DNA from: Plantactinospora mayteni
Lineage (GTDB): Bacteria > Actinomycetota > Actinomycetes > Mycobacteriales > Micromonosporaceae
NCBI RefSeq assembly: GCF_016862935.1
Contig: NZ_BONX01000036.1
Coordinates: 248,001 to 312,000 of the forward strand
Length of the DNA stretch: 64,000 nt
Direction: 5' to 3'
Positions 1 through 64,000 of this stretch are shown here, one piece after another. Position 1 is the first letter of the stretch, and each line of letters starts with the position of its first letter. Below the pieces are notes generated by a model that saw only the letters and a program-made list of their open reading frames with translations, had not been told where the DNA came from and ran no database searches. The position numbers and the translations under genes are program-made.

Positions 1-3000
1 GCCAGCGCCCCGGATCTCCAGGTCCTTCATCGCCACGTACATCCCGGCGCCCAGCTCGGTGTGCTGGGCGATGGTGGCCAGCCGCTCGTGCGCGTGCTCG
101 GTCAGCGGCTTCTCCGGCGGGTAGAGGAAATAGGCGTACGCCCGCTCCCGTCCCCGGCCGACCCGGCCCCGGATCTGGTGCAACTGGGCCAGCCCGAGCA
201 GGTCGGCCCGCTCCACGATCAGCGTGTTGGCGTTCGGGATGTCGATGCCGGACTCCACGATCGTGGTGCAGACCAGGACGTCGTATTCCTTCTCCCAGAA
301 GCCGACCATGACCTTCTCCAGGGCGTCCTCGCCCATCTGGCCGTGCGCGACGGCGACTCTCGCCTCGGGAACGAGTTCGCGGATCCGCCGGGCCGCCCGG
401 TCGATCGACTCGACCCGGTTGTGCAGGTAGAAGACCTGGCCGTCGCGGAGCAGCTCCCGGTGGATCGCGGCGGCGACCTGCTTGTCGTCGTACGCCCCGA
501 CGAAGGTCAACACCGGGTGCCGCTCCTCCGGCGGGGTGGCGATGGTCGACATCTCCCGGATGCCGGTGATCGCCATCTCCAGGGTGCGCGGGATCGGCGT
601 CGCCGACATGGTCAACACGTCCACGGCGGTACGCAGCGTCTTCAGGTGCTCCTTGTGCTCCACCCCGAACCGCTGCTCCTCGTCCACCACCACCATGCCG
701 AGCTGCTTGAACCGGGTCGCCGACTGGAGCAGCCGGTGGGTACCGATCACGATGTCCGCGCTGCCGTCGGCGGCTGCCTCCAGGGTCCGCTCGGCCTCCT
801 TCGGGGTCTGGAACCGGGACAGTTGCCGGATCTGCACCGGGAACTGCCCCATCCGCTCGGCGAAGGTGTTGTAGTGCTGCTGGGCCAGCAGCGTGGTCGG
901 GACCAGTACGGCCACCTGCTTGCCGTCCTGCACCGCCTTGAAGGCGGCCCGGACCGCGATCTCGGTCTTGCCGTAGCCCACGTCGCCGCAGATCAGCCGG
1001 TCCATCGGCACCGACTGCTCCATGTCCCGCTTGACCTCCTCGATCGCCGCGAGCTGGTCCGGCGTCTCGGTGTACGGAAAAGCGTCCTCCAACTCCCGCT
1101 GCCACGGAGTGTCCGGGGCGAAGGCGTGCCCCTTGGACGCCTTGCGGGCGGCGTAGAGCTGGACGAGCTGGGCGGCGATCTCGCGTACCGCCTTGCGGGC
1201 CCGCGCCTTGGCCTTCTGCCACTCGCTGCCGCCCATCTTGTGCAGGGTGGGCGCCTCGCCTCCGACGTAACGGGAGAGCTGGTCGAGCTGGTCGGTGGGG
1301 ACGAAGAGCCGGTCACCGGGCTGGCCGCGCTTGCTGGCCGCGTACTCGATGACCAGGTACTCCCGGTCGGCGCCGTTGACGGTGCGCTGAACCAGCTCGA
1401 CGTACCGGCCGATGCCGTGCTGCTCGTGCACCACGTAGTCGCCGGCCCGCAGCTCCAGCGGGTCGATGGTGTTGCGCCGCCGGCTCGGCATCTTGCGCAT
1501 GTCCCGGGTCGACGAGCCCCGGCCGCCGGTGATGTCGTTGCCGGTCACCACCGCGACCCGGGAGGCGGTGTCCAGGAAGCCGTGGTTGAGCGAGCCGCAG
1601 GCCACCACCAGCTCACCGGCGGCGGGCGGGGTCGGCACGGTCTCGGTCAGCGCGGCACCGAGCCCGGCGTCCCGGAGCACCTCGACGGCGCGCTGCGCCG
1701 GCCCGTGCCCCTCGAAGACCAGCGCCACCCCCCAGCCGTCACCGACCCAGCGCTTCAGGTCGTCGACCACCCGGGCGGTCTCGCCGTGGTAGAGCGGCAC
1801 CGGCTGGGCCGCCAGCGCCACCGACTCGCCCGCGTCCGGGGTCACCGTCACCTCGGGCTCCGGCTCCACCGCCCACGGTTCGATCGTGGCCGCCGGCCCG
1901 GGGGCGGCCTCGACCAGGCCGAACGGCGACGCCGACCACCAGGGCTGGCCCAGGGTCGCGGCGGTGGCGCGTACCTCGGCCAGGGTCTTGAAGGCGGCGG
2001 CGCCGAGGTCCACCGGGGCCTGGCCGCCGACGGCGGCTGCGGCCCAGCTCGCCTCCAGGAACTCCGCCGAGGTACGCACCAGGTCGTGCGCCCGGGTCCG
2101 GATCCGCTCCGGGTCACAGAGCAGTACGTGGCTGCCGGCCGGCATGCAGTGCAGCACGAGTTCGAGCGAGTCCGCACCGATCAGGGCCGGGGCGAGCGAC
2201 TCCATCCCCTCGACCGGGATCCCCTCGGCGAGCTTGTCCAGGATCTCGGCCAGCTCCGGATGCTCCTCGGCCAGCTCGGCGGCCCGGTGCCGAACCGCGT
2301 CGGTGAGCAGCAGCTCCCGACAGGGCGGCGCCCAGAGCGCCGGCACCGCCTCGATGGTCCGCTGGTCGGCGACGGCGAAGGTGCGGATCTCCTCCACCTC
2401 GTCGCCCCAGAACTCGACCCGGGACGGGTGCTCGTCGGTGGGCGGGAAGACGTCGAGGATGCCGCCCCGGACGGCGTACTCGCCCCGCTTGGTGACCAGG
2501 TCCACCCGGGCGTACGCCAGGTCGGTGAGCCGGCGGGCGGTCTGCTCCAGCCCGGCCCCGGCGCCGACGGCCAGCCGTACCGGCTCCAGGTCGCCCAGCC
2601 CCTTGAGCTGCGGTTGCAGCACCGAGCGGACCGGCGCGACGACGACACGTACCGGCCCGTCGTGCTCGTCCAGCTCGGGGTGGGCCAGCCGGCGCAGCAC
2701 ACCGAGTCGCCGCCCGACGGTGTCGGACCGGGGCGAGAGCCGCTCGTGCGGCAGCGTCTCCCAGGCCGGATAGACCATGACCTGCTCCGGCGGCAGCAGG
2801 CTGCCCAGCGCGGCGGCCAGGTCGTCGGCCTCCCGGGTGGTGGCGGTGACCGCCAGCACCGGACGCCCGGCGCCACCCGCCTGCTCACCGGCCGCCACGG
2901 CGGCGACCAGGAACGGCCGCAGCGCGGGCGGGGCGGTGAGGTCGAGCCCGTCGGCGTCCGCGCCGCCGGTGCGGGCCAACGAGCGGGCCCGGGCGAGCGC

Positions 3001-3039
3001 GGGATCGCGGAGCGCGGCGGTGAGCAGACCGGTGAGCAC
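1..3039 (-). CDS. mfd: Mfd, transcription-repair coupling factor (3' end outside window)
   Basis: Mfd removes RNA polymerase stalled at lesions and recruits UvrA for nucleotide excision repair. The minus strand reads as one open frame to the window edge, giving 1,013 codons of a protein normally near 1,200 residues, so the C-terminal UvrA-control domain is missing. In order I see a UvrB-like N-terminal half, the polymerase-interacting region ([14 protein letters not shown]), Walker [10 protein letters not shown], the DEEQ box ([10 protein letters not shown]) and the translocase part ([10 protein letters not shown]). The start is uncertain: GTG at 3039 is preceded by AAGG about 10 nt upstream, but in-frame GTGs at 3048 and slightly further upstream are possible. 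The opposite strand carries a long open frame that is only a GC-skew shadow. Confidence 0.95.
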
Positions 3040-3657
3040 GCAGATCACAACCTTGCAGATGGGCACGCGGAAAGTGCCCCACGCCCGGTGCGGGCGGGGG
3101 GTGCGGGGTGAGGCAGGAACCGGGGCGTTGCCGTGCCGGAAGTGCCCCTCCTCAACGCCGCTGTCAAGCCTATCCCCTGAGCCCGACAAACCCCGGGCCA
3201 CGCCCGGTACCCGAGCCGGCTGCCGTTTTCGGCAGGACCGGGACGACAACCCCGCCGCTCCGCTCGGGCGTCTCATTCCGGGGAGGGGGCGCGACCTCCG
3301 GTTCTCCGGAGGTACGTGCCGGCGACGGGCGGGTGCGGTGGCCGCCCGGCCCCTCCTGCGCGGGCGGGTCCCGGCTCGGATCTGGCGGAGTGCGTTCGAC
3401 CAGCACTCCGACGGGGGAGATCCGGACCGGGATCCGCCGCTGGCCGTTGCTCGCCGCCGCGTGAGCAAGCTAACGATCACCGGCGACTTCGCCCCGGGAC
3501 TCGACATAACGTACGTTTTGTCGCCGCCGGATAGGCTCTACCAGTATCCGTGGCCGACCAGTACGGCACGAGCCTCGTTAGCGTTCCGGGACCGGCCGCC
3601 GATAACATCCACTGTGTCGGACAACGCTGTCCTCCGTACTCGATCAAGGAGCGCACG
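3040..3657. other. Intergenic region between divergent mfd and ppc
   Basis: These 618 bases hold no convincing gene. The two divergent promoters should be here. A perfect 10-bp palindrome, AACGTACGTT, lies at 3508-3517, and a -10-like TAGGCT lies at 3532-3537 pointing towards ppc without a good -35 partner. A weak 7-bp hairpin lies at 3326-3348. The palindrome could be an operator for ppc, but that is only inference. Confidence 0.4.
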
Positions 3658-6444
3658 GTGACCGACCAGCATGATCACGACGGGCCCGACGCCGCGTTGC
3701 GGGCCGACATCCGCCGGCTCGGCAAGCTCCTCGGCCAGACCCTCGCCCGCCAGGAGGGCCCGCCCCTGCTCGACCTGGTCGAGGAGGTCCGCGCCCTGGT
3801 CCGGCACGACGCGGAGGCGGCCGCCCAGCGGCTCGGCGCGATGGACGTGACCACCGGCACCAAGCTGGCCCGGGCCTTCTCCACCTACTTCCACCTGGCC
3901 AACATCACCGAACAGGTGCACCGGTCGCGGGACCTGCGCCGGCAGCGGGCCGCGCACGGCGGCTGGCTCGACCAGGCCGCCCGGCTGATCCGGGAACGCG
4001 GGGTGGCACCCGAGGAGATCGCCTCGGTCGCCCGCCGGCTCTCCGTCCGGCCGGTCTTCACCGCCCACCCCACCGAGGCGGCCCGCCGATCGATCCTCTC
4101 CAAGCTGCGCGCCGTCGCCGACGAACTCGACGCCGAGGCCGCCGCCGCGATCCTCTACGGCGCCAGCGACGAGGGCCCGGCCAGCCGGCGCCTCGCCGAA
4201 CTGCTCGACCTGCTATGGCAGACCGACGAGCTGCGGCTCGACCGGCCGGACCCGACCGACGAGGCCCGCAACGCCATCTACTACCTGCGCGACCTCTTTG
4301 CCGAGGCGGCGCCGCAGGTGCTCGACGACCTGGCCGACACGCTGCGCGGGCTGGGCGTGGAGACCGCGCCGACGGCCCGGCCGCTGACCTTCGGCACCTG
4401 GATCGGCGGTGACCGGGACGGCAACCCGTTCGTCACCCCGCAGGTCACCCGGGACGTGCTGCTGATCCAGTACGAGCACGGCATCCAGGCGACCGAGGCG
4501 GCGATGGAGGCGCTGATCAACGAGATCTCGGTCTCCCGCCGGCTGCGCGGGGTCAGCCTCGACCTCTCCGCCAGCCTCGCCAAGGACCTGGACGCGCTCC
4601 CCGAGGTGGCGGCCCGGTTCCGCCGGGTGAACGCCGAGGAGCCGTACCGGCTCAAGGCGCGCTGCGTACGGGCCAAGCTGGCCAACACCCGCCGCCGGCT
4701 CAACCAGGGCACCGCGCACGTGCCGGGGCGGGACTACCGGGGCTCCGCCGACCTGCTCGCCGACCTGGAGTTGATGCGCGCCTCGCTGGCCCGCAACTCC
4801 GGCCAGCTCACCGCCGTCGGCCGGCTCGCCTCGGCGATCCGTACTGTCGCCGCCTTCGGGCCGCACCTGGCGACGATGGACATCCGGGAGCACGCCGAGG
4901 CACACCACGTGGTGCTCTCCCAGTTCTACACCCAGGTCGGCGAGGTGCCGGACTACGCTTCGCTGAGCCGGACCGAGCGGACCAAGTTGCTCGCCGAGGA
5001 GCTGACCGGCCGGCGCCCGCTCTCCACCATGGACACTCCGCTGACCGAGCCGGCCCGGAAGACCTTCGACGTCTTCGGCACCGTCCGTGAGGTGCAGGAG
5101 CGGTTCGGCGTCGAGGTGATCGAGTCGTACATCATCTCGATGACGCTGGGCGTGGACGACGTACTCGCCGCCGTGGTGCTGGCCCGGGAGGCCGGGCTGG
5201 TCGACGTGCACACCGGGCGGGCCCGGATCGGCTTCGTGCCGCTGCTGGAGACCCCCGCCGAGCTGGACGCCGGGGGCGAGCTGCTGGACGAGATGCTGTC
5301 GCTGCCGGCGTACCGGGCGATCGTGGCGGCCCGGGGCGACGTGCAGGAGGTGATGCTCGGCTACTCCGACTCCAACAAGGAGGCCGGGATCACCACCTCG
5401 CAGTGGTCCATCCACCGGGCCCAGCGGGCGCTGCGGGACGTGGCCGCCCGACACAACGTACGGCTGCGGCTCTTCCACGGCCGGGGCGGTACGGTCGGCC
5501 GGGGCGGCGGCCCCACCCACGAGGCGATCCTCGCCCAGCCGTACGGGACGCTGGACGGCGAGATCAAGGTGACCGAGCAGGGTGAGGTCATCTCCGACAA
5601 GTACACCCTGCCCTCGCTGGCCCGGGAGAACCTGGAGCTGACCCTGGCGGCGGTGTTGCAGAGCACGCTGCTGCACACCACGCCCCGGCAGCCCGCCGAG
5701 GCGCTGGACCGCTGGGACGCCACCATGGACGTGGTCTCCGGCGCCGCCTACCGGCGCTACCGCTCGCTGGTGGAAAATCCGGACCTGCCGGCCTACTTCT
5801 GGGCCTCCACCCCGACCGAGCTGCTCGGCGCGCTCAACATCGGCTCCCGGCCGGCGAAGCGGCCGAACACCGGGGCGGGACTGGCCGGGCTGCGCGCCAT
5901 CCCGTGGGTCTTCGGCTGGACCCAGACCCGGCAGATCGTCCCCGGCTGGTTCGGGGTCGGCTCGGGGCTGGCCGCCGCCCGCGAGGCCGGGATGGCCGAC
6001 GTGCTGGCCGAGATGCACCGGGCGTGGCACTTCTTCGGCACGTTCCTGTCGAACGTCGAGATGATGCTGAGCAAGACCGACCTGAACATCGCCCGCCGGT
6101 ACGTCGAGACCCTGGTGCCGGAGCCGCTGCACCCGATCTTCCACATGATCGAGGCGGAGTACGAGCTGACCAAGCAGGAGGTGCTGGCGATCACCGCCTC
6201 CCCCGCGCTGCTGGAGAACTCCCCGGTGCTGCAACGCACCCTCGCCGTCCGGGACACCTACCTGGAACCGCTGCACCACCTCCAGGTGGCGCTGCTGCGG
6301 CAGTACCGCGACTCGGGCGCCGCCGGCCGGGCCGTGGCCACCGCTCCGGGCGGCCGACGCGCCCCCGGCGACGGTACGGCGCTGGAACGCGCCCTGCTCA
6401 CCACCGTCAACGGCATCGCCGCCGGGATGCGCAACACCGGCTGA
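3658..6444 (+). CDS. ppc: Phosphoenolpyruvate carboxylase
   Basis: Carboxylates phosphoenolpyruvate with bicarbonate to oxaloacetate, refilling the TCA cycle in the cytoplasm. The 928-residue product is of normal family length. Visible signatures are VFTAHPTEA with the catalytic histidine at residue 137, [21 protein letters not shown], the glycine-rich [14 protein letters not shown] loop, QGEVISDKY, and the conserved C-terminal GMRNTG. The frame is open further upstream, but GTG at 3658 is chosen because AAGGAG sits six bases before it and the homologous sequence begins there. The gene stands alone, divergent from mfd, and converges on the next gene with only 8 bp between stop codons. It complements icd, sucCD and mdh in the same window. 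Confidence 0.97.
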
Positions 6445-6452
6445 CGGCGCCC

Positions 6453-8951
6453 TCACCGACCGGCCGCCGGTGCCCCGGCCCCGGTCACCGAGACAGTCGC
6501 GGCGGCGGTGGACAGGAGTTCGGGGACCGTGCCGGCAAAGTCCTCGACGAGTTCGACGGCGAGCTGCCAGGCGTCCGCGTTGTCGCCGAGGGTGTCCTGG
6601 CACATCTGGGGCAGTGGGTTGTCGGACTCCCGCCACCATCCGGCGCCCGCGCCGGCTCGCAGGACGTCGGCCGCCGGGTGGGTGGCGGTCAGCACCGAGT
6701 CGAGCGGCAACCGGCAGTCGGGCAGCTCGCGCAGGTACCTGACCACGTACACCGGGAACGGCTCGCGCGCCTGCTCCCTGCGGAGCAGCTCATCGTCGAC
6801 GGTGTGGCGCTCCACCGTCAGGTTGAGTTCCTCGGCCGCGCTCACCGTGGCCAGGGCGCGCAGGCGGCGGATCCAGGCGTCTGGACCGCTCCGGTCGGCG
6901 ACCGCCGCCGACAACCGGCCCAGGGCGGCGGCGTCACCACCGTCCTGCTCGGTCGGCGACAGCGCCGACTCGGCGGCGGCACGGGCCCCGACCAGCCACG
7001 GAGCCGCCCGCGTGCCGCGCTCGCCGAGGTCGGCGGCGAGCACCCGCCGCGCCGCGGCGACGCCGTCGCGCTCGGCCACCGCGAGGAGCAGCCGCAGTTG
7101 CAGCAGCTCGGTCGGTATCCTGACGGACCGCAGCAGCTCGATGGCGACGTCCTCGTCCCCCGAGTCGACCAACGGGGCGAGCCTCCGCCACGATCGGCCC
7201 TTCCCCGCGAACGGGCCACGGCCGAAGCAGAGGTCGCGGAGCGGGGCGCCGAGTGGTACCCGGCTGGAGTCGTCGCGGTCGAACCGGCGCGACCCGACGA
7301 CGATCTGCCGGCGCCGCCCCAGATCCGCCTCGTCAAGCTGGAAGAAGAGCGCGGCGTGCACCTCCGGGTCGCCGAGGGCCAGCAGCCGCTCCCGCTGCGC
7401 GACCGGCAGGTCACGGGCGCAGGCCAGCAACCGCAGACACCGCAGGTCCCGGCGGTCGAGCAGGGCGCTGACCAGCTCGGGCTCCACCGACCCGGCGGCG
7501 AGCAGGTCGAACACCGCCCGGTCGTCCAGCACCGGCAGTACGTCGACGCGTACCTCGACGGGGCAGGCGGCGACCAGGGCGCGCAACATGGCTCGGGCAG
7601 CGCTCATCCGTGGCGGGTCGGCCCCGAGCTGTGCGGACGGCACCGGCGCCGGCTCGGCGTCGGCCCACTCGGCGGTCCGGTCCGCCTGCCTGACCGACGC
7701 GTCGAGCAACCGGTCCAGGGTCCGGCGCCAACGGGGCAGCAGCTTCCAGAGCGCCCGCCACGCCCCCGGATCGGTGCCGAGTACGGCGGCGATCCGGGCA
7801 CCCACCGCATCCCGGAGGGCGACCGACCCCGGCCCCTGGTCGGGATCGTCGTCGATGACGGCGCACAGGGTGGCCATCGGGGTGACGATCTCCAATATCT
7901 CGTCGACGGTGACCGTCCCCTGGTCGAGACCGGTCCGCACCACCCGGGCCAGATCCGGATCGGTCTGCCCGCTTCCCCGGGGGCCGCGGATGAAGGCAGC
8001 GAGCACCGCCGGACCGACCCCGCGCCGACGTTCGGCGAGGTACGGCAGCAACGGCCGCCCACCCACGCCGACCAGGAACTCGTCCGGACAGTCGCTGCGG
8101 CCGAGCAGCGATCTGGTCGCGTTCTCGCCGAACGGCGTGTCGACGTGCTCGGCCAGGACGGCGGGCCAGTCGATCCGGTGCTCGGCCGGCAACCGGCGTT
8201 CGTCGGCCCAGTCGTCGAGTTCGCGGAGCAGCCGTACCGACCACTGTGGATCTCGTATAGCAGCGACCTGGCGATCCCAGGCTGTCGTCGGGTACGTGTC
8301 GTCGTCGCCATTCCGCTCGCCGCCACGCGGCCCGTCGCCGGACTGCTCGGCGCCGCCCTGCTCGTCGGTGGGCTCCGCCAGGGCGGCGCCGACCAGCTCG
8401 GCCACGATCGGGGAGAGGATGCCAGCGCCGAGCGCCGCCGCTGCCTCCACCCGGCCGTGCCACCGCCACAGGTTGGTCACCACCGGCACCTGCGCCTGCC
8501 AGTGGTGGATCCTGCGAAGGTACTCGCGGTCGATCTCGGGATCCGGGGTATGCCCGGCAAGCGCATCGACCCTGCGCCAGCTCAGGGACTCCGCGAACCT
8601 GACCGGGCTGTCCGGAACCTGCCAACCCGGATCGGCCGGATCGGCATTGTCGAGCACGGTCCTCCGGATCTCCTCGTCGTCGGTGTGCCGCAGCAGCTCG
8701 ACGCAGAGCCGTGCGTCGCCGCTGGCCGCCACCCGCAGCGCGCTGTCCCGGTGCTGTCGGACGAATGCCGAGTTCCGGACCAGGGCCGCCAGCGCCTCCC
8801 CGGCACCGCTGGCGAGCACCGCCTGGGCGAACGCCGCCGGCAGCTCCAGGGTCGACTCGATCGCCTCCCGGGCCCGGGTACTGCGGCTCAGCAACGACGC
8901 CAGCACGGCCGGCGGAGCCGAACCGAGCAGGGCGACCAGTTCGTCACTCAC
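6453..8951 (-). CDS. Uncharacterised 832-residue helical-repeat protein
   Basis: I do not recognise a named family. The protein has no signal peptide or membrane segment and is almost entirely amphipathic helix, rich in Leu, Ala, Arg and Asp, with recurring LL-R-A and EL-R patterns typical of alpha-solenoids (HEAT or leucine-rich variant repeats). A low-complexity acidic, Gly/Asp-rich insertion at about residues 207-235 interrupts the solenoid. The C-terminal part contains a more conserved-looking stretch ending in FAGTVPELL. Codon use matches the neighbours, so there is no sign of recent transfer. It converges on ppc and has 118 bp of upstream space before the permease remnant. A scaffold or protein-binding role would suit the fold, but nothing here shows it. 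Confidence 0.8.
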   Translation of the reverse strand: MSDELVALLGSAPPAVLASLLSRSTRAREAIESTLELPAAFAQAVLASGAGEALAALVRNSAFVRQHRDSALRVAASGDARLCVELLRHTDDEEIRRTVLDNADPADPGWQVPDSPVRFAESLSWRRVDALAGHTPDPEIDREYLRRIHHWQAQVPVVTNLWRWHGRVEAAAALGAGILSPIVAELVGAALAEPTDEQGGAEQSGDGPRGGERNGDDDTYPTTAWDRQVAAIRDPQWSVRLLRELDDWADERRLPAEHRIDWPAVLAEHVDTPFGENATRSLLGRSDCPDEFLVGVGGRPLLPYLAERRRGVGPAVLAAFIRGPRGSGQTDPDLARVVRTGLDQGTVTVDEILEIVTPMATLCAVIDDDPDQGPGSVALRDAVGARIAAVLGTDPGAWRALWKLLPRWRRTLDRLLDASVRQADRTAEWADAEPAPVPSAQLGADPPRMSAARAMLRALVAACPVEVRVDVLPVLDDRAVFDLLAAGSVEPELVSALLDRRDLRCLRLLACARDLPVAQRERLLALGDPEVHAALFFQLDEADLGRRRQIVVGSRRFDRDDSSRVPLGAPLRDLCFGRGPFAGKGRSWRRLAPLVDSGDEDVAIELLRSVRIPTELLQLRLLLAVAERDGVAAARRVLAADLGERGTRAAPWLVGARAAAESALSPTEQDGGDAAALGRLSAAVADRSGPDAWIRRLRALATVSAAEELNLTVERHTVDDELLRREQAREPFPVYVVRYLRELPDCRLPLDSVLTATHPAADVLRAGAGAGWWRESDNPLPQMCQDTLGDNADAWQLAVELVEDFAGTVPELLSTAAATVSVTGAGAPAAGR

Positions 8952-9069
8952 GGCTCACCGGCCCGGCCGCGGCGGTCCACACGTCCACTCTGTCGTCCAT
9001 CGAAAGGCACGCTATTCGACGGGTACGACGAAGGTGGATCCGACCCGCGCCCTCGGTGCGGAAGCGGCC

Positions 9070-9416
9070 TCAGCTCGTCTCGCCGGCCACGCTGAACGTA
9101 CGCAGCCGGCGGATCGCCAGCGGGGTGAAGCCGACCGTGAAGACCGCGCTCATCACGATCGCCACCGGCAGCGACACCGACCCGTCCAGCAACGCCGTCG
9201 GCGCGATCCGGTCGGTCAGGGTCACCACGTAGTGCTGCACCGACAGCACCCTGGTGCCGGAGACGATGTTGCCGAGCAGGCCCTCCCAGATCAGCACGTA
9301 CACCAGGCCGAGCAGCACCGGACGCCGGGTCAGCAGGCTCAGGGCCAGGAAGAACGCCGAGTACGCCAGCGCGCCGACCGCACTCGCGGCAGCCACCCCG
9401 AGCCCGAAGCGTACGG
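9070..9416 (-). pseudogene. Truncated duplicate of the ABC-2 permease 3' end
   Basis: This 347-bp segment aligns without gaps to the 3' end of the permease gene at 10391-10737, with about 12 substitutions by hand count (roughly 96.5% identity). The reading frame is intact through to the identical stop, encoding the last 115 or so residues (SAVGALAYSAFF to SVAGETS). It lacks the N-terminal half, and upstream of 9416 the sequence diverges at once. An in-frame TTG at 9441 could start a 123-residue product, but it has no ribosome-binding site. I read it as a gene fragment left by a duplication. Several differences are silent or conservative, which suggests that the frame was under selection for a time or that the copies have since exchanged sequence. 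Confidence 0.8.
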
Positions 9417-9656
9417 CTGACGCCCGGCCACGACCCGACAACGGCGTGTCCGCCGAAGGTCGGTCTTGACATCGACGCCGTTTGATGTCGAAAATCTACG
9501 CCATCGCGGCGCTCGCTGAAAATTATCGGCTCGTTGCCTACCGGGTAACGGGCCGTGGCGTTTCTATCCGGACGCGCGACCGAACGGCACCACCCATCCG
9601 TTCTCCATCACCCGTGGTTCGGCATCGTCCACCCACACACCCCCGGGGAGGAACCC

Positions 9657-10298
9657 ATGTCCGGCACACCCCTCATGCGCAGACGAACCCTGTTGGCCGC
9701 GGCCGCCGGGATCGCCGCCGCACCCCTGCTCGCCAGCCCCGCCCAGGCGGCACCGCCCAAGATCTATCTCGACCCCGGACACGGCGGGACCGACGCCGGC
9801 GCGGTAGGAAACGGCCTACAGGAGAAGGCCCTGACCCTCGACATCGCGCTGCGCACCCGCACCGTCCTGGAGAGCAGTTGGGACGTCTCGATCCGGATGT
9901 CCCGCACCACGGACATCACCCGCAGCCTGAGCTATCGGAGCAGCGACGCCAACTCCTGGGGCGCCAACATCTTCGTCAGCATCCACATCAACGCCGGTGG
10001 CGGCACCGGCTTCGAGAGCTACATCTACCCCACTGCCGGCGCCGCGACCCAGCGGCTCCAGGACGACGTACACGCGGCCGTGCTGAGCAACATGCGGACC
10101 CTCGGATCGATCACGGATCGTGGCCAGAAGACGGCGAACTTCCAGGTCCTCCGGGAGACCGCGATGTCGGCGATGCTCACCGAGAACCTCTTCATCGACC
10201 GCGCCGCCGACGCCGCCCTGCTCGCCCGCGCGGACTTCCGGCAGGCGGTCGCCGTCGGGCACGCCCGGGGAATCGCCCGCTTCTTCGGCCTCGCCTAG
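9657..10298 (+). CDS. Secreted N-acetylmuramoyl-L-alanine amidase (Amidase_3)
   Basis: Zinc amidase that cleaves the bond between muramic acid and L-alanine in peptidoglycan. Residues 1-32 form a twin-arginine-type signal (RRR then a hydrophobic stretch, ending ASPAQA), so export folded is likely. The Amidase_3 zinc set is visible: His in DPGHGG, Glu in LQEKALTLD, His in SIHINA, and the catalytic Glu in LTENLFID. At 213 residues it is a minimal single-domain enzyme with no cell-wall-binding repeats. ATG 9657 has GGGGAGGA four bases upstream; the frame stays open further upstream without support. It lies between the truncated permease copy and the intact permease, and a bidirectional terminator follows it. 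Confidence 0.93.
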   Translation: MSGTPLMRRRTLLAAAAGIAAAPLLASPAQAAPPKIYLDPGHGGTDAGAVGNGLQEKALTLDIALRTRTVLESSWDVSIRMSRTTDITRSLSYRSSDANSWGANIFVSIHINAGGGTGFESYIYPTAGAATQRLQDDVHAAVLSNMRTLGSITDRGQKTANFQVLRETAMSAMLTENLFIDRAADAALLARADFRQAVAVGHARGIARFFGLA

Positions 10299-10345
10299 CC
10301 GCGTCGGGATCTATCGGCGGGCGGGCTTCGCCGATCGCCGGAACT

Positions 10346-10387
10346 GGCCGGGGTGGCGGTCCTGAGTGCGGGACCGCCACCCCGGCC
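10346..10387. terminator. Bidirectional hairpin between amidase and ABC-2 operon
   Basis: A perfect 17-bp inverted repeat (10346-10362 with 10371-10387) and an 8-nt loop sit between the convergent ends of the amidase gene and the ABC-2 operon. There is no clear U-tract, as is common for actinobacterial terminators. Confidence 0.8.
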
Positions 10388-10390
10388 GGC

Positions 10391-11101
10391 TCAGCTCGTC
10401 TCGCCGGCCACGCTGAACGTACGCAGCCGGCGGATCGCCAGCAGCGTGAAGCCGACCGTGAAGACCGCACTCATCACGATCGCCACCGGCAGCGACACCG
10501 ACCCGTCCAGCAGCGCCGTCGGCGCGATCCGGTCGGTCAGGGTCACCACGTAGTGCTGCACCGACAGCACCCTGGTACCGCTGACGATGCTGTTGAGCAG
10601 GCCCTCCCAGATCAGCACGTACACCAGGCCGAGCAGCACCGGACGCCGGGTCAGCAGGCTCAGGGCCAGGAAGAACGCCGAGTACGCCAGCGCGCCGACC
10701 GCGCTCGCGGCAGCCAGCCCGAGCCCGAAGCGTACGGAGTCGACCAGCACCCCGGCGACGTAGAGCGGTACGGCCACGGTCAGCGCGGTGACCCCGGTCG
10801 CCACGGCCAGCTTCGGCAGTACGATCTGCCACCGGGGCAGCGGCTTGGTCAGGATGTGCAGCAGTGTGCCGTCGTCGATCTCGGAACCGAGCACCCCGGT
10901 ACCGACGATCAGCGCGGTGACCGGGAGCAGGACGCCCAGCCCCAGCCCGTACACGACCGGTTGGCCCCACTGGCCCGGGTCGACGCCGGCCGACCGGGCC
11001 AGCACGGCCAGCCCGACCAGCAGCACCGGCAACGGGAAGAGCAGCAGGAACCGGCGCCGCCCGAAGAGCCCACGCGCGGTGATCCAGGTAACAGTCGACA
11101 T
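10391..11101 (-). CDS. ABC-2 type transporter permease (operon gene 4)
   Basis: Membrane subunit of an ABC-2 exporter, 236 residues. About six hydrophobic segments are visible, including LLLFPLPVLLVGLAVL near the start, VYGLGLGVLLPVTALIVG and a late VAIVMSAVFTVGFTLLAI. A short EIDDGTLLHILTKPLPR stretch resembles the coupling region of ABC-2 permeases. ATG 11101 is preferred because AAGGAG lies just upstream; the frame continues 15 codons further without support. It follows its ATPase by 63 bp and is the last gene of the operon. Its final 347 bp are duplicated at 9070-9416. The substrate is unknown. Confidence 0.88.
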   Translation of the reverse strand: MSTVTWITARGLFGRRRFLLLFPLPVLLVGLAVLARSAGVDPGQWGQPVVYGLGLGVLLPVTALIVGTGVLGSEIDDGTLLHILTKPLPRWQIVLPKLAVATGVTALTVAVPLYVAGVLVDSVRFGLGLAAASAVGALAYSAFFLALSLLTRRPVLLGLVYVLIWEGLLNSIVSGTRVLSVQHYVVTLTDRIAPTALLDGSVSLPVAIVMSAVFTVGFTLLAIRRLRTFSVAGETS

Positions 11102-11164
11102 GTCACTCCTTCGTTCGCGACTGCGGGGCTCGCAAAACCGGCTCACTCCTCGCGCTCACGGCCC

Positions 11165-12076
11165 TCACGCCTCCACCAGGTAGGAGAACACGCTCTCCAG
11201 GGACTCGTCCGAGGGCAGCAGCCGGCGTACCCGGATGCCGGAGGCCAGCGCGATCTTCGGTAGCGCCCGGGTGAAGCTGCCGTAGTCGCCGGCCCGGACG
11301 GTCAACCCGTCCCGGGTGACGTCCACCCCGTTCACCGAGGGCTGGCCGATCAACTCCACTGCCAGCCGCCGGTCGTCGCTGGACTGCACCGCGAAGACGT
11401 GCGGCCGGTTGGTCATCAGCCGCCGGATGGTCCGGAAGTCGCCGGAGGCGGCCAGCCGGCCCGAGACGATCACCTGGACGGTGCCGGAGACCTGCTCGAC
11501 CTCCTCCAGGATGTGCGAGCTGAACAGGATCGTCCGACCCTGCTCGCCGAGCGAGTGCAGCAGCTCCATCATGTGCAGCCGCTGCCTCGGGTCCATCCCG
11601 TTGAACGGCTCGTCCAGCAGCAGTACCTCCGGGTCGTGCACCAGGGCGGCGGCGACCCGGGCCCGCTGGCGCATGCCCTTGGAGTACGTGCCGATCCGGC
11701 GGTCCTGCGCATCGGTCAGCTCGACCAGTTCGAGCGCCCGCCGGGCCGCCGCCTCCGGCTGGGCCAGCCGGTGCAACTGGGCACTGGCCAGCGCGAACTC
11801 GTACGCGCTGAGGAAGTCGTAGACCGACTCCCGCTCGGTGACCAGGCCGAGTCGCCGGTAGACCGCCGGGTTGCCCCAGGTGGGTTCGCCGTCGAGGGTC
11901 ACCGTGCCCTTGGAGGGGGCCAGGAACCCGGCCATCATGTGCAGCACGGTGGTCTTGCCGGCACCGTTCGGCCCGAGCAGCCCGGTCACGCCGGAGCCGA
12001 GGTTCATCGACACGTCGTTGACGGCCACCACGTTGCCGTACCAGCGGGAGACCCCGGCCAGTTCCACGTTACTCAT
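11165..12076 (-). CDS. ABC transporter ATP-binding protein (operon gene 3)
   Basis: Nucleotide-binding subunit of 303 residues that would energise the permease at 10391-11101. Walker A is GPNGAGKTT (about residue 35), the signature region is YSKGMRQR, Walker B is LLLDEPFNGMD, and the H-loop is SSHILEEV. Length and motif spacing suit the CcmA/DrrA-like exporter class. The ATG overlaps the TGA of the upstream permease gene as ATGA, so translation is probably coupled. The operon holds two ATPase-permease pairs, consistent with one heteromeric exporter or two related ones. Confidence 0.93.
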   Translation of the reverse strand: MSNVELAGVSRWYGNVVAVNDVSMNLGSGVTGLLGPNGAGKTTVLHMMAGFLAPSKGTVTLDGEPTWGNPAVYRRLGLVTERESVYDFLSAYEFALASAQLHRLAQPEAAARRALELVELTDAQDRRIGTYSKGMRQRARVAAALVHDPEVLLLDEPFNGMDPRQRLHMMELLHSLGEQGRTILFSSHILEEVEQVSGTVQVIVSGRLAASGDFRTIRRLMTNRPHVFAVQSSDDRRLAVELIGQPSVNGVDVTRDGLTVRAGDYGSFTRALPKIALASGIRVRRLLPSDESLESVFSYLVEA

Positions 12077-12957
12077 TTAGCGGCGACCTTCCGGTAGCGG
12101 GCGAGCAGCAGCAGGGCTCCGGCGACGACCAGGCCGAGCGCGACCAGGCCGTACAGCGGGCCGTACGGGCCGACCCCGACCTCACCGCTCCGCTCGAACG
12201 CCCAGTCCCCGATCCCGCTGACCAGGGTGACCGGGCTGGCCAGTCCGCCGAGCTGGCTCGCCGCCTCGTACGGCAGCACCGACAGCACCACGACCACCGG
12301 GCTGGTCAGCAGGAACGCCCCGACGATCGCCCCGGCCGCGACGGCCCGGCGCCGGACCAGGGAGGCGACCAGCAGTGCCAGCACGGAGTAGACGATCGCG
12401 TGTACGGCGACATAGCCGAGCGCCGGCAGGAAGTCACCGAGTTCGTCCCAGACCGCCCCGATGCCGTCGACCATGAACGCGGCACCCGCGAACATCACCG
12501 TCAGCGGTACGCCGAGCAGCAGGAACGTCGCCGAGGTCAGCGCGGCCAGCTTGACCAGCGCGTAGTCCGAACGGTGCAGCGGTCGGGCGAAGTACAGCGG
12601 CAGTACCCCGCTGTGCAGGTCCCGGGAGGCGAGTTCGGGCGCGACGATGGCGGTGAAGAAGATGATCAGCACGCTGAGCATCTCGGGGAACTCCGCGTAG
12701 CCCAGCGCCGCCTCACCGGTCTGGGCCCGGATCGCGGTCAGCACCGCGGCGATCATCCCGACCACCCCGACGATCAGCCAGGGGAAGATCTTCGCCTTGA
12801 TGGTGCGGCCGAGGCCGAAGGCGGTACGCAGGCTGTGCAGGTAGAGCGCGCCGACCAGGTGCCGCCGGCCGAGCCGGGCGCCGTCGTACCGCTGGTAGCC
12901 GATGTCGTGGATGACCCCGGCCGGGCGGTCGGTCTGCGGAGCGTCGAGCGTGGTCAT
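12073..12957 (-). CDS. ABC-2 type transporter permease (operon gene 2)
   Basis: Permease of 294 residues with a cytoplasmic N-terminus of about 60 residues followed by roughly six membrane spans (for example FPWLIVGVVGMIAAVLTAI, MLSVLIIFFTAIVAPELAS and LYGLVALGLVVAGALLLL). The motif SRDLHSGVLPLYFARPL after the second span is typical of ABC-2 permeases, where the segment contacts the ATPase. ATG 12957 overlaps the stop of the preceding ATPase (ATGA), and its own stop overlaps the start of the next ATPase in the same way. This tight coupling shows a genuine operon. Substrate unknown. Confidence 0.92.
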   Translation of the reverse strand: MTTLDAPQTDRPAGVIHDIGYQRYDGARLGRRHLVGALYLHSLRTAFGLGRTIKAKIFPWLIVGVVGMIAAVLTAIRAQTGEAALGYAEFPEMLSVLIIFFTAIVAPELASRDLHSGVLPLYFARPLHRSDYALVKLAALTSATFLLLGVPLTVMFAGAAFMVDGIGAVWDELGDFLPALGYVAVHAIVYSVLALLVASLVRRRAVAAGAIVGAFLLTSPVVVVLSVLPYEAASQLGGLASPVTLVSGIGDWAFERSGEVGVGPYGPLYGLVALGLVVAGALLLLARYRKVAAK

Positions 12958-13946
12958 CTGGCGCCCTCCAGGGCGGTGCCGGCACCGGTCGACTCGGAAA
13001 CCCGGGCCGGGTCGGTGGCGAAGAGTTCGACGACCCGGTGCCGCCGCTGGTCGAGCCGGTGCAGCGGCAGGTCCAGCTCGGCCACCGCGGCCAGAATCAG
13101 GTCGTACGTCTTGTCGAGTGCCGAGTCCCCCGCCCCGACACCGGCGGAATCCGGGTCGAGTACGGGTACCAGCAGCAGCCGGTTGTCCCGGCGGACGGGC
13201 AGGCCGACGGCGGCGAGCCGGGCGGCCAACTCGTCGGTGCCCTCGCTCACCTCCACCGAGAGCACCTCGGTCACCGCGGTCATGTCGGAGAGTTGTGCCG
13301 ACCGGAGCAGCCGGCCGCCCTCGATCGCGACGAGCGCGTCGCAGATCCGTTCGACCTCGCCGAGCAGGTGCGAGCAGACCAGCACCGAGATGCCGAACTC
13401 GGTGCCGATCCGCTCGATCAGCCCGAGCATGGCGTCCCGGCCGGCCGGGTCCAGCCCGTTGGTCGGCTCGTCGAGCAGCAGCAGGTCCGGGTCGTGCACC
13501 AGCGCCTGGGCCAGCTTGACCCGCTGTTTCATGCCGGTGGAGTAGCCGCCGACCTGGCGGTAGCGCTCCTCGTAGAGGCCGACGTGCCGCAGCGTCTCGG
13601 AGGCCCGCTCCCGGGCGGTCGTCTTGGGCAGCCCGCTCATTCGTCCCATATGCGTGACGAACTCCGCGGCCGACAGGTCCGGCGGCAGGCAGTCGTGCTC
13701 GGGCATGTAGCCGACCCGGGCCCGGACCTGGTGCCCGTCCACCGTCGGATCGAGGCCGAGTACCCGGGCCTCTCCGCCGGTCGGCTCCAGCAGGCCGAGC
13801 ATGATCTTGATAAAGGTCGACTTGCCCGCACCGTTGGCTCCGACCAGACCGACGATGCCCGGCTCGACGGTGACCGTCAGGTCGGACAACGCGGTCACCC
13901 GATTGCCGTACGTCTTGGTCAGCGACTGGGTCGCGATCAGTGTCAC
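12954..13946 (-). CDS. ABC transporter ATP-binding protein (operon gene 1)
   Basis: First gene of the ABC-2 operon, 330 residues. It carries Walker A GANGAGKST, signature region YSTGMKQR, Walker B LLLDEPTNGLDPAG and H-loop VCSHLLGEVE. A C-terminal extension of about 100 residues after the ATPase core resembles the regulatory tail of DrrA-like subunits. GTG 13946 is chosen because homology begins there (VTLIATQSLTKTYG). No Shine-Dalgarno is visible, but a TACCCT -10-like hexamer lies six bases upstream of the GTG, so a leaderless transcript is possible. An alternative upstream GTG at 13973 adds nine residues. Confidence 0.92.
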   Translation of the reverse strand: MTLIATQSLTKTYGNRVTALSDLTVTVEPGIVGLVGANGAGKSTFIKIMLGLLEPTGGEARVLGLDPTVDGHQVRARVGYMPEHDCLPPDLSAAEFVTHMGRMSGLPKTTARERASETLRHVGLYEERYRQVGGYSTGMKQRVKLAQALVHDPDLLLLDEPTNGLDPAGRDAMLGLIERIGTEFGISVLVCSHLLGEVERICDALVAIEGGRLLRSAQLSDMTAVTEVLSVEVSEGTDELAARLAAVGLPVRRDNRLLLVPVLDPDSAGVGAGDSALDKTYDLILAAVAELDLPLHRLDQRRHRVVELFATDPARVSESTGAGTALEGAR

Positions 13947-14219
13947 GGTGCCAGGGTAGGGCCGGAGGCACACCTCGGAGGTCCGGAAACCACCCTGGAA
14001 GTACCCTGAATCGGCGGGCGCCGGCAGCCGCTTCCCCTAGGGGCCGGGGTGGGACCTTCGTCCAGCGCCGCCGGGCCACGCCCGGTTGGGTAACCTCCTG
14101 ATGGCCACCGACCGAACAGGGCGCGACCGATCCAGGCGTCCAAACGGGAGTGGCGGTCTCGACCGATCGGCAGCCGGCTGAGAAACTGTGTGCCGGCCGG
14201 CCGGGAGTTGGGGGTGCGG

Positions 14220-15749
14220 ATGAGCAACGGGTGGGTGCTGCCCGATGAGTTGCTGCGTGACGCTCCGGCGTACACGCCGCGCCCGTATGAGCTGGCCGAC
14301 CTGGAGTTGCTGCTCTCCGGAGCGTACGCCCCGCTCGCCGGTTTCATGGGCCGGGCCGACCTGACCTCGGTGGCCCGGCGCGGCCGGCTCGCCGACGGCT
14401 CCTCCTGGCCGGTACCGGTGACCCTCCAGGTCCCGGCCGACCTGGTCAGCGGCCTCGACCTGAACAACCCGGTGGAGCGTGGCCTGGTCCTCACCGACCC
14501 GGAGGGGGCGCCGACCGCGCTGCTGGAGGTCGCCGACCTCTGGCCCACCACCCAGGGCTGGTTCGGCGTCGGCGGCCCGGTACGCCGGATCGGCGACGGC
14601 GGGCACGGCCCGTTCCAGCGGCTCCGCCGGGCCCCGGCCGAGGTCCGGGAGCTGCTGCCGCCGGGCCGGGTGCTCGGGGTGATCGCCGACCGCCCGCTGC
14701 ACCGGCCGCAGCTCGCGCAGATCGCCCACGCGGTCCGGACGCTCGCCGCCCACCTGCTCATCCTGATCCCGGTCGCCAACACCAGCCCGGACGGGCTGCC
14801 GCCGGAGGTCCTGGTCCGGAGCATCTTCGGGGCCCGGGACCGGATGCCCCCGGCCACCATCGTCGCGGTGCCGATCGCCCGGCGCGGCGACGACATCTGG
14901 GACGCGCTGCTCCGGGCCCGGGTGGCCCGGGCGTACGGCGTGACCCACGTGCTCTCCACCACCGAGATGCTCACCGGTGGCGGGCTGCGCATGCTGGTCC
15001 CCCGTGAGCTGGCCTACGACAACCGGGACGGCCAGTGGCGGTGGCGGGACGACATCCCGCCGCGCAACCGGCGGCTGCCGCTGGCCCAGGAGGAGATCGA
15101 GGACCTGCTCGACCGGGGCTTCCCGCTGCCGGAGTGGCACACCCCGCCTACGGTCGCCAAGGAGCTGACCCGGGCCCGGCCGCCCCGCCGGCACCGGGGT
15201 CTGGTGGTCTTCTTCACCGGGCTCTCCGGCTCGGGCAAGTCGACCATCGCCCGGGGGCTGGCGGACGCGCTGCGGGAGAGCGGGGACCGCACGATCACCC
15301 TGCTCGACGGTGACGTGGTCCGCCGGGAACTCTCCGCCGGGCTGGGCTTCAGCCGGGCGGACCGGGATCTGAACGTACGCCGGATCGGCTGGGTCGCCGC
15401 CGAGGTCGCCCGGCACCGGGGTCTCGCCATCTGCTGCCCGATCGCGCCCTACCACCGGGCCCGGTCGATCGCCCGGGAGATGGCCCGGTCGGCCGGGGCC
15501 GGATTCGTACTGGTGCACGTGGCCACCCCGCTGGCGGTCTGCGAGCGGCGGGACCGCAAGGGCCTGTACGCGCGCGCCCGGGCCGGCCAGCTCACCGGGA
15601 TGACCGGCATCGACGACCCGTACGAGGAGCCGACCGACGCCGACCTGGTGCTCGACACCACCGACCTGACGGTGGAGGAGTGCGTACGACTGCTGCTCGC
15701 ACACCTGACCGAGACCGGCTGGGTCGAGTCCCGCATGCAACCCGCCTGA
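14220..15749 (+). CDS. Adenylyl-sulfate kinase with degenerate ATP-sulfurylase-like N-terminal domain
   Basis: The C-terminal third (about residues 325-509) is a complete APS kinase, which phosphorylates adenylylsulfate to PAPS: P-loop GLSGSGKST, LLDGDVVR, the active-site FSRADR, CERRDRKGLY and GIDDPYE. The N-terminal 320 residues look like an ATP sulfurylase (SGAYAPLAGFM, WPVPVTL), but the catalytic QxRNP is replaced by ADRP, the HxxH by HRPQ, and the GRDHAG loop is not recognisable. That domain is therefore probably inactive as a sulfurylase. ATG 14220 follows GGGGG at a spacing of six; an in-frame GTG at 14214 is possible. No cysD, cysN or cysH is nearby, so the role may be PAPS supply for sulfotransfer or a regulatory one. 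Confidence 0.88.
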   Translation: MSNGWVLPDELLRDAPAYTPRPYELADLELLLSGAYAPLAGFMGRADLTSVARRGRLADGSSWPVPVTLQVPADLVSGLDLNNPVERGLVLTDPEGAPTALLEVADLWPTTQGWFGVGGPVRRIGDGGHGPFQRLRRAPAEVRELLPPGRVLGVIADRPLHRPQLAQIAHAVRTLAAHLLILIPVANTSPDGLPPEVLVRSIFGARDRMPPATIVAVPIARRGDDIWDALLRARVARAYGVTHVLSTTEMLTGGGLRMLVPRELAYDNRDGQWRWRDDIPPRNRRLPLAQEEIEDLLDRGFPLPEWHTPPTVAKELTRARPPRRHRGLVVFFTGLSGSGKSTIARGLADALRESGDRTITLLDGDVVRRELSAGLGFSRADRDLNVRRIGWVAAEVARHRGLAICCPIAPYHRARSIAREMARSAGAGFVLVHVATPLAVCERRDRKGLYARARAGQLTGMTGIDDPYEEPTDADLVLDTTDLTVEECVRLLLAHLTETGWVESRMQPA

Positions 15750-15864
15750 CGCGCCGCTACCCCCTACCCCGCCGCCCCGCCGCAGGTACACCACTTACGC
15801 GGGTACTCGCCCGGGCGCTAGTGTGCGTATCTGTTGGATTGCGTGCGAGCGCGTTGGAGGCGGT

Positions 15865-17961
15865 GTGGGCGCTCTGGTGCCGAACGTCGAGGGCCTGAGC
15901 TACGGCGGGGACTACAACCCGGAACAGTGGCCCGAGGAGGTCTGGCCGCAGGACGTGGCGCTGATGCGGGAGGCCGGGGTCAACCTGGTCACCGTCGGCG
16001 TCTTCGCCTGGGCCTGGCTCGAACCGGCCCCCGGGCGGTACGACTTCGACCGGCTGGACCGGATCATGGACCTGCTGCACGCCGGCGGGATCAGGGTCTG
16101 CCTGGCCACCGCCACCGCCTCGCCACCGCCCTGGTTCTCCCACGCCCACCCGGAGACGCTGCCGGTGGACCCGGACGGGCGGCGGCTGACGTACGGCAGC
16201 CGGCAGGCGATCTGCGCCAGTTCACCGGTCTACCGGCAGGCCGCGCTGGCGCTGACCGAGCGGCTCGCCCGGCGCTACGCCGCGCACCCGGCCCTGGCGG
16301 TCTGGCACGTACACAACGAGTACGCCTGCCACAACGCGCACTGCTACTGCGACACCTCGGCCGAGGCGTTCCGCGGCTGGCTCCGGCACCGGTACGCCGA
16401 CCTCGACGGCCTCAACGCGGCCTGGGGTACGGCGTTCTGGTCGCAGACGTACACCGACTGGGCGCAGGTGCAGCCGCCCCGGGCCACCCCGACCTCGGCC
16501 AACCCCGCTCAGGTGCTGGACTTCAAGCGGTTCAGCTCGGACGAGCACCTGGCCTGCTTCGCCGCCGAACGGGACGCGCTGCACCGACTCTCCCCCGGCG
16601 TACCGGTCACCACCAACCTGATGACCGCGAGCTGCGTCAACCTGGACTACTGGGCCTGGGGCCGGGAACTGACCGGCCCGGACCGGCTGCTCTCCAACGA
16701 CCACTACCTGCTCGGCGAGTACCCGCTCGAACCGCCGGCCCAGATCGCCTTCGCCGCCGACCTGAGCCGGTCGCTGGCCGGCGGCCCGTGGCTGTTGATG
16801 GAGCACTCCACCAGCGCGGTCAACTGGCAGCCGCGCAACCTGGCCAAGCCGGCCGGGCAGCTCGTCCGGGACGCGCTGGCGCACGTTGCCCGGGGCTCCG
16901 AGGGGGCGCTCTTCTTCCAGTGGCGGGCCAGCCGGGCCGGCTCGGAGAAGTGGCACTCGGCGATGCTGCCGCACGCCGGCACCGACTCGAAGATCTGGCG
17001 CGAGGTGGCGCAGCTCGGCCGACACCTGCGGGCGCTGGCCGAGATCGAGGGCTCCCGCACCGAGGCCGAGGTCGCGGTACTGCTGGACTATTCCAGCGTC
17101 TGGGCCCAGGAGGCGGCCAACCAGCCGAGCACCGACATGGTGGCCTTCGACGAGATCCGCCGCTGGCACAGCGCGCTGTGGCGGGCCGGGATCACCGCCG
17201 ACCTGGCCCGGCCGGACGCCGACCTGACCGGCTACAAGCTGGTACTCGCCCCCGCGCTCTACCTGGTCGACGACGCCGCGACCGCCAACCTGTCCGGGTA
17301 CGTCCACTCCGGCGGCACCCTGGTGGTCGGCCCGTACAGCGGGCTGGTCGACGAGTGCGACCGGGTCCGCCCGGCGCCCCTGCCCGGTGCCTTCGCCGAG
17401 CTGCTCGGCATCCGGGTCGAGGAGTTCTTCCCGCTCCCCACCGCCGGCACGGTACGCCTGGACGACGGCACCTCGGCAGCGGTCTGGACCGAGGCGCTGG
17501 CCGCACCGGACGCCGAGGTGCTGGTCAGGTACGACAACGGGCCGGTCACCGGCGGTCCGGCGATCACCCGCCGGGCCGGGGACGGCGGCGGCACCGCCTG
17601 GTATCTGGGCACCCGGCTGGAGCAGACCGCCCTCGGCCGGCTGCTGGCCCGGGTCGCGGACGAGGCCGGTGCCGGGCCAGCCGGACCGGCCGTACCCGGG
17701 GTGGAGCAGATCCGGCGACGGCACCCGGACGGGCGGTCGTACCTCTTCCTGCTCAACCGCTCCGACCGGCCGGCGGAGGTCGACGCGGCCGGGACCGACC
17801 TGCTGACCGGCACCCGATGGTCCGGGCCGACCCAGGTCGAGCCGCATGGCGTCGCGGTGCTGGCCGAGGCCGAGCCGCGCGATGTCGCGGTGCTGGCCGA
17901 GGCCGAGCCACACGGCGTCGCGGTGCTGACCGAGGCGGTGCTGGCGGACGGGGCGGCCTGA
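15865..17961 (+). CDS. GH42 beta-galactosidase
   Basis: Hydrolyses terminal beta-galactosides. The 698-residue protein has the GH42 layout: an N-terminal barrel (GGDYNPEQWPEEVW, VFAWAWLEP), acid/base Glu near residue 152 in WHVHNEYACH, and nucleophile Glu near residue 313 in LLMEHSTSAVNW, then trimerisation and beta domains. A cysteine cluster (C-HNAHCYC) matches the structural zinc site of the family. There is no signal peptide, so it acts in the cytoplasm on imported galactosides. GTG 15865 is chosen because GGAGG lies four bases upstream. It is the first gene of an operon with a DeoR regulator and galT. Three 33-bp tandem repeats extend its C-terminus. A possible promoter is TTACGC-18 bp-TAGTGT, ending near 15824. 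Confidence 0.95.
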   Translation: MGALVPNVEGLSYGGDYNPEQWPEEVWPQDVALMREAGVNLVTVGVFAWAWLEPAPGRYDFDRLDRIMDLLHAGGIRVCLATATASPPPWFSHAHPETLPVDPDGRRLTYGSRQAICASSPVYRQAALALTERLARRYAAHPALAVWHVHNEYACHNAHCYCDTSAEAFRGWLRHRYADLDGLNAAWGTAFWSQTYTDWAQVQPPRATPTSANPAQVLDFKRFSSDEHLACFAAERDALHRLSPGVPVTTNLMTASCVNLDYWAWGRELTGPDRLLSNDHYLLGEYPLEPPAQIAFAADLSRSLAGGPWLLMEHSTSAVNWQPRNLAKPAGQLVRDALAHVARGSEGALFFQWRASRAGSEKWHSAMLPHAGTDSKIWREVAQLGRHLRALAEIEGSRTEAEVAVLLDYSSVWAQEAANQPSTDMVAFDEIRRWHSALWRAGITADLARPDADLTGYKLVLAPALYLVDDAATANLSGYVHSGGTLVVGPYSGLVDECDRVRPAPLPGAFAELLGIRVEEFFPLPTAGTVRLDDGTSAAVWTEALAAPDAEVLVRYDNGPVTGGPAITRRAGDGGGTAWYLGTRLEQTALGRLLARVADEAGAGPAGPAVPGVEQIRRRHPDGRSYLFLLNRSDRPAEVDAAGTDLLTGTRWSGPTQVEPHGVAVLAEAEPRDVAVLAEAEPHGVAVLTEAVLADGAA
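17839..17937 (+). repeat. Three 33-bp in-frame tandem repeats at the GH42 3' end
   Basis: Three consecutive 33-bp units (17839-17871, 17872-17904, 17905-17937), each encoding a variant of EPHGVAVLAEA, sit immediately before the last seven codons of the GH42 gene. They differ by only a few substitutions, so the expansion is recent compared with the rest of the gene. Loss or gain of units keeps the frame. Confidence 0.9.
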
Positions 17962-18740
17962 TGCTGGCCCAGCAGCGCCAGGAGGCGATCCTCGACCGGG
18001 TCCGCACCGCCGGCGGGGTCCGGGTGACCGAGCTGGCCGGCGAGTTCGGCGTCTCCGACATGACCATCCGGCGCGACCTGGAGGCGCTGGCCGAACGCGG
18101 CCTGCTGGCCAAGGTGCACGGCGGGGCGACCACCGCCCGGCCCGGCTCGACCGACGAGCCGGGCTTCGCGGCCAAGTCGGTGCGGCAGCGCACCGAGAAG
18201 GCCGCCATCGCGGCCGAGGCCGCCCGGCTGGTCACCCCCGGGATGGCGATCGCGCTCTCCGCGGGTACGACCACCGCCGAACTCGCCCGCCGGCTGGCCG
18301 GGGTACCGGCGCTGACCGTGGTGACCAACTCGATCCCGGTCGCCGAGGTCCTGCACCGGTCCGGCCGACCCGACCAGACGGTGGTGCTCACCGGCGGGAT
18401 CCGGACCCCGTCCGACGCGCTGGTCGGGCCGGTGGCGGTGGCCACCATCCGCTCGCTCCACCTCGACCTGGTCTTCCTCGGCGTGCACGGGATGAGCGAG
18501 CGGGCCGGGTTCAGCACCCCGAACCTGCTGGAGGCGGAGACCAACCGGGCACTGCTGGCCGCGGCCGACCGACTGGTGGTGCTGGCCGACTCCACCAAGT
18601 GGGCGACGGTCGGCATCTCTTCCTTCGCCGAACTGGCCGAGGCGCACACCGTGGTCTCCGACACCGGCCTGCCCGACCCGGCCCGCGAGACCGTCCGGGC
18701 ACACGTATCAGAACTACTGCTCTGTGAGGTAACCCCGTGA
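17961..18740 (+). CDS. DeoR family transcriptional regulator
   Basis: Sugar-phosphate-responsive repressor of 259 residues. The DeoR helix-turn-helix is at the N-terminus (VTELAGEFGVSDMTIRRDLEAL, in which residues 22-43 hold the recognition helix), followed by the sensor domain with SAGTTTAELA, VVTNS, LTGG and LADSTKW motifs. Its ATG shares one base with the stop of the beta-galactosidase gene (TGATG), so the two are co-translated. The natural inference is local control of the galactoside operon by a galactose or tagatose pathway metabolite. Its last codons form the first unit of the 26-bp repeat that follows. Confidence 0.93.
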   Translation: MLAQQRQEAILDRVRTAGGVRVTELAGEFGVSDMTIRRDLEALAERGLLAKVHGGATTARPGSTDEPGFAAKSVRQRTEKAAIAAEAARLVTPGMAIALSAGTTTAELARRLAGVPALTVVTNSIPVAEVLHRSGRPDQTVVLTGGIRTPSDALVGPVAVATIRSLHLDLVFLGVHGMSERAGFSTPNLLEAETNRALLAAADRLVVLADSTKWATVGISSFAELAEAHTVVSDTGLPDPARETVRAHVSELLLCEVTP

Positions 18741-18840
18741 GCCTGCTGTCTGAGGTGGCGCCGTGAGGCCGTGCTGTGAGGTGGCGTTGTGAGGCTGTGC
18801 TGTGAGGTGGCGCCGTGAAGCTGTGCTGTGAGGCTGCGCT

Positions 18841-18846
<6 letters not shown>
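18723..18846 (+). repeat. 26-bp tandem repeats between deoR-type gene and galT
   Basis: Four imperfect 26-bp units (18723-18748, 18749-18774, 18775-18800, 18801-18826) begin with TGTGAGG and are followed by two shortened units at 18827 and 18840. The first unit lies inside the 3' end of the DeoR gene and the last ones supply the GAGG preceding galT. Every unit contains GTGA, so each offers both a GTG and a TGA. The pattern suggests slippage copying of the DeoR gene end. Confidence 0.9.
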
Positions 18847-19920
<1,074 letters not shown>

Positions 19921-19959
19921 ACCCGGTACGCCCATCCGCTTTTTGTCGGTGCCGGGTCG

Positions 19960-19965
19960 TAGGCT
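19960..19965 (+). promoter_or_regulatory. -10 element of a probable leaderless promoter
   Basis: TAGGCT is followed by exactly seven bases and then the ATG of the serine hydrolase gene, the spacing expected when transcription starts at the A of ATG. There is no ribosome-binding site. The same arrangement occurs at 28480-28485. Confidence 0.5.
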
Positions 19966-19972
19966 GCCCGCC

Positions 19973-21145
19973 ATGACCGACTCGACCACGCCGGACCGGC
20001 TGCACGCGGCGATGGCGGCCCGGGTCGCCCGTGCCGACCTGCCCGGCCTGGTCACGGTGGTGGCCCGGGGCGACCAGGCGCGGATCGACCCGATCGGCAC
20101 GCTGACGCTCGGCGGCACCGCCCCGATGCGCCCCGACACCATTTTCCGGATCACCTCGATGACCAAGCCGGTACTCGGGGTCGCCACCATGATGCTGGTC
20201 GAGGAGGGTCGGCTGGCGCTGGACGAGCCGGTCGACCGGCTGCTGCCCGAGTTGGCCGGGCGGGGAGTGCTGCGCCGGCTCGACGGCCCGCTCGACGACA
20301 CCGCGCCGGCCGCGCGGCCGAGCACCGTCGAGGACCTGCTGACCTTCCGGATGGGGCACGGCCTGCTCTTCGAGCCGAGCTTCCAACCGGGGTACCCGAT
20401 CGTCACCGCCACCGACGCGCTGGGGCTGGCGATCGGGCCGCCCGATCCGCGCACCCCGCACGGACCGGACGAGTGGCTCCGACGCTTCGGCACCCTGCCG
20501 CTGATGCACCAGCCCGGCGAGCACTGGCAATACGACTCGGCCGCCGAGGTGCTGGGCGTGCTGGTGGCCCGGGCCGCCGGCCGGTCCCTGCCGGAGTTCC
20601 TCGCCGACCGGATCTTCGCACCGCTCGGCATGGTCGACACCGGTTTCACGGTGCCCGCCGCGCACGCCGACCGGCTCGCCGGGCTCTACGCGGGCGATCC
20701 GGCGACCGGCGCCCCGGCCGAGCAAGAGGTCTCCGGTCCGGGCGAGTGGGCGGCGCCGCCGGCCTTTCCGTCCGGCGCGAACGGGCTGGTCTCGACCGCG
20801 CCGGACTATCTGGCCTTCGCCCGCCTGCTGCTGCGCAAGGGGGTGCACCAGGGCCGGCGGCTGCTGTCGGAGCACTCGGTCGAGCTGATCACCAGCAACC
20901 ACCTGACACCGGAGCAGATCGCCGCCGGTGGCCCGGTGCTCGACGGCTACGGCTGGGGCTACTGCGTCTCCGTCGCCGTCACCCCCGACGAGGCGTCCCC
21001 GGTCCCCGGCGGCTACGGCTGGACCGGTGGCTACGGCACCTCCTGGTTCACCGACCCAGACCGGGACCTGATCGCGATCGTGTTGACCCAGACCACCGAC
21101 TTCCTGTTCGACGGCGGGCTGGCCGAGTTCCGGAAACTGGCCTGA
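19973..21145 (+). CDS. Serine hydrolase, beta-lactamase class C/esterase family
   Basis: A 390-residue member of the penicillin-binding-like serine hydrolases (EstB/class C group). The nucleophile motif SxxK is ITSMTKP near residue 65, the tyrosine motif is QYDSAAEVLG near residue 187, and a GYGWTGGYGTSW segment near residue 350 takes the place of the HTG/KTG triad. No signal peptide is present, which argues for a cytoplasmic esterase or peptidase rather than a true beta-lactamase. It sits 52 bp after galT but has its own leaderless-type promoter, so it is likely transcribed separately. Substrate unknown. Confidence 0.9.
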   Translation: MTDSTTPDRLHAAMAARVARADLPGLVTVVARGDQARIDPIGTLTLGGTAPMRPDTIFRITSMTKPVLGVATMMLVEEGRLALDEPVDRLLPELAGRGVLRRLDGPLDDTAPAARPSTVEDLLTFRMGHGLLFEPSFQPGYPIVTATDALGLAIGPPDPRTPHGPDEWLRRFGTLPLMHQPGEHWQYDSAAEVLGVLVARAAGRSLPEFLADRIFAPLGMVDTGFTVPAAHADRLAGLYAGDPATGAPAEQEVSGPGEWAAPPAFPSGANGLVSTAPDYLAFARLLLRKGVHQGRRLLSEHSVELITSNHLTPEQIAAGGPVLDGYGWGYCVSVAVTPDEASPVPGGYGWTGGYGTSWFTDPDRDLIAIVLTQTTDFLFDGGLAEFRKLA

Positions 21146-21269
21146 GCCGGCCCGTGACGAGGATTCGCCTCAGGTGAGTCGCGAGGCGCGAGCCGTGGTC
21201 TGCGCCACTGCCGAGTTGGCACCAGCAATGCCGTGATTCAACGAGCGTTCGATAGCGCGCGGGTCTTTC

Positions 21270-23153
21270 TCAACCTCGGCGCTGCTCGATGCTCTCGAAG
21301 ATGTCGGCGTCGGTCTCCCGCTGCCACGGCGGCAGATCCGGCCAGTCCGCCACGTACGCCGGCTTCGGGTCGGGGAAGTGTCTGAAGATCTGGCCGATCC
21401 AGCAGAGCGCGACGAACCGGCTCTTCTGCTCCCGGCTCAACCTCGCGGTACGACCGTCCGTGGCAGCGACGAAGGCACGCACCTGCTCCTCGACAGCCGC
21501 CGCGCTTGCCCGCTCCCAGTCGGGGGTTTCCGCCCATGGCGCGACGTACCCCGGCTTCGGCTCCCCCGGGTAGTGCCGGTGGACACCGGCGATCCACGCC
21601 TCCCGGAAGGCCCGCCCCGGCTCGTCTGGCATGCGCTGCTCCTCACTGTCGGGCTCGGCGAACTGGCCGATCTCACGGTCGATCCGACCGACATGTCGAT
21701 CGGTGGTAAGTAATCCCAGCTGTCTCCGCAACCCGTGGAGCCTACGGGTGAGGACACCTGATCCGGTCTGTCGGGCGACGACGAGGGCCGCGTCCGCGTA
21801 CATGACCAGGCGATCAGGGTCCCGAAGCTGCACCCCGACATGGGCGAGATCGACGAGTACGCCGCCGTGACGACGAAGGGAAAGATCCTTGTCGAGGGCT
21901 TCCAGGAGAGCGGGCTCCGCGAGATCCGGCCGCCGGAGTTGGACGTAACAGGTACCTCGTTGCTCTGCCAGGCGTGAGCCGTCGAACCGGAGCCACCCGC
22001 CGTTCTGGAACTGGCCGCCCAGCCCGGCCACGCGTTCCGCCCGGTCGAGAGCACGGGCACACGAGTCCAGATCACCGACACCAGCAGCAGCTTCCGCGAG
22101 GACGGCGTCGATCCAGTACCTCGTGGAGAGCCCCGCGTCACCGCGCGACGCCAGTCGGCCGGCGACGTCCAGCATCGAAAGAGCGTGCGCCGGCTGTCGC
22201 TCGTAGACGCTGATGAAGGCATGCCGGGTCATGGCACAGGCCCACAGGTCGAAGTCGGTCGCCTCCCGACCGGCGACGGCCGCCGAGACGTAATAGTTGG
22301 CGGCGTCGACATAGTGGTTGCCGTCGAAAAGCACCTCTCCGGCAAGCTGGAGAAGGTCGCCACTCAGCCCGCAGAGGCGGCTGCGGGTCGCGGTCCCGCG
22401 CGCCTCATACAACGCGCCGAACAAGGTGTCTAGCTGCTGCGAGACCAGCGGCAAGACGGTGCTCTTGCGCTTTGCCGAGCTGAACACCGTCCATAGTTGA
22501 CGATTCACCGCGCCGTACGCGTCCAGGGCTGCCGCGTCCAGCCGTCGCGGGTCGGCGGCGACGTACTCCAGCCGGTCCAGGTCGAGCCGATCCTCCAGGT
22601 CAGCCGCCGTCAGGGCCGGTGCGGCAAGGCTCAGCAGGCGCAGCAGCTCGCGGCGGTGCATATCCTCGACCCCCGATGATGATGTCCCACGGGCATGCTC
22701 CTGCCCATCTCCACTCCCGCCTGCCTCGGGATGGCGCCCGATCTGCTCGTCGGCCTCGCGCGCAGACTGCTCCGGCAGCTTGAACCAGAGTAGGCCGGCC
22801 GGGATGCCGAGCGTCCTCGCCCACCGCGCCAGCCTGTCCAGGTCCTTCATCGCCGATCCACCCTCGATCCGGCTCAACTGAGCCTGGGTGATGCCCACCC
22901 AGCCGGCGACAATCTCCTGTCGGATGGTTCGACCGTGGAAGCGATGATGCCGATAGGCGGCGATGACCTGCCCCATGTTCCAGGTTGCGAGGGCATCCCG
23001 CATCTCATCGGTGTCCCAGAAGTTGACGGGTACGTCTGGCGGGCCGGCCGCGAGACCGCGCGTCTTCGACTGGCAGGCCGCGCACTGGTGTTGCCGGTTG
23101 TCTCGGGCGAGGCGGGTCCCGCAACGGCAGTAGCGCACGGTTCGGTTCGTCAT
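21270..23153 (-). CDS. XRE-family regulator with zinc-knuckle, TPR region and duplicated C-terminal motif
   Basis: 627 residues. An N-terminal cysteine set C9-x-C11...C24-xx-C27 looks like a small zinc ribbon. An XRE helix-turn-helix follows at about residues 55-120 (WVGITQAQLSRIEGG). A linker leads to a long TPR-like helical region (residues 170-490) of the type found in actinobacterial AfsR/BldB-context regulators. The last 110 residues hold two copies of an HYPGEPKPGYV/HFPDPKPAYV motif, each followed by a Trp-rich helix (WAETPDWERAS, WPDLPPWQRET); this recalls RyR-type repeats, but I cannot confirm it. Base composition is slightly less GC-rich than the neighbours. It is divergent from the small protein at 23370, a pairing common in actinomycetes. 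Ligand and targets unknown. Confidence 0.85.
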   Translation of the reverse strand: MTNRTVRYCRCGTRLARDNRQHQCAACQSKTRGLAAGPPDVPVNFWDTDEMRDALATWNMGQVIAAYRHHRFHGRTIRQEIVAGWVGITQAQLSRIEGGSAMKDLDRLARWARTLGIPAGLLWFKLPEQSAREADEQIGRHPEAGGSGDGQEHARGTSSSGVEDMHRRELLRLLSLAAPALTAADLEDRLDLDRLEYVAADPRRLDAAALDAYGAVNRQLWTVFSSAKRKSTVLPLVSQQLDTLFGALYEARGTATRSRLCGLSGDLLQLAGEVLFDGNHYVDAANYYVSAAVAGREATDFDLWACAMTRHAFISVYERQPAHALSMLDVAGRLASRGDAGLSTRYWIDAVLAEAAAGVGDLDSCARALDRAERVAGLGGQFQNGGWLRFDGSRLAEQRGTCYVQLRRPDLAEPALLEALDKDLSLRRHGGVLVDLAHVGVQLRDPDRLVMYADAALVVARQTGSGVLTRRLHGLRRQLGLLTTDRHVGRIDREIGQFAEPDSEEQRMPDEPGRAFREAWIAGVHRHYPGEPKPGYVAPWAETPDWERASAAAVEEQVRAFVAATDGRTARLSREQKSRFVALCWIGQIFRHFPDPKPAYVADWPDLPPWQRETDADIFESIEQRRG

Positions 23154-23369
23154 CGCTCTGCCCGGCTCATCGTGGACGTGACTCCGTTACATCTACGGAT
23201 GGTCTATCACTCTACGTGCATACGACGATGCCGCGAATACATGTCACGCATACTCCGCTCGACACAGGCCCGCCCGTCCGCAGGTCGCACCCTCAAATGG
23301 ACACATCGCATGGCCACCCGCACCACCCGACGTCGGGCGAGCGGATGGCCCGAACCAGATGGAGGAGAA

Positions 23370-23735
23370 GTGATCACCAACTCCGTGGCACATCCGCCCT
23401 GGTGTTCGGCGTCCTGCCCGGTCACCTCGGCCAACCCCACCGGTCTGCACATGTCCCGCGTGCACACCATCGAACCCGTGGGTCACGAGCCGCTTCGGCT
23501 CGCCGCGTTCGTCAGCGGTCCGAGCCTGCCGCAGGGTACGCCCGCCACGGTCCTCGTGGAGGCCTACGACGACGCCGATGACCCGAACGAGCCCTGTGCC
23601 GTACTCGTGCTGTCGCCACGCCAGGCGGGTGGCCTGGCCGACGGGCTGCGCTCGCTGGCCGGCACCACACACGCTGGTAACCGACGCGGTGATCCGGCGG
23701 CGGCGGAGCCGGTCAGCCGGCCGTGGGCAGGGTGA
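23370..23735 (+). CDS. Small DUF6907-like protein divergent from the XRE regulator
   Basis: A 121-residue protein opening with a PPWCSASCP cysteine motif, then HMSRVHTIEPVG and a beta-rich segment ending in VLSPRQAGGLADGLRSLAG. This matches my recollection of the small DUF6907-type proteins encoded beside XRE regulators in actinomycetes; the family name is tentative. GTG 23370 follows GGAGGAG closely. The frame is open far upstream, but that part has no start support and overlaps the divergent promoter region. The last 23 bp overlap the 3' end of the convergent histidine kinase gene, so the true end of the conserved part may be earlier. Confidence 0.7.
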   Translation: MITNSVAHPPWCSASCPVTSANPTGLHMSRVHTIEPVGHEPLRLAAFVSGPSLPQGTPATVLVEAYDDADDPNEPCAVLVLSPRQAGGLADGLRSLAGTTHAGNRRGDPAAAEPVSRPWAG

Positions 23736-24936
23736 CCGTGACCACCAGGCCGCCGCCGGGGCGAGGTTCGGCGTCCACCGTGCCGCCGTGCGCCCGGGCG
23801 ACCGCCCGTACGATCGACAGCCCCAGCCCTGCGCCGGGCGGGTTGCCGGCGAGCCGGTCGCCGCCGAGCCGCCGGAACGGTTCGAAGAGGCTCGCTATCT
23901 CATACCGGGCCACCACCGGCCCGGTGTTCTCCACCCGGACCCACACCGTGCCGTCCGGGCCGGTACCGCTGCCGACCCGTACCCAGCCGTGCTCGGGGAC
24001 GTTGTGCCGGACGCCGTTCTCGACCAGGTTCTGCACCAGTCGTTCCAGCAGCACCGAACTGCCGGTGGTGGGCGCCTCGGCCGCCTCGGCGCGTACGGTC
24101 ACCGGGCCGGGGGGCACCTGCGCGACGACGTGTTCCACCACGTCCGCCAGATCCACATAGGAGCGTTCGGCCACCTCGTGCTCCGATCGGGCCAGCAGCA
24201 GGAGTCCGTCGATCAGCCGTTCGTGCCGGGCGTTGACCGCCAGCAGCGTACTGCCGAGCTGGCGCAACTCGGGCGAGGCCGAGTCGGGGACGACCAGCAC
24301 CTCCAGCAGGGTCCGGTTCAACGTCAGCGGGGTACGCAGTTCGTGCGACGCGTTGCCGATGAACCGCCGTTGGCTGTCGAACGCGTGGTCCAGCCGGGCC
24401 AGCATCAGGTCGAAGGTGTCGGCGAGTTCCCTGATCTCGTCCGGCGGACCGGTCAGCGCGATCCGTTCGTGCAGGCCACGGTCGGCGTCCGGCGCGCTGG
24501 CGATCCGCCGGGCCGTCTCGGTGACCCGGTGCAGCGGCTGGAGCAGCCGGCCGGCGATCAACCAGCCGAAGGCGGTCGCGGCGGCACCGACCACCACCAG
24601 CGCGATCCCGCCCTGGGTGAGCAGCGCCTCCAGGGCGTCCTGTCGGGCCTGGCCGGTTGCCCGGGTCACCTGCTCCATCTCGTCCGCCGACGGCAGCCCG
24701 ACCTCGCCGTCCCGGGCCGGGGCGATGGCGTCGACCCCCATCTCGGGCGACGGCGTCGGACTCCCGGAGGGCGGTCCGACCCGGTTGAAGGTGAAGGTGG
24801 AGTTCTGCGGCAGCCGCTGCGACATCAGGGCGTACGTCACGCCGAGCAGCAGCAGGCCGGCGAGCAGGAACAACCCGCCGTAGACCAGGGTGAGCCGGGC
24901 CCGGATGGTCAGCCTGGCCGGCGAGAGGCGTCTCAC
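23713..24936 (-). CDS. Two-component sensor histidine kinase
   Basis: 407 residues, membrane-bound. A first span at about residues 13-35 and a second at about 107-129 enclose an extracytoplasmic loop of some 70 residues rich in Pro and Ser. A HAMP linker follows, then the H-box FIGNASHELRTPL, the N-box NLVENGVRHN, and the ATP-lid glycines PGAGLGLSIV. It is translated from a GTG that overlaps the response-regulator stop as GTGA, so the pair is coupled and co-expressed. The signal sensed is unknown. A divergent lipoprotein gene next door is a plausible target or partner. Confidence 0.95.
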   Translation of the reverse strand: MRRLSPARLTIRARLTLVYGGLFLLAGLLLLGVTYALMSQRLPQNSTFTFNRVGPPSGSPTPSPEMGVDAIAPARDGEVGLPSADEMEQVTRATGQARQDALEALLTQGGIALVVVGAAATAFGWLIAGRLLQPLHRVTETARRIASAPDADRGLHERIALTGPPDEIRELADTFDLMLARLDHAFDSQRRFIGNASHELRTPLTLNRTLLEVLVVPDSASPELRQLGSTLLAVNARHERLIDGLLLLARSEHEVAERSYVDLADVVEHVVAQVPPGPVTVRAEAAEAPTTGSSVLLERLVQNLVENGVRHNVPEHGWVRVGSGTGPDGTVWVRVENTGPVVARYEIASLFEPFRRLGGDRLAGNPPGAGLGLSIVRAVARAHGGTVDAEPRPGGGLVVTVTLPTAG

Positions 24937-25589
24937 GGGATCCGGTACCCCACTCCCGGCTCGGTCAGCACGATCGGCGGGTCGCCGAGCTTGCGGCGCA
25001 GCTTGAGGATCGCCATCCGTACCGCGTGGGTGAACGGGTCGGCGTGCTCGTCCCAGGCCTTCTCCAGCAGTTGTTCGGCGGAGACCGCGGCACCGTCGGC
25101 GCGGAGCAGCTCGGCGAGTACCGCGAACTCCTTGCGGGACAGCGGGACGTACCGGCCGTCCCGGTAGACCTCGCGGCGGTACGGGTCGAGGCGTACCCCG
25201 GCACGTTCCAGCACCGGCGGCGCGGCCGACCGGGCCCGGCGGCCGAGCGCCGCCACCCGGGCGGCCAGTTCCCGGAACGCGAACGGCTTCGGCAGGTAGT
25301 CGTCCGCGCCCAGGGCCAGCCCGGTGACCCGGTCGTCGATCCCGGCGGCGGCGGTCAGCATCAGCACCCGGACCGGGGAGTCGTGCCGGACGATCGCCCG
25401 GCAGACCTCGTCGCCGTGCACCACCGGCAGGTCACGGTCGAGCACCACCACGTCGTAGTCGTGCACGCCGACCCGCTCCAGCGCGGCACCGCCGTCGTGC
25501 ACCACGTCGACCGCGTGGGCGTCCCGGCGCAGCCCCTGGGCCACCGTGTCGGCGAGCAGCCGTTCGTCCTCGACCAGCAGGATCCGCAT
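24933..25589 (-). CDS. OmpR/PhoB-type response regulator
   Basis: 218 residues: a receiver domain with the acidic pair near residues 8-10 (VEDE), phosphoacceptor Asp in VVLDRDLPV, and Lys in LPKPF, then an OmpR winged helix (VLTEPGVGYRIP at the end). The start is set at ATG 25589 because the receiver fold begins there (MRILLVEDE); an upstream extension of 13 residues is open but atypical. It is the first gene of the kinase pair. The 123-bp space to the divergent lipoprotein gene is where it would most simply bind. Confidence 0.95.
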   Translation of the reverse strand: MRILLVEDERLLADTVAQGLRRDAHAVDVVHDGGAALERVGVHDYDVVVLDRDLPVVHGDEVCRAIVRHDSPVRVLMLTAAAGIDDRVTGLALGADDYLPKPFAFRELAARVAALGRRARSAAPPVLERAGVRLDPYRREVYRDGRYVPLSRKEFAVLAELLRADGAAVSAEQLLEKAWDEHADPFTHAVRMAILKLRRKLGDPPIVLTEPGVGYRIP

Positions 25590-25712
25590 CCGCCCATGGT
25601 GACCCGGGCCAGGTAACCGGGGTGTCAACGCTTTCCGTGACGCCCGGGAAAGGTGCCGCCGGCTCTACTCGGTACGGCCGGCGACCGTCCGGCCGAACGG
25701 AGGTGTACCACG

Positions 25713-26276
25713 ATGCGGATCAGGACCGGTCTGCTGCTCGGTCTGCTGCTACTGGGTGGCGTGGCCGGGTGCGGCGGGGCCGACCAGGACCCGGAGATCG
25801 CCACGGCCGGCGGTCCCGCCGCCAGCGCCAGCGGTAGCGCGGGACCGGCACCGGTCGACGAGGCCGAGCGGGCTCGCCGCTTCGGCCAGTGCATGCGGGA
25901 CAACGGGGTACCGGACTTCCCCGATCCGGAGATCGAGGGCGGGGCGATCCGGATGCGGGCGCCGGAGGGCGCGGACCGGGCGAAGATGGAGGCGGCACAG
26001 CAGAAGTGCAAGGAGTACCTGCCCAACGGGGGTGAGCCGCCGAAACTGGACCCGCAGGCGCAGCAGAAGATGCGGGAGTACGCCCGCTGCATGCGGGAGA
26101 ACGGCGTCCCGAGGTTCCCGGATCCGGGGGCGGACGGCGGGATCCGGATCGAGGGCGGGTCCGACCTCGACCCGCAGTCGGAGAGTTTCAAGGCCGCCGA
26201 GCAGGCGTGCGCGGGGCACCGCCCGGAGCCGTCGGGCGGGGCGGAGGGGGGCCAGCGCACCGACAGCCAGGGTTGA
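25713..26276 (+). CDS. Putative lipoprotein with duplicated CMR-NGVPDFPDP motif
   Basis: 187 residues with a lipoprotein signal (GLLLGLLLLGGVAGC, acylated Cys at residue 20). The mature part carries two copies of one motif: QCMRDNGVPDFPDP with Cys near residue 60, and RCMRENGVPRFPDP with Cys near residue 126. Each copy has another Cys about 30 residues later, which could make two disulfides in the cell envelope. GGAGG lies nine bases before ATG 25713. I know this repeat from actinobacterial lipoproteins beside two-component systems and MacB-like exporters, but no exporter is present here. Divergent arrangement with the response regulator suggests control by it. Function unknown. Confidence 0.85.
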   Translation: MRIRTGLLLGLLLLGGVAGCGGADQDPEIATAGGPAASASGSAGPAPVDEAERARRFGQCMRDNGVPDFPDPEIEGGAIRMRAPEGADRAKMEAAQQKCKEYLPNGGEPPKLDPQAQQKMREYARCMRENGVPRFPDPGADGGIRIEGGSDLDPQSESFKAAEQACAGHRPEPSGGAEGGQRTDSQG

Positions 26277-26290
26277 CCCCACCCCGGCCG

Positions 26291-26406
26291 GGCCGGCGGT
26301 ACCGGGTTCGACGGGCCGGGTTCGACGGGCCGGGTAATCGCTCGGGCTCGGCCGGGCGATTGCTCGGGCTCGGCCGGGCAACTCGACGAACCCGGTACCG
26401 CCGGCC
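26291..26406. repeat. 20-bp inverted repeat enclosing two direct repeats
   Basis: A perfect 20-bp inverted repeat (26291-26310 and 26387-26406) brackets 76 bp. Inside are two adjacent copies of GGGTTCGACGGGCC and two copies of GCTCGGGCTCGGCCGGGC. It lies between the lipoprotein and VOC genes. It may act as a terminator, but the nested direct repeats are unusual for one. Confidence 0.8.
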
Positions 26407-26432
26407 GCCGACGGGTCGGACAATGATGGGTC

Positions 26433-26876
26433 ATGGAGCAACGCGTGCACTTCGTCACGGTGGCCACCCGGGACCTGGACCGGGCCCGGGACTTCTACGT
26501 GGACGGGCTGGGCTGGACGCCGACCCTGGACGTACCGGACGAGATCCTCTTCTTCCAGGTGGCCCCGGGAGTGATGCTCGGGCTCTTCGAGGCGGAGGCG
26601 TTCGCCGCCGACCTCGGTGCCGGGACGCCGCTGCTGCCCGCGCCGACCGGCTTCACCCTGTCGCACAACGTCGAGAGCCCGGCGGAGGTGGACCGGATAC
26701 TGGCGCAGGCCGCCGCCGCCGGGGCGACGGTGGTCAAGTCCGGCCAGCACGCCGCCTTCGGCGGCTACCACGGGCACTTCGCGGACCCGAACGACCTGCT
26801 CTGGGAGGTCGCGCACAATCCGGACTGGCAGGTGGCCGAGGACGGCCGGGTGACGCTCGGCCCGCCCGAGGAGTGA
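26433..26876 (+). CDS. VOC/glyoxalase-fold protein
   Basis: A 147-residue vicinal-oxygen-chelate protein with two beta-alpha-beta-beta-beta modules: the first begins VHFVTVATRDLDRARDFYVDGLGW, residues 5-28, and the second includes HNVESPAEVDRIL and ends with the typical GYHGHFADPNDLLWEVAHN. Metal-ligand candidates are His near residue 6 and Glu in LWEV. Single-domain VOC proteins include glyoxalases, antibiotic-binding proteins and dioxygenase-like proteins, and the sequence alone does not decide between them. It is a single-gene unit followed by a strong hairpin at 26907. Confidence 0.88.
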   Translation: MEQRVHFVTVATRDLDRARDFYVDGLGWTPTLDVPDEILFFQVAPGVMLGLFEAEAFAADLGAGTPLLPAPTGFTLSHNVESPAEVDRILAQAAAAGATVVKSGQHAAFGGYHGHFADPNDLLWEVAHNPDWQVAEDGRVTLGPPEE

Positions 26877-26906
26877 GCGGTGCCGGAGCCGCCCGGAAAT
26901 GAGGGC

Positions 26907-26934
26907 GCGGGGGGCCCGGGACAGGGCCCCCCGC
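26907..26934 (+). terminator. Terminator hairpin after the VOC gene
   Basis: A perfect 11-bp, all-GC stem (26907-26917 with 26924-26934) and six-base loop begin 30 bp after the VOC stop codon. No U-tract follows. Confidence 0.7.
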
Positions 26935-27135
26935 AGGGAAGGGACGGCCGGCTGTGCGCAACAGCCGGGAAGACCGTTCCATCCGGTACGGACCTCTCGC
27001 GGCGGCCTCGACCGGGCCGGTCTTCCTGGACGCGACTGGCATCACGTCCACCCTGTCCAACGAGAGCGCCCACCCACCGGTAACGGCACAAACCGACCGA
27101 TCTTGGACGCAGTACGCGGGATTGCCGGGTGGATG

Positions 27136-27175
27136 TTGACGACTTGTCGTCGCGGGAACGACGACAAGTCGTCAA
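27136..27175. terminator. 17-bp perfect hairpin downstream of icd
   Basis: Arms 27136-27152 and 27159-27175 pair perfectly around a CGGGAA loop, starting 18 bases beyond the icd stop on the minus strand. The stem is less GC-rich than its surroundings (core ACGACTTGTCGTCG) and lacks a U-tract, so an operator or processing site is an alternative reading. Confidence 0.65.
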
Positions 27176-27193
27176 GATCGACAGAGGGCGTCG

Positions 27194-28411
27194 TCAGGCG
27201 GCGAGTTTGCGGGCCAGGTTGTGGTCCAGGGCGGACATGAACTCGTCGGTGGTGAGCCAGGGGGCGTCGCGGGAGATGAGCAGGGCCAGGTCCTTGGTCA
27301 TCTGGCCACCCTCGACGGTCTGCACGCAGACCTGCTCCAGGGCCTCGGCGAACCGGGCCACCTCGGGGGTACCGTCCAGCTTGCCCCGGTGCGCCAGGCC
27401 ACGGGTCCAGGCGAAGATCGACGCGATCGGGTTGGTCGAGGTCTTCTCGCCCTTCTGCCACTGCCGGTAGTGCCGGGTGACCGTGCCGTGCGCCGCCTCG
27501 GCCTCGACCGTACGGCCGTCCGGGGTCATCAGCACCGAGGTCATCAGGCCCAGCGAGCCGAAGCCCTGCGCCACGGTGTCGGACTGCACGTCACCGTCGT
27601 AGTTCTTGCAGGCCCAGACGAAGCCGCCCTCCCACTTCAGCGCGGCGGCGACCATGTCGTCGATCAGCCGGTGCTCGTAGGTGATCCCGGCGGCGGCGAA
27701 CTCCGCCGAGAACTCCGCCTCGAAGACCTCGGCGAAGAGGTCCTTGAACCGGCCGTCGTACGCCTTGAGGATGGTGTTCTTGGTGGACAGGTAGACCGGG
27801 TAGCCACGGTCCAGGCCGTACCGGAAGGAGGCCCGGGCGAAGTCCCGAATCGAGTCGTCGAAGTTGTACATCCCCATCGTGACGCCGCCACCCGGGAAGT
27901 TCGCGACCTCCATCTCGACCGGGGCGCCGCCGTCGGTCGGGGTGTACGTGATGGTGACCGTGCCCGGCCCCGGCACCACGAAGTCGGTCGCCTTGTACTG
28001 GTCGCCGTGCGCGTGCCGGCCGATGATGATCGGCTTGGTCCAGCCCGGTACCAGCCGCGGCACGTTGGACATGATGATCGGCTCGCGGAAGACCACGCCG
28101 CCGAGGATGTTCCGGATCGTGCCGTTCGGCGACCGCCACATCTTCTTGAGGCCGAACTCCTCGACCCGGGCCTCGTCCGGGGTGATGGTGGCGCACTTGA
28201 CGCCGACGCCATGCTGCTTGATCGCGTTCGCCGCGTCGACCGTCACCTGGTCGTCGGTCTCGTCGCGGTACTGGATCGACAGGTCGTAGTAGTGCAGGTC
28301 GACGTCGAGGTACGGCAGGATCAACTGGTCGCGGATCTGCTTCCAGATGATCCGGGTCATCTCGTCGCCGTCGATTTCAACCACGGGGTTCGTAACCTTG
28401 ATCTTCGCCAT
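27194..28411 (-). CDS. icd: NADP-dependent isocitrate dehydrogenase
   Basis: Oxidative decarboxylation of isocitrate to 2-oxoglutarate in the TCA cycle. The 405-residue protein is the homodimeric, eukaryote-like type: [11 protein letters not shown] at the start, [36 protein letters not shown] (residues 92-112) with the substrate-binding serine and arginines, NYDGDVQSD with metal-binding aspartates, and [11 protein letters not shown] for NADP. GGAGAGGAG lies about ten bases before the ATG. It is a single-gene unit, divergent from the MBL-fold gene and followed by a perfect hairpin. Confidence 0.97.
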
Positions 28412-28479
28412 CGGCCGGCGCTCCTCTCCGGGACATCTGCTCTAGCAGTACGAGCGTACTGGAGAGCGTCGGGGACCCC

Positions 28480-28485
28480 TACACT
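28480..28485 (+). promoter_or_regulatory. -10 element of a probable leaderless promoter
   Basis: TACACT is followed by seven bases and the ATG of the metallo-beta-lactamase-fold gene, with no ribosome-binding site. The layout is identical to that at 19960-19965. Confidence 0.5.
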
Positions 28486-28492
28486 GCCTGCC

Positions 28493-29311
28493 ATGCTCAG
28501 TCGTTCCGTGGGTCCGATCACCGTCGTCGCGCTGCCGGACGCCGAGGGATTGTTCTTCCAGCCCCGCACCGAGGCGTTCCCGACCGCGACCGCCGCACAC
28601 TGGCGGCTGGCCGACGAACGCGACCCGGGCGCGGTGACCGCCGACGGGCAGTGGCGGCTGCCGTTCCGCTGCTTCGCGCTCCGCGTCGACGACGGCCCGG
28701 CCGCCGGCCGAGTGATCATGATCGACGCCGGCATCGGCCCCGCCGACGCCCCCGCCCGGAGCTGGGCGCCGGTGCCGGGCCGGCTGCCGGCCGAACTCGC
28801 CGCCGCCGGCATCGCACCCGAGCAGGTCGACACGGTGGTACTCACCCACCTGCACACCGACCACATCGGCTGGGCGGTCACCGGCCCGGCCGGTACGCCG
28901 TACTTCCGCAACGCCCGCTACCTGCTGCAACGGGCCGAGATCGCCGCGTTCCGCCGGTACGACCCGTCCGGGGTGACCGGCTACCTGCTCGACCCGCTCA
29001 CCGCCGCCGGCCAGCTCGACCCGCTCGACGGCGACACCCGGCTCGGACCCGGAATCCGAATCCTGGCCACCCCCGGCCACACCCCCGGGCACCAGTCGGT
29101 ACTGGTCGAACACGCCGACCACTCCCTACTGCTCACCGGCGACCTGCTGGTACACGCGGTGCAACTGCTCGCCCCCGAACTGCCGTACGCGCACGAGGAC
29201 GACCCGGTCACCGCCCGGGCCTCGCGGGAGCGGATGCTCACCGAACTGGCCGCCCGACCGTCCGCCACGCTGGGCACTCCGCACCTGAGTACACCCTTCG
29301 TTCCGCTGTAG
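28493..29311 (+). CDS. Metallo-beta-lactamase-fold hydrolase
   Basis: 272 residues with the full MBL metal site: HLHTDHIG near residue 120, the distal histidine in TPGHTPGHQS, and the bridging aspartate in LLTGDLLVH. The general layout and LRVDDGPAAGRVIMIDAGIG opening (residues 65-84) resemble lactonase- or quinolone-hydrolase-like members acting on small molecules rather than true beta-lactamases. No signal peptide, so cytoplasmic. It is expressed divergently from icd and probably from a leaderless transcript starting at the ATG. The substrate cannot be told from sequence. Confidence 0.9.
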   Translation: MLSRSVGPITVVALPDAEGLFFQPRTEAFPTATAAHWRLADERDPGAVTADGQWRLPFRCFALRVDDGPAAGRVIMIDAGIGPADAPARSWAPVPGRLPAELAAAGIAPEQVDTVVLTHLHTDHIGWAVTGPAGTPYFRNARYLLQRAEIAAFRRYDPSGVTGYLLDPLTAAGQLDPLDGDTRLGPGIRILATPGHTPGHQSVLVEHADHSLLLTGDLLVHAVQLLAPELPYAHEDDPVTARASRERMLTELAARPSATLGTPHLSTPFVPL

Positions 29312-29373
29312 TACTGCTTCAGGTCGATTGTCGGGGGTGGCGTGCTTCGCACCAGCTCAGCAGCATCGATGGC

Positions 29374-31047
29374 ATGACTTCTCCGTACCCGTTCAACCGC
29401 CGACGCTTCGTCTCGGCGGCCGGTGCCGCGACCGCCGGCCTCGTGGTCGGACCGATGCTGCTCAACTCGGACGGCGCCGCCGCGCACATCCCGTCCAGCG
29501 CGGGCGGGCCGCTGCCGACCGGCCTCTTCACCCTCGGGGTCGCCTCCGGCGATCCGCTGCCGGACGGCGTGGTGCTCTGGACCCGCCTCGCCCCACAGCC
29601 GCTGCTCGGCGGCGGCATGCCGGACCGGCCGGTGCCGGTGCACTGGGAGGTCGCCGAGGACGAGCGGTTCCGCCGGATCCGCCGCAAGGGCACCGCGCTG
29701 GCCTCCGCCGAGCTGGCCCACTCGGTGCACGTCGAGGTCTCCGGGCTGCGCGCGGACACCGAATACCACTACCGGTTCCGGGCCGGTCAGGAGGTCTCCC
29801 CGGTCGGCCGGACCCGGACCGCACCGAGCGCGCACGCCCGGCCCCGGCGGCTGCGGTTCGCGTTCGCGAGCTGCCAGGACTACCAGGCCGGGGCGTACAC
29901 CGCGCACCAGCACCTGGCCGAGGAGGATCTGGCCTTCGTCGCGTTCCTCGGCGACTACATCTACGAGAACCGGCCGAACCCGGCGGCGTACCGGGTGCAC
30001 CAGGGCACCGACGAGCCGTACTCGCTGACCGACTACCGCAACCAGCACGCGCAGTACAAGACCGACCCGGATCTGCAACGGGCGCACGGGGCGGTGCCGT
30101 GGATCGTCACCTTCGACGACCACGAGCTGGACAACAACTGGGCCGACGAGATCCCGCAGGACCCGGCGCTACAGACCCCGGAGGCGTTCCGGGCCCGGCG
30201 AAAGGCGGCCTTCCAGGCGTACTACGAGCACATGCCGCTGCGCCGGTCGGCCCTGCCGCGCGGCCTCGACCTGCGGCTCTACCGGCGGCTGCGCTTCGGT
30301 GACCTCGCCAGCGTGCACGTGCTGGACACCCGGCAGTACCGCAGCGACCAGCCGGCAACGCTGGCCGACGCGCAGAACCCCGAACTGTCGATGACCGGGC
30401 CGGAGCAGGAGCGCTGGCTGGTGCACGGGCTGCGGTCGTCCGGCAGCCGGTGGAACCTGCTGGCCAACCAGGTGATGTGGGCGTCCAACGACCGCCAGGC
30501 CGGTCCCGGGCAGACCTTCGACCTGGACAACTGGGACGGCTACCGGGCACAGCGCCGCCGGTTGCTGGAGTTCTTCGGCTCCGGCCAGGTGGACAACCCG
30601 GTGGTACTCACCGGAGACCGGCACTGCACCTGGGTCTGCGACCTGAAGCCGGACTTCGACGACCCGGCCTCACCGGTGGTCGGCGCCGAGATCACCGGTA
30701 CGTCGATCACCTCTGGCGGCAACTCCGACACCGCCGCCTTCCACCGCACGTACGACCCGATCATGGCGGAGAGCCCGCACTGGAAGTACATCGACAACCA
30801 GCGCGGTTACGTGGTCTGCGACGTGACCCCGGAGCGGATGCTCAGCTCGCTGCGGCTGGTCGACACCGTCTGGGCGCCCACCGCCACGGTACGGACCGCC
30901 GCCGAGTTCGTCGTGCTCGCCGGTGAGCCGGGCATCTCCGTACTCAGCCAGGAGACCCCGGCCGCCACCGCCGCCGCGCACACCCGGGCGACCGCCGGAC
31001 CGACCTACCAGGTGACCGAGCACCAGGACTCCTTCCCCCTGCGCTGA
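29374..31047 (+). CDS. phoD: PhoD-type alkaline phosphatase/phosphodiesterase, Tat-exported
   Basis: 557 residues. The N-terminus NRRRFVSAAGAATAG is a twin-arginine signal with a cut near residue 37. The PhoD core follows an Ig-like N-terminal domain: GVASGDPLPDGVVLWTRL (residues 50-67), the metal-binding cysteine in ASCQDY, GDYIYE, FDDHELDNNW, and VVLTGDRHC late in the protein, which build the Ca/Fe site. It would release phosphate from phosphodiesters and monoesters outside the cell, usually under PhoP control, although I see no clear pho box. No strong ribosome-binding site precedes ATG 29374. A bidirectional hairpin separates it from mdh. Confidence 0.93.
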   Translation: MTSPYPFNRRRFVSAAGAATAGLVVGPMLLNSDGAAAHIPSSAGGPLPTGLFTLGVASGDPLPDGVVLWTRLAPQPLLGGGMPDRPVPVHWEVAEDERFRRIRRKGTALASAELAHSVHVEVSGLRADTEYHYRFRAGQEVSPVGRTRTAPSAHARPRRLRFAFASCQDYQAGAYTAHQHLAEEDLAFVAFLGDYIYENRPNPAAYRVHQGTDEPYSLTDYRNQHAQYKTDPDLQRAHGAVPWIVTFDDHELDNNWADEIPQDPALQTPEAFRARRKAAFQAYYEHMPLRRSALPRGLDLRLYRRLRFGDLASVHVLDTRQYRSDQPATLADAQNPELSMTGPEQERWLVHGLRSSGSRWNLLANQVMWASNDRQAGPGQTFDLDNWDGYRAQRRRLLEFFGSGQVDNPVVLTGDRHCTWVCDLKPDFDDPASPVVGAEITGTSITSGGNSDTAAFHRTYDPIMAESPHWKYIDNQRGYVVCDVTPERMLSSLRLVDTVWAPTATVRTAAEFVVLAGEPGISVLSQETPAATAAAHTRATAGPTYQVTEHQDSFPLR

Positions 31048-31077
31048 CACCCGACCCGGGTCGGCGGGAGAGCGGAA

Positions 31078-31119
31078 AGCGCGGGGCCCGGCGTACCACC
31101 GCACGCCGGGCCCCGCGCT
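31078..31119. terminator. Bidirectional terminator between phoD and mdh
   Basis: A perfect 17-bp inverted repeat (31078-31094 with 31103-31119) around an 8-nt loop lies between the two convergent genes. It starts with AAAGC and ends with GCTT, so it has a weak A- and T-flank on both sides. Confidence 0.85.
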
Positions 31120-31133
31120 TCGCCGCTGACAGC

Positions 31134-32084
31134 TCACATGTTGGCGATGTCGCCCTGCTTGGCCCGGACCGCCTCGGCGGCGGCCTTCAGGCTGTCGATC
31201 TCGTCGGCGTCCAGCGGCGTCTCCACGATCCGGCGTACGCCCTCCCGGCCGATCTCGGCCTCGACGCCCAGGTAGACACCGGAGATGCCGAACTCGCCGT
31301 CGACCCAGGCGCAGACCGGCATCACCTCGCCGGAGTCGGTCGCCACGGCCCGCGCCATCCGGGCGGCGGCGGCCGACGGGGCGTAGTACGCCGAACCGGT
31401 CTTGAGCAGCGCGACCACCTCGGCCCCACCGTTGCGGGTGCGTACCACCAGCTCCTCGATCTGCTCCGCCGGCATCACGTCGCGCAGCGGCTTGCCGTCG
31501 ACGGTGCTGCGGGACGGCACCGGCACCATCGTGTCGCCGTGCGAGCCGAGGGTGAGGGTCCGCACCGAGCCGACCTGCACGCCGAGCGCCTCGGCGACGA
31601 AGTTGGTGAACCGGGCGGTGTCGAGCATGCCGGCCTGGCCGAGCACCCGGTTGCGCGGGAACTGGGTGGCGATCTGGGCCAGCGCGGTCATCTCGTCCAG
31701 CGGGTTGGAGACGACGATGACCACGGCGTTCGGGGCGTACTTGGCGACGTTCTCGGCGACCTGCCGGACGATCCGGGCGTTGGTCTCCAGCAGGTCCATC
31801 CGGCTCATCCCCGGCTTGCGGGGCAGCCCGGCGGTGATCACGACGACGTCGGAGCCCTCGAGCTGCTCGTAGCCCTCGCCGTTCTTGCCGGTCGTCACAC
31901 CGACGACCCTGGTCTCGAAGCCCTCCACCGGGCGCGACTGGTTGAGGTCCAGCGCGATGCCCTCGGGCTTGCCCTCGATGATGTCGGTGATCACGACAGT
32001 GTCGAAGACGTCGTACTCCGCCAGGCGCTGCGCGGTCGTCGAGCCGTAGAAGCCGGCACCGACTACGGTGACCTTTTTGCCCAT
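31134..32084 (-). CDS. mdh: Malate dehydrogenase
   Basis: NAD-dependent interconversion of malate and oxaloacetate. The 316-residue protein is the LDH-like type: Rossmann motif VGAGFYGSTTAQ, the substrate loop GLPRKPGMSRMDLL whose arginines favour malate over lactate, VVSNPLDEMT, and the catalytic His in GSHGDTMVP. GGGAG lies 11 bases before the ATG. It is a single gene that converges on phoD, 50 bp upstream of a 270-bp spacer to folD. Together with icd, sucCD and ppc it covers the oxaloacetate node. Confidence 0.97.
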   Translation of the reverse strand: MGKKVTVVGAGFYGSTTAQRLAEYDVFDTVVITDIIEGKPEGIALDLNQSRPVEGFETRVVGVTTGKNGEGYEQLEGSDVVVITAGLPRKPGMSRMDLLETNARIVRQVAENVAKYAPNAVVIVVSNPLDEMTALAQIATQFPRNRVLGQAGMLDTARFTNFVAEALGVQVGSVRTLTLGSHGDTMVPVPSRSTVDGKPLRDVMPAEQIEELVVRTRNGGAEVVALLKTGSAYYAPSAAAARMARAVATDSGEVMPVCAWVDGEFGISGVYLGVEAEIGREGVRRIVETPLDADEIDSLKAAAEAVRAKQGDIANM

Positions 32085-32354
32085 GGTCGTCCCACTCCCT
32101 GCTACCCGTCTGGTTATTTCCGGACGGTATCAGCCAGGAGTGTTCGGTTCTGGCCAGGGGCGGAATTGCCTGCCGTCGCTCACACCCGCACCGGCCGGCA
32201 CCCGCCCGGGTCCACAACCCCGCCCTGGTCCGAATCCCGGCTCGGCGACGACAAGGTGGTGCGGCTGCCCCGCCCGGATCGGCGGGCCGGACCGGCCAGT
32301 CCGGGACAGCCCTTCCCGGTCACGGATCGACGGGCCGGGCGCTGCCAGTCCGGG

Positions 32355-33236
32355 TCAGCCCTGTTCGGCCGGCTCCAGCTCGGCTTCGGCCCGTTCCACC
32401 ACGTTGGTCAGCAGCATCGCCCGGGTCATCGGACCGACTCCGCCCGGCATCGGCACCAGCTTGCCGGCCACCTCGGCGACGTCGGGGCCGACGTCGCCGG
32501 TGTAGCGGCCCTTGCCGTCCGCGCCGATCACCCGGGTGATCCCGACGTCGACCACCACCGCGCCGGGGCGCACCATGTCGGCGGTGAGCAGGCCCGGCAC
32601 TCCGGCCGCCACGATCACGATGTCGGCGGCCCGGGTGTGCGCGGCCAGGTCGAGGGTGCCGGTGTGGCAGAGCGTCACTGTCGCGTTCTCGCTGCGCCGG
32701 GTCAGCAGCAGCCCGAGTGGCCGGCCGACCGTGTTGCCCCGGCCGACCACCGCCACCTCGGCGCCGCGCAGCGGCACCTCGTGCCGGCGGAGCAGCTCGA
32801 CGATGCCGCGCGGGGTGCAGGGCAGCGGGCCGGGATAACCGAGTACGAGCCGGCCGAGGTTGACCGGGTGCAGCCCGTCGGCGTCCTTGTCCGGGTCGAT
32901 CATCTCCAGTACCCGCTGGGTGTCCAGGTGGGCCGGGAGCGGGAGCTGCACGATGTAGCCGTGGCAGGCCGGGTCGGCGTTGAGTTCGGCGACCGTGGCG
33001 TCGACCTGTTCCTGAGTGGCGTCGGCCGGCAGCTCACGGCGGATCGAGGCGATCCCCACCTCGGCGCAGTCCCGGTGCTTGCCGTTGACGTACGCCTGGG
33101 AGCCGGGGTCCTCGCCGACCAGCACCGTACCCAGCCCCGGCACGACGCCTCGCTCGGCCAGCGCCTTCACCCGGTCGCGCAGTTCGTCCTTGATGTGTGC
33201 CGCGGTCGCTTTGCCGTCGAGAAGGGTGGCCGTCAC
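32355..33236 (-). CDS. folD: Bifunctional methylenetetrahydrofolate dehydrogenase/cyclohydrolase
   Basis: Makes 10-formyltetrahydrofolate from 5,10-methylenetetrahydrofolate in two steps with NADP. The 293-residue protein shows [14 protein letters not shown] with the catalytic lysine, [11 protein letters not shown], the loop [11 protein letters not shown], the NADP-binding [16 protein letters not shown], and the C-terminal [17 protein letters not shown] start at 33236. Its product is the formyl donor for both transformylase activities of the PurN-PurH fusion encoded at 43678-45876. Confidence 0.97.
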
Positions 33237-33710
33237 AGCCAGATCGTCTCACGCGATCCGGCCGGACGCCCCGGCACCCGGCTGGCCGGTACCGGGATCG
33301 GCCACTCGGCCAAGGCCCGGTCGGCCGGGCGTCCGACACCTCGCGTTAACTATAAGTAACCGTGTCCTTGGTCACGCTAAGTAAGATCTTGTGGAGTTGT
33401 CCACATTATGGAAGGGCCGATCTAGGCGAATGCGGACCAATCTTCGCCGCCAAATCATCGCACTCAGCGTGTTCCCGCAAGGCTAATCGTGGCTAAAAGT
33501 TCTAGATGACCGAATCGGCCCATCAACCGAGCCGAAGGCGCGTTAGCAGCTCAGAGCGGATGCGCGCAAGTCTTGCCGACACCTTGTGTTACTGATTTGT
33601 AATCATCCAGTTTGGCCAGGCGTACCGCTACGACCTACCTTTGCCAAGCGTTGCACAGCGTTACCTCTGTGTGGTGACGACTGCTCAGCGTAAGGAGACA
33701 AGGAGGCTCA
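33237..33710. other. AT-richer spacer upstream of importer 1
   Basis: This 474-bp region is visibly less GC-rich than anything around it from 33340 onwards. It holds no gene that I can support. It should carry the divergent promoters of folD and of the first peptide-type importer. A candidate promoter at 33612-33641 is listed separately. Confidence 0.5.
33612..33641 (+). promoter_or_regulatory. Candidate promoter of importer operon 1
   Basis: TTGGCC at 33612-33617, an 18-bp spacer, and TACCTT at 33636-33641 point towards the substrate-binding protein gene and would give an untranslated leader of about 60 nt. Confidence 0.5.
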
Positions 33711-35342
33711 ATGCAGGTTCGTAGGCTCGCCGCCTGGACCGCCCTCCCCCTTGCCGCGACCCTCGGCCTCGCGGCCTGTGGCAGTGGCGGCGACTCGGGG
33801 GAGAGCGACCCGAATGCGACGGTTTCGGTCCAGATCGCGGAACCACAGCACCTGATTTCCACCAACACCAACGACTCGAGCGGTAACCAGGTGCTGTCCG
33901 CCCTGTTCACCCCGCTGGTCGACTACGACGAGCAGAACAAGCCGTACGAGGTCGCCGCGGAGTCCGTGACGTCGACCGACAACGTGACCTGGACGATCAA
34001 GCTGAAGGACGGCTACACCTTCCACGACGGCGAGAAGGTGACCGCGGACAGCTACCTCAACGCCTGGAACTACGGTGCCTACGCGCCGAACGGCCAGGGC
34101 AACAGCTACTTCTTCGAGAAGATCGCCGGCTACGAGGACCTCCAGTCGACCGACCCGGACGGCGACGGCCCGCAGAAGGCGCCGGAGCCGAAGAGCGACA
34201 CGCTGACCGGGCTGAAGAAGGTCGACGACCTGACCTTCACCGTGACGCTGGCGAAGCCGTACGCCGAGTTCAAGACGGTGCTCGGCTACACGGCGTTCTA
34301 CCCGCTGCCGGCGGCGGCCTTCTCGGCGCCCGGCGTGATCAAGGACGGCTTCGAGGACGCCCCGATCGGCAACGGCCCCTTCAAGATGAAGGGCACCTGG
34401 CAGCACGACGCCAAGGTCGAGGTCGAGCGCTACGACGCGTACCCGGGTGAGAAGCCGAAGATCGCCGGCGCCGAGTTCCGGATCTACCAGCAGCTCACCG
34501 CGGCGTACGCGGACGTGCTGTCGGACAACCTCGACGTGGACGTGACCGTACCGACCGAGAGCCTGAGCACCGCGGCGACGGACCTGGGCGACCGGTTCCA
34601 GCAGAGCCCCGCCTCGTCCTTCCAGTTCGTGGCCTTCCCCACGTTCCAGAAGGAGTTCAGCAAGCCGGACGTGCGCAAGGCGGTCTCCATGGCGATCGAC
34701 CGGGACGAGATCACCAGGTCGATCTTCAAGGAGTCGCAGATCTCGGCGCGCTCGTTCGTCTCCCCGGTGGTCGCCGGCTACCGCGACGACACCTGCGGCG
34801 AGTCCTGCGAGTTCAACCCGGCCAAGGCCAAGGAGCTGTACCAGGCCGCCGGTGGGCCTGCCGAGCTGAAGATCACCTACAACGGTGACGGTGGGCACAA
34901 GGACTGGGTCGACGCGACCTGCAACCAGCTCAAGGCCAACCTGGGCGTGGAGTGCGTCGGTGCGGCCGAGCCGAAGTTCTCGGACCTGCTGACCAAGGTC
35001 GACAACAAGCAGCCGGTCGGCCTGATCCGGCTGGGCTGGCTGATGGACTACCCGTCGATGGAGAACTACCTCGGCCCGCTGTACACCACCAACGGCTCGT
35101 CGAACTACTACGGGTACAGCAACCCGGACTTCGACCGGCTGGTGCAGGAGGGTACGGCCGCCGCGACCCCGGACGAGGCGGTCAAGAAGTACCAGCAGGC
35201 CGAGGACATCCTGGCCGCCGAGATGCCGGTGATCCCGCTCCGGTTCGGCCAGAACGTCTACGCGCACTCGACCCGGGTCAAGAACGTCGAGGTCGACCTC
35301 TTCCAGGTCGTCGACATGACCAAGATCGAGGTCGTCAGCTGA
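33711..35342 (+). CDS. Peptide-type ABC importer 1, substrate-binding lipoprotein
   Basis: 543 residues, SBP_bac_5 (OppA/DppA) fold. The lipoprotein signal ends LAAC with the acylated Cys at residue 23. Typical features are NTVSVQIAEPQHL-type opening of the mature chain, the LKDGYTFHDGEKVTADSYLNAWNY lid region (residues 98-121), NGPFKMKGTWQHD, and IGYSNPDFDRL-like C-terminal strands. A CGESC pair near residue 365 could form a disulfide. AAGGAG and GGAGG precede ATG 33711. First gene of a five-gene importer operon and closely similar to the protein at 61735-63366. Substrate probably short peptides or a similar small molecule; not determined by sequence. Confidence 0.95.
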   Translation: MQVRRLAAWTALPLAATLGLAACGSGGDSGESDPNATVSVQIAEPQHLISTNTNDSSGNQVLSALFTPLVDYDEQNKPYEVAAESVTSTDNVTWTIKLKDGYTFHDGEKVTADSYLNAWNYGAYAPNGQGNSYFFEKIAGYEDLQSTDPDGDGPQKAPEPKSDTLTGLKKVDDLTFTVTLAKPYAEFKTVLGYTAFYPLPAAAFSAPGVIKDGFEDAPIGNGPFKMKGTWQHDAKVEVERYDAYPGEKPKIAGAEFRIYQQLTAAYADVLSDNLDVDVTVPTESLSTAATDLGDRFQQSPASSFQFVAFPTFQKEFSKPDVRKAVSMAIDRDEITRSIFKESQISARSFVSPVVAGYRDDTCGESCEFNPAKAKELYQAAGGPAELKITYNGDGGHKDWVDATCNQLKANLGVECVGAAEPKFSDLLTKVDNKQPVGLIRLGWLMDYPSMENYLGPLYTTNGSSNYYGYSNPDFDRLVQEGTAAATPDEAVKKYQQAEDILAAEMPVIPLRFGQNVYAHSTRVKNVEVDLFQVVDMTKIEVVS

Positions 35343-35359
35343 GCTGACCGCACGGCCGC

Positions 35360-35394
35360 TCCGGGCCACCCGGTAACTCCTCGGGTGGCCCGGA
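35360..35394 (+). terminator. Intercistronic hairpin after binding-protein gene 1
   Basis: A perfect 13-bp stem (35360-35372 with 35382-35394) follows the binding-protein stop by 17 bp and is trailed by CCGTTT. Such hairpins usually let only part of transcription through, so that binding protein exceeds membrane subunits. Confidence 0.75.
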
Positions 35395-35448
35395 CCGTTT
35401 CTCCCGCACGCACCGCGCCCCAGCCATTCCCACGGAGAGTAGGCAAGC

Positions 35449-36387
35449 ATGTTCCGCTACCTCGTGCGGCGCCTGCTTCAGATGGTCCTGGCCTTCTTCG
35501 GGACCACTCTGATCGTCTACGCGCTGATGTTCGCCGGACAGGGTGATCCCATCCAGGCACTCGCCGGTGAGCGCCCGGTCAGCGAGGCGCAGCGGGCGTA
35601 CCTGACCGAGAAGTTCCACCTCGACCAGACCGGCGTCGGCGGCTTCTTCTACCGCTATGTCGACTACGTCGGCAACCTGCTCCGGGGCGACCTCGGCGAC
35701 TCGCTCACCGGCCGGAAGATCAGCGACATGCTGGCCCAGGCGTGGCCGGTCACGGTGAAACTGGCGATCATCGGGCTGCTGGTGGCGATCCTGGTCGGCG
35801 TCACCGCCGGGATCATCGCCGGGCTCCGCAGGGGCGGCATCTTCGACAACGCCACCCTGGCGCTGACCCTGCTGGTGCTGGGCATCCCCACCATCGTGCT
35901 GGCGCCGCTCGCCCAGTACTTCCTCGGCGTCAAGCTGCCGCTCTTCCCGCCGACCGCCGGCTCGGAGCCCAGCATCTACGCCCTACTGCTACCCGGCATC
36001 GTGCTCGGCTCCCTGTCGCTGGCCACCGCGCTGCGACTGACCCGTACCTCGGTGGCCGAGAACCTGCGCTCGGACTACGTACGGACCGCGAAGGCCAAGG
36101 GGCTGCCGATCCGGCGCATCGTCAGCGTGCACGTACTCCGGAACTCGCTGATCCCGGTGATCACCTTCCTCGGCGTCGAACTCGGCAACCTGATGAGCGG
36201 CGCGATCATCACCGAGGGCGTCTTCAACATCCCGGGAGTCGGGTTCAACCTCTTCCGCGGCATCAAGACCGAGGACGGCCCGCTGGTGGTCGGCCTGGTC
36301 AGCGTGCTGGTCGTGGTCTATCTGGTGTCGAACCTCGTGGTGGACGTCCTCTACGCCGTCCTCGACCCCCGCATCCGGTACGAGTGA
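35449..36387 (+). CDS. Peptide-type ABC importer 1, permease B
   Basis: 312 residues, DppB/OppB class. Six membrane spans are visible, beginning MVLAFFGTTLIVYALMFAG. The binding-protein-dependent permease motif lies in ENLRSDYVRTAKAKGL (EAA loop), and the C-terminus VLDPRIRYE is the family hallmark. It forms the membrane channel with permease C. GGAGAG lies upstream of ATG 35449. It stands 106 bp after the binding-protein gene, past the hairpin, and 9 bp before permease C. Confidence 0.95.
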   Translation: MFRYLVRRLLQMVLAFFGTTLIVYALMFAGQGDPIQALAGERPVSEAQRAYLTEKFHLDQTGVGGFFYRYVDYVGNLLRGDLGDSLTGRKISDMLAQAWPVTVKLAIIGLLVAILVGVTAGIIAGLRRGGIFDNATLALTLLVLGIPTIVLAPLAQYFLGVKLPLFPPTAGSEPSIYALLLPGIVLGSLSLATALRLTRTSVAENLRSDYVRTAKAKGLPIRRIVSVHVLRNSLIPVITFLGVELGNLMSGAIITEGVFNIPGVGFNLFRGIKTEDGPLVVGLVSVLVVVYLVSNLVVDVLYAVLDPRIRYE

Positions 36388-36396
36388 GGAACTGGG

Positions 36397-37317
36397 ATGA
36401 GTGAGCTGGAAACCGTCGCGGCGGCGGAGATGAGCGGCGGCAAGGCCGACCCGGCCGCCCGGCCGCGCAGCCTGGCCGGCGACGCCTGGCGCGACCTGCG
36501 CCGCAACCCGATCTTCTGGATCTCGCTGGTACTGGTCCTGGCGGTCACCGCGATGGCGGCCTTCCCCGGCCTGTTCACCTCGAACGACCCGCACGACTGC
36601 ACGCTGGCCCGGCAGCACGCCGGCCCCGGCGGCGGCGCCCCCTTCGGGTACGACTTCCAGGGCTGCGACATCTACGCCCGTTCGGTTTTCGGTGCTCGGG
36701 CATCGCTGCTGGTCGGCGCGTTCTCCGCGCTGGTCACCGGGCTGATCGCGATCACCGTCGGCATGCTCGCCGGCTACTTCGGCCGGTGGATCGACGCGGC
36801 GCTGTCCCGGGTGATCGACGTGGTACTCGGCATCCCGCTGCTGCTCGCCGCGATCGTGATGCTCAAGCGGATCAGCAGCGACAGCCCGAACGTCCGGATC
36901 ATCGCGGTGATCTTCGTACTCTCGATCCTCGGCTGGACCACCGCCGCCCGGGTGATCCGCTCCTCGGTGATCAGCGCCAAGCAGCAGGACTACGTGGCGG
37001 CGGCCCGGATGCTCGGCGCCGGCAACGGCCGGACCATGTGGCGGCACATCCTGCCCAACTCGCTGGCCCCGGTGATCGTGGTACTGACCATCGCGCTCGG
37101 CTCGTTCATCGCCGCCGAGGCGACGCTCTCGTTCCTCGGCATCGGCCTGAGGGCGCCGACCATCTCCTGGGGCATCGACATCGACGCCGGCCGGACGCAC
37201 ATGCGGGAGTCGGCGATCCCGCTGGTGGTGCCGTCGACCTTCCTGGCGCTGACCGTACTGGCCTTCATCATGCTCGGCGACGCGATCCGCGACGCCTTCG
37301 ACCCGAAGCTGCGGTGA
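36397..37317 (+). CDS. Peptide-type ABC importer 1, permease C
   Basis: 306 residues, DppC/OppC class, with an N-terminal OppC_N segment (LAGDAWRDLRRNPIFWISL) and six spans. The EAA loop is seen as QQDYVAAARMLGAGNGRTM, and the ending GDAIRDAFDPKLR is typical. The periplasmic loop has a CTLARQH...GCDIYARSVFGAR pattern with two cysteines also present in the paralogue. ATG 36397 is 9 bp after permease B. Pairs with it to form the channel. Confidence 0.95.
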   Translation: MSELETVAAAEMSGGKADPAARPRSLAGDAWRDLRRNPIFWISLVLVLAVTAMAAFPGLFTSNDPHDCTLARQHAGPGGGAPFGYDFQGCDIYARSVFGARASLLVGAFSALVTGLIAITVGMLAGYFGRWIDAALSRVIDVVLGIPLLLAAIVMLKRISSDSPNVRIIAVIFVLSILGWTTAARVIRSSVISAKQQDYVAAARMLGAGNGRTMWRHILPNSLAPVIVVLTIALGSFIAAEATLSFLGIGLRAPTISWGIDIDAGRTHMRESAIPLVVPSTFLALTVLAFIMLGDAIRDAFDPKLR

Positions 37318-37322
37318 ATCAG

Positions 37323-38366
37323 ATGAGCGACCAATTCGGCCGGCAGGGTGCCGTCGCGACGGCGGCGGCCGGTGGCGACGGCGGGCACCTGCTGGAGGTA
37401 CGGGACCTCTTCGTCGAGTTCCGCACCCGGGACGGTGTGGCCAAGGTGATCAACGGCGTCTCGTACCACCTGGACGCCGGGGAGACCCTGGCGGTACTCG
37501 GCGAGTCCGGCTCCGGCAAGTCGGTGACCGCCCAGGCGATCATGGGCATCCTGGACATGCCACCGGCGGTCATCCCGGGCGGGCAGATCCTCTACCGCGG
37601 TACCGACCTGCTGAAGCTCCCCGAGGAGGAGCGCCGGAAGGTACGCGGAAAACAGATCTCGATGATCTTCCAGGACGCGCTCTCCGCGCTGAACCCGGTC
37701 TTCCCGGTCGGCTGGCAGATCGGCGAGATGCTGCGGCTGCGCGAGGGGCTGTCCCGGGCCCAGGCCAAGCGCCGGGCGATCGAGCTGATGGAACTGGTCA
37801 AGATCCCGGCCGCGAAACAGCGGATCGGCGACTACCCGCACCAGTTCTCCGGCGGCATGCGCCAGCGGGTCATGATCGCGATGTCGCTGGCGCTCGACCC
37901 GGCGGTGCTGATCGCCGACGAGCCCACCACCGCGCTGGACGTGACCGTGCAGGCCCAGATCATGGATCTGCTCGGCGAACTCCGCCGGGACCTGGACATG
38001 GCGATGATCCTGATCACCCACGACCTCGGGGTCGTCGCCGACGTGGCCGACCGGATCGCCGTGATGTACGCCGGCCGGATCGTCGAGCACGCCGACGTGC
38101 ACTCGCTGTACGAGGCACCGGCGCACCCGTACACCAAGGGGTTGCTGGAGTCGATTCCGCGGCTCGACCACAAGGGGCAGCGGCTGACCACCATCAAGGG
38201 CCTGCCGCCCAACCTGATGCGGATCCCCAGCGGATGCCCCTTCCACCCGCGCTGCCCGTACGCCCGGCAGGAGTGCGTCGACGTCGTACCGGCCGTCCGG
38301 TCGCTCGGCGACGGCCGGACCAGCGCCTGTCACCTCGCCCAGGAGGTCCTCGATGGCCGCATCTGA
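37323..38366 (+). CDS. Peptide-type ABC importer 1, ATPase D
   Basis: 347 residues, DppD/OppD class. Walker [11 protein letters not shown]-loop [11 protein letters not shown], signature FSGGMRQRV, Walker [14 protein letters not shown]-loop ITHDLGVV, then the oligopeptide-ATPase C-terminal domain with four cysteines ([14 protein letters not shown]...C) that in relatives bind an iron-sulfur cluster. ATG 37323 lies 5 bp after permease C and starts the conserved sequence; the frame upstream is a shadow. Overlaps ATPase F by 14 bp. Confidence 0.95.
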
Positions 38367-39429
38367 TCCGACGAACCCGCGGTACGGCTCCGGCGGCACC
38401 GGGCCGACCGCACCGGTCAAGCCGCGCGGCGAGACGGTGCTGCGGGTCGAGAACGTCGTCAAGCACTTCCCGATCTCCCAGGGCATCGTCTTCAAACGGC
38501 AGATCGGCGCGGTCAAGGCGGTCGACGGGGTCAGCTTCGAACTGCGCCGGGGCGAGACCCTCGGGATCGTCGGCGAGTCCGGCTGTGGCAAGTCGACCCT
38601 GGCCAAGCTGCTGATGCGGCTGGAGACGCCGACCGCCGGCCGGGCGATGCTGGAGGGCCGGGACATGTTCAAGCTCTCCGGCGCGGCGCTGCGCCGGATG
38701 CGCCGGAACGTGCAGATGGTCATGCAGGACCCGTACACCTCGTTGAACCCGCGGATGACGGTCGGCGACATCATCGGCGAGCCGTTCGACATCCACCCGG
38801 ACGCGGCGCCGCGTGGCGCCCGCCGGCAGCGGGTGCAGGAGCTGCTGGAGCTGGTCGGGCTGAACCCGGAGCACATCAACCGGTACCCGCACCAGTTCTC
38901 CGGCGGGCAGCGGCAGCGGATCGGGATCGCCCGGGCCCTCGCGCTGAAGCCCGAGGTGATCGTCTGCGACGAGCCGGTGTCGGCGCTGGACGTGTCGATC
39001 CAGGCCCAGGTGATCAACCTGCTGGAGAGCCTCCAGGACGAACTGGGCCTCTCCTACATCTTCATCGCGCACGACCTGTCGGTGGTCCGGCACATCGCGG
39101 ACCGGGTCGCGGTGATGTACCTGGGCAAGATCGTGGAGATCGGTACCGAGGACGAGATCTACGAGCGGCCGACCCACCCGTACACCCAGGCGCTGCTCTC
39201 GGCGGTGCCGGTGCCGGACCCGAAGGCGCGGGCGCACCGCGAGGTCATCCGGCTCGACGGGGACGTACCGTCGCCGGCCAACCCGCCGTCGGGCTGCCGG
39301 TTCCGCACCCGGTGCTGGAAGGCGCAGGAGGTCTGCGCCACCCAGGAGCCGCAGCTCGTGCTCCGGGCCGTCGAGCCGCACCCGTCGGCCTGCCACTTCG
39401 CCGAAGTCAGTGCACGACGAATGGCATAG
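38353..39429 (+). CDS. Peptide-type ABC importer 1, ATPase F
   Basis: 358 residues, DppF/OppF class, partner of ATPase D. Walker [11 protein letters not shown]-loop [12 protein letters not shown], signature FSGGQRQRI, Walker [14 protein letters not shown]-loop IAHDLSVV, and the C-terminal [14 protein letters not shown]...C cysteine cluster. A 35-residue Gly/Pro/Thr-rich N-terminal extension precedes the ATPase fold. Very similar to the product of 57504-58529. Last gene of the operon; a hairpin follows at 39547. Confidence 0.95.
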
Positions 39430-39546
39430 GGGTTCACGAACCAGCGCTGCAACCCCCTGACCAGGGACATCCCGCCTGGTGTGACCGCACCCGGTGCACT
39501 GAACCTTTTCGGCCTGAACCGCACGGCGCACACGCGCCGCGTCCGA

Positions 39547-39571
39547 CCTTGCGGTCCGCCCGACCGCAAGG
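39547..39571 (+). terminator. Terminator hairpin of importer operon 1
   Basis: A perfect 10-bp stem (39547-39556 with 39562-39571), five-base loop, about 120 bp after the last ATPase stop. No U-tract; G-run follows. Confidence 0.55.
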
Positions 39572-39724
39572 GGAGGTGGAAGCAGGTTCAACATTGGCCA
39601 GGGTCGCGCCGGATTGGCACAGAACCGTGATTACCCGAGAGCCGTCGCTGTCTACCGTTATGCCCGTGCCCAGTGAATCCGCATCGGTGCAGGTGGTTCA
39701 GGTCTAGACTTTTCGGGAGTTGTG

Positions 39725-42700
39725 GTGTTTCCTCGATCAGTTCTGCGGTTCTTGCGGCGGGCGGGAACCGTCGTCGGATTCAGTTTGCTCGCGATGGCTC
39801 CGGCCGCCCAGATGGCCGTCGCGGCGCCGGAGGGGGTGCCATCGGCAGAGCCCCGCCGGCCGGCGACGACGTTGACGATCAATGCGGCCAAGCCGCACTT
39901 CTCGCCCGGCGAACCGGTTCGGCTCGCACTGTCGGTGACAAATCAGGCCGCCCGGTCGTGCCGGCTGGCGTCGACACCTGACGGTACGGTGTCGATGACG
40001 CTCACCCGGGACGGGAAGCCGGTCGGGTCAGCGGGCTTCGCGCTCGTCACGTTCGGCGAAGGTTACGCCGCGGCCCTGAGTGCCGACTCGCGCGAGCTGG
40101 CGACGGGCGCGACCCTCGACTTCGAGTTGGTGACCGAGAGCGGCTCTGCCGGCCCCGCCTTCGAGACGATGGCCGCGACGGCTGACGGCGCTGCGGTGGC
40201 GGCCCGGTGGCCGGTACACGAACCGGGGCGGTACCTGCTGCGGGCGACGTACCAGATGCCGGGCACCACGGGGGAATGCGCCGGGCCGAGCGACCCTGCG
40301 GAGGCGGCGTTCACGATCGGCTCGGCGGAGAGCGGCGGCTGGCGGCGTCTGGTCGTACTGGTCACGGTCGGCATGTTGCTGCTCCTGGCGGTAGCCGGCA
40401 CCGCCTGGGTGCTCGCGCGGCGGCGCACCCGGACCGGGGCCGGGGCGGCGATCGTGATCCTGCTGGTCGGCGCGGCGCTGGTCAGCCTGGGGCAGGCGCG
40501 CCCGGCCCGTGCCTCGATCGAGATCGATGATCGCGGCGACCCGGCGAACCTGGGGTTCGTGGAGGCCGTCCAGGGGTGCCTCAACGATTTCCGGGTGACC
40601 CTGGGAGACCAGGTCGGCGTCATGGAGATCCTCGACAAACCGGGGTTCAGAGTCATCATCCGGCCGAACCGGAGCAACGTTTCCGAAGCGACCCACTACT
40701 ACGGTTACACAAATGTCGACTGGAACCCGAAGCAGAATGGGGCGTACTCGCAGGACCCGAAGGTTGCGCTGGACAAATGCGCCTCGCTCTATCACGAGCT
40801 CGTGCACGCTGTTGACAATGCGGCCGACGAGGTGGACCTCACGCGTTGCGGGATCGGATCGGACGGCAAACCGACGAACAGGGGACCGGCGATTGCGGAA
40901 GTTCGCGCGGTCCGGGCGGAGAACTACTACCGAGCCGCGAAGGGTCTACCCCTGAGGCACAACTACAGCGGCCTGCCCCTGCCGCCGGGAAGGCATCCGG
41001 GCCTGCAACAGGTCCGTGAGGACTGCAAGAAGCCGGCCGACCCGCCGACCCGGACGGGCCGTCCGGGCGACAACCAGCGCAACGGCAACGACAACCCGGA
41101 CGGTGCCGGCGGCCCGCCGGGCGGGGACGGCGATCCTCCGGCCGCGGACGGCGCTCCGCGAGACGGCGCGGGCAACCCGCCACACCCTGGCGGCGACAAC
41201 CCTCCGAACGGAAACGGCGGCCCTCGGAACGAAGGCGGCACCGCGCCGAACGGGGGCACCGACCTTCCGCAGGAGGGCGGCGACGCTTCGGGTACGCCGA
41301 CAACGGATCTGGAGCCGCCCGGTGGCAGCAACGGCGACCCGCACCTCGTCACGTTCGACCAGCGGTGGTACGACTTCCAGGCGGTCGGCGAGTTCCTGCT
41401 CGCCAAGTCCGACGACGTCGAGATACACGTCCGGCAGGCAGCCGTCCCGAATAGCCAGGACATGTCTCTCAACAGCGCGTTCGGCCTGCGGGTCGGCGCC
41501 AGCCGGTTGACGTTCGCCCTGTACGACGGCAGACCGGAGATCCGACTCGACGGCGTCGAGACCGACTTCACCGACGCCCGGACCGCTCTCCCCGGCGGCG
41601 GTACGGTCACGACCTCGGCCGACGACGGTTACGACGTGGTCTGGCCGGACGGGACCAGGGCGAACGTGGCGTTCATCGGTTGGTGGGGCATGCGCATCCT
41701 GCTCCACCCCGCACCTCGGCACAAGGGTAAGTTCATCGGCCTTCTCGGCAACCAGGACGGCGACCCGGCCAACGATCTGGCGGTCAGGAACGGCACCACA
41801 CTGCCGGCCCAGCCGAGCCACGAGCAGCTCTACGGCGAATTCGCCGACAGTTGGCGGATCAGTCAGGACACCTCACTCCTCGACTACCCGGCGGGCACCG
41901 ATACGGACACCTACACCAACCGGGACTTCCCGGCCAAGACGCTCCCGGCCGACCAGGCGAACGTCGCACAGCACGAGGCGGCCCGCCGAATCTGCGCCGC
42001 GCTGGGAGTCGTCGACGCCGTGGCCCAGGGTGGCTGTGTGACGGATCTGGCGTTCACCGGTCAGCCGGCGTTCGCGATCAGCACCGCGGCCACCGTACGG
42101 AGAATCGCCGGGGCGGCGCCGGGGCGTACCGAGCCGGGCGGGAATCCCACCGACGGCGTGCCGCCGCAGCGGGCCGGGCCGGGCGGGACGCTCCGCGACG
42201 GAAGTGTCGTGACGGGGTCGATCGCCACCGCCGGGGCGGTCCAGACGTACCGACTGGAGGTCGGCGAGGCAACCGTGCTGCGGCTGGTGGACGTCACCGG
42301 CGAGACAGGCCGTTCCGGCGCTGGGTCACTGCGCATCACAACGGACGGGCCGGGCGCCTCGACCGCTCCCGGCTTCACGGTCACCAGCACGTACCAGTAC
42401 TCGCTGCTGCCCGGCGCGGCCTACACGCTCAGCGTCGACCGTACCGGCGGGGACACCGGTGACTACGGGTTCCGACTCGTCACCGCCAAGGAACGTCGGA
42501 TCGACAGCACCCTCGGGACCACGACCGGGAGCCTGGACGTCCCCGGACGGGTCGACCTCCACGCGTTCGAGGCAGCACAGTCCGGCCGGCTACGGCTCTC
42601 CGAGGCCAACGGATGCGAATTCACGGTCGGGGTGCTGGATGACACGCCAGCACCACATCTCTACACCCCGCACAACCTCTGCTGGGGCACCGAGCTGGCA

Positions 42701-42793
42701 ACCCTCGAACGCGGGAAGCGCTACCTGCTGGTGGTCTGGTCCGAGACGGCCGGTACGGGAAGCTATTCCTTCCGGGCGACCGTCACGAACTGA
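39725..42793 (+). CDS. Large secreted/membrane protein with M91 (NleD-like) metalloprotease and von Willebrand factor D domains
   Basis: About 1,022 residues. In order: signal peptide to about residue 35 (ending AVAAP); a beta-sandwich ectodomain (45-200); a membrane span at 208-232 with an RRRTRTG stop; a second hydrophobic stretch (240-262) ending ARPARA that reads like an internal signal peptide; a metalloprotease-like domain (265-440) with HELVHA near residue 358, and downstream EVRAVRAEN and KGLPLRHNY, the layout of M91 peptidases where a later Glu is the third zinc ligand; a Pro/Gly/Asn-rich linker (445-530); a vWFD domain (535-705, GDPHLVTFD and GLLGNQDGDPANDL); and beta-rich C-terminal domains (780-1022). 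GTG 39725 has GGGAG five bases upstream; GTG 39722 is an alternative. Function unknown; extracellular processing or adhesion is inference. Confidence 0.85.
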   Translation: MFPRSVLRFLRRAGTVVGFSLLAMAPAAQMAVAAPEGVPSAEPRRPATTLTINAAKPHFSPGEPVRLALSVTNQAARSCRLASTPDGTVSMTLTRDGKPVGSAGFALVTFGEGYAAALSADSRELATGATLDFELVTESGSAGPAFETMAATADGAAVAARWPVHEPGRYLLRATYQMPGTTGECAGPSDPAEAAFTIGSAESGGWRRLVVLVTVGMLLLLAVAGTAWVLARRRTRTGAGAAIVILLVGAALVSLGQARPARASIEIDDRGDPANLGFVEAVQGCLNDFRVTLGDQVGVMEILDKPGFRVIIRPNRSNVSEATHYYGYTNVDWNPKQNGAYSQDPKVALDKCASLYHELVHAVDNAADEVDLTRCGIGSDGKPTNRGPAIAEVRAVRAENYYRAAKGLPLRHNYSGLPLPPGRHPGLQQVREDCKKPADPPTRTGRPGDNQRNGNDNPDGAGGPPGGDGDPPAADGAPRDGAGNPPHPGGDNPPNGNGGPRNEGGTAPNGGTDLPQEGGDASGTPTTDLEPPGGSNGDPHLVTFDQRWYDFQAVGEFLLAKSDDVEIHVRQAAVPNSQDMSLNSAFGLRVGASRLTFALYDGRPEIRLDGVETDFTDARTALPGGGTVTTSADDGYDVVWPDGTRANVAFIGWWGMRILLHPAPRHKGKFIGLLGNQDGDPANDLAVRNGTTLPAQPSHEQLYGEFADSWRISQDTSLLDYPAGTDTDTYTNRDFPAKTLPADQANVAQHEAARRICAALGVVDAVAQGGCVTDLAFTGQPAFAISTAATVRRIAGAAPGRTEPGGNPTDGVPPQRAGPGGTLRDGSVVTGSIATAGAVQTYRLEVGEATVLRLVDVTGETGRSGAGSLRITTDGPGASTAPGFTVTSTYQYSLLPGAAYTLSVDRTGGDTGDYGFRLVTAKERRIDSTLGTTTGSLDVPGRVDLHAFEAAQSGRLRLSEANGCEFTVGVLDDTPAPHLYTPHNLCWGTELATLERGKRYLLVVWSETAGTGSYSFRATVTN

Positions 42794-42860
42794 CCCGGTT
42801 CCCCGACAGGTCTCGACGGCGACGTCGAAATCGACTCGGCGCACCCGGCACGGCGGGCTC

Positions 42861-42891
42861 AGCCCGGGAACCACACAATGGTTTCCGGGCT
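42861..42891 (+). terminator. Hairpin between the vWFD protein gene and the lipoprotein gene
   Basis: A 13-bp stem with one G-T pair (42861-42873 with 42879-42891) and a five-base loop ends ten bases before ATG 42901, where a ribosome-binding site would be expected. It is a terminator for the long gene and may limit translation of the next. Confidence 0.65.
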
Positions 42892-42900
42892 CTCGTCTAC

Positions 42901-43449
42901 ATGGTGCGAAGACTGCTCGTGACGCTGGCCCTGGTGGCCTCGACGGCTCCGCTGCTCGGCTGTGGCGAGGATGGCCCGAGCGCCGCCGACCCGAGCGCCG
43001 GTGCGCCCGGCCCGACCGCCGGCGCGTCGACGCCGGGGACCGGCGCGGGACCGGTGACCGCGACCGGAGCCGCCGCCGAACCGGCCGCCACCTGCGCGCC
43101 CGAGGTGCGCTCCGCGGACGGTCCGCCCGAGGTGCGGGGCGTCGCGAATGCCGGGAACTCGTTCTGGGGGCTGCTCTTTCCGCGCGGCGGTCCGAGCCTG
43201 ACCACCGGTCGGGACGAGAAGATCGTCTGGCGGATGACCGGCTCCGGCACCCTCAGCATCCGGGCCACCGGCCCGGGCGGGGTCACGATCGAACCGGTCT
43301 GGGGACCCAGCGGGCACAGCGGAAGCACCTGGACCAGGCCGGGTGACGAATGGGGTACCGGCTGGAACTTCCCCACCGCCGGCTGCTGGACCGTACGGGC
43401 CAGTCGGTCCGGCGGCGCGACCGGCAGCGCGGTACTCCGGGTCGGCTGA
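42901..43449 (+). CDS. Small putative lipoprotein
   Basis: 182 residues with a lipoprotein signal (LALVASTAPLLGC, Cys at residue 21), an Ala/Gly/Pro/Thr-rich linker to about residue 65, then a compact beta domain with two cysteines, one in ATCAPEV and one in TAGCWTVRASR, likely joined by a disulfide. NSFWGLLFPRGG and IVWRMTGSG are the most distinctive stretches. I do not recognise the family. No Shine-Dalgarno is seen, because a hairpin occupies that position. It is 107 bp after the vWFD protein gene on the same strand, so a shared extracellular job is possible but unproven. Confidence 0.75.
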   Translation: MVRRLLVTLALVASTAPLLGCGEDGPSAADPSAGAPGPTAGASTPGTGAGPVTATGAAAEPAATCAPEVRSADGPPEVRGVANAGNSFWGLLFPRGGPSLTTGRDEKIVWRMTGSGTLSIRATGPGGVTIEPVWGPSGHSGSTWTRPGDEWGTGWNFPTAGCWTVRASRSGGATGSAVLRVG

Positions 43450-43465
43450 CCGCCGGCGACGAACC

Positions 43466-43549
43466 GGCGCGGGCTTTCTGACGGTCCGCGCTCCGGCTCG
43501 GTTGGGCGGCGCGGGCTTTCTGACGGTCCGCGCTCCGGCTCGGTTGGGC
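43466..43549 (+). repeat. Perfect 42-bp tandem duplication
   Basis: Two identical 42-bp units (43466-43507 and 43508-43549) plus the first seven bases of a third lie between the lipoprotein gene and the convergent PurN-PurH gene. The lack of any difference indicates a very recent event. Confidence 0.95.
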
Positions 43550-43677
43550 GGCGCGGTGCGAACCGGGGCGGGAGTCCCGGCGGACCCGGGGGCCGAGGGG
43601 GCTCCACCGGTCCGCCGGGCGTCCCGCGCGGCATCCTGATCATGGGGGTGCCGACGTGGACGGCGTCGGGGGGTACG

Positions 43678-45876
43678 TCAGTGGAAGAAGTGCCGGGTGC
43701 CGGTGAAGTACATGGTGATCCCGGCCGCCCTGGCCGCCGCGACGACCTCCTCGTCGCGGAGCGAGCCGCCGGGCTGGACGACCGCCCGGACCCCGGCGTC
43801 GATCAGTACCTGGAGCCCGTCCGGGAACGGGAAGAACGCGTCCGACGCGGCGACCGCGCCCCGGGCCCGCTCGGCACCGGCCCGGGAGACCGCCAGGTGC
43901 GCCGAGTCGACCCGGTTCACCTGACCCATCCCGACCCCCACGGTCGCCCCGTCGACGGCGAGCAGGATCGCGTTGCTCTTCACCGCCCGGACGGCCCGCC
44001 AGGCGAAGGCGAGATCGGCCAGGGTCGCCGGGTCGGCGGGCTCGCCGGTGGCCAGCCGCCAGCCGGCCGGGTCGTCGCCGGGCGCGTCCACCCGGTCGGC
44101 CATCTGCACCAGCGCGCCCCCGCTGACCGGGCGCCACTCCGCCGGGTACGGCGCGAAGGCGGGCGCCCGCAGCAGCCGGATGTTCTTCTTGCCGGAGAGT
44201 ACGTCCACCGCGCCCGGCTCGAAGTCGGGTGCCACCAGTACCTCGGTGAAGACCTCGGCGACCTGCTGCGCCATCTCGACCGAGACCGGCCGGTTGACCG
44301 CGATCACCCCGCCGAAGGCGGAGACCGGGTCGCAGGCGTGCGCCCGACGGTGCGCCTCGGCCACGTCGGCGCCGACCGCGATGCCGCACGGGTTGGCGTG
44401 CTTGATGATCGCCACCGCCGGCCGGTCGGCGAAGTCGTTCGCCGCCCGCCAGGCCGCGTCCGCGTCGACGTAGTTGTTGTAGGACATCTCCTTGCCGTGC
44501 AACTGTTCGGCCTGGGCCAGCCCGGGTGGGGAGGCCGGGTCGACGTAGAGCACCGCCGCCTGGTGCGGGTTCTCTCCGTACCGCAGCGGGGTGGGCGCGG
44601 TGAGCACCTGACCGGCGAAGGCCGGCCACTCCTGCTCCTCCGGGCCGGTCCGCACCGCGAACCAGTTCGCCACCGCCACGTCGTACTCGGCGATGTCGGC
44701 GAAGGCGCGGGCCGCGAGCTGCTGGCGCTGCCCGGCGCTGAAACCGCCGTCGGCCAGGGCGGCCAGCACCGACGGGTACGCCGACACCGACGTCACCACC
44801 GCCACCGAGGCGTGGTTCTTGGCTGCCGCCCGGACCATCGCCGGCCCACCGATGTCGATCTGCTCGACGCACTCGTCGAAGTCCGCGCCGGACGCGACCG
44901 TCTCGCTGAACGGGTAGAGGTTCGACACCAGCAGGTCGAACGGGGCGATGCCCAGCTCGCCGAGCTGCCCCGCGTGCCGCTCCAGCCGCAGGTCGGCCAG
45001 GAGCCCGGCGTGCACCTTCGGGTGCAGCGTCTTGACCCGGCCGTCGAGCACCTCGGGGAACCCGGTCAGCGCCTCGACCGGGGTGACCGGGATCCCGGCC
45101 CCCTCGATGGTCGCCGCCGTGCTGCCGGTGGAGACGATCTCGACTCCGCCGCCGTGCAGCGCCCGGGCCAGCTCGACCAGCCCGGTCTTGTCGTAGACGC
45201 TGACCAGCGCGCGCCTGATCGGCCGCCGGCCGTCCGCGCCGGAACTCGTGTCGCTCACTCCGATCGTGACCTTCCTTCCAGTGATCGTCCAACCCTCCCG
45301 GAGCAGCCGGCCGACCTGCGTGACGAGCTGCCGGCGCTCGGCCACCTTGATCCGCTCGGTGAGGGTCTCCTCGTCATCGTCGTCGAGTACCGGCACCGCC
45401 ACCTGGGCGATGATCGGCCCGGTGTCCACACCGGCGTCGACGAAGAAGAGCGTGGCCCCGGCGAGTTTGACTCCGTAGCCGAGGGCGTCGCGCGGGCCGT
45501 GCATGCCGGGGAAGGCGGGCAGCAGCGAGTTGTGCGTGTTGACGTACCGGTCGCCGAAGGCCGCCAGGAAGTCCGCGCCGACCAGCTTGAGGAAGCCGGC
45601 CGAGACGACCAGGTCGGGCTCGTACCCGGCGACGTGCGCGGTGAGCGCGCGGTCCCAGTCCTCGCGCGTCGGGTACGCCCTGACCTGGTCGACGAAGGTG
45701 GGTACCCCGGCCGCGGCGGCCCGGTCGAGCCCGGCGATGCCGTCCCGGTCGGCACCGACGGCGACCACCCGGGCGCCGTACGCCGGATCCGCAGCGGCGT
45801 CGAGCAGGGCCTGTAGGTTGCTCCCGGAGCCGGAGACGAGGACGACGATCCGGGCTGCCGACGCGGGCTCAGTCAC
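43678..45876 (-). CDS. purH: PurN-PurH fusion: GAR transformylase + AICAR transformylase/IMP cyclohydrolase
   Basis: One open frame of 732 residues. Residues 1-206 are a full Pur[15 protein letters not shown] at the start, [15 protein letters not shown] with catalytic Asn and His, and DAGVDTGPI. Residues 207-732 are a full Pur[22 protein letters not shown] (cyclohydrolase) and IKHANPCG (AICAR transformylase lysine), ending TGTRHFFH. The steps are 3, 9 and 10 of purine synthesis and use 10-formyl-THF from FolD. In relatives purN and purH are normally two abutting genes. Here no stop lies between them. A GTG at 45258, where PurH would start, has AAGGAAGG about 12 bases upstream, so separate PurH could also be made. 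A sequencing indel hiding a stop is the alternative. Confidence 0.93.
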
Positions 45877-46069
45877 CCCAGCACCCTATCGGGCAGGTCA
45901 GGCCGACTCCCCGGCGGCGCGACCCGAGCACGTCACCGTGTGGAGCGGTGTCGATCACGATCGGCATGTCGGGCGGCGAGCGGGCCACCAAAGTTGCGCT
46001 GATTAGGTACGCTGCCGGACGCTCGGGGCATTGACCTGTCCCAGGAGATAGCCCCTCGTAATTTCATAC

Positions 46070-46084
46070 GTGCACTGAGTGCAC
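46070..46084. promoter_or_regulatory. Palindrome upstream of the CD225 gene
   Basis: GTGCACTGAGTGCAC is a perfect inverted repeat with a three-base centre, ending 18 bp before ATG 46103. It could be an operator. TTGACC at 46031-46036 lies upstream without a well-spaced -10. Confidence 0.4.
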
Positions 46085-46102
46085 GCCAAGGAGCCCACAC
46101 AC

Positions 46103-46393
46103 ATGCAACCCGGTTACCCCTCACACCCGCCGCAAGAGATCAACAACAACATGACGATGTCCATCGTCGCGATCTTCCTGTTCTGGCCGCTGGCCATCCC
46201 GGCCATCATGAACGCCTCGAAGGTGAACCCCCTGCTCCAGCAGGGCAACTACCCGGCGGCCCAGGCCGCTGCCGCCGAGTCCCGCAAGTGGTCGAAGCTG
46301 GCCCTTATCATCGGCATCTGCGTGTGGGCGGTCTCGCTGATCTGCTGCGTCATCAGCGTCATCCTCAGCGCCAACTCGGCGTCGAACATCTAG
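46103..46393 (+). CDS. CD225/dispanin-type small membrane protein
   Basis: 96 residues: a short Pro-rich start (MQPGYPSHPPQE), then two membrane segments, MTMSIVAIFLFWPLAIPAI and LALIIGICVWAVSLICCVI, separated by a polar ASKVNPLLQQGNYPAAQ loop. This is the CD225 layout shared with interferon-induced transmembrane proteins. AAGGAG lies nine bases before ATG 46103, which rules against the in-frame ATG at 46079. The next gene begins 29 bp later and starts with the same MQPGYP, so the two probably form an operon. Bacterial function unknown. Confidence 0.88.
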   Translation: MQPGYPSHPPQEINNNMTMSIVAIFLFWPLAIPAIMNASKVNPLLQQGNYPAAQAAAAESRKWSKLALIIGICVWAVSLICCVISVILSANSASNI

Positions 46394-46422
46394 TCTGAGA
46401 GATCTGTCGAAGGAGTCTTGTC

Positions 46423-47070
46423 ATGCAGCCCGGCTACCCAGGCCAGGACCCGTACGGGCAGCAGCCGTCGGATCCGAACGCACCACAGCAGCAGGATCCG
46501 TACGCGCAGCCGCCGCAGCCCGCGCCGGGCCAGCCGTACGGGCAACCGACCTCGGGCCAGCCGTACGGGCAGCCGCCGACCTCAGGGCAGCCGTACGGGC
46601 AACCGACCTCAGGGCAGCCGTACGGGCAGCCGCCGACCTCGGGGCAGCCGTACGGGCAGCCCACGTCAGGGCAGCCGTACGGGCAGCCGCAGTACCAGGA
46701 CGCGCAGCAGCCCCACCAGGACCCGTACGGCCAGCAGCAGCCGATGCCGGGCCAGCCGTACGGCGCGGCACCCGGTTACCAGACCGGCGGATACGCGCCG
46801 GCCGGCGGGCAGAACAACACCCTCGGCCTGATCGCGATGATCGTCGGCATCATCTCGATTCCGGCGGCGTGCTGTGCCGCGCTGGGCATCATCGCCGGCA
46901 TCGCCGGTGTCGTGCTCGGCTTCCTCGGCCGGGGCAAGGCCAGCCGGGGTGAGGCCAGCAACGGCGGTCAGGCGCTGGCCGGTCTGATCTGCGGTGGCGT
47001 CGGCCTGCTCCTCGGGGTGGTCAACGTGATCCTCGCGTTCGTGCTGCAGATCGACGGTTTCACCTACTGA
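46423..47070 (+). CDS. Proline-rich DUF4190-type membrane protein
   Basis: 215 residues. The first 125 are cytoplasmic and low-complexity, with tandem SGQPYGQP(P)T units at about residues 30-90 encoded by near-identical 27- or 30-bp repeats. The rest has two or three membrane segments (LGLIAMIVGIISIPAACCAALGII and LAGLICGGVGLLLGVVNVILAFVL, residues 134-205) enclosing GRGKASRGEASNGG, the DUF4190 pattern. GAAGGAG precedes ATG 46423. The leading MQPGYP is shared with the upstream gene. A hairpin follows at 47117. Confidence 0.88.
   Translation: MQPGYPGQDPYGQQPSDPNAPQQQDPYAQPPQPAPGQPYGQPTSGQPYGQPPTSGQPYGQPTSGQPYGQPPTSGQPYGQPTSGQPYGQPQYQDAQQPHQDPYGQQQPMPGQPYGAAPGYQTGGYAPAGGQNNTLGLIAMIVGIISIPAACCAALGIIAGIAGVVLGFLGRGKASRGEASNGGQALAGLICGGVGLLLGVVNVILAFVLQIDGFTY
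46540..46690 (+). repeat. Tandem 27/30-bp coding repeats (SGQPYGQP units)
   Basis: About six repeats of a 27- or 30-bp unit encoding TSGQPYGQP with or without one extra Pro alternate regularly. High nucleotide identity between copies indicates recent slippage. Confidence 0.85.
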
Positions 47071-47116
47071 TGACGGGTCGGGCGGCACACGCCGCCCGGA
47101 GTCGTGACAAGCCGCG

Positions 47117-47149
47117 TTGGGGTGCCCCGGAGTTTCCGGGGCGCCCCAA
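47117..47149. terminator. Bidirectional terminator between DUF4190 and DUF6350 genes
   Basis: A 14-bp stem with one G-T pair (47117-47130 with 47136-47149) and an AGTTT loop lies between the convergent genes. Confidence 0.75.
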
Positions 47150-47186
47150 GCGCATTCCGGCCCTGACCAGGTGGGCCGGACGTCGG

Positions 47187-48569
47187 TCAGTCTCGGGCCA
47201 CGGCCCGGGTCGCGGCGGCGCCGATCAGGGTGCCGACCAGCACGACGACGGTCGCCCCGGCGGCCACCTGCCAGTAGGCCGGCCCCACCTCGGCGAGCCG
47301 GCCGCCGCCGAGCGGGCCGCCGGAGAGGAAGGCCGCCGCGCCGAGTACCACCCCGGCGACCGGGCCGCCGACCGCCGCCGCGCCCAGCAGGGCGGCCCAG
47401 CCGGGCGGTGGCACGTTCCGCTCGGCCGCGGACCGCATCCGGCGGCGGGCCAGCAACCAGCCCGCGGCCATGCCGGCCAGTACCGGCACGGCCAGCACGA
47501 CGCCACCGACCCCGCCGAGCGGCCCCTGGGGCAGCCCGGCCAGCAGGGGTACGGCCGGCAGCGCTCCGATGGAGACCTCGGAGGTCCGCACCACCGTGTC
47601 GGTGCCGACCGCGAAACCCGGCCCGAGAAGATAGCTGGCGGCCCAGACCGCGGCGTTCGGCGCGTAGCCGAGACTGACCAGGGTGATGCCGGCCTGGCCC
47701 AGCACACCGGTGCGGTAGGCCCCGATCATGTCACCGGCCTCGCCGCCACCGGTGGCCACCGCCAGCCCGGCCACCCCGGCCCCGGCCCCGAGCAGCAGCA
47801 GGGCGGCGACCACCCCGGTACGCAGCCCGTCCCGGAACACCAGCGGAGTACGCCGGGCCACCACCACCAGCACACCGCTGGCCCGTACCGCGCCGACCAG
47901 CGCGGCGAGGGTGCCGAAGCCGGCCAGCGTCACGGCGGCCCGTACCGGGTCGACGGTCGGCCCAGCACCGCCGAGCAGCAGCGCGGCCAGCCCGCCGAGC
48001 ACGCCGTACCCGATGCCGACCGCCACCGCGACGGCGAGTGCCCGGCCCAACGTCGGCCGGTCCCGGACCCGGACCGCCCGGCTGACGTGCACCCCGGCCC
48101 GGTTCAGCCGCCAGGCCGCCAGCATGGCGAGGGCGAGCGGCGGCAGGCCGAACGGCCCGGCCTCGGTCTGTAGTGGAACGCCGTGCCCGAGCAGCCATCC
48201 GGCCAGGCCCAGCCGGGCGGCGCCGACGACCTCACCGCTGCCCTCGGCGAACCGGGCCACCCCGAGCACCACGGCAACCGGCAGATAGCCGAGCAGGGCC
48301 GCCCAGCCGGCGGCCACCGCCGCCGCGACCGCCAGCGGAGCCCGGCCGGAACGTTCCGGCCGGCCCGGCCTCGGCCGGGGCACCCGGCGGTCCCCGGCCG
48401 GAAACTCCCCGGCCGGCCTGTTCCGGCGTGGCTCCCGGCCGTCCGCCGGCCCGGGTCGGCCGGTCGGCTCGGCGGCACCGGCCGGCGCGGCAGGCTCGAC
48501 CGGCTCGACCGGTCCGGTCTCCGGCGGGTCCGGCCGGCGCGGCCGGTCGGGAACGGTGGGTGGTGGCAT
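47187..48569 (-). CDS. DUF6350 polytopic membrane protein
   Basis: 460 residues. An 80-residue Pro/Arg/Gly-rich cytoplasmic N-terminus precedes about ten to twelve membrane spans (for example LAVAAAVAAGWAALLGYL and ALAVAVAVGIGYGVLGGLAALL). YAPNAAVWAASYLLGPGFAVG (residues 330-350) is the most conserved stretch of this actinobacterial family, which is usually encoded between sucD and purN, exactly its position here. Function is not established; I know of no confirmed activity. Start ATG 48569. Confidence 0.85.
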   Translation of the reverse strand: MPPPTVPDRPRRPDPPETGPVEPVEPAAPAGAAEPTGRPGPADGREPRRNRPAGEFPAGDRRVPRPRPGRPERSGRAPLAVAAAVAAGWAALLGYLPVAVVLGVARFAEGSGEVVGAARLGLAGWLLGHGVPLQTEAGPFGLPPLALAMLAAWRLNRAGVHVSRAVRVRDRPTLGRALAVAVAVGIGYGVLGGLAALLLGGAGPTVDPVRAAVTLAGFGTLAALVGAVRASGVLVVVARRTPLVFRDGLRTGVVAALLLLGAGAGVAGLAVATGGGEAGDMIGAYRTGVLGQAGITLVSLGYAPNAAVWAASYLLGPGFAVGTDTVVRTSEVSIGALPAVPLLAGLPQGPLGGVGGVVLAVPVLAGMAAGWLLARRRMRSAAERNVPPPGWAALLGAAAVGGPVAGVVLGAAAFLSGGPLGGGRLAEVGPAYWQVAAGATVVVLVGTLIGAAATRAVARD

Positions 48570-48690
48570 CAGCGCCTACTCTGGCACGGCAGCGGGTCGG
48601 CCGGTTCGCGACACCACCGTACGGATGACCGTGGCCACCGCGATACCCGCTTTGTCCATCCCGGAACCCGTTCTCTGGCCGACCTCGGCC

Positions 48691-48746
48691 GACGACAGCG
48701 ACAGCGACAGAACCGGAGACGGAGACGGAACCGGAGACGGAACCGG
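48691..48746. repeat. Short simple-sequence repeats upstream of the DUF6350 gene
   Basis: Runs of GACAGC and of GGAGACGGAACC-like units fill this 56-bp stretch of the 222-bp spacer between sucD and the DUF6350 gene. They yield open frames in both strands that look like Pro/Ser-rich protein but are not genes. Confidence 0.7.
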
Positions 48747-48791
48747 GGTGGCCGGCACAGACCGACCACCCCGGAACGACACGTCGACGGC

Positions 48792-49679
48792 TCAACTGCC
48801 GGACATCAGCTCCCGCATCAGCCGCGCGGTCTCGCTCGGAGTCTTGCCGACCTTGACTCCGACCGCCTCCAGGGCGGCCTTCTTCGCGTCGGCGGTGCCG
48901 GCCGAGCCGGAGATGATGGCCCCGGCGTGCCCCATGGTCTTGCCGGGCGGCGCGGTGAAGCCGGCGATGTATCCCACCACCGGCTTGGTGACGTTGGCCT
49001 TGATGAACTCGGCCGCCCGCTCCTCGGCGTCGCCGCCGATCTCGCCGATCATCACGATGGCGTCGGTCTCCGGGTCGGCCTGGAACGCCGCGAGCGCGTC
49101 GATGTGGGTGGTGCCGATGATCGGGTCACCACCGATGCCGACGCAGGTGGAGAAGCCGATGTCGCGCAGCTCGTACATCATCTGGTAGGTCAGGGTGCCG
49201 CTCTTGCTGACCAGGCCGATCCGGCCCGTACCGGTGATGTCGGCCGGGATGATGCCGGCGTTGGAGGCGCCCGGCGAGGCGATGCCGGGGCAGTTCGGTC
49301 CGACGATCCGGGTCCGCTCCCCCTGCGCCAGGTTGTAGGCCCAGAACGCGGCGGTGTCGTGCACCGGTACGCCCTCGGTGATCACCACGGCGAGCGGAAT
49401 GCCGGCGTCGATCGCCTCGACCACGGCGCCCCGGGTGAACTGCGGCGGTACGAAGATGACGCTGACGTCGGCACCGGTGCCCGTCATCGCCTCGGCCACG
49501 TTCCCGAAGACCGGCAGTTCGGCACCGTCGACGGTGACCGTCTGGCCCGCCTTGCGCGGGTTGACCCCGCCGACCACGTTCGTACCGGCGGCCAGCATCC
49601 GCTTGGTGTGCTTCATCCCCTCGGAGCCGGTCATCCCCTGTACGACGACCTTGGACTCCTTGGTCAGCCAGATTGCCAT
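48792..49679 (-). CDS. sucD: Succinyl-CoA ligase, alpha subunit
   Basis: 295 residues. With SucC it converts succinyl-CoA to succinate with formation of ATP or GTP. Features: [15 protein letters not shown] with the CoA-binding N-terminus, [19 protein letters not shown], and the phospho-histidine in [13 protein letters not shown] 49679 follows GGGGG at a spacing of six and starts one base after the sucC stop, so it is co-translated. Confidence 0.97.
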
Positions 49680-49680
49680 C

Positions 49681-50859
49681 TCAGACCCCCGCAGCCGCGA
49701 GCTCGGCGGCCCGCTGGGCCGCGCCATCCATAGTGTCCACCCGCTGCACCAGCGGGTTGGCGGCGCCGTCGAGGATGGCCCGCCCGGCCTCCGCGTTGTT
49801 GCCGTCGAGGCGTACCACGAGGGGCTTGTCGACCGTCTCGCCGCGCTCGGCGAGCAGGGCCAGCGCCTGGATGATGCCGTTGGCGACCTCGTCGCAGGCG
49901 GTGATGCCGCCGAAGACGTTGACGAAGACGCTGCGTACCGCCGGGTCGGAGAGTACGATCTCCAGCCCGTTCGCCATCACCGCGGCGCTGGCGCCACCGC
50001 CGATGTCGAGGAAGTTCGCCGGCTTGACGCCGCCGTGCGCCTCGCCCGCGTACGCCACCACGTCGAGGGTGGACATGACCAGGCCGGCGCCGTTGCCGAT
50101 GATGCCGACCTCGCCGTCCAGCTTGACGTAGTTGAGGTCCTTCTCCTTGGCCCGCTGCTCCAGCGGATCCACCGCGGCCTGGTCGACCAGCGCCTCGTGG
50201 TCGGGGTGCCGGAAGCCGGCGTTCTCGTCGAGCGTCACCTTCGCGTCGAGGCAGAGCACCGTGCCGTCGGTCGTCCGGGCCAGGGGGTTCACCTCGACCA
50301 GGGTGGCGTCCTCGGCCACGAACGCCTGCCACAGGCGTACGGCGATCGGCACGATCTGGTCGGTCAGCTCGGCGGGGAAGCCGGCGGCCTCCACGATCTG
50401 GAGCGCCTTGGCCTCGTCGACCCCGGCGTTCGCGTCGATCGCCACCTTCGCGACCCGCTCCGGCGTCTCGGCGGCCACCTGCTCGATGTCCATCCCGCCG
50501 GCCACGCTGGCGATGCAGAGGAAGGTACGGTTCGCGCGGTCGAGCAGATAGGAGAAGTAGTACTCCTCGGCGATGTCCGCGGTCACCGTCAGCATGACCT
50601 TGTTGACCGTGTGGCCCTTGATGTCCATGCCGAGGATGTCGGTGGCCCGGGCCACCGCCTCGTCCGGCCCCTCGGCGAGCTTGACCCCGCCCGCCTTGCC
50701 CCGGCCGCCGACCTTCACCTGAGCCTTGACGACCACCCGGCCGCCGAGGCGATCGGCGATCGCGCGGGCCTCCTCAGGGGTCGTCGCGACACCGCCGGCC
50801 AGCACGGGCAGCCCGTGCCGCTCGAACAGCTCACGCCCCTGGTATTCGTACAGGTCCAC
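49681..50859 (-). CDS. sucC: Succinyl-CoA ligase, beta subunit
   Basis: 392 residues with the ATP-grasp domain at the N-terminus ([34 protein letters not shown]) and the C-terminal ligase domain ([38 protein letters not shown]). GTG 50859 is chosen as the usual start of the family; the frame is open for nearly 200 codons upstream, but that part has no homology-like character. It forms an operon with sucD. Promoter not clearly visible in the long upstream spacer. Confidence 0.97.
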
Positions 50860-51159
50860 GATTGCGCGTCCCGTCCCGTCTCCGCGGCGCGCCGTCGCAC
50901 CGCCGCCAGCGTGTGAATGAGTTTGGAGCCTGCTGTACGCACGAACAGGCCATCGGGCGCAGCCTAGCGAGGCGACCACGCCGGGCATCCACGTGGGTGC
51001 TCGGTGTGCGGTAACGCACAGCAGGCCGGCGGCCTTAGCGGGCCGGTCGGGGTGGCGCAGCGGGCCGGGCGGGGCGGGGCGGGGAAAAGATTTCCCGGGC
51101 GGCGTAACCCGGCGTAAGGGACGTCGTTGAGTCTGATGTCGGAGCGCTGGGGGAGCGCG

Positions 51160-51291
51160 ATGACGGAGACGGCCGATGCCCTGTCGGTCGAGGGGTGGCG
51201 GCGGGGCATCGTGCATAGAGAGGCCGGACGTGTGAGGGGTGCGTCCGGCCTCTCCCCCATTTCCAGGCCGTTCCGCCCCGGAGCCGCCTGA
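51160..51291 (+). CDS. Possible 43-residue small protein
   Basis: ATG 51160 is preceded by GGGGGAG at a spacing of four and opens a 43-codon frame ([18 protein letters not shown] at the start) ending at TGA 51289-51291. A 12-bp hairpin at 51218-51254 lies inside its second half, which argues against it unless the real product ends earlier. No family recognised. It could be noise in a GC-rich spacer. Confidence 0.2.
51218..51254 (+). terminator. Hairpin in the sucC-icmB spacer
   Basis: A perfect 12-bp stem (51218-51229 with 51243-51254), 13-base loop, followed by CCCCATTTCC. It would end a plus-strand transcript of unknown origin. Confidence 0.45.
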
Positions 51292-51398
51292 CCCAGCCCA
51301 GCCAGCCCGGCCCGGCCCTGCCTCGGAGCCGCCTGATCCCGCCGCGGAGTCGTGTGGCCCCGCTTCGGAGTCGCCTGATGGGCGGCGTGCCGTGGCGG

Positions 51399-51806
51399 TC
51401 AGCCGACGACCGGTTGGCCCACGTTGTTCCGGACCCACTCGACGATCGAGCCGGTGGTGGCGCCCGGGGTGAAGATCTTGGCCACCCCGAGCCGCTCCAG
51501 CTCGGGGAGGTCCGCGTCCGGGATGATCCCGCCGCCGAAGACGACCAGGTCCGCCACGTCCCGCTCGGCGAGCAGTTCCAGTACCCGGCGGAAGAGCGTC
51601 ATGTGCGCCCCGGACAGTACCGAGAGGCCGATCGCGTCGGCGTCCTCCTGGATCGCCGTCTCGACGATCTGCTCGGGGGTCTGGTGCAGACCGGTGTAGA
51701 TGACCTCCATGCCGGCGTCCCGCAGGGCCCGGGCGACCACCTTGGCTCCCCGGTCGTGCCCGTCCAGGCCGGGCTTGGCGACGACCACCCGGATCCGAGA
51801 ACTCAT
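51399..51806 (-). CDS. icmB: Cobalamin-binding small subunit of an acyl-CoA mutase (IcmB-like)
   Basis: 135 residues, only the B12-binding Rossmann domain. The base-off signature LDGHDRG supplies the lower-ligand histidine, followed by [30 protein letters not shown] and [14 protein letters not shown]. Its length and the whole sequence closely resemble the isobutyryl-CoA mutase small subunit of streptomycetes, though it could equally serve another split mutase. ATG 51806 has GAGAGGTG eight bases upstream; an in-frame ATG at 51824 lacks this. The large subunit is not in the window, so it must be encoded elsewhere. Confidence 0.88.
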
Positions 51807-52408
51807 CAGCGCAACACCTCTCATGGACACGACCAGAATTACCTTAACGAACGGTAACCCGCCTGGCGGTCGCCCGGGAACTCCCCCGGGCAACGAGCCC
51901 GGAAGCGGCGCGGTCCGGCGTACCTGAAAGCCGGCGTACCCGAAAGCCGGCGTACCCGAAAGCCGGCGTACCCGAAAGCGGCGTACCCGAAAGGGAGCCG
52001 GCACGCCCGGCGGGACAGCCGGCGGCGTCTCCGGAAGGACGGCCGGCGTGCCCCGGTCGACACGCCGCCCCCCGACCGGGGGAGCCCATCCGGCCATACC
52101 CCTAGGGAGTCCTCCGAGGAGGCTCCGACACGAGTCGGGTCGATGACACCCTGCTGCACTTGAGGTAACTGAGCGCTATTAACGAGGGCGATCGCAAAAG
52201 GTTGCGAGATATGGCATTCCATGACGCACAACCGCACAGCGAACCGGCAATCTGGCGCTGCGACTTGTGGCGCGCCTAGGGGTTGGTTACCGTGGCCCAC
52301 GGTTGTCATCAGGTCTATGACCGGGCGACAACGCGGTCGACCGGAGTTCACCTCGATCGTCGAACATCGGTCACGGTCGCAACACTGACCCGACAACGGA
52401 GGGTGTGC
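51807..52408. other. Divergent spacer between icmB-like gene and M23 peptidase gene
   Basis: 602 bp without a supported gene. It contains the 16-bp minisatellite at 51915-51993 and, closer to the M23 gene, an AT-richer stretch (52140-52260). A 15-bp inverted repeat (ACCGTGG-C-CCACGGT) lies at 52289-52303. I looked for a c-di-AMP (ydaO) riboswitch here, since these often precede cell-wall hydrolase genes, and did not see its conserved segments. Confidence 0.5.
51915..51993. repeat. 16-bp minisatellite, five units
   Basis: Four units of CCGGCGTACCCGAAAG (the first with one change) are followed by a fifth that lacks one C. The 16-bp period is not a multiple of three, which fits non-coding DNA. 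Confidence 0.95.
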
Positions 52409-53137
52409 GTGCGCCAGCGCCTGTCGTCTGAGCCCGATCGCTATCGAGGGCGACGCCGCGTCCCCACACCTCCGCGCAGCCGCTACGCCGCTGTCGTCAC
52501 CACCGCGTTCGTCGGAGCCGGCGTCGTCGCGCTCGGCGCGGGAGCCCTGCCCGACGCCAAGGCGGTCAGCCCCTCCGCGCTGGCGGACCTGGAGAAGGCC
52601 GCCGCCACCAGCGAGGACGTGAGCGCGCGGTCCGCCGACGCCCAGCAGGCTCCGGCGTCCCGGGACCACCGGGACGACGGGCTCGCCTCCACCCTGGCCG
52701 CCGCCCCCGACGTCTGGCGGCTTCCGCTCGAGAACTACAACTTCACCTCGCCGTACGGGATGAAGTGGAACAAGCTGCACGCCGGCATCGACCTGGCCGC
52801 CCCCGAGGGGACCCCGTACAACGCGGTGCACGCGGGCACGGTGACCAAGGCCGGCTGGTTCGGCGGATACGGCTACTGCGTGATCGTCCAGCACTCCGAC
52901 GGCACCGAGTCCATCTACGGGCACTCGTCGTCGCTGCTGGTCAGCGAGGGGCAGGAGGTCAAGGCCGGCGACCCGCTCGGTCTGGTCGGCAACACCGGCC
53001 ACTCCTACGGCTCACACCTGCACCTTGAGCTGCATGTCAACGGCAAGCCGACCGACCCGATCCCCTACCTCCGGGACCGGAAAGTGGACATCCAGCTGAA
53101 AGTCGACGATCCGTACGCCGACGTGGCCGCCTCCTGA
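52409..53137 (+). CDS. Secreted M23 family metallopeptidase (LytM domain) 1
   Basis: 242 residues. A basic N-terminus, then a signal-like hydrophobic segment (AAVVTTAFVGAGVVALGAGAL) ending DAKA; a helical stretch; and the LytM domain in the last 130 residues with zinc ligands in HAGIDLAAPEGTP (HxxxD) and SHLHLELH (HxH). It would cut peptide cross-links in peptidoglycan or serve as an amidase activator; both histidine motifs are intact, so activity is likely. GTG 52409 has GGAGGG at a spacing of five; the frame upstream is unsupported. A U-tract terminator follows. Confidence 0.92.
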   Translation: MRQRLSSEPDRYRGRRRVPTPPRSRYAAVVTTAFVGAGVVALGAGALPDAKAVSPSALADLEKAAATSEDVSARSADAQQAPASRDHRDDGLASTLAAAPDVWRLPLENYNFTSPYGMKWNKLHAGIDLAAPEGTPYNAVHAGTVTKAGWFGGYGYCVIVQHSDGTESIYGHSSSLLVSEGQEVKAGDPLGLVGNTGHSYGSHLHLELHVNGKPTDPIPYLRDRKVDIQLKVDDPYADVAAS

Positions 53138-53157
53138 CTCGACGTCACGCCGCTTTG

Positions 53158-53192
53158 CCGCCCGACCGAGACCGGTTGGGCGGTTTTCTTTT
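53158..53192 (+). terminator. Rho-independent terminator with U-tract
   Basis: A 10-bp stem with one G-T pair (53158-53167 with 53174-53183), six-base loop, then TTTTCTTTT. This is the only terminator in the window with a long U-tract. It separates the two M23 genes. Confidence 0.92.
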
Positions 53193-53407
53193 GCGCCGAG
53201 CCGGCGCGAAGTTCCCTGCGCCACACCGCGCCGGGTGACCGGTCCCACAGCCAGGTCGCGCAGCACAGGGTCCGTCAAGGGCGATTTCCGGCATAACTCC
53301 GGTGCTGACTTCCGGTCGCCGTCCGTCATCGGCAACCCGGCGCCGAGCTGGCAGCGCCGCGCCGACCACCATGTGCGGGTCCACGCCCCACCCAGAAGGG
53401 ACCCGTC

Positions 53408-54229
53408 GTGCCGGAGACCGATCCGAACCAGCCCGAGACGACCGAGGACCGGGCCGAGGCCGAGCCCACCGCTAGCCGGCGTACCGGACCGTCCGGGGTC
53501 GCCCGGCACCGGATCGGCGGCCGGGGTCGGTACCTCGTACCCGGGCTGGTCGCCCTGCTCGGCCTCGGCGTGGCTGGTGCGGTTACGGCAGTGGTCGTCG
53601 GCGACGACCGGTCGACCGACCGGGTGTCGGTGGCCGCGGAGGAGTCGGCCCGGGCCGCCGCCGGGCAGCGTGCCGACCGGTCCGCGCGGGAGGCCACCGC
53701 CACCCCGACGGCCTCCCCGACGGCCTCCCCGACCCCGAGCGCCGCCGCGACCACCCGGCCGCCGACCACCAAGCCGAGCCGGAGCAGCGGGTCCGCGAAG
53801 GCGGCCAGCCCGACCGCGAGCCGGAAGGCCGCTGCCTGGGTCGACCCGCTGCCGGGCGCCAGTGTCACGTCCTGCTACGGGATGCGCTGGGGAGCGATGC
53901 ACGCCGGGATCGACCTGGCGATGCCGGCGGAGACCCCGATCCGGGCCGCCGGAGCCGGCACGGTGGTCGAGGCCGGCTGGGCCTTCGCCGGGTACGGCAT
54001 CTCGGTGGTCGTCGACCACGGCAACGGCTGGCTCACCCACTACGCCCACCAGAGCCGGACCGTGGTCAGCGTCGGGCAGCGGGTCACGCCCGGCCAGGTG
54101 ATCGGGTACGAGGGTGCCACCGGCGACGTCACCGGGCCGCACCTGCACTTCGAGGTGCACAACGGGCTGTGGAACCAGGTCGACCCCGCACCGTGGATGC
54201 GAGCCCGTGGGGTGGACCTGGGCTGCTGA
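53408..54229 (+). CDS. Membrane-anchored M23 family metallopeptidase (LytM domain) 2
   Basis: 273 residues. An acidic cytoplasmic N-terminus of about 40 residues, one membrane span (YLVPGLVALLGLGVAGAVTAVVVG is residues 42-65), an Ala/Thr/Pro/Ser-rich wall-spanning linker with TASPTASPTPS, and a LytM domain from about residue 145: SCYGMRWGAMHAGIDLAMP (residues 152-170) and GPHLHFEVH with the zinc ligands intact. GTG 53408, AAGGGA upstream. It is a paralogue of the preceding gene but has a signal-anchor rather than a cleavable signal, and its own promoter past the terminator. Confidence 0.92.
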   Translation: MPETDPNQPETTEDRAEAEPTASRRTGPSGVARHRIGGRGRYLVPGLVALLGLGVAGAVTAVVVGDDRSTDRVSVAAEESARAAAGQRADRSAREATATPTASPTASPTPSAAATTRPPTTKPSRSSGSAKAASPTASRKAAAWVDPLPGASVTSCYGMRWGAMHAGIDLAMPAETPIRAAGAGTVVEAGWAFAGYGISVVVDHGNGWLTHYAHQSRTVVSVGQRVTPGQVIGYEGATGDVTGPHLHFEVHNGLWNQVDPAPWMRARGVDLGC

Positions 54230-54280
54230 ACCGAGCGGAGCGGGTCGCCCGGCAGCGGTCAGGACGGGCCGCCGGTGCGG

Positions 54281-56686
54281 TCAGAGTTTGTCGATCGGGG
54301 CGTGCCGGAGCACCAGCCAGAGCGTCTGGTCACCGAAGTCGATCTGAGCCCGGGCACCCGAACCGTGCCCCTCGACCGCCAGCACCCGGCCGAGGCCGTA
54401 CCGCTGGTGGTTGACCCGGTCCCCGGCGGCGACCTTGGGCGGCTGCTTCAGCTCGCTCGCGGTGCTGAGCCGACTGCCGTCGATGCCGAGCCGTGAGGCG
54501 AGCTGGGCGGCCTTCGGCGTACCCCCGGAGAAGCCGCCGCCCCGGTGCGCGCCGGACCGGTCCTCGGCGCCGGACCGGCCACCCACGCCGCCGCCGGTCC
54601 CCGACCAGGAGGTGTAGGCGGCCCCGGTGCGCTCCCAGCGGACCAGGTCGCCCGGCAACTCGTCGACGAACCGGGATGGCGGGTTGTAGGACGGCTGCCC
54701 CCAGGCCGACCGGGTCACCGCCCGGGACAGGTAGAGCCGCTTGCGGGCCCGGGTGATCCCGACGTACGCCAGCCGGCGCTCCTCCTCCAGCTCCCGGTTG
54801 TCGCCGAGCGCCCGCAGGTGCGGGAAGACGCCGTCCTCCAGCCCGGTCAGGAAGACCACCGGGAACTCCAGCCCCTTGGCGGTGTGCAGGGTCATCAGGG
54901 TGACCACGCCCTGGTGGTCGGGGTCGTCCGACGGCACCTGGTCGGCGTCGGCGACCAGCGCGACCTGCTCCAGGAAGCCGGCCAGGGTGGCGCCGGGCAC
55001 GCCCTCGTCGGCCAGCGCCTCCACCCGTTCGGTGTATTCCCGGGCGACGCTCACCAGTTCCTGGAGGTTCTCCACCCGGCCGGCGTCCTGCGGGTCGATG
55101 CTCTCCTCCAGCTCGCCGAGGTAGCCGGAGCGGGTGAGGACGGCCTCCAGCACCTCCTCCGGCAGGGCGGTGGTGGCCAGCTCCCGCAGCCCGTCCAGCA
55201 GGGTGACGAACTCGGCGATCGCGTTGGCCGACCGGGTGGAGATGCCCGGCGCCTCGGACGCCCGGCGCAGCGCGGCGCCGAACGAGATCCGGTCCCGGGT
55301 GGCCAGCGCCTCCACGCAGGCCTCGGCCCGGTCGCCGATGCCCCGGCGCGGAGTGTTCAGGATCCGCCGGATGCTCACCGTGTCGTCGTCGTTGACCACG
55401 GCGCGGAGGTACGCCAGGGCGTCCCGGACCTCCTTGCGCTCGTAGAACCGGACCCCGCCGACCACCTTGTAGGGGAGCCCGACCCGGATGAAGACCTCCT
55501 CGAAGACCCGGGACTGCGCGTTGGTGCGGTAGAAGACCGCCACGTCACCGGGGCGGGCCGCAGCGGCGTCGCAGAGCCGGTCGATCTCCCGGCCCACCCA
55601 GTCCGCCTCGGCGTGCTCGGTGTCGGCGACGTAGCCGACGATCTGCTCCCCGGCGCCCTCCTCGCTCCAGAGCCTCTTCGGCTTGCGGGAGCTGTTGCGC
55701 TCGATCACCGCGTTGGCCGCGTTGAGGATCGTCTGGGTGGAGCGGTAGTTCTGCTCCAGCAGGATCGTCCGGGCGTCGGTGAAGTCCCGCTCGAACTCCA
55801 GGATGTTCCGGATGGTGGCGCCCCGGAAGGCGTAGATCGACTGGTCGGCGTCGCCGACCACGCACAGTTCGGCCGGCTCGACCCCGGGAGTACCGCCGAC
55901 CAACTCCTTGACCAGGGTGTACTGCGCGTGGTTGGTGTCCTGGTATTCGTCGACCAACACGTGCCGGAAGCGGCGGCGGTAGCTCTCCGCGACGTGCGGG
56001 TGCGACTGGAGCAGGTGCACCGTGGTCATGATCAGGTCGTCGAAGTCGAGGGCGTGCGCCTCGGTCAGCCGCCGCTGGTAGAGCGTGTACGCCTCGGCCA
56101 GCGCCCGCTCGTTCGGCCCCTTCGCCCGGGCGGCGAACGTCTCCGGGTCGGTCAGCTCGTTCTTCAGGTTCGACACCTGGGTGATCAGGCCCCGGGCCGG
56201 ATAGCGCTTCGGGTCGAGGTCCAGCTCCCGGGTGACCATCTGCATCAGCCGGCGCGAGTCGTCGGCGTCGTAGATCGAGAACGTCGACTTCAGGCCGGCG
56301 TGCTCGTGCTCGGCCCGGAGGATGCGTACGCAGGCGGAGTGGAACGTCGACACCCACATCAGCCGGGCTCTCGGCCCGACCAGCGCGGCGACCCGGTCCT
56401 TCATCTCCCCGGCGGCCTTGTTGGTGAAGGTGATCGCGATGATCTGCCCCGGATGCACGTCCCGGGCGGCGAGCAGGTAGGCGATCCGGTGGGTCAGCAC
56501 CCGGGTCTTGCCCGAGCCGGCGCCCGCCACGATCAGCAGCGGTGCCCCGGAGTGGGTCACCGCATCCCGCTGTGGCCCGTTCAGCCCGGCCAGCAGGGCC
56601 TGCGGGTCGAGGCCGGACGGCCGGCGCCGGGGCGCGTCCTGGGCCGGAGGGACGGAGGGCGGCGGGGGTTCGAAGAGAGCATGCAT
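54281..56686 (-). CDS. pcrA: ATP-dependent DNA helicase PcrA/UvrD
   Basis: 801-residue superfamily 1A 3'-5' helicase for repair and removal of RecA and stalled polymerase. Motif Q LNGPQRDAV, motif I AGAGSGKTRVL, II VDEYQDTNHAQY, III VVGDADQSIYAFRGA, IV LLEQNYRSTQTIL, V LMTLHTAKGLEFP, VI AYVGITRARKRL. The C-terminal tail (DRVNHQRYGLGRVL...DFGDQTLWLV) is the Tudor-like domain that contacts RNA polymerase. ATG 56686. Divergent from the chorismate mutase leader, the same neighbour pair as uvrD1 and chorismate mutase in mycobacteria. Confidence 0.97.
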   Translation of the reverse strand: MHALFEPPPPSVPPAQDAPRRRPSGLDPQALLAGLNGPQRDAVTHSGAPLLIVAGAGSGKTRVLTHRIAYLLAARDVHPGQIIAITFTNKAAGEMKDRVAALVGPRARLMWVSTFHSACVRILRAEHEHAGLKSTFSIYDADDSRRLMQMVTRELDLDPKRYPARGLITQVSNLKNELTDPETFAARAKGPNERALAEAYTLYQRRLTEAHALDFDDLIMTTVHLLQSHPHVAESYRRRFRHVLVDEYQDTNHAQYTLVKELVGGTPGVEPAELCVVGDADQSIYAFRGATIRNILEFERDFTDARTILLEQNYRSTQTILNAANAVIERNSSRKPKRLWSEEGAGEQIVGYVADTEHAEADWVGREIDRLCDAAAARPGDVAVFYRTNAQSRVFEEVFIRVGLPYKVVGGVRFYERKEVRDALAYLRAVVNDDDTVSIRRILNTPRRGIGDRAEACVEALATRDRISFGAALRRASEAPGISTRSANAIAEFVTLLDGLRELATTALPEEVLEAVLTRSGYLGELEESIDPQDAGRVENLQELVSVAREYTERVEALADEGVPGATLAGFLEQVALVADADQVPSDDPDHQGVVTLMTLHTAKGLEFPVVFLTGLEDGVFPHLRALGDNRELEEERRLAYVGITRARKRLYLSRAVTRSAWGQPSYNPPSRFVDELPGDLVRWERTGAAYTSWSGTGGGVGGRSGAEDRSGAHRGGGFSGGTPKAAQLASRLGIDGSRLSTASELKQPPKVAAGDRVNHQRYGLGRVLAVEGHGSGARAQIDFGDQTLWLVLRHAPIDKL

Positions 56687-56795
56687 CGCCTGGCGAGTCT
56701 ATGCCGCCGGGGAGACAACGTACGCCTCCGCCGGGCCCGTACCCGGTCGGCCGGATTGTTCCCGCAGGTCGGGTACCCGGGCATTGCCGATCCGC

Positions 56796-56824
56796 TTGCC
56801 AAGACACCGGGGGCTGGGCATACT
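56796..56824 (+). promoter_or_regulatory. Promoter of the chorismate mutase leader
   Basis: TTGCCA at 56796-56801, a 17-bp spacer, and CATACT at 56819-56824. Six bases later comes the GTG of a leader peptide, so the transcript is probably leaderless. This is one of the best -35/-10 pairs in the window. Confidence 0.65.
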
Positions 56825-56830
56825 CAACCC

Positions 56831-56899
56831 GTGATCCATCGGGCGCAGTCCTACTTTTACTACGGCTCCGGGAGTCCGGCAGCCGTAGGTCGCGCCTGA
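56831..56899 (+). CDS. Aromatic-rich leader peptide of chorismate mutase
   Basis: A 22-codon frame from GTG 56831 to TGA 56897-56899. Codons 8-11 are Tyr, Phe, Tyr, Tyr (SYFYYGSG), a run that would slow ribosomes when charged Tyr- or Phe-tRNA is scarce. No Shine-Dalgarno, but the promoter places the transcript start at or next to the GTG. It ends 13 bases before a strong terminator stem and 91 bases before the chorismate mutase ATG. The position, composition and structure match attenuator leader peptides of amino-acid operons; function is inferred. Confidence 0.6.
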   Translation: MIHRAQSYFYYGSGSPAAVGRA

Positions 56900-56943
56900 A
56901 CATGACCTACGAAAAGCCCCGGGCTCCTGGAGCCCGGGGCTTT
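56860..56943 (+). promoter_or_regulatory. Attenuator region: competing hairpins and terminator
   Basis: Segment 1 (56860-56867, overlapping the last Tyr codon) pairs perfectly over 8 bp with segment 2 (56881-56888). Segment 2, shifted by three bases (56884-56891), also pairs over 8 bp with segment 3 (56904-56911). Then follows a terminator: arms of 15 bases at 56913-56927 and 56929-56943, in practice a 12- to 13-bp stem with a small loop, rich in GC and ending CTTTCG. Segments 1:2 and 2:3 exclude each other. A ribosome stalled at the Tyr codons would cover segment 1 and free segment 2. How 2:3 would block the terminator, which it only abuts, is not clear by eye. Confidence 0.6.
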
Positions 56944-56990
56944 CGCGTCGGGATCCAGGCACCGGGGACCTAGCTGGCAAGGAGGACCCC

Positions 56991-57320
56991 ATGGCGGCAG
57001 AGGTGGCAGCAGAGGTGGCAGAGCTTCCCGCCGAGGCGAACGACGCCGAACCCGAGACCGGGACGAGCGCGCCGGACGCCTCACAGCACATCCTCGGGCT
57101 GCGGGAGCGGATCGACGAGATCGACCGTGAGCTGATCGCCCTCTGGCAGGAGCGCGCCGCGCTCTCCCAGCAGGTCGGCCGGACCCGGATGGCCTCCGGC
57201 GGCACCCGGCTGGTCCTCTCCCGGGAGCGGGAGATCCTGGACCGGTTCCGGGAGGCGCTCGGCGCCGACGGTACCCAGCTCGCCCTGCTGCTGCTCCGGG
57301 CCGGCCGCGGCCCGCTCTGA
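56991..57320 (+). CDS. Chorismate mutase, AroQ type
   Basis: 109 residues. Converts chorismate to prephenate, the branch point to Phe and Tyr. After a 30-residue acidic, Ala/Glu-rich N-terminus comes the all-helical CM_2 domain: LRERIDEIDRELIALWQERAAL (residues 37-58) with the first catalytic Arg, VGRTRMASGG, and SREREILDRFREAL. It lacks a signal peptide, so it is the cytoplasmic enzyme, like the mycobacterial one that needs DAHP synthase as a partner. AAGGAGG lies five bases before ATG 56991. Preceded by an attenuator-like leader. Confidence 0.93.
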   Translation: MAAEVAAEVAELPAEANDAEPETGTSAPDASQHILGLRERIDEIDRELIALWQERAALSQQVGRTRMASGGTRLVLSREREILDRFREALGADGTQLALLLLRAGRGPL

Positions 57321-57348
57321 GCCGTACTCCGGGCGGGTCTGGTTCGGC

Positions 57349-57360
57349 GACCGGCCGGTC
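57349..57360. repeat. 12-bp perfect palindrome after chorismate mutase
   Basis: GACCGGCCGGTC lies 29 bases after the stop. The 183-bp spacer to the convergent importer 2 holds no other clear terminator, so this could be part of one. Confidence 0.3.
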
Positions 57361-57503
57361 ACCGGCAGCCGTGGGCGGCCCGGACAGACGCGAGCCCGGG
57401 ACGCCGGCCGCATGGATGACGGCCCGCGCCCCGGGCACTGAGGAGGCGTTCTTCTAGCACCGGTGGTTGGCCGGGTCAGGCACACCACCGGCGTCTGACC
57501 GGT

Positions 57504-58529
57504 CTACTCGACCGCGTGCACCACGTCCCGCTCCTCGGCGAAATGACAAGCGCTCGGGTGCGCCGAATGCTCCCGATCCGCCAGTGCCGGCTCCTGGCTG
57601 GCGCAGATGTCCTGCGCCTTCCAGCACCGGGTGCGGAACCGGCAGCCCGACGGCGGGTTGGCCGGCGACGGCACGTCACCCTCCAGGACGATCTGGTCCC
57701 GCTGGCCGCGCAGGGTCGGGTCCGGCACCGGCACCGCCGAGAGCAGCGCCTGGGTGTACGGATGCGTCGGCCGCTCGTAGATCTCGTCCTCGACACCGAT
57801 CTCGACGACCTTGCCGAGGTACATCACGGCCACCCGGTCGGCGATGTGCCGCACCACCGACAGGTCGTGCGCGATGAAGATGTACGACAGCCCCAGCTCG
57901 TCCTGCAACCGCTCCAGCAGGTTGATCACCTGCGCCTGGATCGACACGTCCAGCGCCGAGACCGGCTCGTCACAGACGATGATCTCCGGCTTGAGCGCCA
58001 GCGCCCGGGCGATCCCGATCCGCTGCCGCTGCCCACCCGAGAACTGGTGCGGATAGCGGTTGATGTGCTCCGGGTTCAACCCGACCAGGTCGAGCAGTTC
58101 CCGGACCCGCTGCTTCCGCTCGGCGGCCGGCACGACCTCCGGGTGGATGTCGAACGGCTCGCCGATGATGTCGCCGACCGTCATCCGCGGGTTCAACGAG
58201 GTGTACGGGTCCTGCAACACCATCTGGATGTTGCGCCGGGCCTTGCGCAGCTCGCCGCCGGAGAGCCGGGTCATGTCCTGGCCCCGGACGTTGATCGCGC
58301 CACTGGTCGGCTTCTCCAGCCCGACCAGCAGCTTGGCCAGCGTCGACTTGCCGCAACCGGACTCGCCCACCACGCCGAGGGTCTCGCCCCGGCGCAGTTG
58401 CAGGTCGACGCCGTCGACCGCGCGTACCGCACCGATCTTCTTCTGGAAGACGATGCCCCGGGTGATCGGGAAGTGCTTGACCAGCTCGTGGGTCTCCAGC
58501 ACGACCTCGTTACTTGACGGCTGGCTCAT
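57504..58529 (-). CDS. Peptide-type ABC importer 2, ATPase F
   Basis: 341 residues. Walker [51 protein letters not shown], and the C-terminal cysteine set ([14 protein letters not shown]...C). Nearly co-linear with the ATPase at 38353-39429; long stretches such as the Walker A to Q-loop region are almost the same, but it lacks that protein's Gly/Pro-rich N-terminal extension. It overlaps ATPase D of its own operon by 20 bp. Confidence 0.95.
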   Translation of the reverse strand: MSQPSSNEVVLETHELVKHFPITRGIVFQKKIGAVRAVDGVDLQLRRGETLGVVGESGCGKSTLAKLLVGLEKPTSGAINVRGQDMTRLSGGELRKARRNIQMVLQDPYTSLNPRMTVGDIIGEPFDIHPEVVPAAERKQRVRELLDLVGLNPEHINRYPHQFSGGQRQRIGIARALALKPEIIVCDEPVSALDVSIQAQVINLLERLQDELGLSYIFIAHDLSVVRHIADRVAVMYLGKVVEIGVEDEIYERPTHPYTQALLSAVPVPDPTLRGQRDQIVLEGDVPSPANPPSGCRFRTRCWKAQDICASQEPALADREHSAHPSACHFAEERDVVHAVE

Positions 58530-59556
58530 CGCCGACCACCTCCGTCCAGAAATGGCACCGCGCCGTCCGAGCCGGATCCACCTCGTACTGCGGCGGCGAC
58601 GGGTCGGCCCGGCACACGTCGCGGGCGTACGCGCACCGCGGGTGGAACGGGCAGCCGGCCGGGATCCGGGTCAGGTTGGGCGGCAGTCCCTTGATCACGT
58701 TGAGCTGCTGCCCCTTGAGGTCCAGCCGGGGAATCGACTCCAGCAGGGCCTTGGTGTACGGGTGCGCCGGCCGGGCGTAGATGTCCAGTACCGGCGCCTC
58801 CTCGACCACCTTCCCGGCGTACATCACCGAGATCCGGTCGGCCACGTCGGCGACCACCCCCATGTCGTGGGTGATCAGGATCAGCCCCATGTTCCGTTCC
58901 CGCCGCAGCTCGGCGAGGAGGTTCATGATCTGGGCCTGCACCGTCACGTCCAGCGCGGTGGTCGGCTCGTCCGCGATCAGCACCTTCGGGTCCAGCGCCA
59001 GCGCCATCGCGATCATGACGCGCTGCCGCATGCCACCGGAGAACTGGTGCGGATAGTCGTTGATCCGCTGCCGGGCGGCCGGGATCTTGACCAGGTCGAG
59101 CAGTTCGATCGACCGCTTCCGGGCGTCCTGCCGGGACATCCCGCGATGCACCCGGAACAGCTCGGCGATCTGCCAGCCGACCGGGAAGACCGGGTTCAGC
59201 GCGGAGAGCGCGTCCTGGAAGATCATCGCGACGTGGTTGGCGCGTACCCTGCGGCGCTGCTCCTCGGGGAGCTTGAGCAGGTCGACGCCGCGGTAGCGGA
59301 TCGCACCTCCGGTGACGAACCCGGGCGGCGTGTCGAGGATGCCCATGATCGCCTGGGCGGTGACGGACTTGCCACAGCCGGACTCACCCAGGATCGCCAG
59401 CGTCTCGCCGGGATCCAGGTGCAGGTCCACCCCGTTGATCGCGCGGGCGATCCCGACCTGGGTACGGAACTCGACGTGCAGACCCTCGACCTCCAGCAGC
59501 CGGGCGGACGAGTCCAACCCGGGCAGGACGTCGATCTCTGCCTTGATATCGGTCAT
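58510..59556 (-). CDS. Peptide-type ABC importer 2, ATPase D
   Basis: 348 residues, OppD/DppD class: Walker [51 protein letters not shown]-terminal [14 protein letters not shown]...C cluster. ATG 59556, 8 bp after permease C of the operon. Co-linear with 37323-38366. It pairs with ATPase F to power the importer. Confidence 0.95.
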
Positions 59557-59564
59557 GGGTCAGC

Positions 59565-60503
59565 TCACCGCAGCCTCGGGTCGAAGGCGTCGCGGATCGC
59601 GTCGCCGAGCATGATGAACGCCAGCACGGTCATCGCCAGGAAGATCGACGGCCAGACCAGCGGGGTGGCCGTCTCCCGGACGTACGGCGCCGCCGTCGAG
59701 ATGTCGATCCCCCAGGAGATCGCGTTCCCCTTCAGACCGACGCCGAGGAAGGTCAGGGTGGCCTCGGTGGAGATGTTGACCCCGAGCAGGATGGTCAGCA
59801 CCACCACGAACGGCGCCGCCGCGTTCGGCAGGATGTGCCGGAACATCAGCCGGCCGGGACCGGCTCCGAGCATCCGGGCCGCCGCCACGTAGTCCTGGTT
59901 CTTCGCCGAGATGACCGACGACCGCATGATCCGGGCGCCGGTGGTCCAGGTCAGCACACCGAGGGTGAAGACCACCGCCCAGAAGCCCGTGTCCTGCGGG
60001 TCGGCGGAGAGCCGCCGGGCCAGCACGATCGCCGCGAGCAGGGTGGGGATGCCCAGCACGATGTCGATGCCCCGGGCGAGCACGGCGTCGATCCAGCCGC
60101 CGAAGTAGCCGGCCGCCATGCCCACGATCAGGCCGATCACCCCGGCGATGATGGTCGCGAAGAGGCCGATCAGCACCGAGTTGCGGGCGCCGTAGATCGT
60201 CCGGGCGTAGACGTCGCAGCCCTGGAAGTTGTAGCCGAAGATGGCCGAGCCGCTCGGCCCCTGGTGCTGCCGGGACAGCGCGCACGCGTCCGGGTCGGCC
60301 GAGGTGAACAGGCTCGGGAAGGCCGCCATCACGACGACCAGTACCACCAGGACGGCGGCGGCCCAGAAGATCCAGTTACGCCGCAGGTCGTCCCAGGCAT
60401 CCCCGGTCAGACTGCGTGGCTTCTCCGGGCCGCCGTCCGGCGACACCGGCACACCGGCGGCGCCGGGTACCTCCGCCTGGGCGACGGATTCGACGTTACT
60501 CAT
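59565..60503 (-). CDS. Peptide-type ABC importer 2, permease C
   Basis: 312 residues with OppC_N start (LTGDAWDDLRRNWIFWAA), six spans and the EAA loop KNQDYVAAARMLGAGPG; ends GDAIRDAFDPRLR as in the paralogue. The periplasmic CALSRQH...GCDVYARTIYGAR cysteines are conserved between the two copies. ATG 60503. Separated from permease B by 123 bp, whereas the other operon has only 9 bp there. Confidence 0.95.
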   Translation of the reverse strand: MSNVESVAQAEVPGAAGVPVSPDGGPEKPRSLTGDAWDDLRRNWIFWAAAVLVVLVVVMAAFPSLFTSADPDACALSRQHQGPSGSAIFGYNFQGCDVYARTIYGARNSVLIGLFATIIAGVIGLIVGMAAGYFGGWIDAVLARGIDIVLGIPTLLAAIVLARRLSADPQDTGFWAVVFTLGVLTWTTGARIMRSSVISAKNQDYVAAARMLGAGPGRLMFRHILPNAAAPFVVVLTILLGVNISTEATLTFLGVGLKGNAISWGIDISTAAPYVRETATPLVWPSIFLAMTVLAFIMLGDAIRDAFDPRLR

Positions 60504-60549
60504 CGGACGCCTCGCTTACTCATGCCGCCACCGCGCTCCGCCCGGCGAC

Positions 60550-60632
60550 GCCACGAGGACAGATTCACACTGACCTGACTGATTCGTTCGGTTGACTCAC
60601 TGAGCTGACCGATTCGTTCGCTTCGCTCACTC
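60550..60632 (-). repeat. Imperfect direct repeat in the permease B-permease C spacer
   Basis: Two imperfect copies of a CTGACNGATTCGTTCG...TGACTCACT(GA)-like segment lie in the 123-bp gap between the permease genes. It explains why this gap is longer than in importer 1. No promoter is evident. Confidence 0.5.
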
Positions 60633-61553
60633 ATAGCGGATCCTCGGGTCGAGTACCGCGTACAACAGATCGACGACCAGGTTGACCACCAGGAAGACGA
60701 TCACCAGGATGCTGACGAAGCCGACCACCAGCGGGCCGTCCTCGGTCCGGATCCCACGGAACAGGTTGAAGCCGACGCCCGGGATGTTGAAGACACCCTC
60801 GGTGACGATCGCCCCGGCCATCAGGTTGCCCAGGTCGACACCGATCAGCGTCACGACCGGGATCAGCGAGTTGCGCAGTACGTGCACGCCGATCACCCGC
60901 CGGTTCGCCAGTCCCTTGGCCCGGGCGGTACGGACGTAGTCCGAGCGGAGGTTCTCCGCCACCGAGGCCCGGGTGACCCGGATCTGGGTGGCGATCACCA
61001 GACAGCTCAACACCACCGCCGGCAGGATGAGTTGGTAGAACCCCGGTTCGGCACCGGCTGTCGCCGGGAACCAGTGCAACTGCACCCCGAAGAGGAGTTG
61101 CGCCAGCGGGGCCAGCACCACGATCGGCAGGGAGAGCAGCACCAGCGTGATGATCAGCGTGGTGGTGTCGAAGATCCCGCCGCGACGGATGCCGGAGACG
61201 ATGCCGGCGGTGACGGCGACGAGCGCCGAGATGATGATCGCGAAGACCGCCAGCCGGATGGTCACCGGCCAGGCCTGCTGCATCATCTCGCTGATCGGCC
61301 GGTTGGTCAGTGAGATCCCGAAGTCCCCGGTGAGCAGGCCACGCATGTAGTGGCCATATTGGAGGATGAACGGGTCGTCCAGATGATACCTTTCGGTGAG
61401 CGCCTGCCGGACGTTCTCCGGTAGCGGGCGCTCACCCGCCAGGGCCTGGAGCGGGTCGTCCTGGTTGGCGAACATCAGCGCGTACACGATGAAGGTGGCC
61501 CCGAAAAACGTCAGGACCCCTTGCAGCACGCGCCGCACGAAGTAGCGGAACAT
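60627..61553 (-). CDS. Peptide-type ABC importer 2, permease B
   Basis: 308 residues, OppB/DppB class. Starts MFRYFVRRVLQGVLTFFGA, has six spans, the loop ENLRSDYVRTARAKGL, and ends VLDPRIRYE. ATG 61553 is chosen because AAGGA lies seven bases upstream and the paralogue begins identically; the open frame upstream is spurious. Forms the channel with permease C. Confidence 0.95.
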   Translation of the reverse strand: MFRYFVRRVLQGVLTFFGATFIVYALMFANQDDPLQALAGERPLPENVRQALTERYHLDDPFILQYGHYMRGLLTGDFGISLTNRPISEMMQQAWPVTIRLAVFAIIISALVAVTAGIVSGIRRGGIFDTTTLIITLVLLSLPIVVLAPLAQLLFGVQLHWFPATAGAEPGFYQLILPAVVLSCLVIATQIRVTRASVAENLRSDYVRTARAKGLANRRVIGVHVLRNSLIPVVTLIGVDLGNLMAGAIVTEGVFNIPGVGFNLFRGIRTEDGPLVVGFVSILVIVFLVVNLVVDLLYAVLDPRIRYE

Positions 61554-61628
61554 ATCCAAGTCCTTAGAGACGAGCATCGGTGACTGCCTGGTGGGCAGCA
61601 GACCGTGATGCAGCACGGTAGCGACCGC

Positions 61629-61718
61629 AGCCTCACCGGTCCCGGTCGCCGGGGCCGGTGAGGCTCGTACGGACGGTCCGATCGACCCAGGCTAGGCCGG
61701 GTGGACCGGACCGTCCGT
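61629..61718 (-). terminator. Two hairpins between binding-protein gene 2 and permease B
   Basis: Two perfect 11-bp stems, 61629-61639 with 61655-61665 and 61669-61679 with 61708-61718, follow the binding-protein stop on the minus strand. They match in position the hairpin at 35360-35394 in importer 1 and probably reduce read-through to the membrane subunits. Confidence 0.7.
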
Positions 61719-61734
61719 CGCTGGAGCAGTCAGG

Positions 61735-63366
61735 TCAGCTCGTGGCCTCGATCTTGAGGATCTCGACCTTCTGGAACTTGTCGACCTCGACGTTCTTGAC
61801 CCGCTCCGAGTGGCCGAAGACGTTCTGGCCGAGCCGCAGCGGAATCACCGGCATGTCCCGGGCGAGGATGTCCTCGGCCTGCTGCCAGAGCTTGATGGCC
61901 TCGTCCTCGGTCGGCGCGGCCGAGCCCTGCTTGACCAGGTTGTCGAACTCCGGGTTGCTGTAGCCGTAGTAGTTCGACGAACCGCCGGTCCCGTACAGCG
62001 GGCCGAGGTAGTTCTCCATCAGCGGGTAGTCCATGATCCAGCCGAGCCGGATCATGCCGACGTCTTCCTTGTTCTCGACCTTGGTGAGCAGGTCGGCGAA
62101 CTTCGGCTCGCCGACACCGACGCAGTCCACGCCCAGGTTGGTCTTGAGCTGGTTGCAGGTCGCGTCCACCCACGCCTTGTGACCACCGTCGGCGTTGTAG
62201 GTGATCTTGATCTGCTTCGGGCCGCCGGCAGCGTCGTACGCCGCCTTGGCCTTGGCCGGGTCGTAGGTGCAGGCCTCGCCGCAGCTGTTCTCGCGGTAGC
62301 CGGCCACCGCCGGGGAGACGAACGACGTCGCCGGGGTCTGCGAGCCACGGAAGACGTTGTCGGTGATCTCCTTGCGGTTGATCGCCATCGAGATCGCCTT
62401 ACGGACCTCGACCTTCGAGTACTGCGAGAGGAAGGTCGGGAAGCCGACGAACTGGAAGACCGAGTTCGAGCTGGTCTTGAAGCGGTCACCCAGGTCGGCC
62501 GGGGCGGTGGCCAGGTTCTCGATCGGAATCTGGGTCACCACGTCCAGGGCGCCACCCATCAGGTCGGCGTACTGGGCGGTCTGCTCCTGGTAGATCTTGT
62601 AGGTGACGCCGCCCACCTTCGGCTTCTCACCCGGGTAGGCGTCGTAGCGCTCGACCTCGATCTTCGAGTCGTGCTGCCAGGTGCCCTTGATCTTGAACGG
62701 GCCGTTGCCGATCGGGGCCTGCTCGTAGTCCTCCTTGAGCACGCCCTCGGAGGCCCACGCCGCCGCGGGCAGCGGGTAGAAGGTGGTGTAGCCCATGACC
62801 GAGCGCCAGCCGGAGAACGGCTCGCTCAGCGTGACGGTGAAGGTCAGGTCGTCGACCTTCTTCAGACCGGTCAGGGTCTTCGCCTTCGGGTCCGGAGCCT
62901 TCTGCGGGCCGTCGCCGTCCGGGTCCTCGGACTGGAGGTCCTTGTAGCCCTCGACCCGCTCCATGAAGTAGGAGCCGCCGTTGCCGTTCGGGCCGTACGC
63001 CGCGTGGTTCCAGGCGTTGATGTAGTTGTCGGCGCCGACCTTCTCACCGTTGTGGAAGGTGTAGCCGTCCTTGAGCTTGACCGTCCAGACCTTGTTGTCG
63101 GTCGACTCGACCGACTCCGCGGCAACCGTGTACGGCTTGTTGTCGGCGTCGAAGTCCACCAGCGGGCTGAAGAGTGCGGCCAGCACCTCGGCACCGTTGG
63201 ACTCGGTGGTGTTGGAGGGGATCAGGTGCTGGGGCTCGCCGATGCCGATCGAGACCAGGGCGTCAGCCGCCGAGGTCTCGTCGTCGCCGCCACCGCTGCA
63301 GCCTGCCGCCAACAACATTATGGCGGTCGCTCCGACCGCCATCTTTAACGGGAATTGCCCGCGCAT
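61735..63366 (-). CDS. Peptide-type ABC importer 2, substrate-binding lipoprotein
   Basis: 543 residues, the same length as its paralogue at 33711-35342, with lipobox LLAAGC (Cys at residue 23). Shared landmarks: IGEPQHLIPSNT, LKDGYTFHNGEKV, NGPFKIKGTWQHDSK, CGEAC, YNADGGHKAWVDATCNQL (residues 388-405) and YYGYSNPEFDNL. Differences concentrate in the central ligand-facing region, so the two probably bind related but distinct ligands. GAGGAGG lies nine bases before ATG 63366. First gene of its operon. Confidence 0.95.
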   Translation of the reverse strand: MRGQFPLKMAVGATAIMLLAAGCSGGGDDETSAADALVSIGIGEPQHLIPSNTTESNGAEVLAALFSPLVDFDADNKPYTVAAESVESTDNKVWTVKLKDGYTFHNGEKVGADNYINAWNHAAYGPNGNGGSYFMERVEGYKDLQSEDPDGDGPQKAPDPKAKTLTGLKKVDDLTFTVTLSEPFSGWRSVMGYTTFYPLPAAAWASEGVLKEDYEQAPIGNGPFKIKGTWQHDSKIEVERYDAYPGEKPKVGGVTYKIYQEQTAQYADLMGGALDVVTQIPIENLATAPADLGDRFKTSSNSVFQFVGFPTFLSQYSKVEVRKAISMAINRKEITDNVFRGSQTPATSFVSPAVAGYRENSCGEACTYDPAKAKAAYDAAGGPKQIKITYNADGGHKAWVDATCNQLKTNLGVDCVGVGEPKFADLLTKVENKEDVGMIRLGWIMDYPLMENYLGPLYGTGGSSNYYGYSNPEFDNLVKQGSAAPTEDEAIKLWQQAEDILARDMPVIPLRLGQNVFGHSERVKNVEVDKFQKVEILKIEATS

Positions 63367-63839
63367 GAGTGAAGCCTCCTCAGGGCGCTCACGAGGGACT
63401 GTGAGGTGACTGACACTGTGACACTGAGCCGCCTAGCGCGGAAAGGTGCCGTTATCAACCCGTTAGTTGCCGGCAATGTTTCAGGCGTGTGCCAGACCCC
63501 TCGGGCGCTCCGCCGAACACGGCTCTGACCAGGCAAAACGTCACCGACGCGGTATGCCCCGGCGACTGCCCGCACGGCTCCGTGTGACCTTCCCCGCGTC
63601 ACCGTGGGCGCTCTCCGATGTCAAGCGCATACCTACCGTACTCGTCCGTTTGGACGATAGGGAAGAGCGAACCGGAGGCCCGACAGAGGGCCGGATAGTG
63701 GGAGCCATCGATGCAGCGTATCTGATCGTCACCGGGCGGACACCCACCGCTCGGCCGAGGCCGTACCGGTGGATCCGCCAAATGCCGGACCGGCGATCCG
63801 GCCGCCAACGCGCACGGTGCCGGCGCGGGGTCGACGGGC
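63367..63839. other. Spacer upstream of importer 2
   Basis: 473 bp between importer 2 (minus strand, starting here) and the end of the next minus-strand gene. It contains the candidate promoter at 63430-63458. The rest, including the less GC-rich stretch 63440-63480 and 63600-63740, shows no gene or hairpin that I can support. Confidence 0.45.
63430..63458 (-). promoter_or_regulatory. Candidate promoter of importer operon 2
   Basis: On the minus strand TTGATA (63458-63453), a 17-bp spacer, and TAGGCG (63435-63430) stand about 64 bases before the binding-protein ATG, a leader length similar to importer 1. Confidence 0.5.
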
Positions 63840-64000
63840 TCAGACCAGCCGGCGGTCGGCGGCCCACCGGGACAGCTCGTAGCGGTTGGACATCTGGAGC
63901 TTGCGCAGCACGTTCGAGACGTGCGTCTCCACCGTCTTGATCGAGATGAACAGCTCCTTGGCGATCTCCTTGTACGCGTAGCCGCGGGCCAGCAGCCGGA
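63840..64000 (-). CDS. LuxR/NarL-type response regulator, C-terminal part (5' end outside window)
   Basis: The last 53 codons of a gene entering from the right edge. They encode a GerE/LuxR helix-turn-helix: GYAYKEIAKELFISIKTVET (20 residues) with the recognition helix, then HVSNVLRKLQMSNRYELSRW. NarL-type response regulators end this way. The receiver domain and any partner kinase lie outside the window. Confidence 0.9.
   Translation of the reverse strand, partial: RLLARGYAYKEIAKELFISIKTVETHVSNVLRKLQMSNRYELSRWAADRRLV

What the first reader, a model, noticed from the sequence alone, without database searches (positions are those of the whole stretch)
56796..56990. Tyr/Phe leader peptide and attenuator in front of chorismate mutase
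Seen: a TTGCCA-17-CATACT promoter, a GTG six bases later opening a 22-codon frame with Tyr-Phe-Tyr-Tyr at codons 8-11, two mutually exclusive 8-bp pairings (56860-56867 with 56881-56888; 56884-56891 with 56904-56911), a strong GC terminator stem at 56913-56943, and then a well-spaced Shine-Dalgarno and the chorismate mutase ATG. Known: amino-acid operons such as pheA of enterobacteria use leader peptides rich in the end product. Inference: Tyr/Phe supply controls transcription into chorismate mutase. I do not know of a described attenuator for actinobacterial AroQ. The leaderless leader peptide would make it simpler than the classical type. The weak point is that pairing 2:3 abuts rather than overlaps the terminator.
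Basis: partly seen in the sequence, partly recalled or inferred. Interest (0 to 1): 0.82.

Follow-up and report, generated by a model that had tools for sequence, protein, structure and literature searches.

The report
Phe/Tyr attenuator before chorismate mutase
A short, ribosome-read Phe/Tyr sensor in front of the chorismate mutase gene, conserved in several actinomycete families, probably lets these bacteria make the enzyme only when phenylalanine or tyrosine runs short.

Summary
The unit is conserved: 142 of 150 family genomes match it, in 41 of 44 genera, and it stands in front of chorismate mutase (CM) in loci I read from 12 further families of the class. In 100 of 100 aligned loci the leader frame opens with ATG/GTG 6-7 bases after the -10 position, and a run of Phe and Tyr codons ends at a hairpin, P2. 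X:X' co-varies between families (0 of 20000 permutations as good); Y:Y' does not (p 0.39). Phe codons before P2 are universal there; Tyr before P2 occurs in 51 of 100. Similar leaders precede DAHP synthase: 8 of 24 loci scanned, all 8 with Trp, Phe and Tyr codons. The mechanism is inferred from sequence; no RNA data were available. I found no description of a CM attenuator in the library searched (nine searches). New member of a known kind.

The parts
56796..56824 (+). promoter: TTGCCA -35 (56796-56801), 17-base spacer, CATACT -10 (56819-56824)
   Evidence: in 100 of 100 aligned loci the start codon lies 12 or 13 nt after the first base of the -10 position, which reads CATACT, CACACT or CAGACT in 77 of 100; no transcript start was measured
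56831..56899 (+). leaderless leader peptide frame, 22 codons, GTG start, TGA stop
   Evidence: in-frame ATG/GTG and stop in 100 of 100 loci
56852..56863 (+). sensor codons Tyr-Phe-Tyr-Tyr (codons 8-11)
   Evidence: Phe and Tyr in the 6-codon run in 100 of 100 loci
56861..56887 (+). P2, anti-antiterminator hairpin TACGGCTCCGG(gagt)CCGGcaGCCGTA; its 5' arm begins with the last Tyr codon
   Evidence: 97.0% of cells paired in 51 sequences; -17.7 kcal/mol
56871..56879 (+). X, 5' strand of the outer antiterminator helix (P2 loop and 3' arm)
   Evidence: 8 of its 9 pairs were counted: 92.6% of cells paired; coupled to the terminator arm across families
56884..56891 (+).
   Evidence: not coupled to Y' across families
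56904..56911 (+). Y', 3' strand of the inner antiterminator helix
56919..56927 (+). X', 3' strand of the outer antiterminator helix; lies inside the terminator's 5' arm (its last base in the loop)
56913..56943 (+). intrinsic terminator stem-loop (14 bp, CTG loop), short U-tract TTTCG
   Evidence: 94.5% of cells paired, 4 of 14 pairs with two-sided changes; -29.0 kcal/mol
56979..56985 (+). Shine-Dalgarno AAGGAGG of chorismate mutase
56991..57320 (+). chorismate mutase, AroQ type, 109 aa, regulated gene
   Evidence: NF005894 111.7 bits (cut-off 73) and TIGR01808 76.0 (52.15); PDB 2qbv E 1.1e-19

Best explanation
This is a ribosome-mediated transcription attenuator that makes expression of chorismate mutase depend on charged tRNA-Phe and, in this family, also tRNA-Tyr. 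Transcription starts at or next to GTG 56831 and a ribosome begins on the leaderless frame. With enough Phe/Tyr it runs to the TGA and covers Y/Y' (and the end of P2); X' stays free, the terminator 56913-56943 forms and RNA polymerase stops. With Phe/Tyr short, the ribosome waits on codons 8-11, covers the 5' arm of P2 and leaves X and Y free; Y:Y' zips up and X invades the terminator's 5' arm (X:X') before its 3' arm is made, so transcription runs on into CM. Without translation P2 forms and holds X, which favours termination. Shown by computation: anatomy, conservation, co-variation of X with the terminator arm, the energy switch at the sensor codons. Inferred: transcript start, ribosome waiting, antitermination in the cell, the amino acids sensed.
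For: Conserved unit in 142 of 150 family genomes and, read directly, in 69 of 70 fetched family loci (L073 gave no hit). CM lies downstream on the same strand in 69 of those 69, in 40 of 40 order-level loci and 22 of 40 class-level loci. Leader: 100 of 100 with a start codon 12-13 nt from the first -10 base, Phe and Tyr in the run, an in-frame stop; Trp in 3 of 100. X against the terminator arm of its own genome -19.09 kcal/mol, against arms of other families -14.73; 0 of 20000 family permutations as good. Two-sided changes at X:X' in the family (such as A-U to C-G). In f15 a G-C pair has become C-G (GGAGTCCGG/CCGGGCTCC to GGACTCCGG/CCGGAGTC: 17 of 19 for X, 16 of 19 for the arm), and the inner ten bases of the terminator arms are fully complementary in only 2 of 19, which X:X' explains. 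Energies: antiterminator -30.8, terminator -29.0, P2 -17.7; with the A site on codons 6-10 the antiterminator stays at -30.8, at 11 it is -24.2, from 12 on X is lost. Across 100 loci upstream RNA pairs with the terminator arm (>=5 pairs) in 100 of 100 with the A site one codon before P2, in 42 of 100 three codons later; mean energy -24.2 against -13.7. Four leaders (L044, L045, L071, L072) have frame-shifted tails but keep the helices: RNA, not peptide, is conserved there.
Against: No transcript, 3'-end or ribosome-profiling data. With the whole RNA present the terminator together with Y:Y' (-42.9) beats the antiterminator even with a waiting ribosome, so antitermination must be kinetic. The switch is not clean in all homologues: five or more pairs to the arm reappear at later ribosome positions, in 21 of 38 family loci up to six codons past the P2 start. 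The U-tract is short. Own X pairing is no better than swapped arms in f12 (0 of 2 better), f5 (0 of 1), 4 of 38 of the window's family and 1 of 6 of f2. Y:Y' fails the between-family test (p 0.39). In the family alignment the number of X:X'/Y:Y' pairs with two-sided changes is reached by 62 of 500 shuffles, though cells with such changes and the covariation score by 0 of 500. Of 10 CM loci found without regard to the RNA, a strict scan saw the unit in 4; with the RNA-model hits and reading by eye, 9 of 10 have an adjacent Phe-Tyr leader, L301 lacks it. Prior comparative work found no conserved RNA structure before Phe/Tyr operons of actinobacteria (passage).
Confidence: 0.86

Rival explanations
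1. The short frame encodes a functional small protein; its conserved tail (GSGSPAAVGRA) is kept for the peptide, and the hairpin is only the terminator of that small gene.
For: The peptide tail is highly similar within the family.
Against: Four family leaders have other reading frames in the tail yet keep P2, Y:Y' and the X region; outside the family the tail is unrelated; X co-varies with the terminator arm; CM follows in all 69 family and 40 order-level loci read.
Confidence: 0.03
2. Regulation is real but works on translation initiation or through Rho instead of intrinsic termination, the hairpin being a roadblock or an mRNA-processing signal.
For: Short U-tract at the stem; cysteine leader frames of a mycobacterium are called translation attenuators in a paper of which I saw passages (PMC13236596).
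Against: The SD 56979-56985 lies 35 bases after the stem and outside all conserved helices; the extrapolated distance from leader to CM varies from 93 to 302 in the visible rows; the G+C stem is strongly conserved (94.5% of cells paired).
Confidence: 0.08
3. The leader senses only Phe; the Tyr codons are a by-product of the P2 stem and of codon drift.
For: Phe lies in the 5 codons before P2 in 100 of 100 loci, Tyr in 51 of 100 and in 0 of 18 of f33 and f8; the Tyr at the P2 start pairs in P2; for the C. glutamicum aroF leader a review states that Phe but not Tyr matters (PMC11802643, passage).
Against: In the window's family Tyr lies before P2 in 35 of 38, outside the helices I defined; the A site on codon 8, 9 or 10 leaves the same antiterminator fold.
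Confidence: 0.3
4. Chance: a promoter-like hexamer, a short frame and a G+C hairpin in a G+C-rich intergenic region.
For: Short frames are common; Rfam has no matching family at its gathering scores.
Against: Conservation and co-variation; the strict scan finds 0 of 34 reverse complements and 0 of 170 shuffled upstream regions, against 12 of 34 real ones.
Confidence: 0.01

Closest known systems
Corynebacterium glutamicum aroR leader before aroF (DAHP synthase); Neshat et al. 2014, known to me only through passages of PMC11802643 and PMC4046766
   Same: actinobacterial leader peptide with Phe-Tyr-Phe before an aromatic-pathway gene, ribosome-mediated attenuation
   Different: controls DAHP synthase, not chorismate mutase; described as Phe-responsive only; I had no sequence of it to compare helices
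Enterobacterial pheL-pheA attenuator (recalled; named in a passage of PMC11802643)
   Same: Phe-rich leader, terminator/antiterminator, chorismate mutase activity downstream (CM-prephenate dehydratase)
   Different: leader with its own ribosome-binding site and Phe only (recalled); no match of this element to any Rfam leader family at gathering score
Leaderless trpL/leuL/ilvL attenuators of Streptomyces lividans (PMC8079986, passages)
   Same: leaderless leader peptides followed by hairpins before amino-acid genes in an actinomycete
   Different: Trp, Leu, Ile/Val and others; the 8 listed include none for Phe/Tyr and none before chorismate mutase
ilvB1 and whiB7 uORF attenuators of mycobacteria (PMC13236596, PMC4128351, passages)
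   Same: uORF-coupled intrinsic termination in actinobacteria
   Different: other signals and genes; Rv0948c is named in neither main text, and chorismate not in PMC13236596 (not looked for in the other)

Membership tests
ribosome-mediated (leader-peptide) transcription attenuators | short translated-looking frame with a run of codons for the end product | tested here: met
   100 of 100 loci with Phe and Tyr in the run, start and stop in frame
ribosome-mediated (leader-peptide) transcription attenuators | mutually exclusive terminator and antiterminator sharing a strand | tested here: met
   X' lies in the terminator 5' arm; co-variation and energies
ribosome-mediated (leader-peptide) transcription attenuators | sensor codons placed so that a waiting ribosome switches the fold | tested here: met
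   switch between codons 10 and 12, sensor codons 8-11; 100 loci, with the reservation that other pairs reappear later in some; computed, not measured
ribosome-mediated (leader-peptide) transcription attenuators | intrinsic terminator with U-tract before the structural gene | tested here: inconclusive
   strong stem, but only TTTCG after it
ribosome-mediated (leader-peptide) transcription attenuators | read-through responds to the amino acid | not testable with these tools
   needs reporter or RNA-seq
Rfam-described leader families, T-boxes, riboswitches | match above the family's gathering score | tested here: not met
   0 in the window; 24 weak matches in 56780-57010, all below gathering
C. 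glutamicum aroR-aroF attenuator | controls a DAHP synthase gene | tested here: not met
   the window's leader precedes chorismate mutase; related leaders elsewhere do precede DAHP synthase
C. glutamicum aroR-aroF attenuator | homologous RNA | not tested
   its sequence was not at hand
AroQ chorismate mutase of the Mycobacterium type | model scores over curated cut-off | tested here: met
   NF005894 and TIGR01808 over cut-off; PDB 2qbv/2vkl Rv0948c E 1.1e-19

The most novel reading that the evidence does not exclude
One old class of leaderless aromatic leader, with the same hairpin/terminator plan, runs through the class Actinomycetes, and its codons follow the pathway: Phe plus Tyr before chorismate mutase (Trp in 3 of 100), but Trp, Phe and Tyr together before DAHP synthase (8 of 8 leaders found by an RNA-independent scan of 24 loci; Trp in 10 of 13 of those found with the RNA model). 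The DAHP synthase leaders would then be single attenuators that respond to shortage of any of three amino acids, a pan-aromatic sensor.
Probability: 0.6. Interest if true: 0.68.

Novelty: new member of a known kind. Interest (0 to 1): 0.6.

Why it matters
A 2005 comparative study of actinobacteria reported no conserved RNA structures before Phe/Tyr operons (PMC1262725, passage), and the list of leader peptides in the Streptomyces lividans transcriptome paper has none (passages). If right, the branch-point enzyme for Phe and Tyr is under transcript attenuation in a large part of the class, including relatives with the mycobacterial type of chorismate mutase and, by my guess at the unnamed groups, Streptomyces. 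It gives a ready covariance model for annotation, a Phe/Tyr sensor part for actinomycete engineering, and a test case for leaderless leader peptides. The DAHP synthase leaders raise a directly testable question: can one attenuator read three amino acids?

Tried and rejected
Functional small protein: rejected because frame-shifted tails keep the RNA helices. Rfam riboswitch, T-box or leader family: nothing at gathering score. A second copy in the own genome: the R1 search gave one full-length match and five partial ones up to E 10. Leaders before the own genome's type II DAHP synthase and prephenate dehydratase: no leader with terminator recognised. Rows dropped: L073 (no blastn hit although its genome matched); 18 of 69 family loci as near-duplicates before A1; A3 took 49 and A4 took 38 of the 69 family loci, chosen by me; 29 of 129 rows of A4, second matches of a locus, mostly reverse-strand terminator palindromes; the mixed group of 4 loci was left out of the permutations; 5 of 40 class-level loci (L258, L260, L262, L263, L266) read as chance or terminator-only; 2 of 26 DAHP synthase loci (L299, L300, weak partial matches) were not scanned. 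One search scanned minus-strand loci unturned and was replaced. One search was made while checking this report; it confirmed CM in 69 of 69 family loci (one row had been cut). After that check I corrected the number of further families (12; 7 in the 40 order-level loci) and added results against the reading; the odds did not need changing. One search was a report that lacked fields and was not accepted.

Full report
WHERE. The window is G000:C36:248001-312000 of a 9.84-Mb genome. Its genus is Plantactinospora by inference: two same-genus genomes have contigs of the same length as P. endophytica and P. alkalitolerans records (G002:C21 587615 and G001:C117 17208). The element lies between a helicase gene on the minus strand (54281-56686; UvrD/PcrA by my reading) and a chorismate mutase gene at 56991-57320, which scores over the cut-offs of NF005894 and TIGR01808 and is closest in the PDB to Rv0948c, 2qbv, E 1.1e-19. 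The helicase N-terminus was found upstream on the opposite strand in 56 of 80 named relatives.

OBSERVATION. The RNA 56831-56960 folds at -73.1 kcal/mol against -50.3 +/- 3.7 for shuffles, 0 of 200 as stable. Of 9 leaderless-like short frames in the window this is the only one with three or more aromatic codons in six.

CONSERVATION IN THE FAMILY. With the 195 bases 56796-56990 as query, 142 of 150 family genomes (the own one included) and 41 of 44 genera match at E <= 1e-3; weak matches may be the terminator alone. I read 70 loci from 70 genomes: 69 gave a hit and all 69 have a short frame with an aromatic cluster and a following stem (the scan demanded at least two aromatic residues in six). 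CM is downstream on the same strand in 69 of 69. In 80 named records found by the CM protein (Phytohabitans, Plantactinospora, Micromonospora, Actinoplanes, Asanoa, Dactylosporangium, Hamadaea and others) an aromatic codon motif ending in Tyr-Gly lies upstream in 77 of 80; L161, L163 and L176 did not fit it, and no chance control was run for this motif.

BEYOND THE FAMILY. Model R1 (51 sequences) matches 199 of 298 genomes of the order and 56 of 77 genera at E <= 1e-3 (these include the window's family). I fetched 40 loci from 7 other families (f2, f5, f7, f12, f13, f15, f16): all 40 match full-length and all 40 have CM downstream on the same strand. Model R2 (89 sequences) matches 106 of 345 genomes of the class, some by the terminator only. 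Of 40 fetched, 22 have CM downstream (families f8, f33, f36, f46, f50), 13 have what reads as DAHP synthase, and 5 look like chance. Two of the 13 were tested: these partial frames match DAHP synthase models strongly, though below the whole-protein cut-offs; ten more read alike; L261 is judged from its first codons only.

AN RNA-INDEPENDENT CHECK. CM family NF005894 was sought in 45 class genomes: 10 loci over its cut-off. A strict scan of the upstream DNA found the unit in 4 of 10. L302 and L308 had been matched by R2, and by eye L305, L307 and L310 also have a short frame with adjacent Phe-Tyr codons at a hairpin. L301 does not. The same strict scan found nothing in 34 reverse complements and nothing in 170 first-order shuffles.

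THE LEADER. A4 holds 100 loci: 38 of the family, the 40 order-level loci and the 22 class-level CM loci (10 of these of f8, which is in the order); second matches were dropped. An in-frame ATG or GTG lies 12 or 13 nt from the first base of the -10 position in 100 of 100, so the frame begins at or next to the expected transcript start; a stop follows in 100 of 100 (the script preferred starts 9-18 nt from that base). The -10 position reads CATACT, CACACT or CAGACT in 77 of 100. The six codons ending at the first codon of P2 contain Phe in 100, Tyr in 100, Trp in 3, and at least three aromatic codons in 95 (in L256 the P2 column starts one codon later). The Tyr at the start of P2 is also needed for P2, so it is weak evidence. 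Among the five codons before it Phe occurs in 100 of 100 and Tyr in 51 of 100: in 35 of 38 of the window's family and in 0 of 18 of f33 and f8. I conclude that Phe is the general signal and Tyr an addition here. The peptide tail is not what is conserved: L044, L045, L071 and L072 read the tail in another frame and keep the helices.

THE SWITCH. P2 (56861-56887) and the terminator (56913-56943) are compatible with each other: 95.6% of cells paired in 51 sequences against 24.9-53.0% when slid; 29 cells with two-sided changes (0 of 500 shuffles); six pairs with such changes (21 of 500 shuffles reach that). A nested outer helix removes the problem: X (GGAGTCCGG, the loop and 3' arm of P2) pairs with X' (CCGGGCTCC, in the terminator's 5' arm). 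X, Y, Y' and X' come in nested order, so they form one hairpin that excludes both P2 and the terminator; it folds at -30.8 kcal/mol against -29.0 for the terminator alone and -17.7 for P2. In the family 8 of the 9 X:X' pairs were counted: 92.6% paired, with changes on both sides such as A-U to C-G (MAFFT alignment not fitted to this structure; for X:X' and Y:Y' together the number of pairs with two-sided changes is reached by 62 of 500 shuffles, cells with such changes and the covariation score by 0 of 500). Between families the test is stronger: X against the terminator arm of its own genome gives -19.09 kcal/mol, against arms of other families -14.73, and no permutation of 20000 of the ten family groups did as well. 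X with Y together: -25.01 against -19.45, p 0.00015. Not better than swapped: for X alone f12 (0 of 2 better), f5 (0 of 1), 4 of 38 in f1, 1 of 6 in f2; for X with Y, f12 (0 of 2), f7 (0 of 1), f13 (1 of 2 better) and f8 (8 of 10 better). In f15, X is GGACTCCGG in 17 of 19 and the arm holds CCGGAGTC in 16 of 19: a G-C pair has become C-G. The inner ten bases of the two terminator arms are fully complementary in only 2 of those 19, an imperfection that the X:X' helix explains. Y:Y' alone fails the test between families (p 0.39); it is better than swapped in 38 of 38 of the window's family, 14 of 19 of f15 and 7 of 8 of f33, but 0 of 10 of f8.

THE RIBOSOME. Taking the RNA as free from 13 bases after the first base of the A-site codon (a footprint recalled from toeprinting practice), the antiterminator stays whole with the A site on codons 6-10, weakens to -24.2 at codon 11 and loses X from codon 12. 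Codons 8-11 are Tyr-Phe-Tyr-Tyr. Before codon 8 the 5' arm of P2 becomes free and can catch X first (inference). Over 100 loci, with the A site one codon before P2, upstream RNA pairs with the arm (five pairs or more) in 100 of 100 (mean energy -24.2; terminator -25.8); three codons later in 42 of 100 (mean -13.7). Against a clean switch, five or more pairs reappear at later positions in many loci, for instance six codons past the P2 start in 21 of 38 of the family. Also against it, with the whole RNA present the terminator plus Y:Y' (-42.9) is the better fold, so the switch must be kinetic, as I recall it is in other attenuators.

OTHER PATHWAY GENES. In the own genome only this leader gives a full-length R1 match. 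Before its type II DAHP synthase and its prephenate dehydratase I saw no leader with terminator. In the class, a scan independent of the RNA model found leaders before 8 of 24 DAHP synthase loci, and all 8 contain Trp, Phe and Tyr (2 of the 24 had under 100 bases upstream, and L298 is the own genome's copy, below the family cut-off). Of the 13 DAHP synthase leaders found through R2, 10 contain Trp; L257, L259 and L264 do not, and all 13 were found by likeness to CM leaders. The codons thus follow what the enzyme feeds.

LITERATURE. Seven of nine searches looked for an attenuator of chorismate mutase or of aromatic genes in actinobacteria, the other two for leaderless attenuators in mycobacteria and 3'-end maps in Streptomyces. 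From listings and passages I found none for CM. The nearest is the C. glutamicum aroF leader (Phe-Tyr-Phe; PMC4046766 and PMC11802643, passages). PMC1262725 states that no conserved structures were seen before Phe/Tyr operons (passage). Passages of PMC3890552, PMC4633059, PMC2965389 and PMC4833913 named no CM attenuator ('chorismate' was not among the terms in PMC4833913). Subscription papers, including Neshat et al. 2014, were not readable and D'Halluin et al. 2023 was not held, so a description there cannot be excluded.

VERDICT. It is a new member of a known kind, of good interest because of its breadth and because such elements had been looked for and not seen.

Noticed in passing
L242-L247, L271-L273, L257, L259, L261, L264 (about 100-300) and upstream of L275, L278, L280, L281, L285, L290-L292: Leaders of the same plan before DAHP synthase; the 8 found by the RNA-independent scan all carry Trp, Phe and Tyr codons.
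   Followed up: partly
L044, L045, L071, L072: Leader tails read in another frame while the RNA helices are kept, a natural test that the RNA is what is conserved there.
   Followed up: yes
L317 (reverse strand, upstream of the type II DAHP synthase): A 12-codon frame VRVSPYAFWHAP lies before the own genome's DAHP synthase II; aromatic, but no terminator was recognised and it may be chance.
   Followed up: no
L254, P2 region: One class-level leader has a P2 loop enlarged by a stretch that itself contains TTC-TTT-TAT codons.
   Followed up: no
window 57504-63366, minus strand: What reads as an oligopeptide ABC transporter operon (two ATPases, two permeases, binding protein) lies downstream, convergent with chorismate mutase (not searched).
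   Followed up: no
window 52283-54229: Two neighbouring frames on the plus strand (52283-53137 and 53408-54229) that read as M23-type cell-wall peptidases; recalled motif, not searched.
   Followed up: no
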